From: Nitrospirota bacterium
Lineage (GTDB): Bacteria > Nitrospirota > Nitrospiria > Nitrospirales > Nitrospiraceae
Direction: 5' to 3'
NCBI GenBank assembly: GCA_040757595.1
Contig: JBFLWP010000006.1
Span: 62,001 to 126,000, forward strand
Length of the DNA stretch: 64,000 bases
The notes beneath the pieces are model-generated. The model was given only the letters and a program-made list of their open reading frames with translations. It made no database searches and was not told the origin of the DNA. Shown one piece after another: positions 1-64,000 of this stretch. Each line of letters opens with the position of its first letter. Position 1 is the first letter of the stretch. The position numbers were made by a program, and so were the translations under genes.

Positions 1-1136
1 ACCGGCCGGCCCAGAAGCTTCTCGATCGAGCGGATCTGGTCGCGGTCGTCCGCCGTCACGAAGCTAGTGGCGCGGCCCTCGGTCTTCATCCGCGCCGTCC
101 GGCCGATCCGATGCACGTAGTCCTCCGGGCAGTTGGGCAGGTCGTAGTTGATGACGTGGGCGATGTTCGCCACGTCGATCCCCCGGGCCGCGATGTCCGT
201 GGCCACGAGGATCCGGTACTTCCCGCGCCGGAACCCTTCGAGCGCCGAGCGGCGCTGCGAGAGCCGGCGATCCCCGTGGATCACGGCGACCCGGTGCCCG
301 GACTGCTCCAAAGTCCGCCCCAGCCGGTCGGCCCGGTGCTTCGTCCTGGTGAAGACCAGCACGCTCTCGCCCGGCTCGTTCAGCAGCTTGAGCAGGAGGG
401 GCGTCTTCGCGTCGGGCGTCGTGTGGTGGACCGTCTGCGTCACGCCGGCCGCCGGCGTCGCCGGCTTGCCCACCATGACCCGCACCGGGTTCTTCACGGA
501 GACGCGGGCGAGGGCGCCCAGGTCGGTCGGCATGGTCGCCGAGAAGAGCAGCGTCTGCCGCTCCTCCGGGAGCGCGTCCAGGATCTGGTTGAGTTGGGGG
601 GCGAAGCCCATGTCGAGCATCCGGTCCGCCTCGTCGAGCACCACGGTCGAGAACTGCGCCAGGTTGATGGTGCCGTTCCACATGTGGTCGAGCAGGCGGC
701 CGGGCGTCGCGACGATGATCGGCGGCCGGTGGCGCAGCGCCCGGATCTGGGCCTGCATGTCCTCCCCGCCCACGATCACGGCGGCGAAGATCCGCCGGTG
801 CCGGCCGAGCTTCTCCACGGTCTGCTGGATCTGGATTGCCAGCTCCCTGGTCGGGGCCAGGATCAGCCCGCGCGGGCCATGCCCGTGGGCGTGGAGCGGT
901 TCGCCCGGTTTGCCGGCCAGCCGTTCGATCATCGGGATGACGAAGGCGGCCGTCTTGCCGGTGCCGGTCTGGGCACAGCCGAGCACGTCGCGCCCCTGCA
1001 GGCCGGCCGGGATGGCTTGCGCCTGGATGGGCGTAGGCTCGGCGAAGCCCGCCTCGGCGATGGCCCGCAGCGTGGCTTCGGACAGGCCGAGCGAGTGAAA
1101 GGTGATCGGAGGTGTAGCCGTAGCAGTCGTCTGCAC
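1..1136 (-). CDS. DEAD-box ATP-dependent RNA helicase, RhlE-like (partial)
   Basis: Unwinds RNA duplexes using ATP in the cytoplasm. The reverse-strand translation begins with GTG at 1136, seven bases after AAAGGAG, and reads VQTTATATPPITFHSLGLSE. The Q motif (PTPIQAQAIP), Walker A AQTGTGKT, APTRELA, the DEAD box in LDEADRMLDMGF, LFSATM, and the C-terminal helicase motifs (ARGIDVANI, HRIGRTAR) all follow in order. The gene runs off the left edge just after the second RecA-like domain, so any basic C-terminal tail of RhlE type cannot be judged. A strong promoter lies about 165 bp upstream and the long leader can fold. The family is certain; the RhlE subgroup is a guess from the motif spacing. 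Confidence 0.95.
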   Translation of the reverse strand, partial: MQTTATATPPITFHSLGLSEATLRAIAEAGFAEPTPIQAQAIPAGLQGRDVLGCAQTGTGKTAAFVIPMIERLAGKPGEPLHAHGHGPRGLILAPTRELAIQIQQTVEKLGRHRRIFAAVIVGGEDMQAQIRALRHRPPIIVATPGRLLDHMWNGTINLAQFSTVVLDEADRMLDMGFAPQLNQILDALPEERQTLLFSATMPTDLGALARVSVKNPVRVMVGKPATPAAGVTQTVHHTTPDAKTPLLLKLLNEPGESVLVFTRTKHRADRLGRTLEQSGHRVAVIHGDRRLSQRRSALEGFRRGKYRILVATDIAARGIDVANIAHVINYDLPNCPEDYVHRIGRTARMKTEGRATSFVTADDRDQIRSIEKLLGRP

Positions 1137-1265
1137 AGAAAGACTCCTTTATCGAGGTAATCGCATGAACACTGGGTCAGAGAGCTGAGGGAGGCAGAAT
1201 CGGGAGGGAGTCCGCTCCGAGCAGGAGTCTGATAGCGATGCGATTGTGGGGTCCGGCTTGTAGGG

Positions 1266-1299
1266 CCGTCACGGTCGCCGGACCATTCGACGGTGACGG
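1266..1299 (-). promoter_or_regulatory. 5'-terminal stem-loop in the helicase mRNA leader
   Basis: Arms 1266-1277 and 1288-1299 pair over 12 positions with one mismatch around a 10-base loop. The predicted transcription start is about 1298, so the hairpin would sit at the very 5' end of the helicase mRNA. A second pair of 8-base arms (1238-1245 with 1159-1166) could bring this end next to the ribosome binding site. Confidence 0.4.
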
Positions 1300-1304
1300 A
1301 GCAG

Positions 1305-1333
1305 AGTATACAGGACAATTCCTTAGAAGTCAA
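1305..1333 (-). promoter_or_regulatory. Sigma-70 promoter of the DEAD-box helicase
   Basis: On the minus strand TTGACT (1328-1333), a 17-base spacer and TATACT (1305-1310) make a near-consensus promoter. It overlaps the stop codon of the upstream glycosyltransferase gene and leaves a leader of about 160 bases before the GTG at 1136. Confidence 0.7.
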
Positions 1334-2129
1334 CCGGCGGCTGTTCGCACAGCCCCGCCGGTCGCGGCGGCACCTTGGGGCCCAGCCCTTCCGCGGCCAA
1401 TCTGAGACGATCGGCGGCTCCCTGTCTGGACAGCCGGTGCAGGAGGAGCCGCAGGAGGGTGGCGGCGGCCCGGGTGATCTCGGACCGGCACATCTTGCTG
1501 GCGGCCCGGAGGCGGTCTTCGAACACGATCGGGACCTCCCGCAGCCGAAAGCCCATGAGCTGGCTGAAGTAGGTCATTTCGACCTGGAAGGCGTAGCCGT
1601 TCGAGCGGATGTCGAGGTGGTCCAACGCGGCGAGCAGCTCCCGCCGGTAGCACCGGAATCCGGCGGTCGCGTCCATTACCGTGAGGCCGAGCAGCCGGCG
1701 GGCGATGTGGTTGGCCGTGCGGCTCAGCAGGAGGCGGAACGGGCACCAGTTCTTCACCCCGCCGCCGGCGCTGTAGCGACTCCCGATCACGAGGTCGGCT
1801 TCTCTCGCGGCGTGGAACAGGTCGGGCAGGGACTCGGGACGGTGGGAGAGGTCGGCGTCCATCTCCACGAAGCAGTCGTACGGCTCCTTGAGCAGGAGGC
1901 GGAAGGCCTGCCGGTAGGCGGACCCCAGGCCCAGCTTGCCCGGCCGATGCAGCACGCGCAGACCGGGATGTCCGGCGCGCAGGGACTCGAGCAGCTCGCC
2001 CGTGCCGTCCGGGGAGTTGTCGTCCACGAAGAAGAGATCGGGACGAGCCGGCAGCGCGAGGCAGCGCTCGATCAGCGGGAGCACGTTCGCGCGCTCGTTG
2101 TACGTGGGGATGACGACGACGGTATGCAT
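1323..2129 (-). CDS. Family 2 glycosyltransferase, polyprenol-phosphate mannose synthase-like
   Basis: Probably transfers a sugar from an NDP/GDP-sugar to polyprenyl phosphate at the inner membrane. The start of the GT-A fold VVVIPTYNERANV follows at once after the ATG at 2129, and FVDDNSPDGTGE, the metal-binding EMDADLSHRPE and the acceptor region IGSRYSAGGGVKNW are typical of DPM1-type enzymes. At about 268 residues it is slightly longer than the soluble DPM1 catalytic domain and has no C-terminal membrane segments. An in-frame TTG at 2153 is an alternative start; neither has a convincing ribosome site. It lies 9-33 bp downstream of the GT87 gene and is probably co-transcribed with it, which suggests the lipid-linked sugar made here is the donor for that enzyme. 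Confidence 0.85.
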   Translation of the reverse strand: MHTVVVIPTYNERANVLPLIERCLALPARPDLFFVDDNSPDGTGELLESLRAGHPGLRVLHRPGKLGLGSAYRQAFRLLLKEPYDCFVEMDADLSHRPESLPDLFHAAREADLVIGSRYSAGGGVKNWCPFRLLLSRTANHIARRLLGLTVMDATAGFRCYRRELLAALDHLDIRSNGYAFQVEMTYFSQLMGFRLREVPIVFEDRLRAASKMCRSEITRAAATLLRLLLHRLSRQGAADRLRLAAEGLGPKVPPRPAGLCEQPPVDF

Positions 2130-2162
2130 GGGATGATCGCGCTCGATCTTCAAGCGGGCGGA

Positions 2163-3458
2163 TCATATCACGGCGTGCCGATTTGCGGAGAGGGAAATCG
2201 CGTTTGTGCGCGGCCGGTCGGCGAGGAGGATGGCGAACAGCAGCAGCATCGCCACGGTGAAGGGGTGATAGCTCAGCAACACGGCGAACTTTGGCTTGCC
2301 GAGCAGCTCGTAGTTGAGCAGGTCCACCAGCACGACGTAGGCGCCCAAGGCCGCCCAGGCGGGTCGGCCCAACCCCCCTCCGCTTCGGGCGTCCGCCACG
2401 ATCAGGTAGAGGGCCGGCACGAGCCAGACCAGGTGCTGCACCCACGTGACCGGAGAGAACAGCAGCGCGAGGATCAGCACCAGGCTGCACTCCTTCGGCC
2501 AGGCCGGATCGCCAGGCCCTCCGTAGGGACGGCGCGCGTGCCAGCCCAGCAGGGCCAACAGCCCCGCCATGGCGACCGTCGCCGCCGTCTTGGCCGCGGG
2601 AAGGGAAAGATCCAGCATCGGGACGTAAGCCGGGTCGTCGCGACGGAGCGGGTGGTCTTCCGGCAGGATCGTCAGGTATCGCGTCAGCGCCAGCCGGAGC
2701 GACTGGTTTCTGACGCGCTGCTCGTTCTCGACGGTCACCGGCCTGTCACGCCCCACGAACGAGCCGGCCGCGACCTCGATCCATTCCTTCTGATGGCTCC
2801 ACCAGCTCCCCGCTCCCATCCAGACCATGGGCAGCGCGATCCAGAACAGGGCGGCCGCGGCCGTCAGGCCGGCGAGCCGCCACTGACGCTTCCAGAGAAA
2901 CAAGGGCAGGAAGAGCGCGGGGGTGACTTTGAGCGCCGTGGCCAGGCCGAACCACAGCGCCCCCGTCCCTTCGCGTCCGCGCCAGACCGCATAGATGCCG
3001 CCGGTCAACATGGCCAGCAGGATCAGGTGGGGGCCTCCGTCGTCCAGGTCCTGGAGGATGAACGGGAAGGCCAGCAACACCGTCAGCGCCGCGAGCGTGA
3101 AGCCCTCCCGTCCGGCCGCTTCCAGCCTGGCCCGGACCATCCGATGCAGCAGCGCGAACGTGAGACACAAGGCGGCGACGGCGATCGCGTACCGGAGGGC
3201 CATGCCGGTCGCCCGGTCGAACCACGCGAGCGGGGCGAAGTACATGGCCGCGGCCGGCATGTAGGGGTGGCAATAGCCGCCGGCATACAGGTACTCGCCG
3301 GTGAGAAACCGTCGCCCGACCTCTCGGTGCACGTCGAAATCCCGGAAGCGGGCCACGCGCAGGAAGGCGATCACGTACCCGTAGACGGCGGCGCCGATCA
3401 GACATGCGACGGGCAGCCATCGCTGCACCCAGGGCCGTGACAGAAAACGATCCAGCAT
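2163..3458 (-). CDS. Family 87 (DUF2029) integral membrane glycosyltransferase
   Basis: A 431-residue protein with about ten hydrophobic segments, matching the GT87/DUF2029 mannosyltransferase family that uses polyprenyl-phosphate sugars on the periplasmic face. Family-like features are the first loop with FRDFDVHREVGRRFLTGEYLYAGG followed by HPYMPAAAMYFAPLAW, the SLVLILALLFSPVTWVQHLVWLVPAL segment near the C terminus and many aromatic residues. The ATG start has a signal-anchor right after it. Its own promoter lies at 3506-3534, and the polyprenol-phosphate glycosyltransferase follows directly, so the two likely act as donor maker and user. The acceptor is unknown. Confidence 0.75.
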   Translation of the reverse strand: MLDRFLSRPWVQRWLPVACLIGAAVYGYVIAFLRVARFRDFDVHREVGRRFLTGEYLYAGGYCHPYMPAAAMYFAPLAWFDRATGMALRYAIAVAALCLTFALLHRMVRARLEAAGREGFTLAALTVLLAFPFILQDLDDGGPHLILLAMLTGGIYAVWRGREGTGALWFGLATALKVTPALFLPLFLWKRQWRLAGLTAAAALFWIALPMVWMGAGSWWSHQKEWIEVAAGSFVGRDRPVTVENEQRVRNQSLRLALTRYLTILPEDHPLRRDDPAYVPMLDLSLPAAKTAATVAMAGLLALLGWHARRPYGGPGDPAWPKECSLVLILALLFSPVTWVQHLVWLVPALYLIVADARSGGGLGRPAWAALGAYVVLVDLLNYELLGKPKFAVLLSYHPFTVAMLLLFAILLADRPRTNAISLSANRHAVI

Positions 3459-3505
3459 CGTGCGCGATGGATCTAACGGGGATTGGAACGGGCAGGATCG
3501 GAATC

Positions 3506-3534
3506 AGTATACGGAGTCGGCCCGTGGGACACAA
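3506..3534 (-). promoter_or_regulatory. Promoter of the GT87-GT2 gene pair
   Basis: Minus-strand TTGTGT (3529-3534), 17-base spacer, TATACT (3506-3511), about 40 bp ahead of the ATG at 3458. Confidence 0.6.
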
Positions 3535-3580
3535 GGGCGATACGGGTTCAACGCCGCAAACGGCCTCGCCCGATTCTCGC

Positions 3581-4186
3581 CTAGGACTTGCCCCAGAGCT
3601 CTTCCAGCCGCTGGGCTCGGCCGCAGTTGTGCTTGTAGAACTTGTAGCGGATCGGATTCTTCTTGTAGAAGTCCTGGTGGTACTCCTCGGCCTGGTAGAA
3701 CGGCGAGGCCGGGACGATCTGCGTGACGACCGGCTCCTTGAACGGCTTGGTCTGCTCGACCTTCCGCTTGGACTCCTCCGCCAGCCGTTTCTGCTCCTCG
3801 TCGTGGTAGAAGACCGCCGAGCGGTACTGGTTCCCCCGGTCGCAGAACTGCCGGTCCGGCGTGGTCGGATCGATGTTCCGCCAGAAGACGTCCAGGAGCC
3901 TGGCGTAGCCGATCTTAGCCGGGTCGTAGAGCACCTCGACCGACTCGGCGTGTCCCGTCCCGCCGGCCGACACCTCCTCGTACTTCGGATGGGCCACCCG
4001 GCCGCCCGTGTAGCCGGACGTGACCGAGACGACCCCCTCGACCTTCTCGAACGCTTCTTCCATGCACCAGAAACAGCCGCCGGCGAAGGTGGCCTTGGCC
4101 GGCTTGCCGCTCTCCGCGGCCAGGCCGGCTCCGGCGGCAAGCAGCAGCGCGAGGCAGAGCCCTGTGAACGAACCGGTGGTCTTCAT
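3581..4186 (-). CDS. msrA: Peptide methionine-S-sulfoxide reductase MsrA, exported
   Basis: Reduces the S-form of methionine sulfoxide in proteins. The catalytic motif GGCFWCMEEAFEKVEGV has its nucleophile at Cys38, and GYTGG, GGTGHAESVEVLYDP and QYRSAVFYH follow as expected for MsrA. A C-terminal Cys in FYKHNCGRAQ (about residue 188) may be the resolving Cys. Residues 1-24 form a signal peptide (hydrophobic core then AAGAGLAAE), so it should act in the periplasm. It is 201 residues long, with a GGAGGG ribosome site before the ATG at 4186. The neighbours are unrelated and it appears to be a single-gene unit. Confidence 0.95.
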   Translation of the reverse strand: MKTTGSFTGLCLALLLAAGAGLAAESGKPAKATFAGGCFWCMEEAFEKVEGVVSVTSGYTGGRVAHPKYEEVSAGGTGHAESVEVLYDPAKIGYARLLDVFWRNIDPTTPDRQFCDRGNQYRSAVFYHDEEQKRLAEESKRKVEQTKPFKEPVVTQIVPASPFYQAEEYHQDFYKKNPIRYKFYKHNCGRAQRLEELWGKS

Positions 4187-4254
4187 GGCGTGATCCCTCC
4201 CTGCTCGTGAGTCGCAGATCGGGCTGGACCCTTACAGGAAGGCGTGAGGGCGGC

Positions 4255-6981
4255 TTACTTGCCGTGGCACTTTTTGTATTTCTTGCCGGAACCGCAGGGG
4301 CAGGGGTCGTTGCGGCCGATCTTCTCGCCGGTCCGGTGGACGGTCTGCGGGGCGGCCGGCTCTTCGCCGCGGTTGAGCACGAGCCGGGGCGGGGCGGCGG
4401 GGCGGGCGATCTCCACGGCCGGCCGCTCGGCCCTGACGGGCTGCACGCGGAAGAGCCGTTCCAGCGCGTCCGCCTGGATCCGCTGCATCATGGCCGAGAA
4501 CATGTCGAAGCCTTCCCGCTTGTACTCGAGCAGCGGGTCCTTCTGGCCGTAGCCGCGCAGGCCGATGCCGTCCCGGAGCTGGTCCATGGCCAGCAGGTGA
4601 TCCTTCCAGTGGTGGTCAATCACCTGGAGGAGCAGCATTTTCTCGAGGTAGCGCAGCAGCTCCGTCCCGAGGGCCTGCTCCTTCTGCTGGTAGGCGCGCC
4701 GGACCCGGTCGAGCAGCTCCTCGCGCAGGGCGTCCCGGCCCAGGCTCTTCAAGTCCGCGACCTCGCCGTTCCCGGCCGCCTCCGCGGGCCGGTTCAGGTC
4801 GATCGCGAACTGGGCGTGGACCGCCTCGGTGAGGCCGGCGAAGTCCCACTCCTCCGGATACTGCTCCTCGGGACAGTAGACGTTCACCATCGAGTCCACG
4901 ACCTCGGCCATCATGTCGCGGACCTCCTCGCTGAGGTCGTCGCCCGTGAGGATCATGCGCCGGTGCTGGTAGATCACCTCGCGCTGCTTGTTCATCACGT
5001 CGTCGTATTCGAGGAGCTGCTTGCGGATCTCGAAGTTGTGGGCCTCGACCTTCGTCTGGGCGTTGGCGATCGCGCGGGTGACCATCCGGTGCTCGATCGG
5101 CACGCCCTCCTCCATGCCCAGCTTGAGCATGAGGTTGGAGATGCGCTCGGAGGCGAAGATGCGGAGCAGGTCGTCCTCCAGCGAGAGGTAGAAGCGCGAG
5201 GAGCCGGGGTCGCCCTGCCGGCCCGCCCGGCCGCGGAGCTGGTTGTCGATGCGGCGGCTCTCGTGCCGCTCGGTGCCGAGGATGTGCAGTCCCCCCAGCG
5301 CGACGACATCCTGCTTGTCCCTCTCGCAGTCGGCCTTGATCTCCTCGAAGGCCTTCCGCTTCTGCTCCTCGGTCAGCTTGCCTTCCTCGTCCTGGTAGAG
5401 GATACGCTTGAAGAGGAAGTCCGGGTTGCCGCCGAGCAGGATGTCGGTGCCGCGACCGGCCATGTTCGTGGCGATCGTGACCGCGCCCTTGCGCCCGGCC
5501 TGGGCGATGATCTCCGCCTCCTTCTCGTGGTACTTGGCGTTGAGCACGTTGTGCCTGATGCCGTGCCGCTTGAGGTGGCCGGCCAGGCGCTCCGACTTCT
5601 CGATCGAGATCGTGCCGACCAGCACCGGCTGGCCCCGCTCGTGGCAGTCCTTGATCTCCTCGACGATCGCCTCGAACTTCTCCTTCTCGGTCCGGTACAC
5701 GACGTCCGCGTAGTCCGTGCGGATCATCGCGCGGTTGGTCGGGATCACGTTCACGTCGAGGTTGTAGATCTTCGCGAATTCGCCCGCCTCCGTGTCCGCG
5801 GTGCCGGTCATGCCGGCCAGCTTGGCGTACATGCGGAAGTAGTTCTGGAACGTGATCGAGGCGAGGGTCTGGTTTTCGTTGGCGATCTTGACCCCTTCCT
5901 TGGCTTCCACGGCCTGGTGCAGGCCGTCGCTCCACCGGCGGCCCGGCATGAGGCGGCCGGTGAACTCGTCCACGATGATGACTTCGCCGTCCTTCACGAC
6001 GTAGTCCACGTCGCGCTTGTAGAGCGCGTGGGCCTGCAGGGCCTTGATCACGTGGTGGACCAGGTCCAGGTGGGCGAGGTCGTAGAGGTTGTCCACGCCC
6101 AGGAGCTTCTCGACCCGGGCGTTGCCTTCGTCGGTCAGCGCGGCGGTCTTGGTCTTCTCCTCGATCGTGTAGTCCCGCTCGAGCTTGAGCTGCGGGATGA
6201 TCGCGTTGATCCGGTAATAGAGGTCGGTGTTCTCCTCCGTGGGGCCGGAGATGATCAGCGGCGTGCGGGCCTCGTCGATCAGGATGCTGTCCACCTCGTC
6301 CACGATCGCGTAGTTCAGCTCCCGCTGCACGCACTGGCCGATGTCGGTGACGATCAGGTTGTCGCGCAGGTAGTCGAACCCGAACTCGTTGTTGGTTCCG
6401 TAGGTGATGTCCGCCCGGTAGGCCTCCGGCCTCGTGCAGGGGCGCAGGTGCTGGAGCCGCTTGTCCGGGGCGTCGTAGGCCGGGTCGAAAAAGAAGGAGG
6501 CGTCGTGCTGGATCACGCCGACCGAGAGGCCCAGCGCGTGGTAGAGCGGGCCCATCCACTGGGCGTCGCGCTTGGCCAGGTAGTCGTTGACCGTGACCAG
6601 GTGCACGCCCTTGCCCGTGAGCGCGTTCAGGTAGAGCGGGAGCGTGGCGACGAGGGTCTTGCCCTCGCCGGTCTTCATCTCGGAGATCTTGCCCTGGTGG
6701 AGGACCATGCCGCCCAGGAGCTGCACGTCGAAGTGCCGCATCGCGAGGCGGCGCTTGGACATCTCCCGGCAGACGGCGAAGGCCTCCGGCAGCAGGTCGT
6801 CCAGCGCCTGGCCGTCCGCCAGCCGCTTCTTGAACTCCTCGGTCTTGTCCCGGAGAGCCTGATCGGACAAGGGGGCGAGGGATGTCTCCAGGCCGTTGAT
6901 CTGGGCGACGATCGGCCGCAGCCGGTTGATTTCCCGGTCGTTCTTGCTGCCGAAGAGGGCGTTGAGCAGGCGAACCAGCAT
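4255..6981 (-). CDS. secA: Protein translocase ATPase SecA
   Basis: The motor that pushes preproteins through SecYEG. The 908-residue chain shows Walker A MKTGEGKT at 102-109, the DEVD box at 228-231 in [19 protein letters not shown], the preprotein cross-linking domain, [15 protein letters not shown] and [15 protein letters not shown] in the second nucleotide domain, the helical scaffold region and a complete C-terminal zinc motif [15 protein letters not shown] used for SecB and lipid contact. Length and domain order are normal. It stands alone, with a divergent TPR gene upstream and a promoter at 7028-7055. Confidence 0.99.
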
Positions 6982-7027
6982 CAGCTAACCTGTTCTGACT
7001 ACAGACGGATTTGTCCGACCATCCGGC

Positions 7028-7055
7028 AGTATACAGGAATTCCCACGCGAAGCAA
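7028..7055 (-). promoter_or_regulatory. secA promoter
   Basis: Minus-strand TTGCTT (7050-7055), 16-base spacer, TATACT (7028-7033), about 47 bp ahead of the secA ATG. Confidence 0.6.
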
Positions 7056-7084
7056 AATCGGCAAAGGCCCTCCTGCACCGCTCA

Positions 7085-7114
7085 TTGATTTCGCCCGTCG
7101 CTCCGTCTTATAGT
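7085..7114 (+). promoter_or_regulatory. Promoter of the TPR gene, divergent from secA
   Basis: TTGATT (7085-7090), 18-base spacer, TATAGT (7109-7114), 25 bases before the ATG at 7139. Confidence 0.45.
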
Positions 7115-7138
7115 CCGGCGCAGGAGCGTCGCCGCGGG

Positions 7139-8221
7139 ATGGCCGGGGAGCCACGGATTCGGAGATCAAGAGGAGGATTCGCCGCACTGGCGGTCTCGGC
7201 GCTCGTCGCGCTGGCTCAGCCGCCAGCCGCCGCCGGCCAGCCGGCCCAGGCTGACGCGGGCAAGCGGCAGGTGGAGCAGGGCGCGAAGCTCTACCGGGAC
7301 GGGAACTACGACGGAGCCCTCTCGACGCTCAAGAAGGCCGTCGAGCTCCAGCCCCGTTCGGCCGAGGCCCATTACTTCCTCGGGCTCGTGTATTTCAACG
7401 GCAAGCGCCAGCCGGCGCAGGCCGTGGAAGAGATCAAGAAGGCCATCCAGTTCAAGCCCGACTATGCGTCGGCCTACTACGATCTGGGTCTCATCTATCA
7501 GGCGCAGGGCAAGCGCACGGACGCCGAGCAATCGCTGAAGCGGGCGATCGAGCTGGCGCCGCGCAACGAAGAAGTGCGCTTGGCCCTGGCCCGGCTCTAC
7601 GAGCGCAACCGCGACACCGACTTGGCGATCCGGGCCTATCAGGACCTGCTGGCCCTCAAACAAGACCACACCGGCGCCCTGTACAGCCTGGGCTACCTCT
7701 ACGAGAGCCTCGGCGACCACGACCGGGCCAGCGAGATGCTGGTGCGGCTGACACGCGCCGATCCGGGCCATCCGGACGGCTGGTACCTCCTGGGACGGAT
7801 CGCGGAGAAGGAAAACCAGTTGGCCGAGGCCGCCGACTACTACAGGCAGGCCGTCGCAGCCAAGCCGGACCTGGTGGACGCTCACTACAACCTGGGCTTC
7901 ATCTACCGGAGCCTGGACCGGAAACAGGAGGCGGCCAAGCAGTTCCTGGAGGTGATCCGGTTGAGACCCGAGTACGCCGAGGCCCACATGAACCTCGGCG
8001 TCGTCTACACGGGGCTCAACCAGTTGGACGACGCGGAGCACGAGTACGACGTCGCCGTCAATTTGAAGCCGGGGCTGGCGGAGGCCCACTACAACTTCGG
8101 CGTGTTCTACGAACTGCACAAGAAGGACGTGGGCAAGGCCCTGGTCCATTACCGCAAGTACTTGGAATTGGGCGGGACGGACGAGCGGGTGGAGCGGATC
8201 GTCGGGCAATCGAAAAAATGA
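7139..8221 (+). CDS. Exported TPR-repeat protein
   Basis: A 360-residue protein with an N-terminal signal sequence (Arg-rich start, then AALAVSALVALAQPPAAAGQ) and about nine 34-residue tetratricopeptide repeats covering the rest, for example EAHYFLGLVYFNGKRQPAQA and DAHYNLGFIYRSLDRKQEAA. TPR solenoids are protein-binding scaffolds, so a role in assembling a periplasmic complex is likely, but no partner can be named. ATG 7139 is preferred to the in-frame TTG at 7085 because that codon lies inside the predicted promoter. A similar TPR protein is encoded at 40725-41897. Confidence 0.8.
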   Translation: MAGEPRIRRSRGGFAALAVSALVALAQPPAAAGQPAQADAGKRQVEQGAKLYRDGNYDGALSTLKKAVELQPRSAEAHYFLGLVYFNGKRQPAQAVEEIKKAIQFKPDYASAYYDLGLIYQAQGKRTDAEQSLKRAIELAPRNEEVRLALARLYERNRDTDLAIRAYQDLLALKQDHTGALYSLGYLYESLGDHDRASEMLVRLTRADPGHPDGWYLLGRIAEKENQLAEAADYYRQAVAAKPDLVDAHYNLGFIYRSLDRKQEAAKQFLEVIRLRPEYAEAHMNLGVVYTGLNQLDDAEHEYDVAVNLKPGLAEAHYNFGVFYELHKKDVGKALVHYRKYLELGGTDERVERIVGQSKK

Positions 8222-8412
8222 GGCGGGCTCGTTCCGGTCTTGGCGCTGGGGAAAATCGCGACGTTCCTGTCCAAGTCCCTGGACAACTTTCGGGACATGC
8301 CGGCAAGGTTACTGGGGCGGAAAGACGGCGCGGCGCCAGCGGAACCTCGCGTCTCCACTGGGGAGGGGAGTTCGACTCGTCTTCCGCTGGGTCAGGGCAT
8401 GCCGCTTGCTGC

Positions 8413-8441
8413 TTGACGCGGCGGTGAAGCCCGGCTACCAT
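8413..8441 (+). promoter_or_regulatory. Promoter at the left end of the His-rich/TlpA/TonB island
   Basis: TTGACG (8413-8418), 17-base spacer, TACCAT (8436-8441), 24 bases before the first His-rich gene. It is the best promoter in the 8222-8465 gap, which otherwise holds no recognisable gene. Confidence 0.4.
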
Positions 8442-8465
8442 ACCGCCTCGCAGTTGGCGCCGGTC

Positions 8466-8777
8466 ATGATGCATCGGATGATCTTGCGGAAATCTCTCAC
8501 AATCGGCCTCGTCTCGGTGCTCTTGCTTCTGGCCGGGACGATGTATGCCCGGGCCGTGGCGCATGAGGCTCACCATGCGCACCATCAGGCCCGCACGCAC
8601 GCGACGGCCTTGTGCGCCTGGATGTGCACGGCCGGGACCGGGCTCGACGCGCACGAGGTGATTCTCGCTCCCGCTCCCCGCCCGCTCGTCGCGCTCTCTC
8701 TGCCGTTCTCCGACGATCCCGTCAGCGTCACCGGCTCGACCTCCCTCTCCCGCGCCCCTCCGTCCCTCTTCGCGTAG
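8466..8777 (+). CDS. Small His-rich C-x-W-x-C membrane protein, copy 1
   Basis: I do not recognise this family. The 103-residue protein has one N-terminal membrane or signal segment (residues 9-28), then a His cluster (HEAHHAHHQ at 33-41, His45), then CAWMC at 50-54, and a Pro-rich tail ending SRAPPSLFA. Three more copies occur at 9481, 14038 and 17369 with the same order: membrane helix, His cluster, H-[AS]-x-x-[FL]-C-x-W-x-C-x-A, and a C-terminal R-[AG]-P-P. Spaced His and Cys residues suggest metal binding on the periplasmic side. A TlpA-type thioredoxin follows 152 bp later. The start is uncertain among ATGs at 8466, 8469 and 8478. Confidence 0.7.
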   Translation: MMHRMILRKSLTIGLVSVLLLLAGTMYARAVAHEAHHAHHQARTHATALCAWMCTAGTGLDAHEVILAPAPRPLVALSLPFSDDPVSVTGSTSLSRAPPSLFA

Positions 8778-8929
8778 CCGTTCCGTTTTGAGCTGAGATC
8801 CGGAAGTCGGGCTTGGCCCTTGCCGATCGGCGCAGAGGCTCGCCTCCCCGGCGTTTCCGGTCCGCATCCGTAGCTCCCCGGCTCTCCCGTCCTGGGCGGC
8901 CTGGGAGCTCGCAGCTAAGGAGAGACACC

Positions 8930-9484
8930 ATGGGTAGGCAGTTGTTCCGGACGATCATCGTCATGGCGGCGCTCGCGCTCGGCATCCTCGCCCAGTCCGG
9001 GGAGGCGACGTGGGCGATGGGCTCGCGGCCGCCCGCTGTCGGTATGCCCGCCGAGGACTTCACGCTCACGGATCTCGCGGGGCGACCGCACCGGCTCAGC
9101 GAGTATCGCGGCAAGGTCGTGCTGTTGAACTTCTGGGCGACCTGGTGCAAGCCCTGCACGACCGAAATGCCCGCGATGCAGGCCGTGTACGACCGGTTGA
9201 AGGACCGGGACTTCGTGGTGCTGGCGGTCAACGAGCTCGAAGACGTACCCAAAGTGCGGGAGCACATCCGGACCTACGCCCACACCTTCCCCGTCCTGCT
9301 GGACACGGACAACCGGGTGGCGAACATGTACGGGGTCTTCGGGCTGCCGGTCAGCGTGTTCATTGACGAGTACGGCGTCGTGCAGGAGTACATCAAGGGC
9401 GGCTTGCTGACCGAGCAGAAGATCACCGAGACGGTCACCAGGCTGCAGGAGAAATCCGCGCCCAAGGCCGCCTCTTTGCGGTGA
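8930..9484 (+). CDS. TlpA/ResA-type thioredoxin, periplasmic, copy 1
   Basis: A membrane-tethered or secreted thioredoxin that most likely reduces disulfides in a partner in the periplasm. Residues 1-27 form a signal or anchor, the redox motif FWATWCKPCTTEMP has its CxxC at 73-76, and the cis-Pro loop is FGLPVSVFIDEYG. It is 184 residues long with a good AAGGAGAG ribosome site. Its stop codon overlaps the start of the second His-rich C-x-W-x-C gene (GTGA at 9481-9484), the same arrangement as the second tlpA-like gene. Family members act in cytochrome c maturation, sporulation or copper centre assembly; the context here argues for keeping the His-rich protein's cysteines reduced. Confidence 0.9.
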   Translation: MGRQLFRTIIVMAALALGILAQSGEATWAMGSRPPAVGMPAEDFTLTDLAGRPHRLSEYRGKVVLLNFWATWCKPCTTEMPAMQAVYDRLKDRDFVVLAVNELEDVPKVREHIRTYAHTFPVLLDTDNRVANMYGVFGLPVSVFIDEYGVVQEYIKGGLLTEQKITETVTRLQEKSAPKAASLR

Positions 9485-9792
9485 CGATGAACCGGAGCCT
9501 GAAACAGACTTTCGTCCTGGGCCTGGTCGCCGGGCTCCTGCTCCTGGGAGGGCTCGGGGCCGCTCAGGCGACCACCCACGCGCTGCACCATGCGCACCAC
9601 CAGGCCGCCACGCACGCGACCGCGTTCTGCTCGTGGCTCTGCGCGGCGGGGCAGGGCGCGGAGGCCCAGGCCGTCTGGCTGGCCGTGGACCGTGCGCCCT
9701 CGGCCCCGGCCGTGCTCTCCGTCGAGCAGGCGGTCTCCAGCCCGACGCTCCGCCTGACCCTCACCCGCGGCCCGCCCATCCTCTCCCGCTGA
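9481..9792 (+). CDS. Small His-rich C-x-W-x-C membrane protein, copy 2
   Basis: A 103-residue paralogue of the protein at 8466 in which the key residues align without gaps: HALHHAHHQ at 33-41, His45, and CSWLC at 50-54. It ends in TRGPPILSR. The N-terminal hydrophobic segment is residues 11-28. GTG at 9481 overlaps the thioredoxin stop by four bases, favouring coupled translation; ATG at 9487 is the alternative. Function unknown, probably metal binding at the membrane surface. Confidence 0.75.
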   Translation: MTMNRSLKQTFVLGLVAGLLLLGGLGAAQATTHALHHAHHQAATHATAFCSWLCAAGQGAEAQAVWLAVDRAPSAPAVLSVEQAVSSPTLRLTLTRGPPILSR

Positions 9793-9953
9793 GTCTCGTT
9801 TCCCCAACCGCAACGTGAATCCCAGTCGCTCCGGCCGTGCCCGGGAGCGTCCGGCCGTGCCGGACTCCCCGTGCTGCTCCGGAACGACCGGGCGCGACCG
9901 CTCGCAGGCCGGGGCCTGCTTGCGGCGCGGAAGATTCTGTGAAAGGAGAGGAC

Positions 9954-11048
9954 GTGAACCGACAATTCAGTCGCATCGTTTCCGGTCTTTTGATCGGCCT
10001 GGCTGCGGCTTGGGCCGTCCAATTCCCCTCGCGAGCCGAGGCGGCCTGCGGCAGCGTGACTTGCTTCATCGTGATCGGGTCGCAGCAGCAGATTCCGCAA
10101 AAGGGCCTGCTGACCGTGAACATGTTCTATACCTTGACGCCCATGAGCTTGCAGAGCGGGACCACCGGCGTGATCCCGGCCGTCGATCAGGATCGGCGTC
10201 GGTTGATTTTGGACCACCATCGTGAGACCAGGACCATCACCCAGACCGCCACGTTGGACCTGAACTACGGCGTGACGGACCGGTTCGGAATCGAAGTCAC
10301 GATTCCGTACCTGAGTCGGTCGCACCACCACATTGACGGGCTCGGTGAGGCCAACGGGGGAGCGGGCAACAACATCGATTTCTACGACAACGGGCTCGGG
10401 GACACCAGGATCACTCTCAAGTACAACGTGCTGCCCACGCTCACCAGCATGGTCGTGACGGGGTTCGGGGTGGAGCTGCCCACCGGCAAGTACAACTCCC
10501 GGGACGCGGCGAACGGCGTGATGGAGGCGCCGACGCAGCTCGGCCGGGGCCAGGTCGGCCTGATCGGGTCCGTCTACCAGACCTATGAGCTGATTCCGCA
10601 CCGGCTGAACCAGTTCTCGTTCGCGAGCTACCGGCACACCTTCCGGAACAACGCCGGCTACCAGTTCGGCGACGAGTACACGTTGAACGCGGGGTTCAAC
10701 CTCGTCACGTTCCCCTGGCTCACGCTGACGAGCCAGGTCAACTACCGGTATCTGGTCCACGACAACATGAGCGCGTCGCTGTTCCGGTCCGCGACGCCGA
10801 GCGATACTCCCTATCCGGACGATCCGATCGCGATCGACCGCAACATCAAGGACCGGCGCGTGCCCAACACCGGCTCGACCTACCTGGCCTACACGCCCGG
10901 CTTCCAGATCAGCATCGACGACACGACCTCGCTGTATTTCTACTCCCAGATTCCAGTCGCGCGCGACTTCAACAACAACCTAGCCCAGGACGTGAGCTTC
11001 ACGTTCGGGCTCACGAAGTACTTCCAGCTCGTCAAGCCGTCGTCGTAG
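9954..11048 (+). CDS. Outer-membrane beta-barrel protein of transporter type
   Basis: A 364-residue exported protein whose mature part is an alternating polar/aromatic pattern typical of a barrel, for example TATLDLNYGVTDRFGIEVTI, GFGVELPTGKYNSRD and FNLVTFPWLTLTSQVNYRYL, ending in a strand SFTFGLTKYFQLV. It resembles outer-membrane proteins annotated loosely as phenol meta-pathway (MetA-like) transporters. The signal peptide cleaves near SRAEAACGS and two Cys (about 36 and 41) lie at the mature N terminus. GTG 9954 is chosen because AAAGGAGAG lies six bases upstream. Placed between the thioredoxin/His-rich pair and tonB, it may be the outer-membrane partner of the island, but the substrate is unknown. 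Confidence 0.75.
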   Translation: MNRQFSRIVSGLLIGLAAAWAVQFPSRAEAACGSVTCFIVIGSQQQIPQKGLLTVNMFYTLTPMSLQSGTTGVIPAVDQDRRRLILDHHRETRTITQTATLDLNYGVTDRFGIEVTIPYLSRSHHHIDGLGEANGGAGNNIDFYDNGLGDTRITLKYNVLPTLTSMVVTGFGVELPTGKYNSRDAANGVMEAPTQLGRGQVGLIGSVYQTYELIPHRLNQFSFASYRHTFRNNAGYQFGDEYTLNAGFNLVTFPWLTLTSQVNYRYLVHDNMSASLFRSATPSDTPYPDDPIAIDRNIKDRRVPNTGSTYLAYTPGFQISIDDTTSLYFYSQIPVARDFNNNLAQDVSFTFGLTKYFQLVKPSS

Positions 11049-11100
11049 CGTCTGCGGGAGGAAAGTTCGAATGCGCATCAGTTGAAACGAGGAGCGAGGC

Positions 11101-12144
11101 GTGAACGCAGCGGCGCAGACAAGGGGGGAAGCTCGGTCCCACGTCCAGGGGTGGACGGCTTCCGTCCTGTTCCACGGCCTGGCTGTGGCAGGGGCGGTCT
11201 TTCTCTTGAGTGACTTGCGCTTGGTCCCGAAGCCGGAGCCGTTCAAGTGGAACGTGGCGCTGGTGGAGCGTCCCAAGTCCAAGCCGATGGACCAGCCTGT
11301 CCAGACCCAGTCCAAGCCGGCCCCGGCGAAAAGGACTCCGGTTGCGCCGCAACCGGTCGAGCCGGAGCCCGTTGTGCAGACCGTTGCGACGGTGGAGACA
11401 GTCAAGCCGGTCATCCGGGAGACTGCCATTCAGGAGACTCGTGAGGTGGCGCCGGTCGTGCGGAAGACCGTCCCTGTCACGACGACGGTGGCTCAACCGG
11501 CCCAGACCATCCGGACCGTGGGGCCGTCCCGGCCGGCGATGACTGAGACCGTGACGGCAGGAGCCCCTGCCGTGACTCAAGCGATACGGGCGCCCAGCCA
11601 GCCGGCCGGCACCACGACGGTCGTGGAGGCTGAGCCGGCGGCTCCCGCAGTCCAGCAGCCGGTGGCGATGCAGACCGCCCCGCAGGTACTGGCTCGGGCC
11701 GAGACGACTCCTCTTCCCGGGAGCCGGCTTGTTGTCAAGGAGGAGCCGGCTCCGGTGCCGGTCGCACGGGAAACGGAAGCGGCCCAATCGTCACCGGTCA
11801 TCCAAGAGGCGACGGTCCGCGCACTGCCGGTCCGACCCGCACCAGCGGCGAAAGCCGATTACGGCTGGTTGGCGCAGTCGCTGTGGGATCGGGTCGCGCG
11901 CATCAAGCGCTATCCGCACCAGGCCCGGGCCCGGCACTTGGAGGGGAGAGTCGTGGTGCGGGCGGTGATCCGGGAAGACGGGCATCTCGGAACCGTCGAG
12001 GTGGCGGAGAGCTCCGGCCATACGATCCTGGACGACGATGCGCTGGAGATCATCAGGCGGGCCTGCCCGCTGAAGCTCCGGTATCCGCTCGGCCGCCCGG
12101 AAGTGGTCGTGCAGGTGCCGATCCACTACCGGTTGGAACGGTAA
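11101..12144 (+). CDS. tonB: TonB energy-transducing protein
   Basis: Couples the inner-membrane proton gradient to outer-membrane receptors. The 347-residue protein has one N-terminal membrane anchor (about residues 18-36), a long Pro/Val/Glu-rich periplasmic spacer, and a C-terminal TonB domain (about 255-347) with SLWDRVARIKRYPHQARARH, LEGRVVVRAVIREDGHL and a C-terminal VVQVPIHYRLER. No exbB or exbD lies in the window, so these must be elsewhere. It starts with GTG after GAGGAG and sits 52 bp behind the barrel gene, ahead of the receptor at 14446, which it presumably energises. Confidence 0.9.
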   Translation: MNAAAQTRGEARSHVQGWTASVLFHGLAVAGAVFLLSDLRLVPKPEPFKWNVALVERPKSKPMDQPVQTQSKPAPAKRTPVAPQPVEPEPVVQTVATVETVKPVIRETAIQETREVAPVVRKTVPVTTTVAQPAQTIRTVGPSRPAMTETVTAGAPAVTQAIRAPSQPAGTTTVVEAEPAAPAVQQPVAMQTAPQVLARAETTPLPGSRLVVKEEPAPVPVARETEAAQSSPVIQEATVRALPVRPAPAAKADYGWLAQSLWDRVARIKRYPHQARARHLEGRVVVRAVIREDGHLGTVEVAESSGHTILDDDALEIIRRACPLKLRYPLGRPEVVVQVPIHYRLER

Positions 12145-12176
12145 AGCTCGGACAGGTGTCCAAGGAGGTTCCAATC

Positions 12177-13484
12177 ATGGTCAGCCGACGCGGATGGAAG
12201 TCGCTCATAGGGGCTGGCTTGGCCGCCCTCGGTGGGGCGGCCCTGGCTGTGGCCGCAGAGCCGATCCCGCCGAATGCCGAGCTCGCCTTGGGCCAGAAGG
12301 TGACCGTCGAACACCAGGCGAAATCCGTCACGGGGCCCTCGGTGGCTGTTGACGAGCGGGGCACGGTGCACCTGGCCTGGATGCAGGAGGACAGGCAGAA
12401 CGGCCAGGAGGTGCGCTCGGTCCGTTATGCCCGGATGAGCCAGCCGAGTGCGTCCTTGGGCACGGCCGTTCAAGTCAACCGGCCGGAGGAGTCCCCCTAC
12501 TGGCGCCAGGAGGCTCCGGCCCTGGCGGTGAGCGGCGACGCGGTGTTCCTCACCTGGGCCTCGACCCATCCGAAGGCCGGCCCCGACAAGCCCTTCGCCA
12601 GCGAGCTGCGCCTCAGCCGATCCACGGACGGCGGGCAGACCTTCCTGCCCTCCGTGCTCGTGAACGACGACGGCCAAGCCATCGTGCACAGCTTCGATGC
12701 GCTGCGCCTCGGGCCGGACGGCACCCTCCACGTTTCCTGGATCGACGGGCGCGAGGGGAAGAAGGAGCCGGGGACCTACGCCGCGCGATCCGGCGACCAC
12801 GGGCGGACGGTCGGCAAGAACCGGAAGGTGGACGAGAACACCTGCGTCTGCTGCCGGACCTCCCTGACGACCGCGCCGGACGGCACGGTCTATCTCGCCT
12901 GGCGGAAAATCTTCGAAGGGAACGTGCGGGAAACCGTCGTCGCCCGTTCGAACGACGGAGGACGCATCTTTTCGGAACCGGTGGTCGTCGGCCACGACCG
13001 ATGGGTCTTTCCCGGCTGTCCGCACCGGCCGGCGTCGATTGGGGTGGACCGGCAGGGCCGGCTCTACGTCGTCTGGTACACGGAGGGGGCCGACGAGACC
13101 CCTGCGATTTACCTGGCCTACTCCGACGACGGAGGCCGGACCTTTTCGGCCAAGCGGGCCCTGAACGTCTCCAGGGGAACCTTCCCCGACCATCCGCAAA
13201 TGGCGGTGGACGGCCAGGGTCGCCTCCTCGTGGTCTGGGAGGAGCAATCGCCGGTTCGGCGCGAGGTGGTGCTGAGCTACTCGCCTGACCGGGGCGCGAC
13301 TTTCAGCAAACCGGTGAGACTGAACGAGAAGAAGGGGCAGAGCCCGGTCGTGGCGGTGAATGAGCAGGGGCTGGTGGCCATGGCCTGGCTGGAGCATGCG
13401 ATGCCCGGCCACAAGACGGTGATCCAGACGGCGCAGCTCCCTTCGCAGCGGACCGCATTGAATGCCCCCATGGACTCGCAGTGA
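12177..13484 (+). CDS. Secreted BNR/sialidase-like beta-propeller with CxCC motif
   Basis: A 435-residue exported protein (signal peptide about 1-26) built from repeated Asp-box (BNR) blades such as SRSTDGGQTFLPS, ARSNDGGRIFSEP, AYSDDGGRTFSAK and SYSPDRGATFSKP, which form a six-bladed sialidase-type propeller. No sialidase catalytic set is evident. It instead carries ENTCVCCRTSL and, about 60 residues on, VFPGCPHRPASI. This CxCC plus GCPxxP pair looks like a metal or redox site rather than a glycosidase pocket. It follows tonB by 32 bp with an AAGGAGG site and its stop overlaps the next thioredoxin gene (TGATG). The role is unknown; metal transfer is an inference. Confidence 0.75.
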   Translation: MVSRRGWKSLIGAGLAALGGAALAVAAEPIPPNAELALGQKVTVEHQAKSVTGPSVAVDERGTVHLAWMQEDRQNGQEVRSVRYARMSQPSASLGTAVQVNRPEESPYWRQEAPALAVSGDAVFLTWASTHPKAGPDKPFASELRLSRSTDGGQTFLPSVLVNDDGQAIVHSFDALRLGPDGTLHVSWIDGREGKKEPGTYAARSGDHGRTVGKNRKVDENTCVCCRTSLTTAPDGTVYLAWRKIFEGNVRETVVARSNDGGRIFSEPVVVGHDRWVFPGCPHRPASIGVDRQGRLYVVWYTEGADETPAIYLAYSDDGGRTFSAKRALNVSRGTFPDHPQMAVDGQGRLLVVWEEQSPVRREVVLSYSPDRGATFSKPVRLNEKKGQSPVVAVNEQGLVAMAWLEHAMPGHKTVIQTAQLPSQRTALNAPMDSQ

Positions 13485-14041
13485 TGATCCGGTGCGTCCT
13501 TCGTCCTTTTTTACGGTTGACCCTCTGGCTCGGGCTGGCGGGATTTCTGATCGGGTCGCTCTCCGCGGCCGGACCGACCGTGGATCCGCTGGTTGCGCTC
13601 AAGATCAGCCGGGCCGGAGCAGGAGTGGAGACGCCGGCCTTTAGCCTGAATCAGCTTGACGGGTCGGTGGTCCGCTCTCAGGACCTGGCCGGCAAGGTCC
13701 TGCTGCTCAACTTCTGGGCGACCTGGTGCGGGCCGTGCAAGGAGGAGATGCCGTCGCTGGATCGGCTGCGGCGACAGTTCGATCCACGGGAGTTCGTGCT
13801 GCTCGCGGTGACGGCGGATCGGCAGCGGGACGGGATCAAGGCCTTCTTGAAGCATCTGGGGCTGGATATTCCCGTGCTGTTCGACGAAGGCCAAGAAGTC
13901 TCCGCGGCCTTCATGGTGCGGGGCCTTCCCACGACCGTGCTGATCGGGAAGGATGGAAAGACCGTCGGGCGGGCTGTGGGCCCCCGTGCCTGGGACAGTC
14001 CCGAAGCCGTCGCCCTGGTCTCCAGCCTCGTGCGCCAATGA
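13484..14041 (+). CDS. TlpA/ResA-type thioredoxin, periplasmic, copy 2
   Basis: A 185-residue paralogue of the thioredoxin at 8930. It has an N-terminal membrane segment (11-29), a thioredoxin fold with NFWATWCGPCKEEMPS (CxxC at 82-85) and a cis-Pro in RGLPTTVLIGKDG. The ATG at 13484 shares bases with the stop of the BNR gene, and its own stop overlaps the ATG of the third His-rich gene by four bases (14038-14041). This tight chaining suggests coupled translation of propeller, thioredoxin and His-rich protein. Likely a reductant for Cys residues in one of these partners. Confidence 0.9.
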   Translation: MIRCVLRPFLRLTLWLGLAGFLIGSLSAAGPTVDPLVALKISRAGAGVETPAFSLNQLDGSVVRSQDLAGKVLLLNFWATWCGPCKEEMPSLDRLRRQFDPREFVLLAVTADRQRDGIKAFLKHLGLDIPVLFDEGQEVSAAFMVRGLPTTVLIGKDGKTVGRAVGPRAWDSPEAVALVSSLVRQ

Positions 14042-14346
14042 AACGGCTGATCCCATACCTGATTCTGGGGCTGGTGGCGGTCCAGGTCATCCTGGCTGTC
14101 GCCGCGGCTGCCTGCCTTTTCGACCATGCGGCGTCCCACCATGCAGGCCATCACCACCAGTCCAAGGCCCACTCCACACTCTGTGCCTGGGCCTGTCAGG
14201 CGAACCCCGGTTCTGGCTTCGCCGAGACTGCCCTGCCGGTCCAGCCGATCCTGCTCGCGCTGTTCTTTCTGTCCGTCTCCGTTTCCACCCTGTCTGGGTT
14301 CCGCCTCTATCATCTCGCTCCCCGCGGCCCGCCCTTCCTCGACTGA
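14038..14346 (+). CDS. Small His-rich C-x-W-x-C membrane protein, copy 3
   Basis: A 102-residue member of the family at 8466. It has an N-terminal helix (6-27), a His cluster HHAGHHHQ at 34-41, CAWAC at 49-53, a second hydrophobic helix (about 68-88) and the closing APRGPPFLD. The second helix shows these proteins can span the membrane twice, with the His/Cys loop between the helices. ATG overlaps the thioredoxin stop (ATGA). Function unknown. Confidence 0.75.
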   Translation: MKRLIPYLILGLVAVQVILAVAAAACLFDHAASHHAGHHHQSKAHSTLCAWACQANPGSGFAETALPVQPILLALFFLSVSVSTLSGFRLYHLAPRGPPFLD

Positions 14347-14376
14347 CCGCGTCGTCACTCATCCCCGAAAGCAGGC

Positions 14377-14428
14377 AGCGAACAGCTAGTAGCACTGTGC
14401 TGTTCGCTACTCGCCGCTCGCTATTTTT
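14377..14428 (+). terminator. Hairpin element R1 with T-tract
   Basis: Perfect 10-base arms AGCGAACAGC (14377-14386) and GCTGTTCGCT (14399-14408), then a related half-word and T5 at 14424-14428. The same 10-mer pair is used at 61459-61534. It could end or attenuate transcription between the His-rich gene and the receptor gene. Confidence 0.5.
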
Positions 14429-14445
14429 GAAACGAGGAGGAGCGT

Positions 14446-16782
14446 ATGACCGCGTGCGTCGTTCGTCGCGGCCTGATTCTGGCCGTATTGTTCATGAGTT
14501 CGTGGATTTGGTGGGACGGGCCGAGCTGGGCTCAGGAGCAGACTCCTGTTCCCCAGCCCCAGGCGGAGAAGGCCCGACGGAAGGAGAAACTGGAAAAGCA
14601 ACTGAAGCAGATCCTGGAGGAGCTGGACGAGCTTCAGCATGAGGAGCAGCCGGCCGAGGGCGGGCGGGCTCCCGAAGGCCCCAGCATCATCAAGGGCCGG
14701 GTCGAGCCGGAAGAGCCGGGCGCCGCGCCGGAAATGGAACTGACGGATGTGAGCATCGTCAGCGATCGCATTCAGAAGCATCCGGAGGGTATCTCGCTCT
14801 CGACAGCCCCCCGATCCGAATATGATTCCCAGCCCACGCGACACATGCGCGAGTCCTTGGAGTCGCTGCCCGGCGTGATCGTCCGACAAGCGAACGGGCC
14901 TCGAGATTTTAGCATCTCGATTCGCGGCTCAGGGGTCAAGACCACGTTCGCGATCAGAGACCTCAAAATGTACGAAGACGGGATCATCCAAACGCAGTCC
15001 GATGGGTTGAGTCGAATGGACCTGCACGATCCGTGGTTTATGAAGAGCGTGGAGGTCACCCGAGGCGCGTCCTCTTCGCTGTACGACAACTATGCGCTGG
15101 GGGGGATGGTGCATTTTAAGACTCGGCGTGGCCGCGACATCAACGGCGCGGAGTCGTTCTTCGGCGTCGGCTCGTACGGCTTTCAGAAGTATGCCTTTGC
15201 CGCCGGTCAGGAGACCAAGAACACCGATATCGCCATGTTCGCCAGCCAGGTGGCTGAGGACGGGTACATCCAGCACAGCGGCTACACCACCCAAAGCCTC
15301 AATTTCAATTTCCGCTTCAAAATCGACGACAAGCAAAGCCTCTACTTCAAGGCCATCACGAATTGGCTCGACACGCAGGTGCCGACCCGGTTGACGCTCG
15401 CGCAGTTTGCGAGCAATCCACGGCAGGCCGGCGGGACCACGTGCACCTCCACGTCTTGCAACAATGCCTTGCTCTTGGGACAGCGGCGGCTGGACCGGAG
15501 GACGATCATCGGCGGCTTCTACGAGCGACAGCTCAATGCCAACACCGTGCTGACGGTGGAAGCCGATTACGATGTCAAGGATATCCATCAGACGTTCTCG
15601 CAAATCAACGACGCCGTGAATCCCAACTGGAAGCATTACGCCGACCTGCGGCACGACGGGCGCCTGGCGGGCATGCCGCTCAAAAGCTATGTCGGGTTTT
15701 TCGTCAACAACATGGAACAGGACTCGAACTCTTTTGCCAATTCCAACGACGGCACCGGTACGCGGGGAGTCCTGCGGCAAAACAGCCGCGGCACGATTCG
15801 GAATATCGGCGGGCGTTTTCGCGAGGAATTGGAGTTCGCGCCGAAATGGACCTTGGCGGCCGGGTTGGGGTACGAGCAATCAATCGTGAGCGTGCAGGTC
15901 ATCAGCTACTCGTCGGCGGGAGCCCTCAGTAGTCGGGCGAATGCGGACCGCACCTTTGACAATTGGGCGCCGGAAATGTCCCTGACCTGGAAGCCGGCCG
16001 AGGGCTACAGGCACTGGGTTCGAGCGTCCACAGGCTACGGGATACCGGGATTTAGCAATCTGACTACCGATCCCTTCACCGGCCTGGCCGGCACGAACTT
16101 CAATCTCAAACCGCAGAAAAACCTGAACCTGGAAATCGGCACCGACTCGAAACTCGCCAAGGATCTCTCAGTCCAACTCGTCGGATATTGGATCTTCTTC
16201 AAGGACGAAATCATCTCCCAAGTCGTGTCGTCGACGGGCGGGACGGCGTCCATCAACGCCGATGGGTCGGAATACCGAGGTATCGAACTCAGCTACGACT
16301 GGCGCCCCTTGGCCGGGTGGCGATTCTCGGGTGCCTATACGCACGTGACCGGCACGTACACGAATTTCAAGGACAGGTTTCTGGTGAACGGCGTGCCGAC
16401 GGACTTCGTGCGAGACGGGAAACTGGTCCCCAACGTGGTGCGAAACGTGCTCAACTTCAAGGAAGAGTACGATCACCCGTCTGGATGGGGGGGCTGGTTC
16501 GAGACAAGCTACTGGGACAGTTATTTCCTCAACAACGCCAATACAGTCGGCGCGCCGGCCTACTGGTTGATGAATGCCAATATTCACAAGAACTTTGAGT
16601 TCATGAACAATTCCTATGTTCGGTTCGCCAAGTTCTACTTCGAGCTGGACAACATTGCCGACAAAACCTACGTGGCCTCCGGCAACGTGGTTGCGGATAG
16701 CACGCCCGATGCCAGCAAGACGCTGTTCTTCGCCGGCTATGGGCGGGCCATCTACGCAGGCCTGACGCTGGGGTTCTTCTAA
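14446..16782 (+). CDS. TonB-dependent outer-membrane receptor (full length)
   Basis: A 778-residue receptor that would import a chelated ligand with TonB energy. After the signal peptide (cleavage near SWAQEQ) there is an unusual charged coiled-coil stretch (about 39-68, KARRKEKLEKQLKQILEELD) and then the plug domain: MRESLESLPGVIVRQANGP, ISIRGSGVKTTFAIR, VEVTRGASSSLYDNYALGG. The remainder is a 22-strand-type barrel ending in the aromatic strand RAIYAGLTLGFF. No periplasmic signalling domain is seen. AGGAGG precedes the ATG. A plug-only partial copy follows at 16794. The ligand is unknown; the His/Cys-rich neighbours suggest a metal complex. Confidence 0.9.
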   Translation: MTACVVRRGLILAVLFMSSWIWWDGPSWAQEQTPVPQPQAEKARRKEKLEKQLKQILEELDELQHEEQPAEGGRAPEGPSIIKGRVEPEEPGAAPEMELTDVSIVSDRIQKHPEGISLSTAPRSEYDSQPTRHMRESLESLPGVIVRQANGPRDFSISIRGSGVKTTFAIRDLKMYEDGIIQTQSDGLSRMDLHDPWFMKSVEVTRGASSSLYDNYALGGMVHFKTRRGRDINGAESFFGVGSYGFQKYAFAAGQETKNTDIAMFASQVAEDGYIQHSGYTTQSLNFNFRFKIDDKQSLYFKAITNWLDTQVPTRLTLAQFASNPRQAGGTTCTSTSCNNALLLGQRRLDRRTIIGGFYERQLNANTVLTVEADYDVKDIHQTFSQINDAVNPNWKHYADLRHDGRLAGMPLKSYVGFFVNNMEQDSNSFANSNDGTGTRGVLRQNSRGTIRNIGGRFREELEFAPKWTLAAGLGYEQSIVSVQVISYSSAGALSSRANADRTFDNWAPEMSLTWKPAEGYRHWVRASTGYGIPGFSNLTTDPFTGLAGTNFNLKPQKNLNLEIGTDSKLAKDLSVQLVGYWIFFKDEIISQVVSSTGGTASINADGSEYRGIELSYDWRPLAGWRFSGAYTHVTGTYTNFKDRFLVNGVPTDFVRDGKLVPNVVRNVLNFKEEYDHPSGWGGWFETSYWDSYFLNNANTVGAPAYWLMNANIHKNFEFMNNSYVRFAKFYFELDNIADKTYVASGNVVADSTPDASKTLFFAGYGRAIYAGLTLGFF

Positions 16783-16793
16783 CGGAGGAAGCC

Positions 16794-17219
16794 GTGAGCA
16801 TACTGAATCGGGCCATGATGGTCTCAACAGGCTGTGCACTCGTCTGTATCAGCGGCTGCCTGCTCGCTGGCCAGGGATGGGCGCAGGAAGCTTCTGCCCG
16901 GGATCGCGCAGCGGCTCGCACCGAGCGGATCAAAGCACTCCAGGCGCAGGCGGCCCGCATCCAGAAAGAGTTGGAGGCGATGAGGCGGGTGGAAGTCAAA
17001 GAGAAGCCGGCGGCTGCCAGGCAAGGGCCGCCGACCGCGAAGCCGCTCGATGGCGTCACGCGATCGGCGGCTGCACGGGAGGAGTTCACCGAGCAGCCGA
17101 CCAGGCACATGCGGGAGTCGCTGGAGTCCCTGCCGGGCACGACGGTTCGGCAAGGCGATGGACCTCGCGACTTCAACATCTCGATCCGCGGGTCCGGCGC
17201 CAATGCCGGTTCGAGGTAG
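16794..17219 (+). CDS. Truncated TonB-receptor paralogue (signal, coiled coil and start of plug only)
   Basis: This 141-residue reading frame repeats the layout of the upstream receptor's N terminus: signal peptide (about 1-30), charged helix (42-66, TERIKALQAQAARIQKELEA) and the plug start QPTRHMRESLESLPGTTVRQ (101-120), then DFNISIRGSGANAGSR and a stop. The barrel is absent; downstream sequence in no frame resumes it. It keeps a good GGAGGAA ribosome site, 11 bp behind the receptor stop. It may be a decayed duplicate or a small periplasmic plug-like protein in its own right. Conservation of the 35-residue plug block argues for recent duplication or retained function. Confidence 0.6.
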   Translation: MSILNRAMMVSTGCALVCISGCLLAGQGWAQEASARDRAAARTERIKALQAQAARIQKELEAMRRVEVKEKPAAARQGPPTAKPLDGVTRSAAAREEFTEQPTRHMRESLESLPGTTVRQGDGPRDFNISIRGSGANAGSR

Positions 17220-17368
17220 GCCCGGTTTGGGAAGAAGCAGCACGGGGGACGACCGTGACGGGGCTGCCTGTCAGCCACGGCGACTGTAGCATGCGTGAGC
17301 ATCCGCCAGTAGACAAGCTGCGGAAGGCCGCGCTAGAGTCCCGCCAACCTAGCTCGGAGGTGACTCGC

Positions 17369-17677
17369 GTGAAGCGAGTGCTGACGCCGATTGCCGGAGT
17401 TCTGGTCGCCGTCTATCTCGTGCTGGCGGTCCAGGCGGCGGTTTGCCTTTTTGCCGACACGGCCCCTCAGGGTGAAGGCCACCACCATCATTCCGACAAG
17501 GCCGCGCACTCGGCCCTTTGCTTGTGGGCCTGCCAGGCCCATGACGGGCCGAGTCACGTTTCGGCATCTCCAGCCCTTCTCCTCGTCTTCCTGAGCTTGG
17601 GGTTGGTCCGCTTTGTTGCAGCCCTTGCGTCGAGTCATTTTCTTCACCAACCCTGCGCCCGCGCTCCTCCCCGCTGA
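17369..17677 (+). CDS. Small His-rich C-x-W-x-C membrane protein, copy 4
   Basis: A 102-residue paralogue of the proteins at 8466, 9481 and 14038. It has an N-terminal helix (6-28), GHHHH at 37-41, His47, CLWAC at 51-55, a second hydrophobic segment (about 67-85) and a final ARAPPR. GTG 17369 is preceded by CGGAGG at eight bases. Here it follows the truncated receptor instead of a thioredoxin. The N terminus (MKR[LV][LI].P) is closest to copy 3, suggesting the receptor-plus-His-rich unit was duplicated together. Confidence 0.7.
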   Translation: MKRVLTPIAGVLVAVYLVLAVQAAVCLFADTAPQGEGHHHHSDKAAHSALCLWACQAHDGPSHVSASPALLLVFLSLGLVRFVAALASSHFLHQPCARAPPR

Positions 17678-17890
17678 TCTCCGTTCCGGGTGATTCTGTT
17701 CCATCCCGAGCTGCACGGATGACGTGCGGCAGTGTCTGCTTCTCGGTCCGGCTCTGTCCTGTGCGGAGCCGCGTCGTGAGCCGCACCGAGGCTTGTGGCG
17801 TCGCCCTGCCGGCCTGTGGCAAGGCGAAGTCGGGCACCGGACATCGGGTTGCAGCGGCCTCGGACGTTCGATTCAGCCGTGCGTCTGATG

Positions 17891-17929
17891 AAAGGTCCGG
17901 TTTCGGAATGGCCTCCTTGCCGGACCTTT
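17891..17929. promoter_or_regulatory. Perfect inverted repeat in the 17678-18019 gap
   Basis: AAAGGTCCGG (17891-17900) and CCGGACCTTT (17920-17929) form a 10-bp stem with a 19-base loop, ending in TTT. It is the only clear signal in the 342-bp gap between His-rich copy 4 and the HMA-like genes. It could be a terminator for the receptor operon or a leader structure for the next genes. Confidence 0.4.
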
Positions 17930-18019
17930 GCCGGGGCGCAGGCGGTCCTCATGCGCCTGCTCCCCGGGCACTTTCGGTCGAGTCACGCGGTGAACCTTGT
18001 ATCAAAGGAGTGAAGCACG

Positions 18020-18385
18020 ATGACGAGACGAATCGCGTTCTGGCTGGTCTTCGCGATCCTCTGTGGCGGGACTTCTGCGTGGGCTGAGGATGAGCCTGCG
18101 CGACTTCTCCAGGTCGGCGCGGAGGAGACGGAGCAGGCGATTGTACAGATCGGGGGGCGGATGTGCGAATACCGCCGGAGCGAAGTGGAAGATGCCCTTC
18201 GCCGGTTCGACGCAGTGCGGCAGGTGCAATTTCTGAACAATCACGGAACGGTGTTGGTCCGGTTTCTGGGCAGCGGGGTGCGTCCTGAACGGCTGGCGCA
18301 AGCCGTCGAGCGGGCCTTGATCATGGGCTGGGGCTGCAAGGCCTGGGTGGATGAGGGGGCCGGACTCGCTGCCGGGGCCGGCTAA
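18020..18385 (+). CDS. Exported HMA-like single-Cys protein A
   Basis: A 121-residue secreted protein (signal peptide 1-22) whose mature part matches the length and alternation of a MerP/CopZ-type beta-alpha-beta-beta-alpha-beta metal-binding fold. In place of the CxxC loop it has GGRMCEYR with one Cys at 49, and a second Cys at 106 in GWGCKAWV after the last helix. The next gene encodes a paralogue with Cys at the same residue 49. The two could bind a metal using one Cys from each end of the domain. AAAGGAG precedes the ATG. Assignment to the HMA superfamily is by pattern only. Confidence 0.6.
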   Translation: MTRRIAFWLVFAILCGGTSAWAEDEPARLLQVGAEETEQAIVQIGGRMCEYRRSEVEDALRRFDAVRQVQFLNNHGTVLVRFLGSGVRPERLAQAVERALIMGWGCKAWVDEGAGLAAGAG

Positions 18386-18397
18386 GGAGGTGGCGGG

Positions 18398-18745
18398 ATG
18401 CGCGAGAGGATCAATTACGAGTTGATTTCAGTTGCGGCTGGATTGGCGTTGCTGGGGCAGTGCGGAGTAGGGCTGACTGCGGAGCCGAGGCCCGTCATGG
18501 CCGAGGGGAAGACGATCGTGCTTATGATGGGCGGCAGGTTCTGCGAATTCTATGCGAAAGAGCTGACCGAGGCGCTGAAGGCTGTGAAAGGTGTAAAGGC
18601 GGCGGACCTAAAGAGCGTGAAAGGTCATGCGAGGGTGACTCACGACGGCAGCGTGAAACCGGAGGCGCTGGTCGCGGCGGTGAAGGGGGTCAAGGGAACC
18701 AAAATGGGGATGGAATGGCACTGTACGGCGGAGGTGATGAAGTGA
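18398..18745 (+). CDS. Exported HMA-like single-Cys protein B
   Basis: A 115-residue paralogue of the preceding protein, 12 bp downstream with a TAAGGAGG site. After a signal peptide (about 1-28) it reads TIVLMMGGRFCEFYAKELTE (Cys49), EALKAVKGVKAADLKSVKGH, HDGSVKPEALVAAVKGVKGT and ends EWHCTAEVMK (Cys109). Helix 1, the V-x-x-V-K strand and the PEALVAAVK helix are characteristic of HMA domains such as MerP, but the CxxC motif is reduced to GGR[MF]CE[YF]. Probably a periplasmic metal carrier. Confidence 0.65.
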   Translation: MRERINYELISVAAGLALLGQCGVGLTAEPRPVMAEGKTIVLMMGGRFCEFYAKELTEALKAVKGVKAADLKSVKGHARVTHDGSVKPEALVAAVKGVKGTKMGMEWHCTAEVMK

Positions 18746-18759
18746 GGAGGGGCAGGCGC

Positions 18760-19338
18760 ATGGTGGTCATCCTGATCTTGCTGGCGACGGGACTCACCGT
18801 CGGAGTGAGCCTGGTGTCGTTCTCCCTGGATCTCAAAGATTCGCCCACCATGGCGAAACGGGCGGTGCTACCCAGGGATGGCGAGCTGGCGCTCCCGGCC
18901 GGCTATACAACTTGGCCGAAATTCCTCTCCGAAGTCCAGCGGCCGGACGCGAAGCAGGTGCGCGAGATCTACATCAATCCGGTTGGCGCGAGAACCGAAG
19001 CGGGCCGGCCATTTCCGGACGGCACGATCATGGTCATGGAACTGTACAGGGCCAAGGCGGAAGGGGAGGCGCTGGCGAAGGGGCCTGACGGGAAGCTGGC
19101 GAAGGGCGACTTGGTCAAGGTCTTCGTCATGGGCAAAGGCGAAGGCTGGGGGCAGGACGTGCCGGCGAACCTCAGGAACGGGACCTGGCTCTATGCGGCC
19201 TACGGACCGGACGCCAAGCCCCTGCGGGAGGATTTCACCAAGTGCCGGGCCTGCCATGCGCCACTGGTCCAGAAGGACTTCGTGCACCGGTACGACCAGT
19301 ATTTTGAAGCCCGCACAAAGCGAATGCACGAACGGTAG
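18760..19338 (+). CDS. Cytochrome P460 family protein
   Basis: A c-type cytochrome with a P460-like haem pocket; family members oxidise hydroxylamine or bind NO in the periplasm. The 192-residue chain has an N-terminal signal or anchor (3-22), the family signature YINPVGARTEAGRPFPDGTI (71-90) with MELYRAKAEG, and one haem-binding CRACH at 162-166. The cross-linking Lys of P460 cannot be pinned down without an alignment. GGAGG lies nine bases before ATG 18760, and the gene starts just after the HMA-like pair, so it is probably co-transcribed. Presence of P460 is consistent with a nitrifier-type lifestyle. Confidence 0.85.
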   Translation: MVVILILLATGLTVGVSLVSFSLDLKDSPTMAKRAVLPRDGELALPAGYTTWPKFLSEVQRPDAKQVREIYINPVGARTEAGRPFPDGTIMVMELYRAKAEGEALAKGPDGKLAKGDLVKVFVMGKGEGWGQDVPANLRNGTWLYAAYGPDAKPLREDFTKCRACHAPLVQKDFVHRYDQYFEARTKRMHER

Positions 19339-19459
19339 CCACGTTGCGGCGGAATTGGACCCGGTTGAGTGAGCCACCTACCTCCCTTGCTGGGTCCTTG
19401 CGGGAGGCGGCCCACGGTCGCCTCCCGCTGCATCGCAAGGTACCGACGGAGGGACGGCT

Positions 19460-19654
19460 ATGGACAAACCGTTGCTGCGAGTCGGGGAAGCGGCGGAACT
19501 GCTGAACGTGAGTCGCTGGACCATCTATCGCTGGGTCGAGGAGGGACGGCTGGATGCGACCAGGATCGGGAGCAACAGCCTGCGCGTCTTCCGCGAGTCC
19601 GTCACCACGTTGATCGAGGAGAACCGAACGGACGGGGTCCCGTGCAAGTCTTGA
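19460..19654 (+). CDS. Excisionase/MerR-like helix-turn-helix protein
   Basis: A 64-residue DNA-binding protein of the HTH_17 type: LRVGEAAELLNVSRWTIYRW, VEEGRLDATRIGSNSLRVFR, closely matching the winged helix of excisionase-family proteins. A GGAGGGA site precedes the ATG. Such proteins either regulate nearby genes or assist a recombinase; no integrase is in the window, so a local regulatory role is more likely. It sits between the P460 and SmbP-like genes. Confidence 0.8.
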   Translation: MDKPLLRVGEAAELLNVSRWTIYRWVEEGRLDATRIGSNSLRVFRESVTTLIEENRTDGVPCKS

Positions 19655-19696
19655 CCGGTTCGGGTGGGGCACAGCCTCCTTGCTCGGACCGCTCCC

Positions 19697-19730
19697 GGGG
19701 CGAGGGCTTGGTTCCTCCGGCCTTCGCCCC
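19697..19730 (+). terminator. Possible terminator hairpin in the 19655-19969 gap
   Basis: GGGGCGAGGGC (19697-19707) pairs with GCCTTCGCCCC (19720-19730) with one mismatch. Only a short T-run (TTT at 19737-19739) follows. Nothing else recognisable lies in this 315-bp gap. Confidence 0.35.
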
Positions 19731-19969
19731 GGCCCCTTTGCCTGGCCTGTCGGAGGGACGCCGCCTCTTGAGACAGTTTGTGACGGGCAAGAGGAGGCAG
19801 GGTTCTCTTGTCTGGTGGGGGATGGCGAACTGGGTGCGTGGACATGGACGTTGCGGGGGACTTCCAGGGCCGTTCGTTGCCGCGGATCAGGATTTCGGCG
19901 TCAGCCGAAGCGGGTGGCAATGGCGTGAGGAGGGAGCGGTCATCGGTCAACAAATGAAGGAGGGACGTT

Positions 19970-20269
19970 ATGAAAAGGGCGGTCGTCGTTGGGTTTGTCG
20001 TATGGTTTGCGGTGATGACGGTCGGAGTTACTTCTGTTCCGGCCGAAAAGGGGTCCGATCACGTCAGGGAAGGCGTCAAACATGTCAAGGAAGGGATTGC
20101 CCATGTCAAGGAAGCCCTCGCGCATCTGGAGGAGTCGGTGAAGGCCGCGGGAGATACGCACACCAAAGAAGCGTTACAGCATGCCAAGGAGGCGATCAAG
20201 CATGCGGAGGAGTCGGTCGAACATGCCCAGCATGCCCCAGCCATGGCGCCGTCGGCCAAGAAGAAATAG
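19970..20269 (+). CDS. SmbP-like His-repeat metal-binding protein
   Basis: A 99-residue exported protein whose mature part is a helical seven-residue repeat with His at 31, 38, 45, 52 and again at 64, 71, 78, 85, read as HVKEGIAHVKEALAHLEES and HAKEAIKHAEESVEHAQHA. This closely resembles SmbP of Nitrosomonas europaea, a periplasmic four-helix bundle that binds many copper ions. The signal peptide is residues 1-25. GGAGGG precedes the ATG. Its presence supports copper or other divalent metal buffering as the theme of the island. Confidence 0.8.
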   Translation: MKRAVVVGFVVWFAVMTVGVTSVPAEKGSDHVREGVKHVKEGIAHVKEALAHLEESVKAAGDTHTKEALQHAKEAIKHAEESVEHAQHAPAMAPSAKKK

Positions 20270-20339
20270 CGCAACGAAACGAACAGGGAGATTGACAGAA
20301 CGGGTTGCCCCTACCGTCCATGCCGAGGGGAGGAGTGAT

Positions 20340-20681
20340 ATGCGCAACAGGCTATGGCTCCGGGTTGCAGCCGTGGCGTGGCTGCTGGTCGGGCCTTTTC
20401 CTGCCGGCGCCCAGGATCAGACCCTGGAACGGCTGCTCCGCGCACAGGCTTTCAACCAGGAGTTCGAGGGGTATGACCATTACCAGGTGACGATCGAGGC
20501 CGACCGGTCCCAGCAGGACGGCTCACGGGAAGTAACGGCCGTGGCCAGCGGGCGGTTTCTCGAGCATGTGAAGCGACTGAAAGTGTTGTTCCTCATCGTC
20601 GGCGATCAGGTCGTCGGCGGTCAGATTCTGGAACAGCAGGGACTGCCGCCGTGTGCAGTCTCTTCGCAGGAAGCATTGTAG
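20340..20681 (+). CDS. Secreted protein of unknown function
   Basis: A 113-residue exported protein (signal peptide 1-25, cleavage near PAGAQDQ). The mature part reads LERLLRAQAFNQEFEGYDHY, VTIEADRSQQDGSREVTAVA and a hydrophobic strand KVLFLIVGDQVVGGQILEQQ. I do not recognise the family. GGGAGGAG lies close before ATG 20340. It sits between the SmbP-like and cupredoxin-like genes, both exported. Confidence 0.55.
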   Translation: MRNRLWLRVAAVAWLLVGPFPAGAQDQTLERLLRAQAFNQEFEGYDHYQVTIEADRSQQDGSREVTAVASGRFLEHVKRLKVLFLIVGDQVVGGQILEQQGLPPCAVSSQEAL

Positions 20682-20704
20682 GCATTCATTCACAGGAGGT
20701 AGCT

Positions 20705-21187
20705 ATGTTGAGACACGTGTGTTGCAGTGTGGTTGCCATGTTGCTGGTCTGGGGAGTAAGCCCGGTGCTGGCCCACCAAGCCGGCGGGGTCGAAATCGGC
20801 GACTACGAAACCGGGTCGGTGATCGGGCAGGCATTCAAGGAATTGCCGATTGACGTGGAGTTCATCGCGCTGGATAGCGTGGGCGGAAAAAAGGTCTGGT
20901 ATCCGCCGACCGCCATCGTCAACGTGCGGGATCGGGGCAGCAACCCGGTCGTGCTGAAGGTGACCAACAAGACGAGCGCGGACCAGGGCTTCTCGCTCTC
21001 GGCGGGCGACAGCTACGCGCCGCCCACCTCGCTGAACGTGAGGTTGGTGCTGAAGCCGGGAGAGATCAAGTACATCGGCATCCCCACCAGCGACCTGACT
21101 TACGTCACGACGGGTGGGGTCCTCGTTTATAAATCGCACGTGCCCGGCGCGGACATCCTGGGCGGGCAGTTGATGGTCATCAAGTAA
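20705..21187 (+). CDS. Cupredoxin-like secreted protein without the Cys ligand
   Basis: A 160-residue exported protein (signal peptide 1-23). The C-terminal 90 residues look like a cupredoxin: NPVVLKVTNKTSADQGFSLS, VRLVLKPGEIKYIGIPTSDL and a final LVYKSHVPGADILGGQLMVI. In true cupredoxins this last stretch is Y-x-C-x-x-H-x-x-M or similar; here the Cys is Lys/Ser, and only one His remains, so type 1 copper is unlikely. It may bind copper differently or be a structural protein. AGGAGG precedes the ATG and a terminator follows at 21215. Confidence 0.6.
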   Translation: MLRHVCCSVVAMLLVWGVSPVLAHQAGGVEIGDYETGSVIGQAFKELPIDVEFIALDSVGGKKVWYPPTAIVNVRDRGSNPVVLKVTNKTSADQGFSLSAGDSYAPPTSLNVRLVLKPGEIKYIGIPTSDLTYVTTGGVLVYKSHVPGADILGGQLMVIK

Positions 21188-21214
21188 ACGGAAAGTAGGA
21201 TGCAATCAGGGGGG

Positions 21215-21256
21215 AGCCCCGCGCGTACCGGCAGGTGCGAGCGGGGCTTCGCATTT
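21215..21256 (+). terminator. Intrinsic terminator closing the island
   Basis: AGCCCCGC (21215-21222) and GCGGGGCT (21241-21248) form a perfect 8-bp stem, followed by TTTT at 21253-21256. Confidence 0.7.
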
Positions 21257-21299
21257 TGAGAGGCTGCGTTCCGTACACTGATCCGTATGGACGTAGTCG

Positions 21300-21839
21300 T
21301 TACCACCAGTAGGGGTAACGGCCCCAGTAGGGGCGCCAGTAGGGGTGCGCGTAGGGGGGGAGGCCGTACTGTGGGCCTTCGACCTGCGGCCAGACCTTCA
21401 GGTGCTTGATCTCCAGGGTGGGATACGTGTATTCCATTTCGTCCAGCGGCAGGGCGGTGGCGCCGGTCACCTCGCCGGTGACGGTCACGCGCGTGCCGGG
21501 CGGGATCGTGGCGGGATCGAGGAAGTCGGGCTGAACGGCCAGGAAGCGCCCTTCCGAGGCGGTCCGGTCCCATCCCGGTTCCTGCGAGTCTCCCAAGGGG
21601 AGCTGCAGGATCTCGATGCGGGTCCCGTTCTTCAGCCGCTTGGCCGACAGGACCTCGCCGCCCAGGACCACGAGCCGGCCCCGGTAGGAGTCCGGGGCCT
21701 GTTTGAGTTGCACGAAGGTCAGGTGCCGGTCCACCTGGGGCCGGAGGGAGGCGGGGACCACATGGTTGCCGGCGCAGGCGAGCAGGAGAGCGGCCGCAGC
21801 GGCCGTCCAGGCGCCGGTCACCGCGAGACGGGGCGACAT
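21300..21839 (-). CDS. Slp-family outer-membrane lipoprotein
   Basis: A 179-residue lipoprotein with a lipobox LLLACAG (Cys at about 22). The Slp signature is clear: FVQLKQAPDSYRGRLVVLGG, then RIEILQLPL, RFLAVQPDFLDPATIPPGTR and VTVTGEVTG. The tail is rich in Pro, Tyr and Trp (PYAHPYWRPYWGRYPYWW). Slp proteins are starvation- or acid-induced envelope lipoproteins of uncertain role. A TATAAT on the minus strand (21845-21850) lies five bases before the ATG, so the mRNA may be leaderless. Confidence 0.85.
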   Translation of the reverse strand: MSPRLAVTGAWTAAAAALLLACAGNHVVPASLRPQVDRHLTFVQLKQAPDSYRGRLVVLGGEVLSAKRLKNGTRIEILQLPLGDSQEPGWDRTASEGRFLAVQPDFLDPATIPPGTRVTVTGEVTGATALPLDEMEYTYPTLEIKHLKVWPQVEGPQYGLPPYAHPYWRPYWGRYPYWW

Positions 21840-21879
21840 GCTTCATTATAGCAGAGGCGCCTCGTGCGCCAGTTTGGAT

Positions 21880-21885
21880 TATAAT
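21880..21885 (+). promoter_or_regulatory. Minus-10 box for dsbA-like/degQ-like genes
   Basis: A perfect TATAAT lies 44 bases before the ATG at 21930. No good minus-35 is visible at 17 bases. It diverges from the Slp minus-10 (TATAAT on the minus strand, 21845-21850). Confidence 0.4.
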
Positions 21886-21929
21886 GGCGTCGGGCGGGAA
21901 CGTCGCGATGCGATGAAAGGAGTCCGGAG

Positions 21930-22553
21930 ATGAGACGGGAACGATGGATCGGCGCCGCGGCAGCGATCGCGGTCTGCCTGCTGGGCGTGGCTGCGGCGGG
22001 CGCCGCCGGGCTGAAGGGCAAGTTCGAGGAGATCAAAGAGCCGTCCGCGCACGTGCCCGGCAAGGTGAAGCTGACCGAGTTCGCCGATTTCTACTGCCCG
22101 CACTGCCACCGGTTCGAGCAGGAGGCGCTTCCGATCCTGAAGAAGGAGTTCGGCAACAGGCTGGAGGTAACGATGGTGGGATTCCCCGTGATTCCGGGGA
22201 AGCTCCCGACCGCCTTCGAGATGTACGAGCAGGCCAAGACGATGGGCAAGGGGGACGAGATGAAGCGCGTTCTCTTCCGCACGATCCACCGGGACAAGAT
22301 CCATCTGCTGGACCGGATGGTGCGGGAGGCCCTCATCAAGGAGGTGGGCCTGGACGTGGCGGCCTTCGAGGCGGGGCTGGCCACCGGCAAGCCGCTGCGG
22401 GCGCTGGACGCCGGCAAGGACTGGGGCGTGCGCATCAACGTGCAGCAGACCCCCACGATCCTCCTGGACGGCCACATCAAAGTCGAGCAGATCGACCCGG
22501 ACAACCTGAAGACCGTCATCCAGAGCATCCTGGCCTCGGATGCCAAGCGCTGA
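21930..22553 (+). CDS. DsbA-family thiol:disulfide oxidoreductase
   Basis: A 207-residue exported thioredoxin-like protein: signal peptide (1-26), KLTEFADFYCPHCHRFEQEA with the CPHC redox site at 56-59, a helical insertion and the cis-Pro loop NVQQTPTILLDGH. CPHC is the classical oxidising DsbA motif, so it likely introduces disulfides into exported proteins. AAAGGAG precedes the ATG. The degQ-like protease gene starts 18 bp downstream, making a small envelope protein-quality operon. Confidence 0.9.
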   Translation: MRRERWIGAAAAIAVCLLGVAAAGAAGLKGKFEEIKEPSAHVPGKVKLTEFADFYCPHCHRFEQEALPILKKEFGNRLEVTMVGFPVIPGKLPTAFEMYEQAKTMGKGDEMKRVLFRTIHRDKIHLLDRMVREALIKEVGLDVAAFEAGLATGKPLRALDAGKDWGVRINVQQTPTILLDGHIKVEQIDPDNLKTVIQSILASDAKR

Positions 22554-22571
22554 GCCGAGCCGAACGTCGCC

Positions 22572-23987
22572 GTGAGCCGAGCCTCCCTTCGCCAAGCCGC
22601 CCGCCTGACCGCGCTTTCCTTGCTCGTCTGGTCGGGGAACGTCGCCGCCGGAGCCGCCGGTCAGAGCGACCGATCCGCCTCCTCCGCCCACGACCTGCAG
22701 GCTCAGGTCAAGGGCACCGCGGCCAAGGTCCTCCCCGCCGTCGTGAACATCTCTTCCACGGTCGTCGTGCGCGACCAGGCCTTCAGCGACGAGGGCCTGC
22801 CGTTCGGCCTCCTGCCGGAGGGGCCGCCCCGCCGCCAGTACGGGCAGGGGTCCGGGGTGGTCGTCACGCCGGACGGCTACATCATCACGAACCATCACGT
22901 CGTGGGGGACGCCCCGGACGTGGAGGTGCTGCTCGCGGACCGGCGCCAGTTCAAGGGGCGCGTCGTGGCCACCGACCCCAAGACGGACGTGGCGGTGGTG
23001 AAGATCGAGGCCACCGGCCTGCCGACCGTGCCCTGGGGGGACTCCAGCCGTCTCGCGGTCGGGGACTTCGTGCTGGCGATCGGAAACCCGCTGGGGCTGA
23101 ACCAGACCGTCACGTTCGGGATCGTCAGCGCGGTGGGGCGCGCGGACGTGGGCGTGGCCGACCTGGAGGACTTCATCCAGATGGACGCGCCGATCAACCC
23201 CGGCAATTCCGGCGGGGCCCTGGTCAACATCAAGGGCGAGCTGGTCGGCATCAACACGGCGATCGCCAGCCCCACCGGCGGAAGCGTCGGCGTGGGCTTC
23301 GCCATCCCGAGCAACATGGCCCGCGCAGCCATGCAGAGCCTGATCAAGACGGGCCGGGTCTCGCGCGGCTTTCTCGGGGCCTCCACGCAGGACGTGACGC
23401 CGCCCCTGGGCAAGCTGTTCCACCTGCCGGACGTGAAGGGCGCGATCATCACCGACCTGATCCCCGGAGGCTCGGCGGAGAAGGCGGGGCTGAAGCGCGG
23501 CGACGTGGTCGTGCGGTTCGACGGCAAGGACGTGCTGGACTCCGGCCGCCTGCGCAATTGGATCGCGGGCGCGCCGATCGGGAGCAAGCACAAGCTGGAA
23601 ATCGTGCGGGACGGAAAACCGGTGCCGATGGAGCTGGTGATCCAGGAGGCCCCCCGCGAGCGGGTCAAGCGCGCCCCGGCCGCCCGCGCGGCGCAGCTCG
23701 AGCACCCGCTCGGCGGGCTCCTCGTGGAGCAGGTCACGCCGGCCGTGGGCCGGCAGCTCGGGCTCGGCTCGATCACCGGCGTCGTGGTCTCGGCGGTCGA
23801 GGAGGGGAGCCTGGTCGAGGCGGCCGGCTTGAGCCCCGGCGACCTGATCCTGGAAGTCAACAGACAGCCGGTGACGGACCTCGTGTCCTACCAGCGGCTC
23901 GTGGACCCGATCAGACCCAAGGACCTCACGCTCCTCCTCATCAACCGCCAGGGGACGATTCTGTACGTCCCCATCGAAGGGGAATAG
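22572..23987 (+). CDS. DegQ/HtrA-type periplasmic serine protease
   Basis: Degrades or refolds damaged exported proteins. After the signal peptide (about 1-30) the trypsin-like domain carries the triad His109 (TNHHVVG), Asp139 (KTDVAV) and Ser213 (NPGNSGGAL). Two PDZ domains follow: about 260-345 (GFLGASTQDVTPPLG) and about 385-465 (LGSITGVVVSAVEEGSLVEA). At 471 residues it has normal DegQ length. It starts with GTG and is probably co-transcribed with the DsbA-like gene. Confidence 0.93.
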   Translation: MSRASLRQAARLTALSLLVWSGNVAAGAAGQSDRSASSAHDLQAQVKGTAAKVLPAVVNISSTVVVRDQAFSDEGLPFGLLPEGPPRRQYGQGSGVVVTPDGYIITNHHVVGDAPDVEVLLADRRQFKGRVVATDPKTDVAVVKIEATGLPTVPWGDSSRLAVGDFVLAIGNPLGLNQTVTFGIVSAVGRADVGVADLEDFIQMDAPINPGNSGGALVNIKGELVGINTAIASPTGGSVGVGFAIPSNMARAAMQSLIKTGRVSRGFLGASTQDVTPPLGKLFHLPDVKGAIITDLIPGGSAEKAGLKRGDVVVRFDGKDVLDSGRLRNWIAGAPIGSKHKLEIVRDGKPVPMELVIQEAPRERVKRAPAARAAQLEHPLGGLLVEQVTPAVGRQLGLGSITGVVVSAVEEGSLVEAAGLSPGDLILEVNRQPVTDLVSYQRLVDPIRPKDLTLLLINRQGTILYVPIEGE

Positions 23988-24482
23988 AAGGAGCCCCGGG
24001 TGACGAGGGACGGGCGGCTCGTCGGCGGCATGATGCGATGATGCCGGCTCTCCCAGCCTTGCGTGACGTGACACGCGCGTCGCCTCTAGCCGATTAGCAG
24101 AACGGCGACGCTTCAGGCCTCTCGCCTTTCCATGTGCTTATAGCGCCATGCCGCAGGCCTTCGCCGCTCATCCCCTCCACCCGTGGCAAGAAGAAACAGA
24201 GTAGGTAAGGCAGGACCTCGTCGCTCCGGCGAAGTCCGCTCTCCGCCATGCCACCCCTCAGTGAAACAAGAGACGCGTTTGCCACCCGAGGCTAAAGAGA
24301 GCAGAAGCGAGTAAGACAGTACCATTGATGACTCCATCCGCTTCTGCGTGAGCCCGGTCGAGGCTTAAGGAGGGGCTGCAGACAGTTCGTGTCCGGCCGG
24401 CGTGCCCTTCCGTTCCAGACGACGCGGAGAGTTCTTTGATATGAACAGGCCAGGGAAGAGGGCAATTCGGACGGTGGCTCTG
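23988..24482. other. Intergenic stretch with no recognisable gene
   Basis: No reading frame here has family features or a ribosome site, and overlapping frames are equally open. Together with the toxin-gene remnant next to it this is a decayed region between the protease gene and the gene at 24729. The near-palindrome GGCATGATGCGATGATGCC lies at about 24027-24045. Confidence 0.5.
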
Positions 24483-24626
24483 TCAGGCGCCGATGATCTC
24501 GTTGAGGCCTTCCACAACCTGAGCCATTTCTTCCGGCGCGGCCCTTGCCAACCTTGACCCGATCCGTTCCACGGAAAGCGTCCGGATAGAGACTGGCAGG
24601 CATTCCGGGGGCGTTTGCCGTTCCGT
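24483..24626 (-). pseudogene. Remnant of a MazF/PemK-type toxin gene (C-terminal part)
   Basis: One open stretch on the minus strand reads ECLPVSIRTLSVERIGSRLA then RAAPEEMAQVVEGLNEIIGA and stop. This matches the end of MazF-like RNases (R-T-[VL]-x-x-x-R-[IL]-x-x-R-[LI]-x-x-[AL]-x-x-E-x-[ML]-x-x-V-x-x-[AG]-L). The N-terminal half is missing and an in-frame stop lies just upstream at 24627-24629. No antitoxin is next to it. Confidence 0.5.
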
Positions 24627-24728
24627 TCAGGGGCGCGGGCGGCGAGGGGAGTATCAAAAGGCTTTAGCATCAGAAGTTGAGTCACGGCGCTGCCTCTGCT
24701 ACTCTCAATTCCTCCAGGCGGAGGTGCC

Positions 24729-25052
24729 GTGAAAATCGAATCCGTCCCTCTGAAAATCCTGCCTGCCTACACCGGAGCGGAGACACTGGCAGGGGCGCTT
24801 GCAGATCCGAAGGCGAGACGCCTCTTGTGGCTGGAGATCCTGCTCAACGACCGCCTCGATCCGGTCCTGAACCTGAGCGACCCCGAAGTTCGCGCAGCCT
24901 ACGAGGAAGCCTGCCGATGGTACACCAGCTATCGGAGTCTAGTCGAAACGGTCGTTCGCCGGGCCCCGCTTCCTCCCGATCCTTCGCCCGTTGACCAGCG
25001 CAACTATCGCACGTTCGTGGAGGCCTTGCGCTTTGCCGCCGATCACCGCTGA
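24729..25052 (+). CDS. Small protein paired with a nucleotidyltransferase-like gene
   Basis: A 107-residue soluble protein of unknown family: KIESVPLKILPAYTGAETLA, then LLWLEILLNDRLDPVLNLSD and a helical C terminus. GTG start with GGAGG six bases upstream. Its end overlaps the start of the nucleotidyltransferase gene by about 20 bases, so the two form a unit, in the order typical of an antitoxin followed by a toxin. It could be the partner that restrains or directs the enzyme; this is inference from layout. Confidence 0.6.
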   Translation: MKIESVPLKILPAYTGAETLAGALADPKARRLLWLEILLNDRLDPVLNLSDPEVRAAYEEACRWYTSYRSLVETVVRRAPLPPDPSPVDQRNYRTFVEALRFAADHR

Positions 25053-25557
25053 CCGATTGGTTGTGCTGCTCCGCGAGTACGTGCGGCAAACCGGCTCCCG
25101 CGTGGACTTGCTGCTCGTCGGAGGGCTTGCGCTCCAGGCCTATGGATTTCCCGACCGCGCCACCCAGGACCGCGACGGCGAGATCATGGGAGATCCGGAG
25201 CCTCTGGCGCAGTACCTCCGCAAGCCCCAAGTTCCGGCCGATCTTGGGGAGAACATGTCGGGATGGTCGGTTGTGGCGATGCCGCCCGGCTATCGGGACC
25301 GTACGTCGGCGTTTCTCGACGAGCCCGGCCTGCACGTCCGGCTGTTGGCCCCGACGGATTTCGTGATCGCCAAGCTGCGTCGTGGTACCGAGCTCGATTT
25401 GGAAGATGCGCTCCATGTCGCTCGGCGATTTGGCGTCCAGGCGAGCGCTGTTCAGGCCGCGGCCGACGCGGCGATCGGCGTTTCGCCGAAGGACACGGCC
25501 CTTTTTGCCTTCCGCAGGATCGTTCAGCTCTTCTGCGGGCGCTTGACTGCCGCGTAA
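25033..25557 (+). CDS. Nucleotidyltransferase-fold protein (AbiEii/DUF6036-like)
   Basis: About 174 residues with the polymerase-beta-type motif LLLVGGLALQAYGFPDRATQ followed by DRDGEIMGD, where GG-x-A-L and the D-x-D acids hold Mg-NTP, and LAPTDFVIAKLRRGTELDLE as the third conserved strand. Proteins of this type nucleotidylate tRNA or antitoxins in toxin-antitoxin or phage-exclusion modules. TTG at 25033 is chosen because GGAGG lies about ten bases upstream; a longer TTG start at 24991 is possible. Paired with the small upstream gene. Confidence 0.7.
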   Translation: MPPITADRLVVLLREYVRQTGSRVDLLLVGGLALQAYGFPDRATQDRDGEIMGDPEPLAQYLRKPQVPADLGENMSGWSVVAMPPGYRDRTSAFLDEPGLHVRLLAPTDFVIAKLRRGTELDLEDALHVARRFGVQASAVQAAADAAIGVSPKDTALFAFRRIVQLFCGRLTAA

Positions 25558-25610
25558 ACCGATCATCCGTTTGTAAGCCACCAGCGCCGGTTTCGCCGCT
25601 AACGAACCGA

Positions 25611-25677
25611 TTGACACCCGCAAGCCGGCGGTGCTATCGTGCGTGCCACGTTTTTATATTTCGTAGCACTCACGAAA
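25611..25677 (+). promoter_or_regulatory. nikR promoter with candidate NikR operator
   Basis: TTGACA (25611-25616), 18-base spacer and TATCGT (25635-25640). Inverted half-sites GTGCTA (25631-25636) and TAGCAC (25664-25669) overlap the minus-10 and the start region, and a nested TTTCGT-N7-ACGAAA lies at 25659-25677. Palindromes of this type fit autoregulation by NikR, but the spacing differs from the E. coli Nik box. Confidence 0.5.
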
Positions 25678-25687
25678 GGGCGTCGCC

Positions 25688-26104
25688 ATGAAGAAGCTCG
25701 TGCGGTTCGGAGTGTCGCTCGACCACCGCCTGCTGGACGATTTCGACCGGTTGATCGCCGGCAAACAGTACACGAGCCGGTCGGAGGCTCTGCGGGACCT
25801 GATCCGGGACAACCTGGTCGGGCACCAGTGGGAGGAGGACCGGGAGACGGTCGGGACCGTCACGATCGTCTACGACCACCACGTCCACGACCTGACCGAC
25901 AAGCTCACCGACCTCCAGCACCGGTTCCACAAGCTCATCCTCTCCGCCATGCACGTGCACTTGGACCACGACCACTGTCTGGAGGTGCTGGTGGTCCGGG
26001 GCCGTGGCCGTGAGATCAGGAAGGTCGCCGACCTCCTGATCGGAACCAAGGGGGTCAAGCACGGGAAACTGACGATGACGACCACCGGCAAAGGGCTGAG
26101 CTAA
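25688..26104 (+). CDS. nikR: Nickel-responsive regulator NikR
   Basis: A ribbon-helix-helix repressor that binds DNA when loaded with Ni(II). The 138-residue chain has the RHH domain at the N terminus ([34 protein letters not shown]) and a complete ACT-type nickel site: His78, and His89, His91 and Cys97 in [12 protein letters not shown], with the same spacing as H76, H87, H89 and C95 of E. coli NikR. It is followed after 17 bp by a TonB-dependent receptor gene, probably in the same transcript. Confidence 0.96.
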
Positions 26105-26121
26105 TCCGCTGAGCGAGCCCG

Positions 26122-28170
26122 GTGCATCTTCATCGTCTCCTCTTCCTATGCTGCCTGCTGGTTCTCTCTGCCCTGGTCTTCTCTGCGGCTTCCGCTCACG
26201 AACCGCCGGACGAGGGCACCGTCGTAGTGCCGGAGGTGCCGGTGACCGCCGAGAAGCCGGTGGCTGCCTCGTCCCAGCAGTTCATCCCCGACAAGGAAAT
26301 CCTGCTCCAACCTCAGGGGCGGCCCGCTCAAATCCTTCGGCTCATCCCCGGATTCATCACCGTCGAACACTCGGGCGGGGCGGGCAAGGCCGACCAGTAT
26401 TTCCTCCGCGGGTTCGACGCGGATCACGGCACCGACATCGCCTTCTTTGCGGACGGGATGCCGATCAATCTGCGGAGCCACGCCCACGGGCAGGGTTACG
26501 CCGACCTCAATTTCATCATTCCTGAGACCATCGAGGGCATCGACGTCTACAAGGGAGCCTATCACGTCCAATTCGGTGACTTTGACACCGCCGGCGCCGT
26601 GAACTTCATCACGCGCGATGTCGTCAAAGAAGGCGTCGTCCAATTGGCCGGGGGGATGTACGACACGCAGCGGCACTTGCTCATGTTCTCGCCGACCAAG
26701 GACAAGGTGCGCACGCTGTTGGCCGGCGAGGGCTATTTCACCAATGGGCCCTTCGACAACCCCAACCGCTATTTCCGTTTCAACGGCCTGGCGAAGGCGA
26801 CGATGAACCCGACGAGCCGGTCGGAACTGAGCCTCACCGGAAGCTTTCACAAAGCCCAGTGGAACGGGTCCGGCGAGATTCCTCTACGGGCCGTCCATGA
26901 CGGGTCTCTGGACCGGTTCGGCTCCATTGACCCTTCCGAAGGGGGCAAGACGACCAGGGCCACGGGCCGGCTCAATTACCACTATGACACGGCCTCGGGG
27001 GGAAAGGCGTTCGCGAACCTGTACGCCCAGTATTACCGGATGGACCTGTACACCAATTTCACCTTCTTCCTCGACGACCCGGTCAATGGAGACGGCATCC
27101 AGCAGTCAGACCGGCGCATCATGTACGGCGGGGACGTGGGATGGCGCCAGGCCGGCGAGTTGCTCGGAATGGCCAGTTCGGCCACGGCGGGGGTCCAGAC
27201 GCGCGTGGACCGTATTCACGCGCGGCTTGGAACGCAGGTCAGGCGGGCGCCGCTGGGCACGACGACGGACAGTGAGATTCTCGAAGCCTCCTACTCCCCC
27301 TACCTCAAGCTGGAGTTTCAACCGGCCCCGTGGATGCGGCTCACCGGGGGAACGAGGACGGACTTCTTCACCTTCGACGTGCGCAACCAGTGTCCGGCCT
27401 GCTCCCAGCAGCCGGCCGGCAGGAAGGACTCGGCCATCGTCACGCCCAAGGCCAACGTGATTCTGGGGCCCTGGTTCAACACGGAATTCTTCTTGAACTA
27501 CGGCCAGGGGTATCACAGCAACGACGCGCGCGGAGTGGTCACGGGAGCGGTCCCGCTCGCGCGGGCCAAGAGCTATGAAGCCGGGCTTCGCCACAAACCG
27601 TGGGAGGAATTCGAATTCATCACGACCCTGTGGGCGCTGGATCTGCAATCCGAGCTCGTGTTCGTGGGTGACGCGGGCACGACCCAAGCGCGCGGCCCGA
27701 CACGGCGGTATGGCTTGGAGGTCGGGGGAAGGGGAAAGGTGGTCGGACCCCTGTATTTCAATGGAAGCTTCACCTGGACCCATGCGGAGTTTCGCGAAAC
27801 CGGCCAGGCCATCCCCCTGGCGCCCGAGCACACCGCCTATGCCGCGGTCCTTCTTCGGTGGCCCGAAGGACTGTCCTCTCAGTTGCAGATGACGTACCTG
27901 GATTCTCGTCCCTTGACGGAGGATCGGAGCGTGAAGGCCCCGTCCTGGACCATTTTGGATCTCATCGAACGCTACCAGCTTCCGATCAAGCTCTCGATGG
28001 GACGCCTGGAAGCGTTCCTCAGCATCCAGAACCTCTTGGATACGAAGTGGGAACAGGCGACGTTTTACTTCGAATCGCGGCTCAGGAACGAGCCGGCTGG
28101 CGTCAACGACATTCACTTCGTGCCGGGCTTGCCGCGATTCTTCATGGGCGGGATGGCCTGGTACTTTTGA
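26122..28170 (+). CDS. TonB-dependent receptor next to nikR, candidate nickel-chelate importer
   Basis: A 682-residue receptor: signal peptide (1-25), plug with RPAQILRLIPGFITVEHSGG, YFLRGFDADHGTDIAFFADG, MPINLRSHAHGQGYADLNFI and GAYHVQFGDFDTAGAVNF, then the barrel ending in the aromatic strand RFFMGGMAWYF. It lacks an extra N-terminal signalling domain. The mature N terminus starts with His/Glu-rich HEPPDEGT. Location directly behind nikR suggests it imports nickel or a nickel chelate under NikR control; related receptors in other bacteria (for example H. pylori FrpB4) do so. No nickel permease is in the window. Confidence 0.88.
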   Translation: MHLHRLLFLCCLLVLSALVFSAASAHEPPDEGTVVVPEVPVTAEKPVAASSQQFIPDKEILLQPQGRPAQILRLIPGFITVEHSGGAGKADQYFLRGFDADHGTDIAFFADGMPINLRSHAHGQGYADLNFIIPETIEGIDVYKGAYHVQFGDFDTAGAVNFITRDVVKEGVVQLAGGMYDTQRHLLMFSPTKDKVRTLLAGEGYFTNGPFDNPNRYFRFNGLAKATMNPTSRSELSLTGSFHKAQWNGSGEIPLRAVHDGSLDRFGSIDPSEGGKTTRATGRLNYHYDTASGGKAFANLYAQYYRMDLYTNFTFFLDDPVNGDGIQQSDRRIMYGGDVGWRQAGELLGMASSATAGVQTRVDRIHARLGTQVRRAPLGTTTDSEILEASYSPYLKLEFQPAPWMRLTGGTRTDFFTFDVRNQCPACSQQPAGRKDSAIVTPKANVILGPWFNTEFFLNYGQGYHSNDARGVVTGAVPLARAKSYEAGLRHKPWEEFEFITTLWALDLQSELVFVGDAGTTQARGPTRRYGLEVGGRGKVVGPLYFNGSFTWTHAEFRETGQAIPLAPEHTAYAAVLLRWPEGLSSQLQMTYLDSRPLTEDRSVKAPSWTILDLIERYQLPIKLSMGRLEAFLSIQNLLDTKWEQATFYFESRLRNEPAGVNDIHFVPGLPRFFMGGMAWYF

Positions 28171-28220
28171 TGAAGCTGACGGCTGAGAGCTTCTTGGCTT
28201 GGATCGAGGACAAAAAGAAA

Positions 28221-28246
28221 GGGGAAGCCGTCTAGACGGCTTCCCC
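28221..28246 (-). terminator. Perfect 26-bp palindromic terminator
   Basis: GGGGAAGCCGTC and its exact complement, with TA at the centre, form the palindrome at 28221-28246. On the minus strand it is followed by TTTCTTTTTG, so it ends the leftward gene at 28271-28633. It may also stop rightward readthrough from the receptor gene. Confidence 0.7.
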
Positions 28247-28270
28247 CTCGTAGGTTGGCTGAGCGAACGC

Positions 28271-28633
28271 TTACTGGATAACCCGCTCGCCGCTGATCTT
28301 GGTCGCGGACTCCACCGGCGGCTGAATCTTGATCTGCGGGCCCTGCACCTTCGGGAGCCGCCCGAACTTGCCGTCCGACCGCTTGTCCGCGGCCTTCTCG
28401 ACGAGCCGGTCGTTGTTCGGATCCACGAGGTGCTGCTCGACGTGCTTCGAGTTGGAGCCGGCCGCGGCTTCGAGAGCCTTCGTCCCGCCGGCGTTGGTCT
28501 GCCCCTGGTCGTTGGCGTTGCCGGAGGCCGGATAGCCCGGATGCTTGGGCAGCAGGGCCGGGTTGGCCAACGCGAGGGACAGGGAGAACGCCACGCCCAT
28601 GACCGTTGCAACAGTCCCGATGAGAGTCTTCAT
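28271..28633 (-). CDS. Small secreted protein of unknown function
   Basis: A 120-residue exported protein (signal peptide 1-22, cleavage near LALANPA). The mature part is hydrophilic with ALLPKHPGYPASGNANDQGQ, KHVEQHLVDPNNDRLVEKAA and KVQGPQIKIQPPVESATKIS. No family recognised and no Cys. The ATG at 28633 is preferred over an upstream in-frame start because AGAGGAGT lies at the right distance. A single-gene unit ending in the terminator at 28221. Confidence 0.65.
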   Translation of the reverse strand: MKTLIGTVATVMGVAFSLSLALANPALLPKHPGYPASGNANDQGQTNAGGTKALEAAAGSNSKHVEQHLVDPNNDRLVEKAADKRSDGKFGRLPKVQGPQIKIQPPVESATKISGERVIQ

Positions 28634-28743
28634 AGCGCTCACTCCTCTTTTAAGAAAATAAGGTGGAAAAGAGTTCCAAGGATCGGCCAAACAGCGGCGC
28701 GTATCTTAGCCGTCCCGCTCCCCCCTGTCAAGGCCCGCAAGAG

Positions 28744-28838
28744 GTCATTCGTCATCCGTCGCTCGTCATCCGTAACACCTTGTATTTTATTTGAAAACCC
28801 GAGCGACGAATGACGGGTGACGAATGACGAGCTACGGA
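28744..28838. repeat. Hairpin element R2 (word GTCATTCGTCATCC)
   Basis: Left arm 28744-28773 and right arm 28801-28838 are built of degenerate units such as GTCATTCGTCATCCGTCG and its complement ACGAATGACGGGTGACG, around an A/T-rich loop. The right arm contains the stop codon of the kinase gene. The same words occur in R9 (37684-37767). Confidence 0.65.
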
Positions 28839-30658
28839 TTCCGCCGGCCTCGCGGCGGCCTCCGCCCCCGTCCGCGGCGGCGGTGGGCCGGGCCTCGGTG
28901 GGCCGGGATCGGGAGGCGGATGATCACGGTCGTGCCCTGGCCCGGCCCGCTGGCGATCGAGATCTGTCCCTGGTGCTCCTCCACGATCTTCTTCACCGTG
29001 GCCAGCCCCAGGCCGGTGCCGGCGCGCTTGGTCGTGAAGAAGGGCTCGAAGACCTTGCCGACATGCTCGGTCGGGATCGGCACGCCGTCGTTCTTGATCA
29101 GAATCTGAACGTCGTGGGTGCGGCCGGACCGGGGCTGCGTCACCTCGATGTGCAAATGGCCGCCCGGCGACATGGCTTCGAGGGCGTTCTTGACGATGCT
29201 GAGGAAGACCTGCTGCAGCTTTGCGTCGTCGCAGCGGACCGGGCTCAGGTTGGCCGCGTAGTCCTTGGTGACGCGGATGCGGTTCATCTCCAGGTCGGTG
29301 GCCACGACGATGAGCGTGCTCTCGATGATGTCGGGGATCCGGCAGAGGCGCCGGTTCAGCTCCAGCGGCTTGGCGAAGTCCAGGATCTCGTTGAGGATGG
29401 CTTCGATCCGGATGAGGTCCCGCATGGCGTTCTCGACGCGGGTCTGGGGGTCGAAGTCCAGGATGCCTTCGGCGGTCACGTCCGCGAGCTGCGCCCGGAT
29501 CGAGGCGAGGGGCTCGCGAATCTCCGTGGCCAGGAACGCGCTGAACTCGCCGAGGGCCGCCTGGCGCTCCTGCTTCCGGATCAGGGGCTCCGCGACCGCC
29601 TGAGGGACCGGCTCGGTCTGGGGCTCGCCCGCGATCCCGGCATCGGCCCTGGGCGGCGGAACCTCCGACGGCTCCTGAAGCAGCTCCACCAGCTTGACGA
29701 TCAGCGGTTCCAGCGCCCGAGCGTCCGGCAGCGTGTAACGCATGGGCGTCCGTGACGCCAGCGAGATCGTGCCGCCGACCTGGCCGCGCATGAAGAATGG
29801 CACGACGAGGGACGAGTGAAACCGGTCCTTGTACAGGGGCTTGTGATCCTGGAACCGGCCTTGGGTCGAGGCCAGATCGTTGTCCAAGCGCGACTTGCGG
29901 TGTCGGACCGCCCAGCCGGAGGCCGAGGCATCGAGCCCCAGGCGCAGCCCGGGCTTCAGGTCCCTCCTCTGGTCGCCCTTCTGCTCGCCCGCGACCCCCA
30001 GGATTTCCAGTGCGCCGGCCAGTGGATCGTAGAAGGTGACCCAGGCGCGATCGAAGTCGAGGGCCGAGGCGGTCTCGGCGAGGAGGGCGGCGATCCGCTC
30101 CTGCCGCTCGGGCGTGGCGTGCGAGGACGGGGTCAGCGCTTCGGGACCGGCCGGCGCTTGGGTCAAGGCCGGCTCGTTGGCTACGAGCGGCCGGGAGAGG
30201 AGCACTGTGCCGTCGAACAGGCCGGCCCGGTCCAACCCGCTTGTCACCGTCTCGGCGGCGCTCTCCAGCAGCGCCCGTTCCTTCTTCGTAAACGCGGCGC
30301 TCTCTTTGCGGCCGATCACGAGGACCCCGTACACCTGTTGCCGGTGCCGAAGGGGCACCGCAAGGAGGGCCTTGGCGGTCGGGGTGATCAGGCGCAGACG
30401 CAGGGCCCGGAGCGACTCGCCTTCGCCGAGGGAGGGCGGGCTGGCCAGCGACGTTTCCTGTCCCGTGAGGGAACGGAGGATGGCCTGGACCTCGCGGCCC
30501 GAGAACCCGCGGAATCCCTGCGGGACCAACGGGCCGCCGGTCCGTTCGTAGATCCCCACGAGGGCCGCCTCCGCCCCGAGGTCGTTCAACGTCTCGGTGA
30601 TGGTCCGCTGGAGAGTCGTCTGTTTGGCGCTGCGGAGTTGCTCGGCCGCTTGAGCCAT
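28832..30658 (-). CDS. GAF-domain sensor kinase-like protein lacking the phospho-accepting His
   Basis: A 608-residue cytoplasmic protein with two GAF domains (about 20-150 and 185-325), a dimerisation/HisKA-like segment and a HATPase domain. The HisKA motif, usually H-E-[IL]-[RK]-x-P-L, reads FLATEIREPLASIR, so the His is Thr378. The ATP-binding lid is otherwise well kept: N box IVKNALEAM (Asn491), NDGVPI, FEPFFTTKRAGTGLGLAT. It may bind ATP but cannot autophosphorylate in the usual way, so it could be a regulatory pseudokinase or phosphorylate another site. The last ~25 residues are Arg/Pro-rich. No response regulator is adjacent. Confidence 0.85.
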   Translation of the reverse strand: MAQAAEQLRSAKQTTLQRTITETLNDLGAEAALVGIYERTGGPLVPQGFRGFSGREVQAILRSLTGQETSLASPPSLGEGESLRALRLRLITPTAKALLAVPLRHRQQVYGVLVIGRKESAAFTKKERALLESAAETVTSGLDRAGLFDGTVLLSRPLVANEPALTQAPAGPEALTPSSHATPERQERIAALLAETASALDFDRAWVTFYDPLAGALEILGVAGEQKGDQRRDLKPGLRLGLDASASGWAVRHRKSRLDNDLASTQGRFQDHKPLYKDRFHSSLVVPFFMRGQVGGTISLASRTPMRYTLPDARALEPLIVKLVELLQEPSEVPPPRADAGIAGEPQTEPVPQAVAEPLIRKQERQAALGEFSAFLATEIREPLASIRAQLADVTAEGILDFDPQTRVENAMRDLIRIEAILNEILDFAKPLELNRRLCRIPDIIESTLIVVATDLEMNRIRVTKDYAANLSPVRCDDAKLQQVFLSIVKNALEAMSPGGHLHIEVTQPRSGRTHDVQILIKNDGVPIPTEHVGKVFEPFFTTKRAGTGLGLATVKKIVEEHQGQISIASGPGQGTTVIIRLPIPAHRGPAHRRRGRGRRPPRGRRNP

Positions 30659-30807
30659 GTCAATCCCTCTGACTTCGGTAAGGAGCGATCAGCTTTCAGT
30701 GTCTGGCCGAAGGCCGATCGGCACGTAAGCCGGGGCGGCATTGTAGCAACGTCCCGCAGGCAATGCAATTTCCCGTCACTTGACGATGCCCGGATTCCTT
30801 GCGTCGC

Positions 30808-31197
30808 CTAAGGCAAGGGGTGGCGGCGGCGGTGCACGACGACTTCGACGTGGCCCTGGTCGGAGATCAGCATGTTGAGGATCGCGCTGACCACGCCGAT
30901 GACCAGGGCGCCCCAGACCGAAGGCCAGAAGCCCGTCACGACGAAGCCCTTGACCAGGTAAGCCGTGAGCTGGAGCAGGAGCGCGTTGATCACTACCATG
31001 AACAGGCCCAGGGTTAGGATGATGAAGGGGATGGAGAGGAAATAGAGGAGAGGCCGGACCACGGCGTTCAGGAGCGCGAGCACGATCACGGCGGCCAGGC
31101 CGGCCGGCAGGCCCTCGATCCTGATACCCGGCACGACCTGGCCGGCCAGCAGCACCGCCACGCCCGTCACGGTGAAGCGGATCAGCAGCCCTTTCAT
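30808..31197 (-). CDS. Phage-holin-superfamily (YvlD-like) membrane protein
   Basis: A 129-residue protein with four membrane helices. LLIRFTVTGVAVLLAGQVVP, IEGLPAGLAAVIVLALLNAV and RPLLYFLSIPFIILTLGLFM are the family signature (the N-[AV]-[VI]-[RK]-P-[LI] turn). It ends in a His/Arg-rich tail (HVEVVVHRRRHPLP). YvlD-type proteins are linked to envelope stress but the role is unclear. Confidence 0.8.
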   Translation of the reverse strand: MKGLLIRFTVTGVAVLLAGQVVPGIRIEGLPAGLAAVIVLALLNAVVRPLLYFLSIPFIILTLGLFMVVINALLLQLTAYLVKGFVVTGFWPSVWGALVIGVVSAILNMLISDQGHVEVVVHRRRHPLP

Positions 31198-31204
31198 AAA
31201 ATTC

Positions 31205-31281
31205 GGTGGTCAGGGGTCAGGGATTGGTGGTCGGTCGTTTCGTTCATCCCCGACCACAGACCACTGTCCACCGACCATTCC
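31205..31281. repeat. Hairpin element R3 (word GGTGGTCAGGGGTCAG)
   Basis: Left arm 31205-31237 and right arm 31248-31281 are composed of GGTCAGTGGTC-like units and their complements. It fills the gap between the cytochrome c gene and the holin-like gene. The same word is used in R13 (57194-57280). Confidence 0.6.
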
Positions 31282-31282
31282 T

Positions 31283-32392
31283 CTATGACCCGACGGACAG
31301 GTCCACGGAAGCCTGCCGCTTGGTCACCTTGTCGTTGGGGTCGTAGTTCGCCACGACCTCCTTCTGTGCGCCCTTGGCCGAGACGGCGATCTTGACGCCC
31401 GCGTCTTCGTTGTGCATGTGTAGGAAGATCTCGTAATACCCTTCCTGGTTGGTCTTGGCGCTGCTCGCGTGGCCGTGCTCCTTGAGCGGCTTGGCCTGCA
31501 CCTCCACGCCGGCCAGCGGCTTCCCGCTGCCGTCCTTCACGTACCCGTACACGATGAAGCCGTGCTCGACCTTCGTCTTCACGAAGACCGGCTTGGGAGT
31601 CTCGACGGCAGGGTTCTTGAGCGTGTTCAGATAGGCGGCCAGGGCGCCCAGCTCTTCCTCCGTCATCAGCTCCTTGTACTTGTCGGGCATCAGCCCCTTC
31701 TTGTGCTCCTTCTCGAACCCTTCTGCGTAGAGATAAGTCGGATCGAAGATCTTTTTCTTGATGTCTTCGATGGTCAGCAAGCTGCCGATGTTGTCGAGCA
31801 CCGGCCCGCGCTTCTTCACGCTGCCCTGCCCGCCGATCTTGTGGCAGTTGTAGCACTCGTGCAGCTCGTAGACCTCCTTGCCGCGGGCGACGAGGCTCAT
31901 CCCGCCAGCCGCGGGCGCGGCGTCGGGCGCCGGGCCAAGGGTTGCCGGGGCCGGCGCGATCCGATTGAGGCGGGCCGAGACCGCCTGGGCCTTGGCATCC
32001 AGCTCCGCGACCTGCTTGAGCAGCTCGTCCACGTTCTTGTGCTCGTGCTCGGCCTTCTCGCGCTTCGCCTTCAGCAGCTTCTCGATCTTGCCCTTCTCGT
32101 CCTCGGGATCGTACTGCGGGAGCAGCGAAGCTCCGCCGATGTAGAGGCCCGAGACCACGAGGTAGAACAGAAAGAGGGCGAGCAGGGCCTTGAGCCCGCT
32201 CATGGGGCGGACCGGCGGCGCGTCCAGCAGCACGAACACCGCTGCGCCGAGCAGGGCGTAGAGGAAGAACATGACCTGGAAGACCGGCGGGAAGGCAAGC
32301 GCCTTGGCGGCTCCCACCAGGATCCCCCCGGCGACCAGTCCCAGCACGGCTTTTTTCATGACGTTCTTGATCAGGCTCGGTTGTCCGGCCAT
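31283..32392 (-). CDS. Membrane-anchored cytochrome c with C-terminal carboxypeptidase-regulatory-like domain
   Basis: A 369-residue protein. Three hydrophobic segments (about 14-33, 37-56, 67-90) are followed by a coiled coil (100-142), a Pro/Ala linker, and a mono-haem cytochrome c domain with CYNCH at 180-184 and a likely axial Met in KKGLMPDKYK. The C terminus (about 275-365) is a beta-sandwich with VYGYVKDGSGKPLAGVEVQA and TNQEGYYEIFLHM, typical of carboxypeptidase-regulatory-like domains. It probably transfers electrons at the outer face of the inner membrane; partners are unknown. Confidence 0.8.
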   Translation of the reverse strand: MAGQPSLIKNVMKKAVLGLVAGGILVGAAKALAFPPVFQVMFFLYALLGAAVFVLLDAPPVRPMSGLKALLALFLFYLVVSGLYIGGASLLPQYDPEDEKGKIEKLLKAKREKAEHEHKNVDELLKQVAELDAKAQAVSARLNRIAPAPATLGPAPDAAPAAGGMSLVARGKEVYELHECYNCHKIGGQGSVKKRGPVLDNIGSLLTIEDIKKKIFDPTYLYAEGFEKEHKKGLMPDKYKELMTEEELGALAAYLNTLKNPAVETPKPVFVKTKVEHGFIVYGYVKDGSGKPLAGVEVQAKPLKEHGHASSAKTNQEGYYEIFLHMHNEDAGVKIAVSAKGAQKEVVANYDPNDKVTKRQASVDLSVGS

Positions 32393-32411
32393 ACGAATCC
32401 TCCAGCGGAAG

Positions 32412-32450
32412 AGCCGTCAGCGGTCGGCTAGCAGGGGGAAGCTGACGGCT
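32412..32450. repeat. Hairpin element R4 in the cytochrome c leader
   Basis: Perfect 10-base arms AGCCGTCAGC (32412-32421) and GCTGACGGCT (32441-32450). It lies between the promoter at 32465-32493 and the start codon at 32392, so it would form in the 5' leader. The 20-mer at 32438-32457 also occurs exactly at 28172-28191. Confidence 0.6.
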
Positions 32451-32464
32451 GAGAGCTCCGCGCC

Positions 32465-32493
32465 AGTATACAGACTCCGGTCGGAGAACCCAA
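32465..32493 (-). promoter_or_regulatory. Promoter of the membrane cytochrome c gene
   Basis: Minus-strand TTGGGT (32488-32493), 17-base spacer, TATACT (32465-32470). Confidence 0.55.
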
Positions 32494-32496
32494 GCC

Positions 32497-33357
32497 TCAC
32501 AGGCTGGGCTCCCGACGGACGGGGCTGGGATGGGGCAGGCGATGGAGGAGCCGGAGGAGGAGCAGGGCCGTGAGCGGCAGGAAGATGAGCAGCCCGGTCA
32601 TGCCGAGCTGCGGCTCCCCGATCCAGAAAGTGACCCCCAGGTTGAAGGCCAGGACGCCGTAGTACAGGCTGCAGCCGAGCAGCACGTTGCCGGTCATGAC
32701 CGTCTCCTCTCCCTCCGTGTGCCGGGAGGAAGGCGAGAGGCGGCGGTCCAGGAAAAAGTAGCCGGAGAGGGCGGTGAGGCCGACGACGGCCCAGCCGACG
32801 AAGTTCGCCAGCGGCACGCCGTAGTACACACCCGGCTCCGGGTAGCCGTAGATCTGCCCCAGGAACCACCGGTCCCCGCGCAGCGCCACCGGGTCAATGA
32901 TGATGTCGATGAACATGAAGAAGAGGGCGGCCAGCTTCAGGACCGGCCACGACGTCCGGACCGGCAGGGTGAACAGGAGGGCCGGCCAGGTCGAACGGCG
33001 GAGCAGGGATGCGCCGGCCGGCTGGTCCTGGGCGCGGGCCGGCAACAGGAAAAGCAGGGCCATGCAGTAGCTGGCATAGAGGAGAAACGTGAAGGACAGG
33101 GAGTCGAAGAAGGGCACGTCGGCGATGAACAGTTCCTGCCCCCTCGTCGAGCCGGTGTAGTAGTACCAGCCGAAGGGGATCCCCGTCCGGGTGGAGGAGA
33201 ACTCGCACAAGAAGGCGGTGAGCCAGGTGATGCCGAAGAACAGACCGGTCCGCCGCCAGCCCAGGAGCCGCTGGGCGCAGACCAGGAAGACGACCAGGAA
33301 GACGAACACGTACGGTCGCAGGGTGAACGTGTTCAGGAACAGGGCGAAAAAATCCAT
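32497..33357 (-). CDS. Carotenoid biosynthesis protein, CruF/DUF422 family
   Basis: About 286 residues with seven to eight membrane helices. The segments FCEFSSTRTGIPFGWYYYTG, FFDSLSFTFLLYASYCMALL and FMFIDIIIDPVALRGDRWFL match the CruF-type carotenoid 1',2'-hydratase/bisanhydrobacterioruberin hydratase family. It would hydrate the end group of an acyclic carotenoid in the membrane. ATG 33357 is preferred to the in-frame TTG at 33378. The neighbours hpnA and ispA are also isoprenoid genes. Confidence 0.8.
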   Translation of the reverse strand: MDFFALFLNTFTLRPYVFVFLVVFLVCAQRLLGWRRTGLFFGITWLTAFLCEFSSTRTGIPFGWYYYTGSTRGQELFIADVPFFDSLSFTFLLYASYCMALLFLLPARAQDQPAGASLLRRSTWPALLFTLPVRTSWPVLKLAALFFMFIDIIIDPVALRGDRWFLGQIYGYPEPGVYYGVPLANFVGWAVVGLTALSGYFFLDRRLSPSSRHTEGEETVMTGNVLLGCSLYYGVLAFNLGVTFWIGEPQLGMTGLLIFLPLTALLLLRLLHRLPHPSPVRREPSL

Positions 33358-33389
33358 AAAAGCCTTCGTGAAGGGCAACGCGCGACGAG

Positions 33390-33519
33390 ACCGACTCGGA
33401 GACGCGGCGACTGATCCGACGCGGGGACCCGGAGACGCGGGGATGGGGCGATCGCCCCGTCACCCCTTCGCCCCTTCGCCGCATCCGTCATATCCCCGTC
33501 CCCGTGTCGCCTGGACCCG
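33390..33519. repeat. Hairpin element R5 (word GACGCGGGGACCCGG)
   Basis: The centre is the perfect palindrome GGGGCGATCGCCCC (33445-33458), flanked by nested outer arms such as GACGCGGGGACCCGGAGACG on the left and the complement-like CCCCGTCCCCGTGTCGCC on the right. It fills the whole 162-bp gap between the carotenoid gene and hpnA. Confidence 0.6.
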
Positions 33520-34506
33520 TTACGCATACTTGTGGTCCCGGAACCAGCGGACCGCTTTTTCCAGGGCGACCTCGACCGGCGTCTGCGGCAGGGCCAGCTC
33601 CTGGAGCGCCTTGCGGCAGTCGTAGTGCATCCGGTACTTGGCCATGCGCACGCCTTCGAGGGGAATCCGGGGCGGCCGGTGGGTGACGTAGTCGGCCAGC
33701 CAGCGGTTGGCGTAGGCAAGGGGCAGCACGGCCTGCCACGGCAGCTTGAGCCGGGGCGCCCGGATGCCGGTGATCCGCTCGAGCATCTCGAAGATTTCCC
33801 GCAGCGAGAGGTTGCGGTTGCCGAGGATGTACCGCTCTCCGATCCGGCCGCGCTCCATCGCGCGCAAGTGGCCGACCGCCACGTCGTCCACATCCACGAG
33901 GTTCATGCCGGTCTCGATGTAGGCCCACATGCGGCCCTTCATGTAGTCCACGATGATCTGCCCCGTCGGTGTCGGCTTGACGTCCCGGGCGCCCACCGGG
34001 GCGCTCGGGTTCACGATCACCGCCGGCAGGCCCTTCCGGGCGAGCCTGAGAACCTCCTGCTCGGCCAGGTACTTGGAGCGTTTGTAGTCGCCCGCCATCT
34101 GCTCGAGCGACACGGGGGCCTCCTCGGTGCCGGGACCGCCGTCCGGCGGCAGGCCGATCGCGCCGATCGTGCTGGTGTAGACGATGCGTTCGGTTCCCGC
34201 CTCCTGCGCCGCCTCCATGAGGGTCTGGGTGCCGAGGACGTTGACCTCGTAGAAGATGGCCGGATCCTTGGCCCAAAGGGCGTAGTGGGCGGCAACGTGG
34301 TAGAGCTGCCGGCAGCCGGCCAGGGCCCGGTGCAACGACGGGCGGTCCCGCAGGTCTCCGCGAACTTGCTCCGCCTTCAGTCCTTCCAGGTTCCGCAGGT
34401 CGCTGTCCGGCCGGACAAGGACGCGGACCTCTGCGCCTGCGTCACAGAGGGCGCGCGCGACCGCGGCGCCTACGAAGCCTGTCGCACCGGTGACGAGGAC
34501 TTTCAT
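33520..34506 (-). CDS. hpnA: Hopanoid-associated sugar epimerase HpnA
   Basis: A 328-residue extended short-chain dehydrogenase. The NAD(P)-binding GATGFVG is at 7-13, VAAHYALWAKDP is the HpnA-type segment, and the catalytic Tyr141 and Lys145 lie in GDYKRSKYLAE. INPSAPVGARDVKPTPTGQI and ETGMNLVDVDDVAVGHLRAM are family signatures. HpnA is encoded in hopanoid clusters and is thought to modify the sugar-derived side chain of hopanoids. Squalene-hopene cyclase is not in the window. The start is ATG 34506. Confidence 0.9.
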   Translation of the reverse strand: MKVLVTGATGFVGAAVARALCDAGAEVRVLVRPDSDLRNLEGLKAEQVRGDLRDRPSLHRALAGCRQLYHVAAHYALWAKDPAIFYEVNVLGTQTLMEAAQEAGTERIVYTSTIGAIGLPPDGGPGTEEAPVSLEQMAGDYKRSKYLAEQEVLRLARKGLPAVIVNPSAPVGARDVKPTPTGQIIVDYMKGRMWAYIETGMNLVDVDDVAVGHLRAMERGRIGERYILGNRNLSLREIFEMLERITGIRAPRLKLPWQAVLPLAYANRWLADYVTHRPPRIPLEGVRMAKYRMHYDCRKALQELALPQTPVEVALEKAVRWFRDHKYA

Positions 34507-34516
34507 CTCTAAAATA

Positions 34517-34632
34517 GGCGCGCGGTGCGGGGTGCGAGGCACGCGGTTGAACCCCGAAGGCGACGATGGTACGGCGGTCTGTTCTGATTTTCCACCTCGA
34601 GCCTCGTGCCCCGGACCTCGTGCCTGCGGCGC
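34517..34632. repeat. Hairpin element R6 (word GGTGCGAGGCACG)
   Basis: Left arm 34517-34546 (GGTGCGGGGTGCGAGGCACG) and right arm 34595-34632 (CCTCGAGCCTCGTGCCCCGG and on). It separates hpnA from ispA. CGGGGTGCGAGGC is shared exactly with R7 on the other side of ispA. Confidence 0.65.
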
Positions 34633-35528
34633 TAATGGCGCCGCGCCGTGATGAAACGGGCCAGCTCGCGCAGGGGGTCGGCTTTCGCGTCGAACGTGTC
34701 CAAGCGGCTGATCGCCCGGTCGGTGCACTCCCCGGCGAGCGCCTTCGCGCCCTCGACCCCGTAGAACGTCGGGTAGGTCTTCTTGCCGCGCTGCGCATCG
34801 GTGTTGGCGTTCTTGCCCAGCTCCTCACGGGTGCCGGTGACGTTGAGCACGTCGTCGGCGATCTGGAAGGCGAGGCCGACGTCTTCCGCGTACTGGGTGA
34901 GCCGATCCAGTTGACCCGGCGTGGCGGCGGCGACGATGGCGCCCATCCGGACGGCCGCGCGAATCAGCATGCCGGTCTTGTGCCGGTGGATGTTCTGGAG
35001 CGTGGCGAGGTCGATGTCCTGGTTCTCGGCCTGGATGTCCAGGACCTGCCCGCCGACCATGCCCAGGTTGCCGGACCCCACCGCCAGCTCGTAGATGAGC
35101 TGCACCTGCCGGGCCGGAGTCAGCCCGTCCAGCAGGTCCGGCCGGCTGCAGAGCTCGAACGCGAGCGTGAGCAGGGCGTCCCCGGCCAAGATCGCCATCG
35201 CTTCCCCGTACACCTTGTGGTTGGTGGGCTTGCCCCGCCGGTAGTCGTCGTTGTCCATCGCCGGCAGGTCGTCGTGGATGAGCGAGTACGTGTGGATCAG
35301 CTCCAGCGACGAAGCGACCGGGAGGATCGCGCGGGACGGGGGCGCCACCGCTTCGGCCGCGGCGATGGCGAGGATCGGCCGGACCCGCTTCCCGCCCGCG
35401 AACAGACTGTAGCGCATGCTTTCGTGGAGGGTGGTCGGGGGAGTCTTCGCGTCAGGGACCACTTGGTCCAGGAATCGGTCCACCTGCTCGCGTTTCTGCT
35501 CCAGATACTGACGAATGTCCACGGTCAT
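34632..35528 (-). CDS. ispA: Polyprenyl (farnesyl/geranylgeranyl) diphosphate synthase
   Basis: Condenses isopentenyl diphosphate with allylic diphosphates to supply hopanoid, carotenoid and quinone synthesis. The 298-residue protein has GGKRVRP, the first Asp-rich motif HDDLPAMDND (DD at 86-87) with the two-residue insert typical of bacterial type II FPP synthases, GKPTNHKVYG, and the second Asp-rich motif FQIADDVLNV. Length and motifs are normal. A promoter candidate lies at 35590-35618. Product chain length cannot be fixed by eye. Confidence 0.93.
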   Translation of the reverse strand: MTVDIRQYLEQKREQVDRFLDQVVPDAKTPPTTLHESMRYSLFAGGKRVRPILAIAAAEAVAPPSRAILPVASSLELIHTYSLIHDDLPAMDNDDYRRGKPTNHKVYGEAMAILAGDALLTLAFELCSRPDLLDGLTPARQVQLIYELAVGSGNLGMVGGQVLDIQAENQDIDLATLQNIHRHKTGMLIRAAVRMGAIVAAATPGQLDRLTQYAEDVGLAFQIADDVLNVTGTREELGKNANTDAQRGKKTYPTFYGVEGAKALAGECTDRAISRLDTFDAKADPLRELARFITARRH

Positions 35529-35589
35529 CGGGGCGGTGATGTGGATGGTTGAGCGAGTTCGAGTTACAGGTCGGACGAATCGCGCGTGA

Positions 35590-35618
35590 GAGTAACAAAT
35601 GGCTTCGCAGGGTGTCAA
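35590..35618 (-). promoter_or_regulatory. Candidate ispA promoter
   Basis: Minus-strand TTGACA (35613-35618), 17-base spacer and a weak TTACTC (35590-35595). Confidence 0.4.
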
Positions 35619-35620
35619 AC

Positions 35621-35740
35621 CGCGCGAGGCACGGGGTGCGAGGCGCGAGGCGAGGGGGGGAACCCGGGCTCGAGGCACGTGGGTCAGATTCTTGCCTCTG
35701 GCCTCGCGCCACCCACCTATTGCCTCTCGCCCTCGGGAAT
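35621..35740. repeat. Hairpin element R7 (word GCGAGGCACGGGGTGCGAGG)
   Basis: Tandem GCGAGG-type units at 35621-35655 and 35669-35690 face complementary TTGCCTCTGGCCTCGCGCC and TTGCCTCTCGCCCTCGG at 35692-35740. The word matches R6, so both sides of ispA carry the same element type. Confidence 0.65.
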
Positions 35741-35749
35741 CGGTATACT
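35720..35749 (+). promoter_or_regulatory. Promoter giving a leaderless mRNA
   Basis: TTGCCT (35720-35725), 18-base spacer, TATACT (35744-35749). Only eight bases separate the minus-10 from ATG 35758, so transcription should start at or next to the start codon. Confidence 0.55.
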
Positions 35750-35757
35750 CGCCGCCC

Positions 35758-36057
35758 ATGAGCATCAGGAAAGCCGGCGGTGAGTGGGCCCCCCTGCTGC
35801 TGGGCATCGAGCCCCGGACCTGCGGAGTCTGCGGCAGGGGGCTCTATCGCAACGTGACTCTGTTTCGGGGCGGGTGGTCGCGTTGCACGGTGTGCGACCA
35901 GTTCGTGCACTATAGCTGCCTCGCCAGCGGCAAAGTGTCCTTCCTCAAGATGCGTCCACGGGTCTGCAAGGTGTGCCGGGAGGCTCAGGAGCAGACGTCG
36001 TCTCAGGAGTCGGCGAGCCCTCCGTCCGAGCCCGCCAAGCTGGCGGTCAGCTCATGA
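35758..36057 (+). CDS. Small zinc-ribbon/treble-clef protein
   Basis: A 99-residue protein with paired Cys/His motifs: CGVCGRGLYR, then CTVCDQFVHYSCLA and CKVCREAQ. The C-x2-C, C-x2-C-x4-H-x2-C, C-x2-C pattern resembles RING/PHD-like cross-brace zinc folds. The C-terminal tail is Ser/Gln/Pro-rich. Its stop overlaps the start of the next gene (ATGA), so the two are translationally coupled. The function is unknown. Confidence 0.65.
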   Translation: MSIRKAGGEWAPLLLGIEPRTCGVCGRGLYRNVTLFRGGWSRCTVCDQFVHYSCLASGKVSFLKMRPRVCKVCREAQEQTSSQESASPPSEPAKLAVSS

Positions 36058-36413
36058 CGCCCGGCGCCCAGGCGGACCGGACCGGCGAGGGGCGCGCGCC
36101 GCTCCTGCGGCACGACCGGCTGGCGGACGCCGTGCGCGTCGTCGTCGCTCCCCTCGTCCTGCTGTTCAGCGGGTTCTTCACCGCGGATTTTCTCCTCAGC
36201 GGCGTGTACACCTGGCCGCGCACCAGCCGGGTTCTGGTCCTGACCTTGACGGTCGCCATCCTCGCCTACGAGTTCGTGTACAAGGAACAGCGCGCGCGGC
36301 ACGTCGAGGCGTCCGACACCCGCTCGCTCAAAGCCGTGCTCTACTCCTGCGTCGTCCCGTACGGGGTCGGCGCGCTGGCGCTCCTGCTCCTCGCGCGACT
36401 GGCCGCAGCCTAG
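36054..36413 (+). CDS. Small membrane protein, unknown function
   Basis: A 119-residue protein with three hydrophobic segments (about 29-50, 58-76 and 95-116) and a polar N terminus. It overlaps the zinc protein gene by four bases, implying a joint role. No family recognised. Confidence 0.55.
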   Translation: MTPGAQADRTGEGRAPLLRHDRLADAVRVVVAPLVLLFSGFFTADFLLSGVYTWPRTSRVLVLTLTVAILAYEFVYKEQRARHVEASDTRSLKAVLYSCVVPYGVGALALLLLARLAAA

Positions 36414-36419
36414 CGCACA

Positions 36420-36556
36420 ACGCTGAACGCAGAATGACGAGCGTTGGACGGTGTCGGACTGTAGGCAGGGGACTCAGGGTCGAGAACTGAGGCTCAGCCC
36501 CGAGTTCTCGGTTCTGGACTCCGCCGTTCATCGTTCCGCGTTCACCGTTCATCCTT
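36420..36556. repeat. Hairpin element R8 (nested)
   Basis: Inner arms CGAGAACT (36481-36488) and AGTTCTCG (36503-36510); outer arms ACGCTGAACGCAGAATGACG (about 36420-36439) against CGTTCCGCGTTCACCGTTCA (about 36533-36552). It fills the gap before the gene at 36566. Confidence 0.5.
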
Positions 36557-36565
36557 GTTAGAAGC

Positions 36566-37180
36566 ATGAAGACCCTGTTCACGGCGGACGAGCTCGCGCT
36601 CGTCGCCGACGAGCACTTCTTCCAGGCCAAGGCCAGGATCATGCACAAGGTCCGGGCGGTGCTGGACGAGGTCCACGCCGCCTTGAAGGACGAGCTGGCC
36701 GGAGTGGACCTGCTGGCGCCCGAGGGCTTCGACCCGGCCAGATTCCAGTTCGTGAAGGGCGAGCATCTGGAGGCCTGCCCCTACCAGTACCTGGATTTCC
36801 CCAAACACTTCGTCGGCGACGAGAAGTTCACGTTCCGCTCCCTCTTCTGGTGGGGCCATCACTTCGTCTTCGCGCTGATCCTGGAGAGGGCCGGACTGCT
36901 GCGGTACAAACAGAACCTGATCAACCGTTACCACCTGGTTGCGGGGCGGCAGCTCTGCCTGGCCCTGGCCCCGACGCCTTGGGAGTGGAAGCAGGGGGAA
37001 GGCTATACCCTGCCGCTCACCCACGATCGCAAGCCGGAGGTCTCCGCGGTGCTCGCCGGCCGCCGGTTCTTCAAGCTGGCCCGGTTCGTGCCGCCTGACG
37101 ATCCCGCGGTGCGGGAGGGCCGTCTGGCGGAGGTCGGCCGCGAGACCCTGCGCGCGCTGCTGCCCGTCATCACGCCCTGA
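36566..37180 (+). CDS. Conserved hypothetical protein
   Basis: A 204-residue soluble protein with no signal or membrane segment. Notable stretches are ADEHFFQAKARIMHKVRAVL, HLEACPYQYLDFPKHFVGDE and SLFWWGHHFVFALILERAGL, which look like the core of an alpha/beta fold. I do not recognise the family. The ribosome site is weak. It is transcribed with or beside the Zn-ribbon gene at 37293. Confidence 0.6.
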   Translation: MKTLFTADELALVADEHFFQAKARIMHKVRAVLDEVHAALKDELAGVDLLAPEGFDPARFQFVKGEHLEACPYQYLDFPKHFVGDEKFTFRSLFWWGHHFVFALILERAGLLRYKQNLINRYHLVAGRQLCLALAPTPWEWKQGEGYTLPLTHDRKPEVSAVLAGRRFFKLARFVPPDDPAVREGRLAEVGRETLRALLPVITP

Positions 37181-37292
37181 CGCAAGACGCGACTCGTGAA
37201 GCGTATCTCGTCCAACCGTTTCGGACGCTTTACGCACGACGAGGTAAACGTGGGAGTGGACGCGTTGCCGTCTGGTTCGATACACTCGCGCG

Positions 37293-37724
37293 ATGGAACT
37301 GGGGGCGGGGCTTTGGGTGCTCCTGGCGCTGGCCGTCGGCGTGCTGGCGCGGCGCGAGTTCGGCCGCTCCGGTCCCGGCTGGTTTTTCCTGGCCCTCGTC
37401 CTGACGCCCCTGGCCGGGCTGTTGCTGTTCGTGCTGCCGCCTGCGCGCCGGCCGTGCCCGTTCTGCGCCGAGCCGATCAAGCCCTTGGCGGTCGTCTGCC
37501 GGTTCTGTGGGCGGGACGTGGGCGCGGCGGAGGCCCGGCCGGGTCTGCCGCGGACCACCAAGCTGCTGCTGTTGGGGCTCATCGTGGCCGTCATCGCAGC
37601 GGCGCTCTCCCAATGCCAGTACCGGTTCTGGTGGTGGCGCGGGGATGAGTCCATTCAAGTGAAAGGGGCTCAGGAGAACAAGAGCGTCATCCGTCATTCG
37701 TCACTTGAGACGGACAAGGAATGA
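37293..37724 (+). CDS. Membrane protein with a zinc ribbon
   Basis: A 143-residue protein: N-terminal helix (5-20), second helix (about 30-49), then a double-Cys zinc ribbon RPCPFCAEPIKPLAVVCRFC (53-72), a third helix (about 88-105) and a polar tail. The tail QENKSVIRHSSLETDKE is encoded by the left arm of repeat R9, suggesting the reading frame was extended into the element. The function is unknown. Confidence 0.6.
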   Translation: MELGAGLWVLLALAVGVLARREFGRSGPGWFFLALVLTPLAGLLLFVLPPARRPCPFCAEPIKPLAVVCRFCGRDVGAAEARPGLPRTTKLLLLGLIVAVIAAALSQCQYRFWWWRGDESIQVKGAQENKSVIRHSSLETDKE

Positions 37725-37767
37725 TGGGTCGCGCTTCTATACGAATGACGAGTGACGATTGACGGGC
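37684..37767. repeat. Hairpin element R9 (word GTCATCCGTCATTCGTCA)
   Basis: Left arm 37684-37705, inside the 3' end of the upstream gene, pairs with ACGAATGACGAGTGACGATT and on (37741-37767). The units are the same as in R2. Confidence 0.65.
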
Positions 37768-37790
37768 AACGGCTTTGAGAGGAGGGAAGC

Positions 37791-38426
37791 ATGCAGAAGC
37801 TTGCGTCATGGATCCTGTGCAGCGTGGCGGGCGCGGTGTGGCTGGCCCTGGCGGGCTGTGCCGGCAGCGGTGAGACGGTGGATCTGTACCTGCAGGCGCT
37901 GGGGCCGATTCCTCCCAAGGGGAGCGGGGAAACGATCCTGGTCATGCCGTTCGAGGATCAACGGGCGGAGAAGCAGAAGGTCGGGATGAGGACGCACGTC
38001 TGGGGCGGCGTCACCTACTTCGACGTGCCGGGCGGGAAAGCCGGCGACGCGCTGGCGGAGGTCGTGGCGGATTATCTGAAGAAGGAGGGCCGCCAGGTCT
38101 CACCGGGCAAGGGGCCGGCCCAGGCGGAAACCTCTCAGAAGCAGCCGGACGTGACGCTGACCGGGCAGATCCACGAGCTGTCGGCTCACGCCAAGAGCCG
38201 GTTCGGCTCGACCGAGATCACGATCAAGGTCCGGGTGGCGCTCCGGGCGATGAACGCGGCCGACCGCAGCACCACCAAGATGACGCTGGAGGGGGCGCGC
38301 ACACAGACGGTTTTCTGGTTCGAGCCGCGTGACGTGCAGGACCTGCTCAACGCGACGCTCAACGAGAGCCTGCAGCGGCTCATCACCGACGTGAAAGTGG
38401 AGGGCCGGTCGTGGCGGATCAAGTGA
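37791..38426 (+). CDS. Lipoprotein of unknown function
   Basis: A 211-residue lipoprotein: LALAGCAGSG lipobox with Cys at 24. The mature part has VMPFEDQRAEKQKVGMRTHV, AGDALAEVVADYLKKEGRQV, VTLTGQIHELSAHAKSRFGS and an alternating strand region ITIKVRVALRAMN, similar to YajG-type lipoproteins that carry a small alpha/beta domain. GGAGGGA precedes the ATG. Confidence 0.65.
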   Translation: MQKLASWILCSVAGAVWLALAGCAGSGETVDLYLQALGPIPPKGSGETILVMPFEDQRAEKQKVGMRTHVWGGVTYFDVPGGKAGDALAEVVADYLKKEGRQVSPGKGPAQAETSQKQPDVTLTGQIHELSAHAKSRFGSTEITIKVRVALRAMNAADRSTTKMTLEGARTQTVFWFEPRDVQDLLNATLNESLQRLITDVKVEGRSWRIK

Positions 38427-38438
38427 CGGGCCCCAGGC

Positions 38439-39500
38439 ATGCGTGAGCGGCGCTGGGAGTCCCGGGGCAGGCTGTCGTTCGCGGAGGCCCTCGCCGTGGG
38501 CGAGCGGCTGGCCGGCCTGGGCCTGGAGCCGGTCACGCCGGAGCGGGACGTCATCTGTTACATCGAGGACTGGACCGTCGCGACGCCGGAGGATCTGGAC
38601 CGGCTGGACCCCTGGCCGACCGAGGAAGTCACGCTGGTCCATTTCAGGGAGAAATGGCAGGGGGACTTCTTCCTGCTGGCCGGCGGCTACCACACGGTCT
38701 ATCAGCGGTACCAGGGTGTCGGGACCTACTGTTCGGTCAGCCATCCCTGGCTGATCCGCCAGCCCCTCCGTACCCACCTTCCGCGCGCGATGTATTGGCT
38801 GGGCTTCCGCCACATGCACGGCTTCGTCCGCGTGCGCCTCCACACGGCCGAGGTCGTCACTCCCGGAGAGACCCGCGCGGACGGGCAGCGGGCGCTCTGG
38901 CTCGAGGAGCGGCAGCGGGCGTTCCAGGAGGCGATCGAGTTGCTCGGCCTGCCGGTGGACTGGCGGGTGGAGAAAGGCGGCGTCATCCTCCGCACGCGGG
39001 AGGACGGCGTGCCGTTCTTCTGCTCCTGGCCGGACGCCTTCGGGCCCTGCCAGTTCGAGTTCAATTCCTCCGACCCGTTCGAGTTTCTCGTCCCGGCCAG
39101 CCGCCTGGCCGCGACCTGGGGCAAAGAACCGGCGGCGCTGAGGGCCTATCTGACCGGCTTCTCCGAACAGGCGTTGGAAGAGTTCCAGGCGGTCGAGCCG
39201 GGGGCCGCCCTGGCCTATCGCTGCTCGACCCATTGCCCGTTGGATGAGCTGCCGGAGGTGCTGGAGGCGATCGCGCCGGCCGGCCGGCTCTACGTGACGC
39301 TCTGCGAGTTCCAAACGCGGAAGCTCCTGCCGTCCGGGGAAGAGGCCTCCGCGATCGTGGGCCTGGTCGGGGCCGACGGCGGCTTTCAGGTCGAGGCGCG
39401 GCTGAACCGCGCCCCGCTGCCGGAGGCCGAGATGTCCGCCTGGCTGGAGCGCCTCCTGGATCTTCGGATGGCGTATGCCCCTCTTCCTCCTTTTCCTTGA
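38439..39500 (+). CDS. Conserved hypothetical protein
   Basis: A 353-residue soluble protein with no signal. Stretches include VICYIEDWTVATPEDLDRLD, HFREKWQGDFFLLAGGYHTV, RQPLRTHLPRAMYWLGFRHM and a strand-rich C terminus. No family recognised. It starts 12 bp behind the lipoprotein gene and ends 12 bp before the DUF2914 gene, so these three probably form one operon. Confidence 0.55.
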   Translation: MRERRWESRGRLSFAEALAVGERLAGLGLEPVTPERDVICYIEDWTVATPEDLDRLDPWPTEEVTLVHFREKWQGDFFLLAGGYHTVYQRYQGVGTYCSVSHPWLIRQPLRTHLPRAMYWLGFRHMHGFVRVRLHTAEVVTPGETRADGQRALWLEERQRAFQEAIELLGLPVDWRVEKGGVILRTREDGVPFFCSWPDAFGPCQFEFNSSDPFEFLVPASRLAATWGKEPAALRAYLTGFSEQALEEFQAVEPGAALAYRCSTHCPLDELPEVLEAIAPAGRLYVTLCEFQTRKLLPSGEEASAIVGLVGADGGFQVEARLNRAPLPEAEMSAWLERLLDLRMAYAPLPPFP

Positions 39501-39512
39501 TCGGCCTCACCG

Positions 39513-40658
39513 ATGGTGCTGACTCGAGTCCGTGCCGCGCTCGCCAAGCCGTTCATGCCCGTCCTCTTTTTCTTCGGCGGGGTGACCTTTGACAGCGTCA
39601 CGTTGACCCGCGTGGACCGTCTGCTGGACAACCTGGTCCTGTTCGCGTACCTGATCTGCCTGGGCGGTCTGATCGTGTTCACGGGCCGGGCCGCGCGGGC
39701 GGCACGGGCGGCCGAATCGCCCGGCAGGGTCGGGGAGGGGGCCAAGCCGGTCGTCGGCTCAGTCTGGCCTGCGCCGCTCGTCTCCCGCGCCCAGCCGTAC
39801 GTTCCCCATGCCATCCAGTTCATCTTCGGCAGCCTCTTCAGCGCCTACACGATCTTTTATCTGCAGAGCGCGTCCCTGACCTCCACCGCGGTCTTTTTCG
39901 GCCTGTTGGTCGCCTTGCTCGTGGGGAACGAGTTCCTGCATCACGGGCGGGTCAACCTGCGGCTCCTGCTGGGGCTCTACGCCCTCGTCTGCGTCAGCTT
40001 TCTGACCTATTTCCTGCCGGTGCTGACCGGGCTCATGCACCCCGTCGTCTTTCTCCTCGGAGCGGTCCTGAGCGCGGGCCTCGTGCTCAAGGTCGCGCTC
40101 CTCATCCATCAAGGAACGGGTCAGGGGGACGCGGCCCGGCGTGAGGCCCTTCTCGCGGGCCTGCCGGGGGTCGGCGTCGTCGGCGTGCTCGTCGTCTTTT
40201 ATTTTCTTAACTGGATCCCGCCGGTTCCCCTCTCGCTCCAGTTCGGCGGGATCTACCATCAGGTTACGAGGCAGGACGGGGACTACCGGCTGAGCTTCGA
40301 GCGGGGGGCCTGGTACCAGTTCTGGAAACGCGCCGACGATTCCTTCCACGGGGAAGGGCCCGCCTACTGCTTCACCGCCGTCTTCGCGCCGGGCCGGCTG
40401 CAGACCACCGTGTACCATCACTGGCAGCACCGGCCGGCCGGCGGGAGGGACTTTGCGACCACGGATCGGATCGCCATGCCGGTCTCGGGCGGGCGGGAAG
40501 GGGGCTACCGGGGCTCCACGGTCAAGCAGCGGGTGGCGCCAGGGGACTGGCGGGTGGATCTGGAGACGGCCCGCGGCCAGATCATCGGCCGCGTCAGCTT
40601 CCGGGTGGAGGAGGCAGGGGAGGAGTCCCCGGCTGAGTTCGTGACCATCGTCCGTTGA
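39513..40658 (+). CDS. DUF2914 membrane protein
   Basis: A 381-residue protein with seven to eight membrane helices in the first 235 residues and a C-terminal soluble DUF2914 domain (about 290-375) with QTTVYHHWQHRP, then VAPGDWRVDLETARGQIIGR and VSFRVEEAGEES. In this family the domain follows a multi-helix membrane part, as here. The function is not known. Confidence 0.8.
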   Translation: MVLTRVRAALAKPFMPVLFFFGGVTFDSVTLTRVDRLLDNLVLFAYLICLGGLIVFTGRAARAARAAESPGRVGEGAKPVVGSVWPAPLVSRAQPYVPHAIQFIFGSLFSAYTIFYLQSASLTSTAVFFGLLVALLVGNEFLHHGRVNLRLLLGLYALVCVSFLTYFLPVLTGLMHPVVFLLGAVLSAGLVLKVALLIHQGTGQGDAARREALLAGLPGVGVVGVLVVFYFLNWIPPVPLSLQFGGIYHQVTRQDGDYRLSFERGAWYQFWKRADDSFHGEGPAYCFTAVFAPGRLQTTVYHHWQHRPAGGRDFATTDRIAMPVSGGREGGYRGSTVKQRVAPGDWRVDLETARGQIIGRVSFRVEEAGEESPAEFVTIVR

Positions 40659-40664
40659 CGGTGC

Positions 40665-40694
40665 TGGACTTTCCCCTCTCTCTCGCGGTACCCT
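40665..40694 (+). promoter_or_regulatory. Promoter of the TPR gene at 40725
   Basis: TGGACT (40665-40670), 18-base spacer and TACCCT (40689-40694). Almost the same element (TGGACT-N17-TACCCT) precedes the next TPR gene. Confidence 0.4.
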
Positions 40695-40724
40695 CTGTGG
40701 GGTTTTCCCGCGAGGAGCTCGGCG

Positions 40725-41897
40725 ATGCTTGATCGTCTGCTCATGCGGTTGGTCGTTTCGGTCGTGCAGGGGACGACAGTCTGCCTGCTGATCCTTCTCC
40801 CTGCCTCGCCGGAGGCGCATCTGCTCAAGGTGAGGGAGGAATCCTATGCCGGCGCCAACGGCAAGGCCCGCGTGCTGCAGCAGGGCAACGCCATTGCCCA
40901 TTACAATCAAGGGGTTGCGCTCCAAGCCAAGGGCAACCTGGCCGGCGCGATCGGCGAGTATCGAGAAGCCGTGCGGCTGAAGCCCGATCTGGTGGACGCC
41001 CATTACAATCTCGGACTGGCGCTGGCTGCCTCGGGTGACCTGACCGGCGCCATCGCCTCGTATCGCTCCGCCGTCCAGCACAAGCCGGGTTTCGCCGCCG
41101 CCCACCATGCGCTGGGCGTCGCCCTGGCCATGAAGGAGGATTGGGTGGGGGCGATCGTCGAATACCAGGCGGCGGTGCAATACCAGCCCGATCTCGTCGC
41201 GGCCTATCAGGGACTTGGCGCGGCGCTCCATGCCAAGGGCGATTTCGACGGCGCGATCGCCCAATACCGCTCGGCGTTGCGGCTGAATCCCGATCTGGTT
41301 GAAGCGCGCTACGACCTCGGCCTGGCGCTGCAGGCCAAGGGAGACCTCGACGGCGCCATCGCGGAGTACCGCATGATGGTCCGGCAGCGTCCCCGGAGCG
41401 CGCAGGCCCACTACAATCTGGGGCTGGTGCTGCACGCCAAACGCGATCTGGACGGCGCCATCGCGGAATACCGCGAGGCGCTTCGGCTGCGGCCGACCGA
41501 CCCGGCGGCCCACCACAATCTGGGGCATGCCTTGCAGTCCAAGGGCAACCTGGCCGGCGCGGAGGAGGAATACCAGGCAGAGATCCACCTCAAGCCGGAC
41601 GATCCCCAGGCCCACCACGACCTGGGGGTCGTGCTGCAGGAAGAGCACAATGCGGACGGCGCGATCGCCGAGTTCAAGGCCGTGCTGCGGTTGAAGCCGG
41701 ACTTCGCCCTCGCCCATTACAATCTGGGCGTCGCGCTGATGTCCAAGTCGAAGCCGAGCGAGGCCGCCCAGGAATTCCGCAAATACCTGAAGGCGGCTCC
41801 CGACATTCCCGCCAACCAGGCTTCGATCGAGCGGGCCCGCTCCCTCCTCCGCGTCCTGGCGCAATACGAGGACGAAGCCAAGAACGGCACCCATTGA
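40725..41897 (+). CDS. TPR-repeat protein
   Basis: A 390-residue exported or membrane-tethered protein (hydrophobic segment about 5-25) followed by ten tetratricopeptide repeats with the repeated units AHYNLGLALAASGDLTGAIA, EARYDLGLALQAKGDLDGAI and AHHNLGHALQSKGNLAGAEE. Adjacent repeats share long stretches (AKGDLDGAIAEYR), which points to recent internal duplication. A protein-binding scaffold. Confidence 0.8.
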   Translation: MLDRLLMRLVVSVVQGTTVCLLILLPASPEAHLLKVREESYAGANGKARVLQQGNAIAHYNQGVALQAKGNLAGAIGEYREAVRLKPDLVDAHYNLGLALAASGDLTGAIASYRSAVQHKPGFAAAHHALGVALAMKEDWVGAIVEYQAAVQYQPDLVAAYQGLGAALHAKGDFDGAIAQYRSALRLNPDLVEARYDLGLALQAKGDLDGAIAEYRMMVRQRPRSAQAHYNLGLVLHAKRDLDGAIAEYREALRLRPTDPAAHHNLGHALQSKGNLAGAEEEYQAEIHLKPDDPQAHHDLGVVLQEEHNADGAIAEFKAVLRLKPDFALAHYNLGVALMSKSKPSEAAQEFRKYLKAAPDIPANQASIERARSLLRVLAQYEDEAKNGTH

Positions 41898-41926
41898 ACC
41901 GTCCGTCTATCCGCTTCGACTTGCCC

Positions 41927-41955
41927 TGGACTTTTTCTCGCCCGAGCGATACCCT
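41927..41955 (+). promoter_or_regulatory. Promoter of the TPR gene at 41989
   Basis: TGGACT (41927-41932), 17-base spacer, TACCCT (41950-41955), matching the element at 40665-40694. Confidence 0.4.
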
Positions 41956-41988
41956 CTTGTCGGCCTGCCGGAGAAAGGACGGCCTGCG

Positions 41989-43083
41989 ATGCGCCTAAGA
42001 GGGATGCTCTACCTGCTGCTGCTCCAGACCTCGTTGACGCTGGCCTGTCTGCTCGCCGTCTCGCCGGCCGCGGCCGAGGTGCGCATGATCTCCGCGACCG
42101 GTGAGTACCGGATGGGGGACAACGACACCAAGACCGATGCCAAGCGCCTGGCCCTGCTGGATGCCAAGCGTCTGGCGCTGGAGCGGGCGGGCACCTACCT
42201 GGAAGGCGTAACCCAAGTGAAGAATCTCCAGATCACCACGGACGAGCTGCGAGCCTACACGGCCGGGATCGTGGAGGTCGTGGAACAGGCGACGCGGACC
42301 GAGCACGAGGGGGAGACCTCGATTGTGCGGGTGGACGTGACGGTCAAGGTTGACACCGAAGTCGTCGCACGCCAGATCGAATCGTTGCGCAAGCGCGAGC
42401 ATGCCAAGGAAGAGCTGGCGCAGGCCCGCGAAGAGAACGAGCGGCTGCGGCAGGAAGTCGAGACCAAGACGAGGGAACTGGCGGCCCTCAAGTCCAAGAC
42501 CGGGGCCGAGGCCCTGCTCAAGGAACGGGAACAGATGCTCACCAAGCTGGACGCCAACGACCTGGTGGTGCAAGCCATGAGAGTTCCGGCCGGCTCCCGC
42601 GACGGGCTCCGGAATGGGGAACCCGCTTCCAAGCAGGACCGGGCCGCGAAAAAAGCGTTGCTCCAACAGGCGGTAGCCTTGGACCCGACGAATCCTCGGG
42701 CGCACGCGACCCTGGCCCGTCTTCTGCAAGTAGAGGGCGACCAGGACGGCGCCATCCGGGAATACCGGGAAGCGCTGCGGCTGAAACCCGGTCTTGCCCG
42801 AGCCCACGCAGGGCTGGGGCAGGCCCTGCTGTCCGCTGGTCGCAAGGACGAAGCGGCGCGTGAGTTCCGGATCTTCCTCCGCACGGTGCCCCAAACCCCG
42901 GAAAACGAGCGGCTGATCGTGCTGGTGAAGAAAAAGCTCCGCGAGCTGGGCTACCTCGATCTGCCCGCCGCCAGGCCCCAGGGGCCTCAGCAGGGGTTTC
43001 CCCAGGTGGAGCGGCCGGAAGGCCCGCCTCCGCCCATGCCGCCGCCCTTCCCCCCGCCGCACTTCCCTCCGCCTGGCCGGTAG
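41989..43083 (+). CDS. Exported LPP20/FlgT-like domain, coiled-coil and TPR protein
   Basis: A 364-residue protein with a signal peptide (1-29), an N-terminal domain with EVRMISATGEYRMGDNDTKT, DAKRLALLDAKRLALERAGT and YLEGVTQVKN that recalls LPP20/FlgT N domains, a coiled coil (about 124-170), two to three TPRs (about 225-300) and a Pro-rich C terminus (PPPPMPPPFPPPHFPPPGR). Likely a periplasmic scaffold; no partner can be named. Confidence 0.65.
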   Translation: MRLRGMLYLLLLQTSLTLACLLAVSPAAAEVRMISATGEYRMGDNDTKTDAKRLALLDAKRLALERAGTYLEGVTQVKNLQITTDELRAYTAGIVEVVEQATRTEHEGETSIVRVDVTVKVDTEVVARQIESLRKREHAKEELAQAREENERLRQEVETKTRELAALKSKTGAEALLKEREQMLTKLDANDLVVQAMRVPAGSRDGLRNGEPASKQDRAAKKALLQQAVALDPTNPRAHATLARLLQVEGDQDGAIREYREALRLKPGLARAHAGLGQALLSAGRKDEAAREFRIFLRTVPQTPENERLIVLVKKKLRELGYLDLPAARPQGPQQGFPQVERPEGPPPPMPPPFPPPHFPPPGR

Positions 43084-43197
43084 GCCTTGCTGGCAGCACA
43101 GAGCTCTTTCAAGCTCCGCCCGCCGACTTTAGGCCCTATGTTGCGGCTGTCTTGATTCCTCCTTGTTCTCAGCCTATCATGTAGTCTCACTTGAAAC

Positions 43198-43314
43198 TAT
43201 GGAGGAGCCAGGAAGTTTGCGAATGTCAGGGAGTTGAAGGCGAAGACTTCTGAAATACTGCGGGCGGTCGAAAAGGGGAACACGGTCCTGGTGACCACGC
43301 ATGGGCGAGCGTGA
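43198..43314 (+). pseudogene. Decayed Phd/YefM-type antitoxin gene
   Basis: From 43213 one frame reads KFANVRELKAKTSEILRAVE then KGNTVLVTTHGRA and a TGA at 43312. This is the conserved N-terminal half of Phd/YefM antitoxins (V-R-E-L-K-x-x-[TL]-S-[EA]-x-L-x-x-V-x-x-G). There is no start codon in this frame, and continuation with an A-A-I-M-H-S stretch is in another frame, so the gene is frameshifted. The 43084-43532 gap holds nothing else I recognise. Confidence 0.6.
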
Positions 43315-43532
43315 CCAGGCCGCAGCGATCATGCACAGTCGTGATGGGATTCTGGAGCGCAGTTGGCTCATCATGACGCCCGTCAGCGCGGGTGAATGTA
43401 CAGACATGCTGACGAACGGACGGTTGCCAACGATTTCAAGGTTGGCATAAAGCGATCACTGAAAGATGCGCGTGGCATTGACCAATCAGCGTGATCGGCT
43501 ACATTGGATTAACAGAAATAAAGTCAGCACAT

Positions 43533-43721
43533 ATGACCGCCAAGAAACCATCCAGCAAGCAGCAGGCACCCCGAAAGGCAGCCCGCGCGTCGCAGCGCGA
43601 TCGGCTGCGGCGGCGGGTGGCGCTTCAGAAGAAGGCCCTTCGGGCTCTTGTCGGCATTGGCGCAAGCGGCTTCACCGATATTAGCCGCGAGCACGATACC
43701 TACCCGCACAAGAAGGCTTGA
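43533..43721 (+). CDS. Small basic protein, possible orphan antitoxin
   Basis: A 62-residue protein: Lys/Arg-rich N terminus (MTAKKPSSKQQAPRKAARAS), helix RLRRRVALQKKALRALVGIG, and FTDISREHDTYPHKKA. The pattern (basic arm, helix, [ST]-D-[IV]-S-[EQR]-x-[HY]-[DE]-x-Y) resembles antitoxins that precede PIN-domain toxins, but no toxin follows. No strong ribosome site. Confidence 0.4.
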   Translation: MTAKKPSSKQQAPRKAARASQRDRLRRRVALQKKALRALVGIGASGFTDISREHDTYPHKKA

Positions 43722-43779
43722 GGCCGACCGCCTTTTTTCTTCGAACCTCCGGTTTTGTTTGCTCATCCACGTTCTAGCT

Positions 43780-44040
43780 CTATTCGATCAGGCCCAAGCG
43801 TCTCGCGTCGGCGTGATCCCATTTGACCGCTTCGAGCACGCTCTTGAGCGTTTTGCGCGTGAGGGTGTCGCTGCCATGGTGGTAATGCACAACGGTCAAG
43901 CGTCCGTCTGGATGGGCGTAGATTCGCGAGCCGGTTTGCGTGGATCGCCGAAGCGTGAAACCATCACGCTCAAGCGCGCGGATGAGTTGGCTGACGGGAA
44001 GATTTCTTAGCAGGTGGACGAGACTTCCGGTCTCGTTCAT
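43780..44040 (-). CDS. hicA: HicA-family toxin
   Basis: An 86-residue double-stranded-RBD-like mRNA interferase: LPVSQLIRALERDGFTLRRS, TGSRIYAHPDGRLTVVHYHH and GSDTLTRKTLKSVLEAVKW follow the HicA layout. The usual catalytic G-S-H reads GSR; other His residues follow in HYHH, so activity is uncertain. It overlaps hicB by four bases. Confidence 0.85.
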   Translation of the reverse strand: MNETGSLVHLLRNLPVSQLIRALERDGFTLRRSTQTGSRIYAHPDGRLTVVHYHHGSDTLTRKTLKSVLEAVKWDHADARRLGLIE

Positions 44041-44276
44041 ACCACGACGGCAAGCGCCGGCGTTTCAATCACTTCGCCATTCGGGGGAGGAGTTGGTATC
44101 GGGCGGCCTGCTTCGCGAAGAGTGGCGATATAGGCTTCGATGGCCTCCTGTAAGGCCTTCACGGCCTCCTGCTGTGTGTGTCCCCAGGTCGCGCAGCCGG
44201 GCAGCGAGGGAACCACAGCGCTCCACCGACCGTCTTCTTCCTGCTCGACTTCGATCGGATAGATATACGTTTTCAT
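44037..44276 (-). CDS. hicB: HicB-family antitoxin
   Basis: A 79-residue antitoxin with the degraded RNase H fold: YIYPIEVEQEEDGRWSAVVP, SLPGCATWGHTQQEAVKALQ and EAIEAYIATLREAGRPIPTP. It lies upstream of hicA in the transcript and overlaps it (ATGA). A promoter at 44283-44311 leaves only six bases before the ATG, so translation may be leaderless. No C-terminal DNA-binding domain is present. Confidence 0.9.
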   Translation of the reverse strand: MKTYIYPIEVEQEEDGRWSAVVPSLPGCATWGHTQQEAVKALQEAIEAYIATLREAGRPIPTPPPNGEVIETPALAVVV

Positions 44277-44282
44277 GCCTCG

Positions 44283-44311
44283 ATTCTAGAAGTCAGGCGG
44301 AGGGCTGTCAA
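44283..44311 (-). promoter_or_regulatory. hicBA promoter
   Basis: Minus-strand TTGACA (44306-44311), 17-base spacer, TAGAAT (44283-44288). Six bases separate it from the hicB ATG. Confidence 0.65.
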
Positions 44312-44349
44312 GAATCCGAAGCAGATGTGAAAAACCTGCGACCTGCTCC

Positions 44350-44526
44350 TTATTTGTCCCGCTTCGTCGTGTGCTGGAAGATGCACTTGGGGCAGGTGTA
44401 GTGGATGAACTTCCCGCGCGCCACGAGCCGCTTCACCATCGGCACCTTGCACCAGGTGCAGGTGCGGTCGGGCAGGTCGGCCAGGGCGGCCTGCGGATCG
44501 GGCTGTGAGATCGGCGCGGTCGGCAT
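44350..44526 (-). CDS. Small zinc-ribbon protein
   Basis: A 58-residue protein with RTCTWCKVPMVKRLVARGKF and THYTCPKC-like IHYTCPKCIFQHTTKRDK: two C-x2-C knuckles separated by about 20 residues. It overlaps no other gene, and is divergent from the SCP2 gene. Probably a nucleic-acid- or protein-binding zinc finger. Confidence 0.6.
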   Translation of the reverse strand: MPTAPISQPDPQAALADLPDRTCTWCKVPMVKRLVARGKFIHYTCPKCIFQHTTKRDK

Positions 44527-44586
44527 GGCTGCATTCTGGCGGATGGCTCTTCCGGTTGTCAACGTGAGCCCTGGCGATCGCGGACG

Positions 44587-44615
44587 TTGCAAGTCCCCGG
44601 TCAATCCGCTAGACT
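44587..44615 (+). promoter_or_regulatory. Promoter giving a leaderless mRNA for the SCP2 gene
   Basis: TTGCAA (44587-44592), 17-base spacer, TAGACT (44610-44615), eight bases before GTG 44624. Confidence 0.5.
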
Positions 44616-44623
44616 GCCGCGGC

Positions 44624-44956
44624 GTGCAACCGCAGACCGTCAAAGAATTCTTCCGGCTCTTGCCGGAGAAGCTGGATGCAGAGGCGGCGGAAGGGGTCTC
44701 GGCTGTCTATCAATTCGACCTGAGCGGGCCGGACGGCGGCCAGTACCACCTGACGATCAAAGACGGGGCCTGCTCGGTGCAGGAGGGAATCCATCCGGCT
44801 CCGCACGTGACCTTCTCAATGTCGGGCGAGGACTGTTTGGGGGTCCTGGGCGGGCGGCTTGACGGGCCCTCGGTGTTCCTCTCCGGCCGCCTCCGGATTT
44901 CCGGCGACCTGGGCCTCGCGATCCAGTTGAAGTCCCTGTTCCCCTCGGTGCGCTAG
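44624..44956 (+). CDS. SCP2 sterol-binding-domain protein
   Basis: A 110-residue single-domain protein: TVKEFFRLLPEKLDAEAAEG, VYQFDLSGPDGGQYHLTIKD, GACSVQEGIHPAPHVTFSMS and SGRLRISGDLGLAIQLKSLF are the SCP2 signature. It holds a lipid-like ligand in a hydrophobic tunnel. GTG start, chosen from the domain start and the promoter spacing. The hopanoid genes nearby make a hopanoid or acyl ligand conceivable. Confidence 0.85.
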   Translation: MQPQTVKEFFRLLPEKLDAEAAEGVSAVYQFDLSGPDGGQYHLTIKDGACSVQEGIHPAPHVTFSMSGEDCLGVLGGRLDGPSVFLSGRLRISGDLGLAIQLKSLFPSVR

Positions 44957-44965
44957 CCTGCTCCG

Positions 44966-47900
44966 TCAGCCTCGGACGGGGCTCTCCGCCAGCGCCTCGG
45001 ATTCCCTCGGCCAGTCGGTCCTGGCCGGCTCCCCGTTCGTCTTCATCTCCGGATCCGCCTTGCGCGGGAACCGCTCCTCCAGGATCAGGTACAGGGTCGG
45101 GATCAGGAACAGGGTCAGGACCGTCGAGACCGTAAGGCCGCCGATCACGGCGCGGGCCAGGGGCGCGTTGGTCTCGCCGCCCGTGCCGAGCCCCAGCGCC
45201 ATGGGCAGCAGGCCGAAGACCGTCGCGAGCGAGGTCATGAGGATCGGCCGCAGCCTCGTCCGCGCCGCCTTGACGACGGCTTCGCGCAACGCGATCCCGC
45301 GCCGCCGCAGCACGTTCGTGTAGTCCACGAGCAGCACGCCGTTGGAGACCACGATTCCGAGCATCATGATGACGCCCATGAACGAGGTGGTGGACAGCGT
45401 CGTGCCCGTCAGGAACAGCATCAGGATCACGCCGGGAAAGCCCATCGGGACCGAGAACATGATGATGAAGGGGTCCAGCAGGGATTTGAACTGGGCCGCC
45501 ATCACCATGTAAACGAGCAGGAGCGCGAGCACGGAAGCGAAGATCAGTCCCTGAAAGGTCTCCCGCTGTTGCTGGATCTGTCCGGTCAGCCGGATGCTGA
45601 AGCCGGGCGGGAGCTGCAAGTCCGCGAAGCGTGCTTCCAATTCCTCCGCGATGGCGCCAAGGTCCCGGTCCACCGGATTGGCCGTGATGTGGACGATCCG
45701 CTGGAAGTATTTCCGCTCGATCTGGACCGGGCCGGCGTTCAGGTGGACCGCCGCCACGTTCTTGAGCAGGACCGGCTCGCCCGTCCGGCTCGTGAGCAGG
45801 ATGTTGTCCAGATCCGTCAGGTCCTTCCGATACTCCTCGGCCAGCCAGGCGCTGATGTAGTACTCGTTCCCGTTCTGTGGGTCGGTGTAGATGATCGGGT
45901 CGGTCTGCCCGTTCCCGTTCAGCGAGAACAGCACCGCGTTGGCCACGTCGGTCTCGCTGATCCCCAGCAGCGCGGCCTTCTCCCGGTCCACCGTGATGTC
46001 GAGCTCGGGATAGTTCTCCTCCCGGCTCGCCTCGATGTCGGCGAGGCCGTGGACCTGGTGCATGACCGTCTCGACCTGCCGGATCACCCCGCGGGCCTTC
46101 TCCAGGTCGTAGCCGTAGATCTCGACGTCCACGGACTTCTGGGACCCGAAGCTCACGATGCGCTTCACGAGCCCGCCGGGGTCGAAGAAGACCGCGACGC
46201 CGGGGAAGAGCTTCAGGACCTTCGGCCGCACCTCGTTCATGATCTGGACCTGGCTGCGCCTCCGCTGATCGGGCGGCTTCAGGTACACGGAGATCTGGGA
46301 GGCGTGAGGGCCGGTGTTCCGGTTGAAGAGGGACGACCGGCCCTGGGTCGTCACCCCGGTGCTGGACACGACGGTTTCCAGCTCCTCGGGCGGGATCGTC
46401 TCCCGGAGCACCCGCTCGATCTCCGCCACCTGCTGCTCGGTCTTCTCCACCCGCTGGCCCACCGGCGCGCGCACGTAAATCCTGAACTGGCTCTCGTCGG
46501 TCACCGGCAGAAACTCGGTGCCGATGAAGGGCAGCAGGGCCAGCGAGGCGGCGAAGATCGCCACGATGGTCCCGATCAGGACCTTCTTGTGGCCCAGCGC
46601 CCAGCTCAGGGCCTCCTGGTAGCGGGCATCGAAGGCCTCGTACCTTCCGGCGCTCCATCGCATGAGCCGCGCGAACCAGGCCGGCATGTGCGTGTGGGCC
46701 TCCTGCTCCGGCTTGAGAAACTTGTAGCAGAGGGCCGGCGTGACCGTGCGCGAGATGAAGAACGAGGTGAACAGCGCGATCGCGATCGTGAACGTGAGAG
46801 GGATGAACAGGAGCTTCGCGATGCCGATGAGGAAAAAGATCGGCAGGAACACGACCACGGTGGTGACGGTGGAGGCGAAGATCGGCATGGCCACCTCACG
46901 GGCCGCCTCCAGCAGGGCCTCCCACTTGGTCGGGACCGCGAGGTCGAGCGGGGCCTCCGGGTTCAGCTCCCGCGCGGCCGCCTGCACCTCCTCCCAGCGC
47001 CGGCGGCTCTCGTTCAGGTGGCGCTGGATGTTCTCCAGCTCGACGATCGAGTCGTCCACCAGCCGGCCGATGCCCAGCGCCAGCCCGCCCAGCGTGAAGA
47101 CGTTCAGGGTCTGCCCGCTGAAGTAGAGGACGATGAACGTGACGAGGATCGAGAGCGGAATCGCGACCGAGATGATCAGCGTGCTGGTCAGGTTGCGCAG
47201 GAAGATCAGGATCACGGCCGCCGCCAACAGGGAGCCGTGCAGGGCCTGCTCGATCAGGTTCTTGATGGACTGCCTGATGTAGACGGACTGGTCGAAGGAG
47301 ACGCCCAGCTTCACGTTGGGCGGAATGCCGATCATCTTGGGGAGTGCCTGCCGGAGCGCGTCCACAACCTCGACCGTGTTCGCGGTGGGCTGTTTGTTCA
47401 CGCGCAGGTAGACCGACCGCTGGCCGTCCGTCCGGACGATGTTGGTCTGAATGTCCGAGGAGTCCGTGACCGTGCCGAGATCCCGCACCCGGACCGGCTG
47501 GCCCTGCGGCGTGACCTTGACGATCACGTCGTTGATCGGCTCGACGGTCCTGAACTGGTTGTTCGTGAAGACGTTGTAGTCCAGGGTACCGGCCTTGATG
47601 TCGCCGGAGGGGAGGATCAGGTTGGAGGCCTTGACCTCGCGGACCACGTCCAGGATCGAGAGCCCCCGGGCCTGGAGCAGGGCCGGGTCCAGGTTGATGT
47701 TGATCTGGCGGATCTTGCCCCCCTCGACGGTGGCGGCCGCCACGTTCTGGATCTGCTCGATCTGGGGCGCGATCACGTTGTAGGCCAGGTCGTACAGCGC
47801 GCGCTCGTCCATGTTGGTGCCGGACACGGTGACGAGCGCGACCGGGATGTTCGAGAGGTCGAACTTCACGATGAAGGGCTGGAGGACGCCGGGCGGGAGC

Positions 47901-48253
47901 TGGTTGAGGATCTGGGTGACGCGCTGCATCACCTCCATCTGCCCGACGTTGATGTCGGCGCCCCAGTTGAACCAGATCTGGACCGCCCCGATCCCGTGCT
48001 TGGCGAAAGACTCCACGTGCTCGACGTTCGAGGCGGAGCTGACGGCCTTCTCGATCGGATAGACGACGCTCTGCTCGATGTCGAGCGGGGGGGCCCCCTT
48101 GTAGATCACGCCCACGAAGGCGACCGGCACCTGGATGTTCGGGAACAGATCCACCGGCAGGCGGTCCAGGGACGTGGCACCCAGCACCACCATGGCCAGG
48201 GAGAGCATCAGGATGCCGATGCGGTTTCTGAGGGCGAGGAGAGTCAGCCACAT
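44966..48253 (-). CDS. RND efflux transporter permease (AcrB/HAE1 type)
   Basis: A 1095-residue inner-membrane pump that uses proton flow to export drugs or lipophilic compounds. It has the two-fold repeat of six helices with large periplasmic loops; the first loop starts at LPVDLFPNIQVPVAFVGVIY, and GLALGIGRLVDDSIVELENI carries the conserved Asp pair of TM4 needed for proton relay. GVIMMLGIVVSNGVLLVDYT is TM10. The hydrophobic and HAE1-like sequence excludes the heavy-metal CusA class, as no Met relay is evident. It follows the adaptor gene in a tetR-adaptor-permease operon. No outer-membrane TolC is adjacent. Confidence 0.93.
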   Translation of the reverse strand: MWLTLLALRNRIGILMLSLAMVVLGATSLDRLPVDLFPNIQVPVAFVGVIYKGAPPLDIEQSVVYPIEKAVSSASNVEHVESFAKHGIGAVQIWFNWGADINVGQMEVMQRVTQILNQLPPGVLQPFIVKFDLSNIPVALVTVSGTNMDERALYDLAYNVIAPQIEQIQNVAAATVEGGKIRQININLDPALLQARGLSILDVVREVKASNLILPSGDIKAGTLDYNVFTNNQFRTVEPINDVIVKVTPQGQPVRVRDLGTVTDSSDIQTNIVRTDGQRSVYLRVNKQPTANTVEVVDALRQALPKMIGIPPNVKLGVSFDQSVYIRQSIKNLIEQALHGSLLAAAVILIFLRNLTSTLIISVAIPLSILVTFIVLYFSGQTLNVFTLGGLALGIGRLVDDSIVELENIQRHLNESRRRWEEVQAAARELNPEAPLDLAVPTKWEALLEAAREVAMPIFASTVTTVVVFLPIFFLIGIAKLLFIPLTFTIAIALFTSFFISRTVTPALCYKFLKPEQEAHTHMPAWFARLMRWSAGRYEAFDARYQEALSWALGHKKVLIGTIVAIFAASLALLPFIGTEFLPVTDESQFRIYVRAPVGQRVEKTEQQVAEIERVLRETIPPEELETVVSSTGVTTQGRSSLFNRNTGPHASQISVYLKPPDQRRRSQVQIMNEVRPKVLKLFPGVAVFFDPGGLVKRIVSFGSQKSVDVEIYGYDLEKARGVIRQVETVMHQVHGLADIEASREENYPELDITVDREKAALLGISETDVANAVLFSLNGNGQTDPIIYTDPQNGNEYYISAWLAEEYRKDLTDLDNILLTSRTGEPVLLKNVAAVHLNAGPVQIERKYFQRIVHITANPVDRDLGAIAEELEARFADLQLPPGFSIRLTGQIQQQRETFQGLIFASVLALLLVYMVMAAQFKSLLDPFIIMFSVPMGFPGVILMLFLTGTTLSTTSFMGVIMMLGIVVSNGVLLVDYTNVLRRRGIALREAVVKAARTRLRPILMTSLATVFGLLPMALGLGTGGETNAPLARAVIGGLTVSTVLTLFLIPTLYLILEERFPRKADPEMKTNGEPARTDWPRESEALAESPVRG

Positions 48254-48262
48254 AATTAGAGT

Positions 48263-48346
48263 GTGATGGGTGACAGGTGAAGGGTGACAGGTGAAGAACG
48301 ATCAGGTTGGGGTTGACACATCACGCCTCACCCATCACCCTTCACG
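48263..48346. repeat. Hairpin element R10 inside the efflux operon
   Basis: Left arm 48263-48296 contains GGTGACAGGTGAAG twice in perfect tandem (48269-48282, 48283-48296); the right arm is CACATCACGCCTCACCCATC and on (48317-48346). It lies between adaptor and permease genes and its right end encodes the last residues of the adaptor. Confidence 0.65.
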
Positions 48347-49525
48347 TTTTACTGCTGGAAGAGGGCTGGCCTGCACGCTGGTCCCGTCGGTGACCAGGTC
48401 CTTGCCGGAGAGGATTACCTGCTCGGCGCCGGTCAGCCCCTTGGTGATCTCGATGCGCGTGCCGGCCCGCACGCCGACCTCCACCGGAACCTGGTAGGCC
48501 TTCCCCTCGCGGACGACGTAGACGTACTGGCTTTCCTCCAGCCGGGTCAGGGCGTCGATCGGGATCTGCACGGCGCTCGGGTGGAGGCCGACGATCAGCT
48601 CGACCCGGGCGAACATGCCGCCCTTGAGGGCCAGGTCGGGGTTCTCCAGGTCCACCTCCACGGTCATCGTGCGGGTGCCGCGATTCAGGGCCTGCACGAT
48701 CCGGGTGACCTTGCCCGCGAACACCCGGTCCGGGTAAGCCTCGGCGCGCACCTCGGCCTTCTGGCCGATCTTGACCAGCGGCACGTCCTTCTCCACCACC
48801 TCGATCATGATCCGGACCGTGTTGATGTGGTGCAGGGTCAGGATGCCGCGGGACATGGTCGAGGTGCTGGCCGTCGAGCCGGTGACGTAGGCGCCGGGGT
48901 CCAGGTTCCGCTCGGCGATGTAGCCGGCGAAGGGCGCCCGGATGTACGAGTAGGAGAGGTTCGTCTCGGCCTGCTGCAGCGCTACCTCCATCTGCTTCAC
49001 CTGGGCCTTGAGCGACTCGATCTGGGCGACCGCCGTGTCGTAGTTGACCTGCGCGTTGTCCAGGTCCTGTTGGGACACGAACTGGTCCTTGATCAGCTTC
49101 TCGAACCGGGACAGGGTCAGCTTGGCGTTCCGGATGTTCGCCTCCTGGCGCAGCACGTCCGCCCGCGCCGCGGCCAGGTTGGCCTTGGCGCGGTTCACCG
49201 CGTGGACGTAGTCGGTGTGGTCGATCTCGACGAGCAACTGGTTGGCCTTCACGAAGTCGCCCTTGTCCACGTGCAGCTTCGCGATGTAGCCGTCCACGCG
49301 CGAGAACACGTTTACCTGCTGGAAGGGCTGGATGTCCGCGGTGAAGGGCAGGCGCACGTCCAGATCCTGGCGGAGCGGCGTGACCGTGCCGACCGTGATC
49401 ACCCGCCCCTTGCGCCCGTCGCCCTTGGCGCTGCTGTTGGTCAGACGGAACAGCACCAGCCCGGTCAGCGCCAGGACCAGGATGACCAGGAACGTCAGGC
49501 CCGGATGTTGCCGGAGACGGTTCAT
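48335..49525 (-). CDS. RND efflux periplasmic adaptor (membrane-fusion protein)
   Basis: A 396-residue adaptor linking the permease to an outer-membrane channel. It has an N-terminal membrane anchor (about 9-27), the barrel-sandwich half-motif RVDGYIAKLHVDKGDFVKAN, a helical hairpin (about 105-175, coiled coil with SQQDLDNAQVNYDTAVAQIE), the second lipoyl half SYIRAPFAGYIAERNLDPGA and a beta-barrel. Its ATG overlaps the tetR stop by four bases. Confidence 0.92.
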   Translation of the reverse strand: MNRLRQHPGLTFLVILVLALTGLVLFRLTNSSAKGDGRKGRVITVGTVTPLRQDLDVRLPFTADIQPFQQVNVFSRVDGYIAKLHVDKGDFVKANQLLVEIDHTDYVHAVNRAKANLAAARADVLRQEANIRNAKLTLSRFEKLIKDQFVSQQDLDNAQVNYDTAVAQIESLKAQVKQMEVALQQAETNLSYSYIRAPFAGYIAERNLDPGAYVTGSTASTSTMSRGILTLHHINTVRIMIEVVEKDVPLVKIGQKAEVRAEAYPDRVFAGKVTRIVQALNRGTRTMTVEVDLENPDLALKGGMFARVELIVGLHPSAVQIPIDALTRLEESQYVYVVREGKAYQVPVEVGVRAGTRIEITKGLTGAEQVILSGKDLVTDGTSVQASPLPAVKREG

Positions 49526-50199
49526 GAGAGCGCGTGCCTCGCCTTTCTGCCGACCAGTTTCAAATGCCGCGGCCTCGCGCGAATGCCGTCCAGGAACAGC
49601 GAGACGTAGGCGGCGACGCTGTCTTCGGGGGTCCGGTGCTCGCGGACTCTGAAGATCTCGTGCAGCAGCCGGTGGTGCGCGACCATGCCCATGAAGGCGC
49701 GGGCGGCGAGGAGCGGGTCCACGCGCTGGAAGGCGCCGTCTTCGACGCGCTTGGCGATGTACCCGGCCAGGTAGTCGTAAAACACCCGGTGCTGGTTCCG
49801 GAAGAACATGTCCGAAAGATCGTGGCCCTCCAGCGCGCTGAACAGGAGCAGCCGGAGCAGCGTCGGGTCGGACGCCCGACGGATCCGGTGGCTCGCGATC
49901 AGCGTGAACACGCGGTGGTCGTTCCGCTTGCGGGCCGCCGCCTCGACTGCGGCCAGCAATTGAGAGAGGGGGGCTTTCTCCGCCAGGATCGCGGCGTAGA
50001 GCGCACGCTTGGTGGGGAAATGTTTGAAGAGCAGGGCCTCGCTGATGCCGGCCGTCCTCGCGATCTCCCTGGTGGTCGTCCCCTTGAACCCGTTGGCGGC
50101 GAAGAGCGCCGCTGCGGCCGCGATGATGCTGGCCTGGCGCTCGTGTCCGGAGGGTCTGGCGGCGCGCTCGATCGGCTTGGAATGGCGCACGGGCTTCAT
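49522..50199 (-). CDS. TetR-family repressor of the efflux operon
   Basis: A 225-residue regulator: the N-terminal HTH reads ERQASIIAAAAALFAANGFK, GTTTREIARTAGISEALLFK and HFPTKRALYAAILAEK, matching AcrR/TetR. The C-terminal helical domain would bind the inducer, likely a pump substrate. It is the first gene of the operon, preceded by a promoter (50234-50262) and a palindromic operator (50215-50230) that it probably binds to repress itself. Confidence 0.93.
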   Translation of the reverse strand: MKPVRHSKPIERAARPSGHERQASIIAAAAALFAANGFKGTTTREIARTAGISEALLFKHFPTKRALYAAILAEKAPLSQLLAAVEAAARKRNDHRVFTLIASHRIRRASDPTLLRLLLFSALEGHDLSDMFFRNQHRVFYDYLAGYIAKRVEDGAFQRVDPLLAARAFMGMVAHHRLLHEIFRVREHRTPEDSVAAYVSLFLDGIRARPRHLKLVGRKARHALS

Positions 50200-50214
50200 C
50201 GGAGGCCTCGGTGA

Positions 50215-50230
50215 GTGAGTGGTTACTCAC
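50215..50230. promoter_or_regulatory. Candidate TetR operator
   Basis: GTGAGT-GGTT-ACTCAC is a perfect palindrome with 6-base arms, placed between the tetR promoter and its start codon. On the minus strand it lies directly downstream of the minus-10. Confidence 0.6.
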
Positions 50231-50233
50231 CAC

Positions 50234-50262
50234 AGCCTAACACGGCGTGAGGGCCGCGGCAA
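50234..50262 (-). promoter_or_regulatory. Promoter of tetR-adaptor-permease
   Basis: Minus-strand TTGCCG (50257-50262), 17-base spacer, TAGGCT (50234-50239). Confidence 0.5.
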
Positions 50263-50279
50263 GCGGGGGCGAAGTCCGT

Positions 50280-50813
50280 TTACATCCCGCCCATGTAATC
50301 CAGGAACTTGGCCGCCAGGGTGCGGCTCTCGATGAAGAGGACGCCGCGCTCCTGCCGCACGTCGAAGGTCAGGTTGACCTCCGTTTCCGTCCCGCGCCAA
50401 GTGAACTGGTGGTTGCCGCTGGCCGCGATCTGGCCGGGCGTCAGGTCGAGGGGACCGTACTGGGCCTGCAGATAGGCGACCAGTTGCTCGTGCGCCCGCT
50501 TCCCGCGGTACCGAACGGACACGCGCGCGAACTGGTTGTCGATCGAGAAGAGCTTCATCGAATCCACGGGCGTGCCACCCAGCGTGGGCGGCGCCTGTTT
50601 CAGTTCGAATTCCTTGACGCGTTCGTCGGAGAACGTCAGGGTCAGGCCGGAAGACTCGGAAAGCGGGGCGCCCCAGGCAAAGTCCCGGAAGCCCTTGGGG
50701 TCGTTCAGCATCGAGACCGCAAGGACCGGCGTGGCGACGAACAGGCCCAGACACAGAACGGACAGGGACGCCGGCGCGACGGGCGGAAGGCTCGATGAGG
50801 GGGCAGCTTCCAT
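50280..50813 (-). CDS. Secreted protein of unknown function, paralogue A
   Basis: A 177-residue exported protein (signal about 14-33) with the conserved core LNDPKGFRDFAWGAPLSESS, RVSVRYRGKRAHEQLVAYLQ, HQFTWRGTETEVNLTFDVRQ and RGVLFIESRTLAAKFLDYMG. The neighbour at 50869 is a clear paralogue. No family recognised; the repeated aromatic/Gly strands suggest a small beta fold. Confidence 0.7.
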   Translation of the reverse strand: MEAAPSSSLPPVAPASLSVLCLGLFVATPVLAVSMLNDPKGFRDFAWGAPLSESSGLTLTFSDERVKEFELKQAPPTLGGTPVDSMKLFSIDNQFARVSVRYRGKRAHEQLVAYLQAQYGPLDLTPGQIAASGNHQFTWRGTETEVNLTFDVRQERGVLFIESRTLAAKFLDYMGGM

Positions 50814-50868
50814 GGCAACCGTCTTTCACCGGATCGAGGGGAGCTGGCCGCGGGCGGCACGCCCTCGC

Positions 50869-51393
50869 TCAGTACCCGGATCCCGTATCGGACAGAAAAT
50901 CATTGAACCGCGGCGAGAGGGTGCGGCTTTCGATGAACAGGTACCCGCGCTCGCCTTTGGCCTCGAAGGTCAGATTGACCTCGGTTTCCGGCCCGCGCCA
51001 GTTGAACTGCTGGTTGAGCCCGCGGACCATGGAGCCGGGAGCCCGCTCCACCGGCCCGAACGCGGATTCCAAATAGGCCAGCACCTGGGCGTGCGTCTGG
51101 CTGCCCCGATAGCGGATCGTGACGCGGCCGAACTTGCCGTCAATGACGAACAGCCTCAGGGATTCCACCTTCGCCTGCCCGAGCGGCGGGGGGCCCTGCT
51201 TCAGGTCGTACCCCTGTACGCGGTCCATGGACTGGGCCAGGACCAGATCCGGCCGGCCGGCCAGGGGCGCGCCCCAGGGGATGCCGTTGAACCCTTGGGG
51301 GTCGTTGACGATCGTCGCGCTGGCGAGTGCCCGGGCGGGCGCCGTTGCGGCAAGGAGGAGGAGAAGGGCAGCGATCCAGGCGTCCCGCTTCAT
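50869..51393 (-). CDS. Secreted protein of unknown function, paralogue B
   Basis: A 174-residue exported protein (signal peptide 1-24) sharing the whole core with the gene downstream: VNDPQGFNGIPWGAPLAGRP, VTIRYRGSQTHAQVLAYLES, QQFNWRGPETEVNLTFEAKG and RGYLFIESRTLSPRFNDFLS. Tandem duplication is the simplest explanation. ATG 51393 gives a normal signal peptide. Confidence 0.7.
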   Translation of the reverse strand: MKRDAWIAALLLLLAATAPARALASATIVNDPQGFNGIPWGAPLAGRPDLVLAQSMDRVQGYDLKQGPPPLGQAKVESLRLFVIDGKFGRVTIRYRGSQTHAQVLAYLESAFGPVERAPGSMVRGLNQQFNWRGPETEVNLTFEAKGERGYLFIESRTLSPRFNDFLSDTGSGY

Positions 51394-51486
51394 GGTGTGA
51401 TCCCGACTGCCGGGGCTCAATGCGTGGGGTCACACCCTAGCATGAGTGCGCCCGGCTGCACAACCGGTCCCGGTCGCGCCCGCGCC

Positions 51487-51515
51487 TTGTGCGGCTCCCG
51501 CCGCTTGGCTATAAT
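51487..51515 (+). promoter_or_regulatory. Promoter of the decarboxylase/aminotransferase operon
   Basis: TTGTGC (51487-51492), 17-base spacer, perfect TATAAT (51510-51515), 40 bp before GTG 51556. Confidence 0.65.
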
Positions 51516-51555
51516 GCGGCCCGCTTCACGGTCCGGCGGTGCGCGGGAGGAACGG

Positions 51556-52053
51556 GTGATCGAGAGCGACGACTTCGTCCGGACCCTGCAGGACATCGGG
51601 TTCGACTTCTTTACCGGCGTGCCCGACACCTTTCTGGCCGGCATCATCGCCACGCTGCTCGAGCGACGCCTCTTCGTCCCCGCGGTGCGCGAGGATGCGG
51701 CGGTGGCCATGGCCGCCGGGGCGTACATGGCCGGCAAGGTGCCGGCGGTCCTGATGCCCAACGCCGGGTTGGGGCGGTGCCTGGACACGCTGGTCTCACT
51801 GAACCTCGTCTGCCGACAGCCCTGCCTGCTCCTTGTCTCCTGGCGCGGGTTCCAGGGGAAGGACGCCCCCGAGCATCTCGTCATGGGGCAGACCGTGACG
51901 CAGCTCCTCGACACGGTCCGGATCCCGCACCGGACGCTGTCGGAGCCGACCGCCCAGGACGACCTCAACTGGGTGGCGCAGACCTTCATGAAGGCCCGCG
52001 TTCCCGTGGCGCTGCTGCTCAAGAGCGGAGTCGTCCGCGGGCTGCAACCATGA
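51556..52053 (+). CDS. Phosphonopyruvate/sulfopyruvate decarboxylase alpha subunit (TPP pyrimidine domain)
   Basis: A 165-residue thiamine-diphosphate enzyme half. DFFTGVPDTFLAGIIATLLE and VREDAAVAMAAGAYMAGKVP hold the Glu (about 46) that activates thiamine; LMPNAGLGRCLDTLVSLNL and the RGFQGKDAPEHLVMGQ segment follow the ComD/Ppd pattern. It pairs with the beta subunit 96 bp downstream to give an enzyme that would decarboxylate phosphonopyruvate (to phosphonoacetaldehyde) or sulfopyruvate. GTG start with GGGAGG upstream. Confidence 0.85.
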   Translation: MIESDDFVRTLQDIGFDFFTGVPDTFLAGIIATLLERRLFVPAVREDAAVAMAAGAYMAGKVPAVLMPNAGLGRCLDTLVSLNLVCRQPCLLLVSWRGFQGKDAPEHLVMGQTVTQLLDTVRIPHRTLSEPTAQDDLNWVAQTFMKARVPVALLLKSGVVRGLQP

Positions 52054-52056
52054 AAA

Positions 52057-52119
52057 GCGTGACGCGTCGCTCGTGATGCGTGAAGCGTCTGAAACGAGAG
52101 ACGAACGACGAACGACGAG
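52057..52119. repeat. Hairpin element R11 (word GCGTCGCTCGTGA)
   Basis: Left units AGCGTGACGCGTCGCTCGTG and right units ACGAACGACGAACGACGAGG. It lies between the alpha and beta subunit genes. GCGTCGCTCGTGA (52064-52076) recurs exactly in R12 (52707-52719) on the other side of the beta gene. Confidence 0.6.
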
Positions 52120-52149
52120 GGACGAAGAATGAGGCCGGAAGAGGGGACG

Positions 52150-52707
52150 ATGCAGAGCCGGGCGCGGGCGATTCAGACGCTCCTGGACCTGCTCACCGAT
52201 CAGCCGGTCGTCGTGTGCAGCGGGTTCCCGTCCCGCGAGACGTTCAAGCTGCGGGACCGGCCGACGCACTTCTACATGGCGGGGGCCGTGGGCACGGCCG
52301 CGGCGGTCGGGCTGGGGGTGGCGCTGGGCAAGCCCGGGAAGAAGGTCGTGGTGCTGGACGGGGACGGGAACGTCCTGATGGGGCTGGGCACGCTCGCGAC
52401 GGTCGGGGCGCTGGCGCCGAAGAACTTGATCCACGTGGTGCTGGACAACGAGGTCTACGGCGGCAGCGGCAACCAGCCGTCGCTCTCGCGGGTGGTGCGG
52501 CTGGATCAGGTGGCCAAGGCGGCCGGCTACGCGAACGTGGAGCGGGTGCGCGAGCGGGAAGACCTCGCCTACGAGTTCAAGACCATGCTGACCGCGGACG
52601 GCCCCAGCTTCCTGCTCGTGAAAGTGAACGAGCTGGCGGAGGACGTCGGCCCGGTCCCGCTCGAGCCGCCCCAGATCACCGAGCGATTCCGAAAGGCGAT
52701 TGAATAG
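52150..52707 (+). CDS. Phosphonopyruvate/sulfopyruvate decarboxylase beta subunit (TPP pyrophosphate domain)
   Basis: A 185-residue partner of the alpha subunit. The Mg-diphosphate motif VVLDGDGNVLMGLGTLATVG (GDG at 71-73) and LIHVVLDNEVYGGSGNQPSL (Asn100) are canonical, and FPSRETFKLRDRPTHFYMAG resembles ComE/Ppd. An upstream in-frame ATG at 52129 lies in repeat R11 and is less likely the start. The stop overlaps repeat R12. Confidence 0.87.
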   Translation: MQSRARAIQTLLDLLTDQPVVVCSGFPSRETFKLRDRPTHFYMAGAVGTAAAVGLGVALGKPGKKVVVLDGDGNVLMGLGTLATVGALAPKNLIHVVLDNEVYGGSGNQPSLSRVVRLDQVAKAAGYANVERVREREDLAYEFKTMLTADGPSFLLVKVNELAEDVGPVPLEPPQITERFRKAIE

Positions 52708-52784
52708 CGTCGCTCGTGAAGCGCGGACTGACGCAGGAACACCGGAGTTTTCCGCTGACGAGAGACGCTTCACGCTTCATGATC
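52707..52784. repeat. Hairpin element R12 (word GCGTCGCTCGTGA)
   Basis: Left arm GCGTCGCTCGTGAAGCG (52707-52723) and right arm GACGAGAGACGCTTCACGC and on (to 52784). It lies between the beta subunit and the aminotransferase-like gene. Confidence 0.6.
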
Positions 52785-52798
52785 AACGAGGTGAACTT

Positions 52799-53893
52799 GT
52801 GATTTTACTCACTCCCGGTCCCGTCAACGTCTCGGAGCGGGTACGCGCAGCCCTGCAGGGAACGGCCATCGGACCCCACGAGGCCGAATTTGCGGAGCTG
52901 GTCCACGGCATCAGACAGAAGCTGCTCCGGGCCTTCGTGCCGGGAGCCGAATCCGACTATACGGCGATCGTCCTGACCGGCTCGGGGAGCGCGGCCGTGG
53001 AAGCGGCCCTGCTCTCCTCCCTGCCCCACGGGAAACGCGCCCTCGTCATCAACAATGGCCCTTATGGGGAGCAAATGGCCTCCATCGTGGGGGTCCACCG
53101 GCTGGGGGTGGCGGAATACAAGCTGGAGCTGGGGGCCAAGTTCGACCCGGAGCGGCTCCGGCTCGCGCTGCGGCAGCATCCGGAGGTCCACGTCGTGGCC
53201 ATGGTCCACCACGAGACGAGCACGGGCCAGCTCAATCCGGTCAGGGAGATGGCGGAGGTGGCGGACAGCCAGAACCGCGTGTTCCTCGTGGACTCGGTGG
53301 GCGGCCTGGGCGGAGAGCCGCTGGACATCGCCGGCTCGCACCTCTACATGGTCGCCGGGGCGGCCCACGTGGGCATCCAGGGATGGCCCGGCGTCTCCTT
53401 CGTGCTCGTACGCAAGGGGTTCATGGAACGGATGAAGAGCTATCCCAAGCGTTCCTGGTACCTGCACCTGCCCCACTACTACGAGGACGAGGAGCGGGGC
53501 ACCATCCCGTTCACGCCGGCGACGCCGGTCTATGCGGCCTTCCACGAGGCGCTCGCGGAGCTGCTGGAGGAGGGTGTGGCTGCGAGGACCCAACGGTACA
53601 GGAAACCGACCGCGATGCTCCGCAAGAAGCTGGGCGAGCTGGGGCTCAAGCCGCTTCTGCCGCCAGAGCACCAATCCGGGACGCTCACCGCCTGGCATCT
53701 GCCGCCGGGCCTGACCGACGAGCTGCTCCGCACTCGCTTGAAGGAACGGGGCTACGTGATCCCGCCCGGTCAGGGCTCGCTCGCCGGCAAGATCTTCCGC
53801 GTGGCCACGATGGGCGCGCTGACCGATCAGCAGATCGAGGGGTTTCTCACGGCCTTCCAGCAGGCGCTGGAATCGGCCGCCGTGCGTCCTTAG
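52799..53893 (+). CDS. Class V aminotransferase of 2-aminoethylphosphonate:pyruvate type with Val at the PLP-lysine position
   Basis: A 364-residue homologue of PhnW. LLTPGPVNVSERVRAALQGT, TGSGSAAVEAALLSSLP, VHHETSTGQLNPVREMAEVA and VDSVGGLGGEPLDIAGSHLY align throughout. In PhnW the PLP lysine lies in S-A-N-K-C-I-Q-G-V-P-G; here that stretch is GAAHVGIQGWPGVSF, with Val191 (codon GTG at 53369-53371) in place of Lys. No nearby Lys can take its role, so normal transamination is unlikely. GTG 52799 has GAGGTGA close upstream. It probably belongs with the decarboxylase genes. Confidence 0.85.
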   Translation: MILLTPGPVNVSERVRAALQGTAIGPHEAEFAELVHGIRQKLLRAFVPGAESDYTAIVLTGSGSAAVEAALLSSLPHGKRALVINNGPYGEQMASIVGVHRLGVAEYKLELGAKFDPERLRLALRQHPEVHVVAMVHHETSTGQLNPVREMAEVADSQNRVFLVDSVGGLGGEPLDIAGSHLYMVAGAAHVGIQGWPGVSFVLVRKGFMERMKSYPKRSWYLHLPHYYEDEERGTIPFTPATPVYAAFHEALAELLEEGVAARTQRYRKPTAMLRKKLGELGLKPLLPPEHQSGTLTAWHLPPGLTDELLRTRLKERGYVIPPGQGSLAGKIFRVATMGALTDQQIEGFLTAFQQALESAAVRP

Positions 53894-53930
53894 ACGATCG
53901 GGGCCTTCCCGCCGGCATCGATCGCAACCT

Positions 53931-54044
53931 GTGCTGAGGCTGATCCTCTTCTTGCCCGGCCTAGCCGCCCTGATGGGGCTTGCGGCGCTCGGGGAGAAAG
54001 GCCTTGCGGGATGGTGCGGGCGGGTGAAGGGGGCCATGGTTTGA
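53931..54044 (+). CDS. Possible 37-residue single-helix membrane peptide
   Basis: GTG 53931 opens a 37-codon frame reading LRLILFLPGLAALMGLAALG, then a Lys/Gly-rich tail, and stops at 54044. A hydrophobic helix followed by positive charges fits a small membrane peptide. No ribosome site is evident, so it is uncertain. Confidence 0.25.
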   Translation: MLRLILFLPGLAALMGLAALGEKGLAGWCGRVKGAMV

Positions 54045-54063
54045 GCGTCCCGCGTGCGTCCGG

Positions 54064-55003
54064 CTAGGAGGGCCCGTAGAAACGGTCTCGGATTTGAAGG
54101 AGATCGAGGGCCAAGGAGGCGCCGAAGGTCGGGCCCCTGTCCTTGCCGTTGATGAGGTCGTTCCAAGTCTCGATCGTCACGTACGGGACGCGGATGAGCA
54201 GGGAGCCGAACCGCTCTTCCTGGCTGTTGCCTTTGAAATCCACGAACAGGCCGGAATCCACGGTGATGGCGAACTCGACTTCCCGAATCGGCTTGTTCTC
54301 CTTGTCGTAGTTCCCGACGCTCACCGAGGCTTGCCCAAGGTAGGTCTGGGGCGCGACGGCGGTGAAGCCCTGGAAGGCGGCGCCTCCATAGGGGCGGCTG
54401 TATCGCCCCATCGCGGAAAAGCGCAGGTGCTCAAAGACCTGCAGCCAGCCGTTCGGGGGCAAGCCGGAGAGACTCGCGGTGCTCTCCGCGAGGGAGAATC
54501 GCCGCACCCCCACCCGCGTCCATAGCTCCTGGTACAGTGACCCGGTGGTCCCTCCGATGCCGAGAAAGCCGGTCCTCTGAGTTCCCAGCACGTCGGTCCA
54601 TCTGGTCACCGACGAGTCCAGCATGAAATCGGTTTGCTCCCTGGTGGCTCCGACGGGGACCGGCGCAAAGCCTCGAATCTTGTGGATCGCGTCGTTTTGC
54701 AGGAACCTCGTGGGCTGGTCGGAAGTCGGGCCGGTCCCGGCGGTGAGGTTGGTGCTCCACCCCTCAAACCGTTTCCAAATGTTCGGTCCAACTGAGCGCG
54801 ATCATGTTGAACCCCATCGTCTCCTTGATCGTGGAATTGTAGCGGTGGCGCTCGCCGTCGAATTCCGTGAAGCGGTTCAGCACCAATCCGGCGGTCAGGG
54901 TGTCGTCCCGATCGGGGTAGGCGATCGCTCCCCAGTGGACGCTCGGGGACAGGGTTTCCGGCCAGGCCGGTGCCACAGTGCCGAGCAGGACCGAGAGGCA
55001 CAC
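54064..55003 (-). pseudogene. Frameshifted secreted/outer-membrane protein gene
   Basis: The minus strand encodes two parts of one protein. The first (55003 to about 54780) is exported and reads VHWGAIAYPDRDDTLTAGLV, RFTEFDGERHRYNSTIKETM, GFNMIALSWTEHLE and stops at 54764. The second, in another frame, starts about NIWKRFEGWSTNLTAGTG at 54780 and continues to 54064 with DAIHKIRGFAPVPVGATREQ, FLGIGGTTGSLYQELWTRVG and VEFAITVDSGLFVDFKGNSQ. A single-base shift at about 54771-54785 separates them. The pattern of Gly/aromatic strands suggests an outer-membrane barrel, perhaps LpxR-like; this is uncertain. It could also be a sequencing error. Confidence 0.55.
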
Positions 55004-55149
55004 GAAGGCCGTGCTCGTCCAGTGGCGGGGTGAAGTGGTGCCGGCCGGCCGGTTTACGCTTGTACCGAACGGGGTGTGCCGCGCGTCGCGGGAAGGCCTC
55101 AGCCTAGAGTCTCAATCACGGGCGATGCAACTGGATGCGGCGCGTCCCG

Positions 55150-55178
55150 TTTACACGGGTCCGTCGGCTTGTTAGGAT
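55150..55178 (+). promoter_or_regulatory. cstA promoter giving a leaderless mRNA
   Basis: TTTACA (55150-55155), 17-base spacer, TAGGAT (55173-55178), eight bases before ATG 55187. Confidence 0.5.
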
Positions 55179-55186
55179 ACGCCGCG

Positions 55187-57178
55187 ATGGGTCTGGGGAT
55201 GAAACTCGTCTGGGCGGCGGTCGCGGTCCTCTGCGCGCTCGCCTTCGGCTTCGTCACGGGCGCGCTGAACCCGGGCGAGCGGGTCAACGGCCTGTGGCTG
55301 GTCGTCGCGGCCGGCTGCTTCTACGCCCTCGCCTTCCGTTTCTACGGGCGGTTCCTGGCCCGCCGCGTGACGGAGCTCAACGATGCGCGCGTGACGCCGG
55401 CCGTCCGCCTCAACGACGGGACCAACTTCCATCCCACGAACAAGTACGTCCTGTTCGGCCATCATTTCGCCGCCATCGCCGGCGCGGGGCCGTTGCTCGG
55501 CCCGGTGCTGGCGGCGCAGTTCGGCTACCTGCCGGGCTTCCTCTGGCTGGTGATCGGCGCGGTGCTGGCCGGGGCGGTGCAGGACTTCATCATTCTCGTC
55601 GCTTCGCTGCGCCGGAACGCCCGGTCGCTGCCGGAGATCGCGCGGGACGAGCTCGGGCCGGTCACGGGGACGGCGACCGCCGCGGCGGTCCTGTTCATCG
55701 TGGTCGTGGCGCTGGCGGGCTTGGGGCTGGCCGTGGTCAACGCCCTCTACCGCAACGCCTGGGGGACCTTCACGATCGCGATGACGATCCCCATCGGCGT
55801 CCTGATGGGCTTCTATCTGCAGAGGTTCCGTCCCGGCCGCGTCGGGGAAATCTCGGCCCTGGGCGTCGTGCTGCTGGTCGTCTCGGTGCTGGCCGGCCGG
55901 GCGGTGGCGCAATCGCCGCTTGGAAGCTGGTTCGAATTCGAGCAGCACACGCTGGTCTGGTTGCTGGCCGGCTACGGGTTCGTCGCCTCGGTCCTGCCCG
56001 GCTGGATGCTCCTCGTGCCGCGGGGCTATCTCTCCACCTTCATGAAAATCGGCGTCGTCGCGCTGCTCGGCCTCGGGGTGATCGCGATGGCGCCGGAGGT
56101 CGAGATGCCGCGCATCACGGCGTTCGCGGGCGGCGGCGGGCCGATCATTCCCGGCACGCTCTTCCCGTTCCTCTTCATCACGATCGCCTGCGGGGCCATC
56201 TCGGGCGTCCATTCCCTGATCTCCTCCGGCACCACCCCGAAGATGATCGAGCGCGAATCGCACGCGCTGGCGGGCTACGGCGCGATGCTGCTCGAAAGCT
56301 TCGTGGGGGTGATGGCGCTGATCGCCGCGTCCGTCCTGATCCCCGGCGATTACCTGGCGATCAATACCCTGCTGTCGTCCGATGCGCTCGCGGCGATGGG
56401 CTTTCCGGTGGCGCGCATTCAGGAGCTCTCCCGCCTCGTCGAGGTGGACGTGACCGGCCGGCCGGGCGGGGCGGTCTCGCTGGCGGTCGGGATGGCCTCG
56501 ATCTTCAGCGCGCTCCCCGGCATGGCCGGCCTCATGGCCTATTGGTATCAGTTCGCGCTCCTGTTCGAGGCCCTGTTCATCCTCACGACGATCGACACCG
56601 GCACCAGAATCGTGCGGTATCTGCTCCAGGAAATGGGCGGGCGCGTCTATGCGCCGCTGGGGCGCCTGAACTGGTGGCCCGGCGTGCTCGCCAGCAGCGC
56701 ACTCGTGGTCGGAGCCTGGGGCTACCTGATCGGAGCGGGGAGCATCTCCACGATCTGGCCCATGTTCGGCGCGGCCAACCAGTTGCTGGGGACGCTGGCG
56801 CTCTGCATCGGCACGACGGTGTTGATCAAGATGGGCAAGGCCTGGTACCTCTGGGTGACGGCGGCGCCGATGCTGTTCGTGGGGGCGATCACGCTGACCG
56901 GCTCCTACGAGCTCTTCTTCATTTTCACGGCGAAGGCCCGCGCCGCCGGGACCGACGAGGCGTTTGCCCTGTACCTGGACGCCGTCCTCGTGAGCGTCGT
57001 CGCGCTGCTGGCGGTGGTGGTGCTGACGGACGGCCTGCGGCAATGGTACGGGTACCTAGTGCAGGGACGGCCGTACCGGAGCAGCGAGGTCATCGTCGGG
57101 CCCGGCGGCATCCCGCTGGGCGGCGCGTCTCCGGCCGGGCGGGAGGGCCTCAAGATTTCCATTGATCGGTGCTGTTGA
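55187..57178 (+). CDS. cstA: Carbon starvation protein CstA, pyruvate/peptide transporter
   Basis: A 663-residue inner-membrane protein with about 16 helices. The signature DGTNFHPTNKYVLFGHHFAA, IAGAGPLLGPVLAAQFGYLP and AVQDFIILVASLRRNARSLP identify CstA. Other members import pyruvate or peptides during carbon starvation. CSTA-type residues GAISGVHSLISSGTTPKMIE and FILTTIDTGTRIVRYLLQEM are present. It starts at ATG 55187; an ATG at 55199 is possible. Confidence 0.93.
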   Translation: MGLGMKLVWAAVAVLCALAFGFVTGALNPGERVNGLWLVVAAGCFYALAFRFYGRFLARRVTELNDARVTPAVRLNDGTNFHPTNKYVLFGHHFAAIAGAGPLLGPVLAAQFGYLPGFLWLVIGAVLAGAVQDFIILVASLRRNARSLPEIARDELGPVTGTATAAAVLFIVVVALAGLGLAVVNALYRNAWGTFTIAMTIPIGVLMGFYLQRFRPGRVGEISALGVVLLVVSVLAGRAVAQSPLGSWFEFEQHTLVWLLAGYGFVASVLPGWMLLVPRGYLSTFMKIGVVALLGLGVIAMAPEVEMPRITAFAGGGGPIIPGTLFPFLFITIACGAISGVHSLISSGTTPKMIERESHALAGYGAMLLESFVGVMALIAASVLIPGDYLAINTLLSSDALAAMGFPVARIQELSRLVEVDVTGRPGGAVSLAVGMASIFSALPGMAGLMAYWYQFALLFEALFILTTIDTGTRIVRYLLQEMGGRVYAPLGRLNWWPGVLASSALVVGAWGYLIGAGSISTIWPMFGAANQLLGTLALCIGTTVLIKMGKAWYLWVTAAPMLFVGAITLTGSYELFFIFTAKARAAGTDEAFALYLDAVLVSVVALLAVVVLTDGLRQWYGYLVQGRPYRSSEVIVGPGGIPLGGASPAGREGLKISIDRCC

Positions 57179-57193
57179 TGCAGGGGGGAACCA

Positions 57194-57280
57194 TGGTCAG
57201 TGGTCGGCGGTCAGTGCTGAATATGCGCTTTGCGCAGTCTATATCCGCCGCTATCCACTAACCACTGACCACGATTTTTT
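57194..57280 (+). terminator. Hairpin element R13 with T6 (cstA terminator)
   Basis: GGTCAGTGGT (57195-57204) pairs exactly with ACCACTGACC (57261-57270) around degenerate inner repeats, then TTTTTT at 57275-57280. The word is the same as in R3. Confidence 0.65.
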
Positions 57281-57302
57281 GACTTAGGCAGGAGGTTAGG
57301 TG

Positions 57303-57800
57303 ATGGCCGACCTGAATTCGTTCGACGTCGTCTCGCAGGTGGACATGCAGGAGGTCAAGAACGCCGTGGATCAGACCGTGAAGGAGATCCGCCAGCGGTT
57401 CGACTTCAAGAACTCGAAGACCGAGCTGACGCTCAAAGAAAAGGAAAAAGAGCTGGTCGTGCTGTCGGACGACGAGTACAAGCTCAAGGCCGTGATCGAG
57501 ATCCTGAAGGCCAAGTGCGTCAAGCGCCACGTGTCGCTCAAGGCGCTCACGTTCGGCGCCACGGAGGAAGCGCTGGGCGGGACGGTCCGCCAGACGATCA
57601 CGATCCAGAGCGGCCTCGCCGCCGACAAGGCCAAGCAGATCAGCCAGGCGATCCGGGACGGCAAGTTCAAAGTGCAGGCGCAAATCCAGGGAGAGCAGAT
57701 CCGCGTCCAGAGCAAGAGCAAGGACGAGCTCCAGACCGTGATCGCGTTTCTCCGGCAAAAGGATTTCGGCGTGGACCTCCAGTTCACCAACTATCGGTGA
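57303..57800 (+). CDS. yajQ: YajQ-family nucleotide-binding protein
   Basis: A 165-residue cytosolic protein of two ferredoxin-like domains. FDVVSQVDMQEVKNAVDQTV, RFDFKNSKTELTLKEKEKEL and VRQTITIQSGLAADKAKQIS are family signatures. YajQ homologues bind cyclic di-GMP or tRNA/GTP. ATG 57303 follows AGGAGGT. The preceding gene is unrelated and separated by a terminator. Confidence 0.95.
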   Translation: MADLNSFDVVSQVDMQEVKNAVDQTVKEIRQRFDFKNSKTELTLKEKEKELVVLSDDEYKLKAVIEILKAKCVKRHVSLKALTFGATEEALGGTVRQTITIQSGLAADKAKQISQAIRDGKFKVQAQIQGEQIRVQSKSKDELQTVIAFLRQKDFGVDLQFTNYR

Positions 57801-57830
57801 TGCGTGACGGGTGACTCGTGACGCGTGCAG
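57801..57830. repeat. Half-element R14
   Basis: GTGACGGGTGACTCGTGACG-type direct units at 57801-57830, just ahead of the BNR gene and containing its GTG start. GTGACGGGTGA (57804-57814) recurs at 58868-58878 in R15. Confidence 0.45.
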
Positions 57831-58864
57831 TGGCCCCGCTCCTGGCGCTGGGTGCGCTCTTCCTCGCCATGCTCGCCTCCGGGTGCGGGCGGAGCGACGC
57901 GATCGTCGTCATTGCGCTGCATCCCGCCAACCCGAGCATCATCTACGTCGCCACCAACGATTACATCTACAAGACCCGGGACGGGGGCCAGACGTGGCAG
58001 AACCTCTCGCGGGGCATGACCCACTCGCGCGTGATCTCGATGGCGGTGGATCCGACCTACCCGGCCACCGTGTACGCCGGCACCAAGGGGGACGCGGTCT
58101 TCAAGAGCTACGACGGGGGGCAGCGGTGGGTCTCGCTGCGGGCCGGGCTTGACGACGTGACGATTACCTCCGTGGTCAACCAGTTCGTGTTCGACCCGGC
58201 CGACAGCAACCACCTCTTCGTCGCGACCACGATGGGCGTCTTCGAGTCGCAGAACGGCGGCGAACAGTGGCAGAAGCGCATGGACGGCATGAAGGAAGTG
58301 CTCATGGTGGTGACGCTCGCGCTGGACCCGGCGAGGCCGACGATCCTCTACGCCGGCACCAGCGGGGGCGTCTACAAGACCGTGAACCGCGCGGCCCTGT
58401 GGGAGAAGGTGAACAACGGGCTCGTGCCGCCGGAGGTCCTGAAGTCCTCGCGCGCGCTCGGGGTGACGGTCATGGCGGTGGACCCCCACGCGCCCGACAC
58501 GGTCTACGCGGCGACGCTGAGCGGAATCTATAAGACGACCGACGGAGCCAAGTCCTGGGTCCGCATCGCCCAGTCGCTCCCGGACCAGATGATCAGCGCG
58601 ATGGCGCTCGACCGGTCCGCGTCCGACACCCTCTACGTGGCGAGCCGGGAAGGGGTGCATCGGAGCCGGGACGGGGGGGCGACGTGGCAGACGCTCAACG
58701 TCGGCTTGGCAACCCTGAACATCCGTTCGCTGGCCCAGAGCCAGACCGATCCCAAAGTCTGGTACGTGGGGACGAACGGGAGCGGGCTCTACCGCAGTCA
58801 GGACGGGGGAGAGACATGGACGTCGCTGCCGCCGGTCCGGGAGACTGAAAGGCGTGATGGGTGA
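57818..58864 (+). CDS. BNR/Asp-box beta-propeller lipoprotein
   Basis: A 348-residue exported protein, probably a lipoprotein (FLAMLASGCGRSD, Cys about 23). The mature part repeats a glycosyl-hydrolase BNR-type blade: IYKTRDGGQTWQNLSRGMTH, VFKSYDGGQRWVSLRAGLDD, VYKTVNRAALWEKVNNGLVP, IYKTTDGAKSWVRIAQSLPD, VHRSRDGGATWQTLNVGLAT and LYRSQDGGETWTSLPP. Six to seven blades make a Ycf48-like propeller, a scaffold for protein complexes. The GTG start lies in repeat R14, so GTG 57830 is possible. Confidence 0.8.
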   Translation: MTRAVAPLLALGALFLAMLASGCGRSDAIVVIALHPANPSIIYVATNDYIYKTRDGGQTWQNLSRGMTHSRVISMAVDPTYPATVYAGTKGDAVFKSYDGGQRWVSLRAGLDDVTITSVVNQFVFDPADSNHLFVATTMGVFESQNGGEQWQKRMDGMKEVLMVVTLALDPARPTILYAGTSGGVYKTVNRAALWEKVNNGLVPPEVLKSSRALGVTVMAVDPHAPDTVYAATLSGIYKTTDGAKSWVRIAQSLPDQMISAMALDRSASDTLYVASREGVHRSRDGGATWQTLNVGLATLNIRSLAQSQTDPKVWYVGTNGSGLYRSQDGGETWTSLPPVRETERRDG

Positions 58865-58919
58865 TGAGTGACGGGTGATGAGAGGGGACCCTTCACCGAT
58901 CACCCATCACCGATCACAG
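58852..58919. repeat. Hairpin element R15 (word GTGATGGGTGATGAGTGACG)
   Basis: Left arm 58852-58887 and right arm 58890-58919 (CCCTTCACCGATCACCCATC and on) pair with almost no loop. It fills the gap after the BNR gene and could end transcription from both sides. Confidence 0.65.
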
Positions 58920-58926
58920 TCTCCAT

Positions 58927-59949
58927 TCAGCGGCGGTTGAAGCTGGAATCTCCGGCTGCCGGGCCCACTCTCGTCGGGAGGGACGTAGAGCCGGCCGGCC
59001 CCTGCTGGGTGCCGATTTCGAAGCCGGTCGAGTTCGGCAGCGTCGTGTCCTGGGTGGCTGTCCCCTGGCGCGTGGGAAGAGTCGTGTTCTGCGTGTCCAG
59101 GCCTCTTCTGGGATTGAGGTCCCGCGGATCGCTGGCGGGAGAGCCGACCTCGCCGATGTCCACGCCGAACGCGCTGGGCAGCGTCGTGCTCTCGATCGCG
59201 GTGCCGACCCGGTTGGGCAGGGTGGTGGCCGGAGGTCCCTGGGTCCTGTCCGTGGCGCTCAGATCAGTTCCCGTCGGCGCCGATTGCGGCGGGACCACCG
59301 GCCGAAACTCCTTCTGAAGCGCGCTCTCCTCTTCTTGAATCCGGCGCCGCTCCCGGCTCGCCGCCTCATAGTCCTGCTGGTTCAGCCTCTCATAGGCTTC
59401 ATCGAGACCTTGCCAGCGCTTCCGCAGCTTGCGGAGATCGTCCCGCGCCTGGGCGACCGTACGGATGATTTGACTCAGCGTCCACCCGCGGCAATTGGGG
59501 CAATCCGGTTGGCTCATGTTGACAAGCCCGGTCTCTTGAATGGCTTTGAGAAGGAAATAGGCCTGGTCCTGGATCTCCTCAAGCTCGTCGAGCGAGCCGG
59601 GATCGCTGGCGCAGCAGTCTAAGAATTCTCGGTACCGATGGGCGAATCTCGATGCTTCACTCTGAATGTCTTGGATTTTGATCGGGGCTCTCGCTTTGAG
59701 CTTTTTCTCCTTTTCTCTTTCGGCGGCCCGCCGCTTGTCCGCTTCCTCGACCAGCGGGGAGCAGCCGGGCTGCAGCGTGGCGGCGTACTGCTGGTCGGGA
59801 GTTTTGTGCGGACACCAATAGACCGGACCGGGGGGGTTCAGGGGATTCTTGGGATCGAGCTCCGCCGCGTTGGCCGGGGAGAAGCAGGCCAAGACCGCAA
59901 GGGCTGCGAGCCCGCAGATTCTCATGGTGCCGACAGTCCCGACGTTCAT
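58927..59949 (-). CDS. Secreted Cys-containing coiled-coil protein
   Basis: A 340-residue exported protein (signal about 9-28, ending SPANAAE). The mature part has WCPHKTPDQQYAATLQPGCS, a charged coiled coil (about 66-90), FLDCCASDPGSLDELEEIQD, a SQPDCPNCRGWTLSQIIRTV knuckle and a second helix (QARDDLRKLRKRWQGLDEAY), then a low-complexity tail with repeated TTLP[NT]R-type units. No family is recognised. Cys pairs suggest disulfides or zinc. Confidence 0.65.
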   Translation of the reverse strand: MNVGTVGTMRICGLAALAVLACFSPANAAELDPKNPLNPPGPVYWCPHKTPDQQYAATLQPGCSPLVEEADKRRAAEREKEKKLKARAPIKIQDIQSEASRFAHRYREFLDCCASDPGSLDELEEIQDQAYFLLKAIQETGLVNMSQPDCPNCRGWTLSQIIRTVAQARDDLRKLRKRWQGLDEAYERLNQQDYEAASRERRRIQEEESALQKEFRPVVPPQSAPTGTDLSATDRTQGPPATTLPNRVGTAIESTTLPSAFGVDIGEVGSPASDPRDLNPRRGLDTQNTTLPTRQGTATQDTTLPNSTGFEIGTQQGPAGSTSLPTRVGPAAGDSSFNRR

Positions 59950-60067
59950 GCAGCCATTCTGCTCGTCGCATTTCGGGAATGTCAATCAATTGCCGCCAAC
60001 CGCGCGGCGACGAGGTCTCCCGGCGCCCTTGCAAACCCTGTCGGGAATTCGATAGGCTGCTTAGAAA

Positions 60068-60127
60068 ATAGCCAACAGCGAGTAGCAAATAGCTCATAGC
60101 TGCTAGCTGTCCGCTGCCATCTTTTTC
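60068..60127. repeat. Hairpin element R16 (word ATAGCCAACAGCGAGTAGC)
   Basis: Left CCAACAGCGAGTAGCAAATA and right AGCTGCTAGCTGTCCGCTGC form an imperfect hairpin, followed by T5 at 60122-60126. Same word family as R1 and R17. Confidence 0.5.
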
Positions 60128-60156
60128 ATGCTGCAGGGTGAGCTGCGGGCTCATTC

Positions 60157-61452
60157 ATGATGACGGCCATCTACATCGAAGAGGCCGCCCGCCACGTCGG
60201 GCGGGAAGTGACGATCCGCGGCTGGCTGCGGCACCGCCGCTCCAGCGGCAAGATCCACTTCCTGATCGTCCGGGACGGGACCGGCGACATCCAGGCCGTC
60301 GTGAGCAAGGGGACGGTCGGGGAAGAGGCGTTCGGCCAGGCGGCCAGGCTGACTCAGGAATCCTCCCTGATCGTGACCGGCACGTTGCGGCAGGAGCCCC
60401 GCGCCCCGGGCGGGTACGAGTTGGACGCGACCCGCGTCGAGACCCTCCAGCTCGCCGAGCCCTTCCCGATCCAGCCGAAGGAGCACGGAGTCGGGTTCCT
60501 GATGGAGCACCGGCACCTATGGCTGCGGTCCAGCCGTCAGCACGCGGTCCTGCGGATCAGGCACGAGATCATCCGCGCCTGCCGCAACTTCTTCGACGAG
60601 CGGGGGTTCACCCTCTTGGACGCGCCGATCTTCACGCCCAACGCCTGCGAGGGCACGACGACGCTTTTCCAGACCGACTACTTCGACGAGAAGGCCTATC
60701 TGACCCAGAGCGGGCAGCTCTACAGCGAGGCGACCGCGGCGGCCTTCGGAAAGGTCTATTGCTTCGGCCCGACGTTCCGGGCAGAGAAATCCAAGACGCG
60801 CCGCCACCTGATGGAATTCTGGATGGTCGAGCCGGAGGTGGCCTTCGCGGATCTGGCCGACACGATGGAGCTGGCCGAAGCCTTCGTCAGCGCCATCGTC
60901 GAGCGGGTGCTGGCCACGCGACGGCCCGAGCTCGCGGTGCTGGAGCGGGACGTGGGCAAGCTGGAGCGGGTGAAGCCGCCGTTCCCGAGAATCACGTATG
61001 AGGAGGCCGTGAGGCTGCTGCAGCAGAAGGGCAATCCGATCCAGCTCGGCGACGATTTCGGCGGGGACGAGGAGACGCTGCTCTCGAGCGAGTTCGACCG
61101 TCCGGTGATCGTCCATCGCTATCCTGCCGCGGTCAAGGCCTTCTACATGCAGAGCGATCCGGCGCGGCCCGATCTGGCCTTGTGCATGGACATGCTGGCC
61201 CCGGAGGGCTATGGGGAGATCATCGGCGGCGGGCAGCGCATACACGAACACGACAAGCTGCTGAGCCGGATTCGGGAGCACAAGCTGCCGGAGGAGGCGT
61301 TCCGCTGGTACCTGGATCTGCGGCGCTACGGCTCGGTGCCCCACGCGGGGTTCGGCATGGGGATTGAGCGGGCCGTCGCCTGGATCTGCGGCCTGGAGCA
61401 CGTGCGCGAGACCATTCCGTTCCCGAGGATGCTCTATAAACTGTATCCATAA
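60157..61452 (+). CDS. asnS: Asparaginyl-tRNA synthetase
   Basis: Charges tRNA-Asn. The 431-residue class IIb enzyme has an N-terminal OB fold ([20 protein letters not shown]) and the catalytic core with motif 2 [20 protein letters not shown] and motif 3 [41 protein letters not shown] is typical of AsnRS rather than AspRS. Normal length. It is bracketed by repeats R16 and R17 and appears to be a single-gene unit. Confidence 0.95.
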
Positions 61453-61537
61453 GCTGATAGCGAACAGCCAACAGCGAATAACTCGGAACCCCGAATGGCG
61501 GTCGCTGCTATCTATTCGCTATTAGCTGTTCGCTTTG
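61451..61537. repeat. Hairpin element R17 (word AGCGAACAGC)
   Basis: AGCGAACAGC (61459-61468) pairs exactly with GCTGTTCGCT (61525-61534), with nested AACAGCGAATAACT and TATTCGCTATT. The identical pair is in R1 (14377-14408), 47 kb away. Confidence 0.65.
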
Positions 61538-61814
61538 TTTGACGCGATGTCCCTGAGTGGGCGGGATCGCGACGATGTTTGGCAGGTCATCGAGTACCAG
61601 TTCACGAAGCTTCACGACCTTCCTTCTTCAACCTTCTACCGCCATTAACGCGCGGGGGCGACGGTCCGCTGCCGGGAAAGAGGGGGGCCAGCCCGGTCCA
61701 GCAGAAAACCGGTTGCTCGGCCTTTTCAGGCCGGGAAAACCGGGTCTTCAGCACCGCCCTGGGGGTAACTCACCTAATTTCCTGTCCTACAAAAGGTTTT
61801 TGAAAAGATTTTTA
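61538..61814. other. Intergenic stretch without a supported gene
   Basis: The gap between asnS and the division cluster. A 33-codon frame (61547-61648) has no ribosome site. The last 50 bases are A/T-rich (AGGTTTTTGAAAAGATTTTT) and may serve as an UP element for the promoter at 61815. Confidence 0.4.
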
Positions 61815-61842
61815 TTGACAAGCCAAGCAGGCCATGTATACT
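61815..61842 (+). promoter_or_regulatory. Strong promoter of the division cluster
   Basis: Perfect TTGACA (61815-61820), 16-base spacer, TATACT (61837-61842), with A/T-rich DNA directly upstream. Confidence 0.7.
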
Positions 61843-61850
61843 GCTGCCGA

Positions 61851-61870
61851 AAAGTGGGTGAAAGTGGGAG
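61851..61870 (+). promoter_or_regulatory. MraZ-box-like direct repeats
   Basis: AAAGTGGGTG and AAAGTGGGAG in exact 10-bp register directly downstream of the minus-10. MraZ binds two to four G-T-G-G repeats of this spacing in other bacteria. The gene mraZ itself does not precede rsmH here. Confidence 0.6.
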
Positions 61871-61890
61871 CTAATGGAAGTTATGGAGAA

Positions 61891-62805
61891 ATGGCCACTT
61901 CCCACGTCCCGGTTCTGGCTGAAGAGGTCGTTCACTGGCTGGCCTGCCGTCCCGGAGGCCGCTACCTCGATTGCACGGTCGGATACGGCGGCCATGCGGC
62001 CAGGATTCTGGAACTCAGTGCGCCTGACGGCATCCTGGTCGGAGTGGACCGGGATCAGGAAGCGCTCCGGTCGGCCCGCGAGCGGCTTGCGCCGTTCGGC
62101 GAGCGGGCGCGCTTGGTCCACGGCAATTTCCGCGAGCTCGCGGCGCATCTCCGTTCCGCGGGAGTTCCGGAGGTGGATGGCGTGATCTTCGATCTCGGCG
62201 TCTCATCGGTGCAGCTCGACCGGCCGGAGCGGGGATTCAGCTTCCAGGCCGACGGTCCGCTGGACATGCGGATGGATCAGGCCGGCGGCCCGACGGCCGC
62301 GCAGTTGATCCGGGACCTGTCCGAACCGGAGCTGGCCGACCTGATTTACCAGTACGGTGAGGAACGCTACGCGCGCCGCATCGCCCGCGCGATCGTGCGG
62401 GCCCGCGCCGTCCGCCCGATCGAGACGACGCTGCAGTTGGCCTCGGTGATCCGCGGCGCGGTCCCGCCCGTCTATCGCCACGGGCGCCTGCACTGCGCCA
62501 CCAGGACCTTCCAGGCGCTGCGGATCGCAGTCAACCGGGAGCTCGACGTGCTGGAAGAGGCCATCCGCGGGGCCGCCGCGGCCCTGGCTCCCGGCGGGCG
62601 CCTCTGCGTCATCTCGTTCCATTCCCTGGAAGACCGGATCGCCAAGCAGACGTTCAGAGCCCTGTCGCACGGGCCGGAGGCCCGTCTGTCCGTCCTGACC
62701 AAGAAGCCGGTGACTCCCTCCGATTCGGAGTGCCGAGACAACCCGAGGGCTCGCAGCGCCAAGCTGCGGGTCGTCGAGCGTCCACCCATGGGGAGGTCGG
62801 AATGA
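61891..62805 (+). CDS. rsmH: 16S rRNA m4C1402 methyltransferase RsmH (MraW)
   Basis: Methylates N4 of C1402 in 16S rRNA using S-adenosylmethionine. The chain starts MATSHVPVLAEEVVHWLA at ATG 61891; the SAM motif YLDCTVGYGGHAARIL, GVDRDQEALRSARERLAPFG, VIFDLGVSSVQLDRPERGFS, the helical insert and RLCVISFHSLEDRIAKQTFR confirm the family (304 residues, normal). It opens the division cluster and its stop overlaps ftsL. Confidence 0.96.
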   Translation: MATSHVPVLAEEVVHWLACRPGGRYLDCTVGYGGHAARILELSAPDGILVGVDRDQEALRSARERLAPFGERARLVHGNFRELAAHLRSAGVPEVDGVIFDLGVSSVQLDRPERGFSFQADGPLDMRMDQAGGPTAAQLIRDLSEPELADLIYQYGEERYARRIARAIVRARAVRPIETTLQLASVIRGAVPPVYRHGRLHCATRTFQALRIAVNRELDVLEEAIRGAAAALAPGGRLCVISFHSLEDRIAKQTFRALSHGPEARLSVLTKKPVTPSDSECRDNPRARSAKLRVVERPPMGRSE

Positions 62806-63140
62806 AGGTCGTCGCCACGCTGGCCGGGGTGGCTCTGTTGCTGCTCGTCGTCTGGGAACGGGTCGACGTCGTGCGGGTGGGCTACCAGATCGAACAGTTG
62901 AAGGTGAGGAAGGCGATGCTGCACCGGGAGCGCGACGAGCTCCGCGTGAAGGTCTCTGCGTTGACCGCGCCCGACCGGATCGCGAAGGCGGCCTCGGAGA
63001 AGCTGGGGATGGGGCCGCCGCAGCAGGGGCAGGTGGTCCTCGTGCGGGTGGCGCGCGAGCAGCCGGTTCTCGCGGCGAGCCCCGCGCCGCCCGAGATCAA
63101 GCTGGCCAAGAACGAGCCTCTTCCGGGGAGGATTCCGTGA
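62802..63140 (+). CDS. ftsL: Cell-division protein FtsL
   Basis: A 112-residue bitopic membrane protein with one N-terminal helix (about 5-18) and a periplasmic coiled coil (YQIEQLKVRKAMLHRERDEL). The sequence LTAPDRIAKAASEKLGMGPP is the end of the FtsL/DivIC domain. It lies between rsmH and ftsI with 4-base overlaps on both sides, the standard division-cluster order. Confidence 0.88.
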   Translation: MKVVATLAGVALLLLVVWERVDVVRVGYQIEQLKVRKAMLHRERDELRVKVSALTAPDRIAKAASEKLGMGPPQQGQVVLVRVAREQPVLAASPAPPEIKLAKNEPLPGRIP

Positions 63141-64000
63141 CCCAGCCGGATCCGTACCGCTGGCGCCGGCGCATCGCCGTTCTGGTCCTCATGGCGGGCT
63201 TTGCGGGTGTGCTGTTCCGCCTCTTCACCCTGCAGGTGCTCCAGGCGGCCGAGCTCACGGTCAAGGCGGATCGTCAGCACCGGAAGGCGGTCACCGTCGA
63301 AGGCGGCCGCGGGGGCATCTTCGACCGGCAGGGCCGCGTCCTGGCTATGAACCTGGACGTGCCCTCCGTCTTCGGAGTCCCGGCCTCGCTCGAGAACCCC
63401 AGCGGGGTCGCCCACGACCTGGCGCGGGTCCTCCACGTGCGGGCCGACGAGATCGAGCGGAAGCTGCGGCAGGAGCGGAGCTTCGTCTGGATCGCGCGCA
63501 AGCTCGATCCGGAGCAGGGCCGCCATCTGGAGCGGCTCTCGCTCGAGGGGATCGGGACGGTCCTGGAGGGGCGCCGCTTCTATCCCAAGGGGCCGCTGCT
63601 GGCGCACGTCCTCGGGTTCGCGGGGATGGACGGGCAGGGGCTGGAAGGGGTCGAACGCCGCTACGACCGGTACCTCCAGGGCGAGAAGCAGCAGGTGGTG
63701 CTGCAGCGCGACGCGTTGGGGCGCACGGTCTTCCCCAAGGGACTCAACGAGCAGGCCCCCGCGCCCGGCCACAACGTGACGCTGACGATCGACGAGGTGA
63801 TCCAGTACATTGCGGAGAAGGAGCTGGACGAGGCCGTGACGGCCAGCCGGGCCAAGAGCGGGACCGCGATCGTGATGGACCCACGCACCGGCGCGATCCT
63901 CGCGATGGCGGTCAACCCGAAATTCGATCCCAACGTCATGCGGGCCGCCACCCCCGACCATTGGCGGAACCGCGCGCTCACCGACACCTACGAGCCGGGT
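63137..64000 (+). CDS. ftsI: Peptidoglycan transpeptidase FtsI/PBP3 (partial)
   Basis: Cross-links septal peptidoglycan. GTG 63137 overlaps the ftsL stop. The 288 residues present show the membrane anchor (about 13-30), RGGIFDRQGRVLAMNLDVPS, the PBP dimer domain with PKGPLLAHVLGFAGMDGQGL and the start of the transpeptidase domain (TLTIDEVIQYIAEKELDEAV, GAILAMAVNPKFDPN). The right edge cuts the gene before the catalytic S-x-x-K. Confidence 0.94.
   Translation, partial: MTQPDPYRWRRRIAVLVLMAGFAGVLFRLFTLQVLQAAELTVKADRQHRKAVTVEGGRGGIFDRQGRVLAMNLDVPSVFGVPASLENPSGVAHDLARVLHVRADEIERKLRQERSFVWIARKLDPEQGRHLERLSLEGIGTVLEGRRFYPKGPLLAHVLGFAGMDGQGLEGVERRYDRYLQGEKQQVVLQRDALGRTVFPKGLNEQAPAPGHNVTLTIDEVIQYIAEKELDEAVTASRAKSGTAIVMDPRTGAILAMAVNPKFDPNVMRAATPDHWRNRALTDTYEPG

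Follow-up and report, generated by a model that had tools for sequence, protein, structure and literature searches.

HMA-fold metal carriers are recognized by CxxC, a metal-binding motif in the beta1-alpha1 loop that is their accepted signature, and domains without it are often dismissed as non-binding. Synechocystis Atx1 and similar HMA carriers keep CxxC and gain a further metal contact, in that a side chain of the alpha2-beta4 loop (loop-5) approaches the metal. The strands of the Atox1 sheet are ordered beta4-beta1-beta3-beta2, and the protein holds platinum with Cys12 and Cys15 between the beta1-alpha1 and alpha2-beta4 loops (PMC3907799).

Copper also acts through upstream ORFs (uORFs). 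CruR (DUF2946) of Bordetella pertussis and CutF of Rhodobacter capsulatus are small exported ORFs at operon heads, and both respond to copper. CruR has a fixed spacing of 45 residues between its Cys pair and RAPP (PMC9426467), and CutF carries a comparable motif (PMC9973294). Both head operons with TonB receptors, AhpC/TSA proteins and copper proteins; in response to copper, CruR switches its operon off and CutF switches its target on (PMC9426467, PMC9973294). The main text of neither study mentions Nitrospirota.

Neither the HMA fold nor CruR/CutF regulation is new in itself. Here we analyze a window of 64,000 nucleotides from contig 6 of a 3.37-Mb Nitrospiraceae genome, in which two exported HMA-fold proteins without CxxC, hereafter A and B, lie between a CruR/CutF-like uORF and a cytochrome P460-family gene. 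Our literature search found no paper on an HMA variant with a relocated cysteine, nor was the consistency of this branch across Nitrospirota or the uORF-HMA-P460 linkage found there.

The locus and its gene cassette

The features of the window that bear on A and B are as follows.

8478-8777, + strand: CruR/CutF-like small ORF heading an AhpC/TSA protein gene; start uncertain
9481-9792, + strand: CruR/CutF-like small ORF heading an outer-membrane protein gene
13481-14041, + strand: TlpA/AhpC-TSA-type thioredoxin-fold protein, conserved in the cassette (Pfam, synteny)
14038-14346, + strand: second CruR/CutF-like uORF, with HHHQS, then CAWAC, 42 residues and RGPP; directly before the TonB receptor
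14446-16782, + strand: TonB-dependent outer-membrane receptor (Pfam Plug and TonB_dep_Rec, synteny)
16794-17219, + strand: short ORF of 141 aa, orphan TonB plug (Pfam Plug, E=2.2e-6; homologs in loci L035, L053 and L063)
17369-17677, + strand: CruR/CutF-like uORF before A-B-P460, with signal/TM segment, HHHH, CLWAC, 42 residues and RAPP
18020-18385, + strand: protein A, exported, HMA fold, 121 aa, C49 and C106 (ORF, alignment, AF2 model, Foldseek)
18398-18745, + strand: protein B, exported, HMA fold, 115 aa, C49 and C109 (ORF, Pfam HMA, AF2 model, Foldseek)
18760-19338, + strand: cytochrome P460-family protein with a CRACH (CxxCH) haem motif (PF16694, E=1.2e-25; synteny)
19460-19654, + strand: small excisionase/MerR-type HTH protein, conserved near A/B (TIGR01764, E=8e-14; synteny)
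19970-20269, + strand: SMBP-like small His-rich putative metal-binding protein (Pfam SMBP, E=5.4e-5, below cut-off; synteny)
20651-21187, + strand: exported protein with a putative cupredoxin-like character, conserved in the cassette (no Pfam match; synteny)

Nitrospiraceae share the cassette in variable form. Its order is TlpA-like protein, small His/Cys ORF, TonB receptor, small His/Cys ORF, A (B) and P460, then HTH protein, SMBP-like protein, unnamed exported protein and cupredoxin-like protein, and finally Slp, DsbA and HtrA. The link of this cassette to copper is in part presumptive. Shine-Dalgarno-like sequences (AAGGAG/GGAGG) precede both A and B, 12 bases separate the two genes, and the P460 gene starts 14 bases past B; spacing and strand suggest that the three form one putative operon.

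Several neighbors have peculiarities of their own. The plug-like ORF at 16794-17219 ends right after the conserved plug motif. Because the same truncation point recurs in loci L034/L035 and homologs exist in L053 and L063, this ORF may be functional rather than a fragment. A P460 homolog in L034 (8379-8894) has SRACH in place of CRACH, and has thereby lost the first haem-attaching Cys of CxxCH. Finally, two ORFs at 20340-20681 and 20651-21187 (both + strand) encode exported proteins without a Pfam family above cut-off, and they adjoin in many relatives.

Two HMA-fold proteins with a relocated cysteine

The original prediction, made from the DNA alone, was that 18020-18745 encodes a pair of exported HMA-like proteins whose CxxC is reduced to GGR[MF]CE[YF]. 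Both ORFs are present, and direct reading finds a Sec signal peptide without a lipobox in each. The loop reads GGRMCEY in A and GGRFCEF in B. Alignment places C49 of both proteins at the first-Cys position of the CxxC loop, confirms a second cysteine at C106 (A) or C109 (B), beyond which the mature protein has no other, and agrees that only the first Cys of CxxC is left in A, B and their relatives, none of which carries the full motif in its beta1-alpha1 loop.

A and B are paralogs, with ~32–33% identity over the domain. Protein B passes the Pfam HMA model (PF00403; 29.8 bits against a cut-off of 24.8), while protein A, its paralog, scores below the cut-off (15.2 bits, E=0.029) despite matching HMA structures. 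Neither reaches the scores of the MerP and CopZ equivalogs with which they were compared (NCBIfam TIGR02052, NF033795 and NF047957): B scores 18.7 against 92.55 bits for MerP and 28.7 against 85 for CopZ_AFE_1862, and A scores 19.7 against 91 for CopZ_Bs.

Structure prediction of each protein gave an HMA fold, as originally proposed, rather than the non-HMA fold that would have spoken against the proposal. AlphaFold2 models, each built on a four-sequence alignment, have the order beta-alpha-beta-beta-alpha-beta in both proteins, with a mean pLDDT of 71 and a confident core for A, and a mean of 67 and moderate confidence for B. HMA domains, including MerP, CopZ, PacS and ATP7B, top the Foldseek PDB lists of both proteins (best TM-score by target 0.81 for each), and the nearest solved structures are nearly all Cu(I) domains. 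Both models place C49 in the beta1-alpha1 loop. The second cysteine follows the last helix, as had been noticed: in A, C106 immediately precedes beta4 (107-111), and in B, C109 immediately precedes the strand at 110-113.

HMA topology suggests how the two cysteines could meet. Since beta4 lies beside beta1, the beta1-alpha1 loop with C49 and the start of beta4 with C106/C109 share one edge, and the sheet order and platinum position of Atox1 would put the second cysteine on the metal edge. Proximity of C49 and C106/C109 is therefore expected from the topology, and the natural reading is that they form one relocated pair inside each protein. A non-standard metal site in A and B is plausible.

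A and B thus share their fold with the HMA domains of MerP, CopZ and P1B-ATPases (PF00403), as well as the GxxC loop with its first Cys in register, and like MerP they are periplasmic. Unlike these domains, they have the second Cys of CxxC replaced, a longer alpha2-beta4 loop and an additional conserved Cys where beta4 starts, which is found in 0 of 22 sampled CxxC domains. They also differ from Synechocystis Atx1, because here the loop-5/beta4 Cys goes with loss of the second CxxC Cys.

Conservation of the two cysteines across Nitrospirota

We aligned 107 domains sampled from Nitrospirota, 85 without CxxC and 22 with it, and followed two columns: C1, the position of C49, and C2, the position of C106/C109. 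The domains fall into three groups: 82 have C1 and C2 without CxxC, 22 have CxxC without C2 (all 22 of the CxxC domains), and 3 have C2 alone, having lost C1. CxxC and C2 never occur together (0/107). Among the 85 relatives without CxxC, C2 is present in all 85 and C1 in 82, which argues that the paired-cysteine pattern is more than chance.

The surroundings of both positions are conserved as well. W or Y directly precedes C2 in 66 of 85 relatives and aligns with the Y of a 'GY' common in CxxC domains, where the C2 column holds V, A or L. C2 lies past the lengthened alpha2-beta4 loop, at which the profile alignment to CxxC domains ends. At the other site, variant domains retain the G before C1, and the old second-Cys position (C1+3) is Tyr in most relatives and His in most A-type relatives.

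When the trait columns are left out of tree building, the CxxC rows fall on one side of a single branch in 88% of bootstrap trees. The tree is compatible with one cysteine switch followed by retention over several families and classes, and on this alignment the dichotomy is best read as one evolutionary event, not many. We considered repeated compensatory cysteine changes and rejected them: the tree needs one change, and the Fisher value for the counts above is based on relatives, not on events. The case for function would then rest on the long conservation of two cysteines rather than on repeated co-change.

The three variants that keep C2 without C1 are L138 (5724-6362), L139 (5879-6427) and the first copy in L116 (450-794). 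They count against a strict requirement for the pair, which is therefore not absolute. L138 and L139 come from another family of the same class, and both bear a uORF directly upstream of the variant gene.

CruR/CutF-like uORFs with a fixed motif spacing

The window holds four uORFs with CxxxC, 41 or 42 residues and a terminal R[AG]PP, and each stands before its own gene for an exported or membrane protein. Their layout is an N-terminal hydrophobic segment, read from sequence, followed by a His-rich stretch, CxxxC and the C-terminal R[AG]PP. The uORF before A (17369-17677) has a GTG start with GGAGG upstream and carries the whole CruR/CutF-like motif set, namely a small exported ORF in which CxxxC and RAPP are a fixed distance apart.

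The spacing is nearly invariant. A search of the window and the related loci, 8466 frames of 60 aa or longer, allowed any spacing from 25 to 60 residues and gave 64 matches: 53 at 42 residues, 11 at 41 and none at any other length. Pfam DUF2946 does not match 17375-17677, and on 14101-14346, the C-terminal part of 14038-14346, it scores 16.0 against a cut-off of 23.7 bits (E=0.021). Because the cut-off is not reached, we term these ORFs CruR/CutF-like rather than members of the family.

The likeness to CruR and CutF lies in the small exported ORF at the head of a putative operon, in CxxC/CxxxC with near-constant spacing to a C-terminal RAPP or proline-rich motif, and in the TonB receptor and AhpC/TSA genes downstream. 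Unlike CruR and CutF, the present uORFs have a His-rich stretch before CxxxC and head HMA-P460 genes, and their spacing is 41/42 residues rather than the 45 of CruR. The motif pair with fixed spacing, as in CruR and CutF, predicts that A-B-P460 is under copper control.

The uORF is a recurrent companion of the variant domains. Of the 85, 34 have one no more than 1.2 kb upstream, most A loci among them, and in most cassette loci the uORF immediately precedes A or the TonB receptor. A long spacer separates it from A (RNA folding z=-2.6, to which we give little weight). Many B-type singletons have neither a uORF nor the cassette nearby.

Proposed function and alternative explanations

We propose, with a probability of roughly 0.55, that A and B carry Cu(I) in the periplasm on an HMA fold whose cysteine pair has been relocated, and that a uORF puts them under copper control. 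Under this proposal, a Nitrospirota branch of HMA carriers would have lost the second Cys of CxxC and fixed a new one at the start of beta4, past the lengthened alpha2-beta4 loop. Within a single polypeptide, the thiolates of C49 and C106/C109 would together hold a single soft metal ion, Cu(I) being the likeliest, and the pair would differ from CxxC in its spacing and its approach to the metal. A and B could then pass copper between the TonB-dependent outer-membrane receptor and periplasmic users. The uORF before A would tune A-B-P460 output to copper by a nascent-chain mechanism like that of CruR or CutF, with copper acting through it on translation or transcription, in either direction.

The proposal is supported by the fold (by model), the cysteine conservation, the operon synteny and the uORF motif with its fixed spacing; metal binding, the identity of the metal, intramolecular pairing, the direction of regulation and the delivery targets are what we infer. 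The full conjunction, a distinct Nitrospirota HMA branch with a Cu(I) site of loop-1 Cys and beta4 Cys under a copper-sensing nascent-chain uORF, is more tentative and stands somewhat below even odds.

The pairing of A and B had earlier suggested that one metal ion might be shared in a heterodimer, with one Cys from each chain. HMA carriers can indeed bridge copper between two chains, and wherever the two are neighbors, in nine loci, A comes immediately before B (the window, L035, L040, L041, L043, L102, L103, L106 and L107, with L102 and L103 coming from one genome). Yet A also stands in this cassette with no B next to it (L053, L054, L056, L058, L063, L064 and L120-L127), and B without A in many loci, some outside the cassette; in nearly every case the lone protein retains both of its own cysteines. 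Metal sharing between A and B is therefore not needed, and since beta4 adjoins beta1, a chain needs no partner to bring its two cysteines together. We accordingly rejected the heterodimer as the main reading of two proteins with a single-Cys loop, and hold it improbable.

The main rival leaves the pair within one chain and removes the metal. C49 and C106/C109 could form a permanent structural disulfide in the oxidizing periplasm, tying loop 1 to beta4 in a binding or scaffold module that carries no metal. Each mature protein, with its signal peptide removed, has exactly two cysteines, their positions lie on adjacent strands by topology, and the cassette includes DsbA- and TlpA-type thiol-redox proteins. 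Plant HMA-fold modules are used in protein binding, so the fold can take non-carrier roles, and such modules are among the Foldseek matches of A and B. Against this, C1 sits exactly at the CxxC metal position with its preceding G kept, copper-type uORFs and metal genes surround A and B, and the three relatives with C2 but no C1 are odd for a disulfide; on balance we judge it unlikely, though well ahead of any other alternative. A different ligand is a more distant prospect: Hg(II) or Zn(II) might be bound, or else Cu(II) with the help of the residue after C1, acidic in 67 of 85 relatives, and of the Tyr (49) or His (21) found at C1+3 in 70 of 85, which would make A and B resistance or sequestration proteins rather than carriers. 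Sub-threshold MerP matches point the same way, but A of the window has Arg rather than His at C1+3, the part of the window examined for mer genes (4.2-24 kb) contains none, and the uORF type responds to copper in the two cases studied (PMC9426467, PMC9973294).

If A and B are indeed Cu(I) carriers with a relocated pair, the conserved move of a Cys to the facing strand would be a natural experiment on how geometry governs Cu(I) affinity and transfer, and small soluble proteins make that question testable. Nitrospirota include the main nitrite oxidizers and the comammox bacteria. The uORF link would carry CruR/CutF-type copper sensing into this phylum, and the uORFs would flag probably copper-regulated genes in its hard-to-culture members.

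Distribution of A and B relatives

A single-sequence scan of genome contigs returned only one close relative, from a Nitrospira sp. MAG (VGXG01000001). Profile searches found relatives of A and B across much of the phylum Nitrospirota, many of the weaker matches being ordinary CxxC domains, judging by the aligned sample. Among 61 genomes near the source genome, 27 have A/B relatives; no plasmid homologs of B were found. We rejected a tie to ammonia oxidation, because AmoA-family matches (PF02461) are absent from the source genome and occur in only 3 of the 61 genomes.

A third branch of the variant domains, clade C, occurs in many Nitrospiraceae. Its members have C1, C2 and an additional conserved C-terminal MKSCITA/MQSCIS, for example at L055 (7403-8428), L062 (7227-7745) and L067 (7078-7590).
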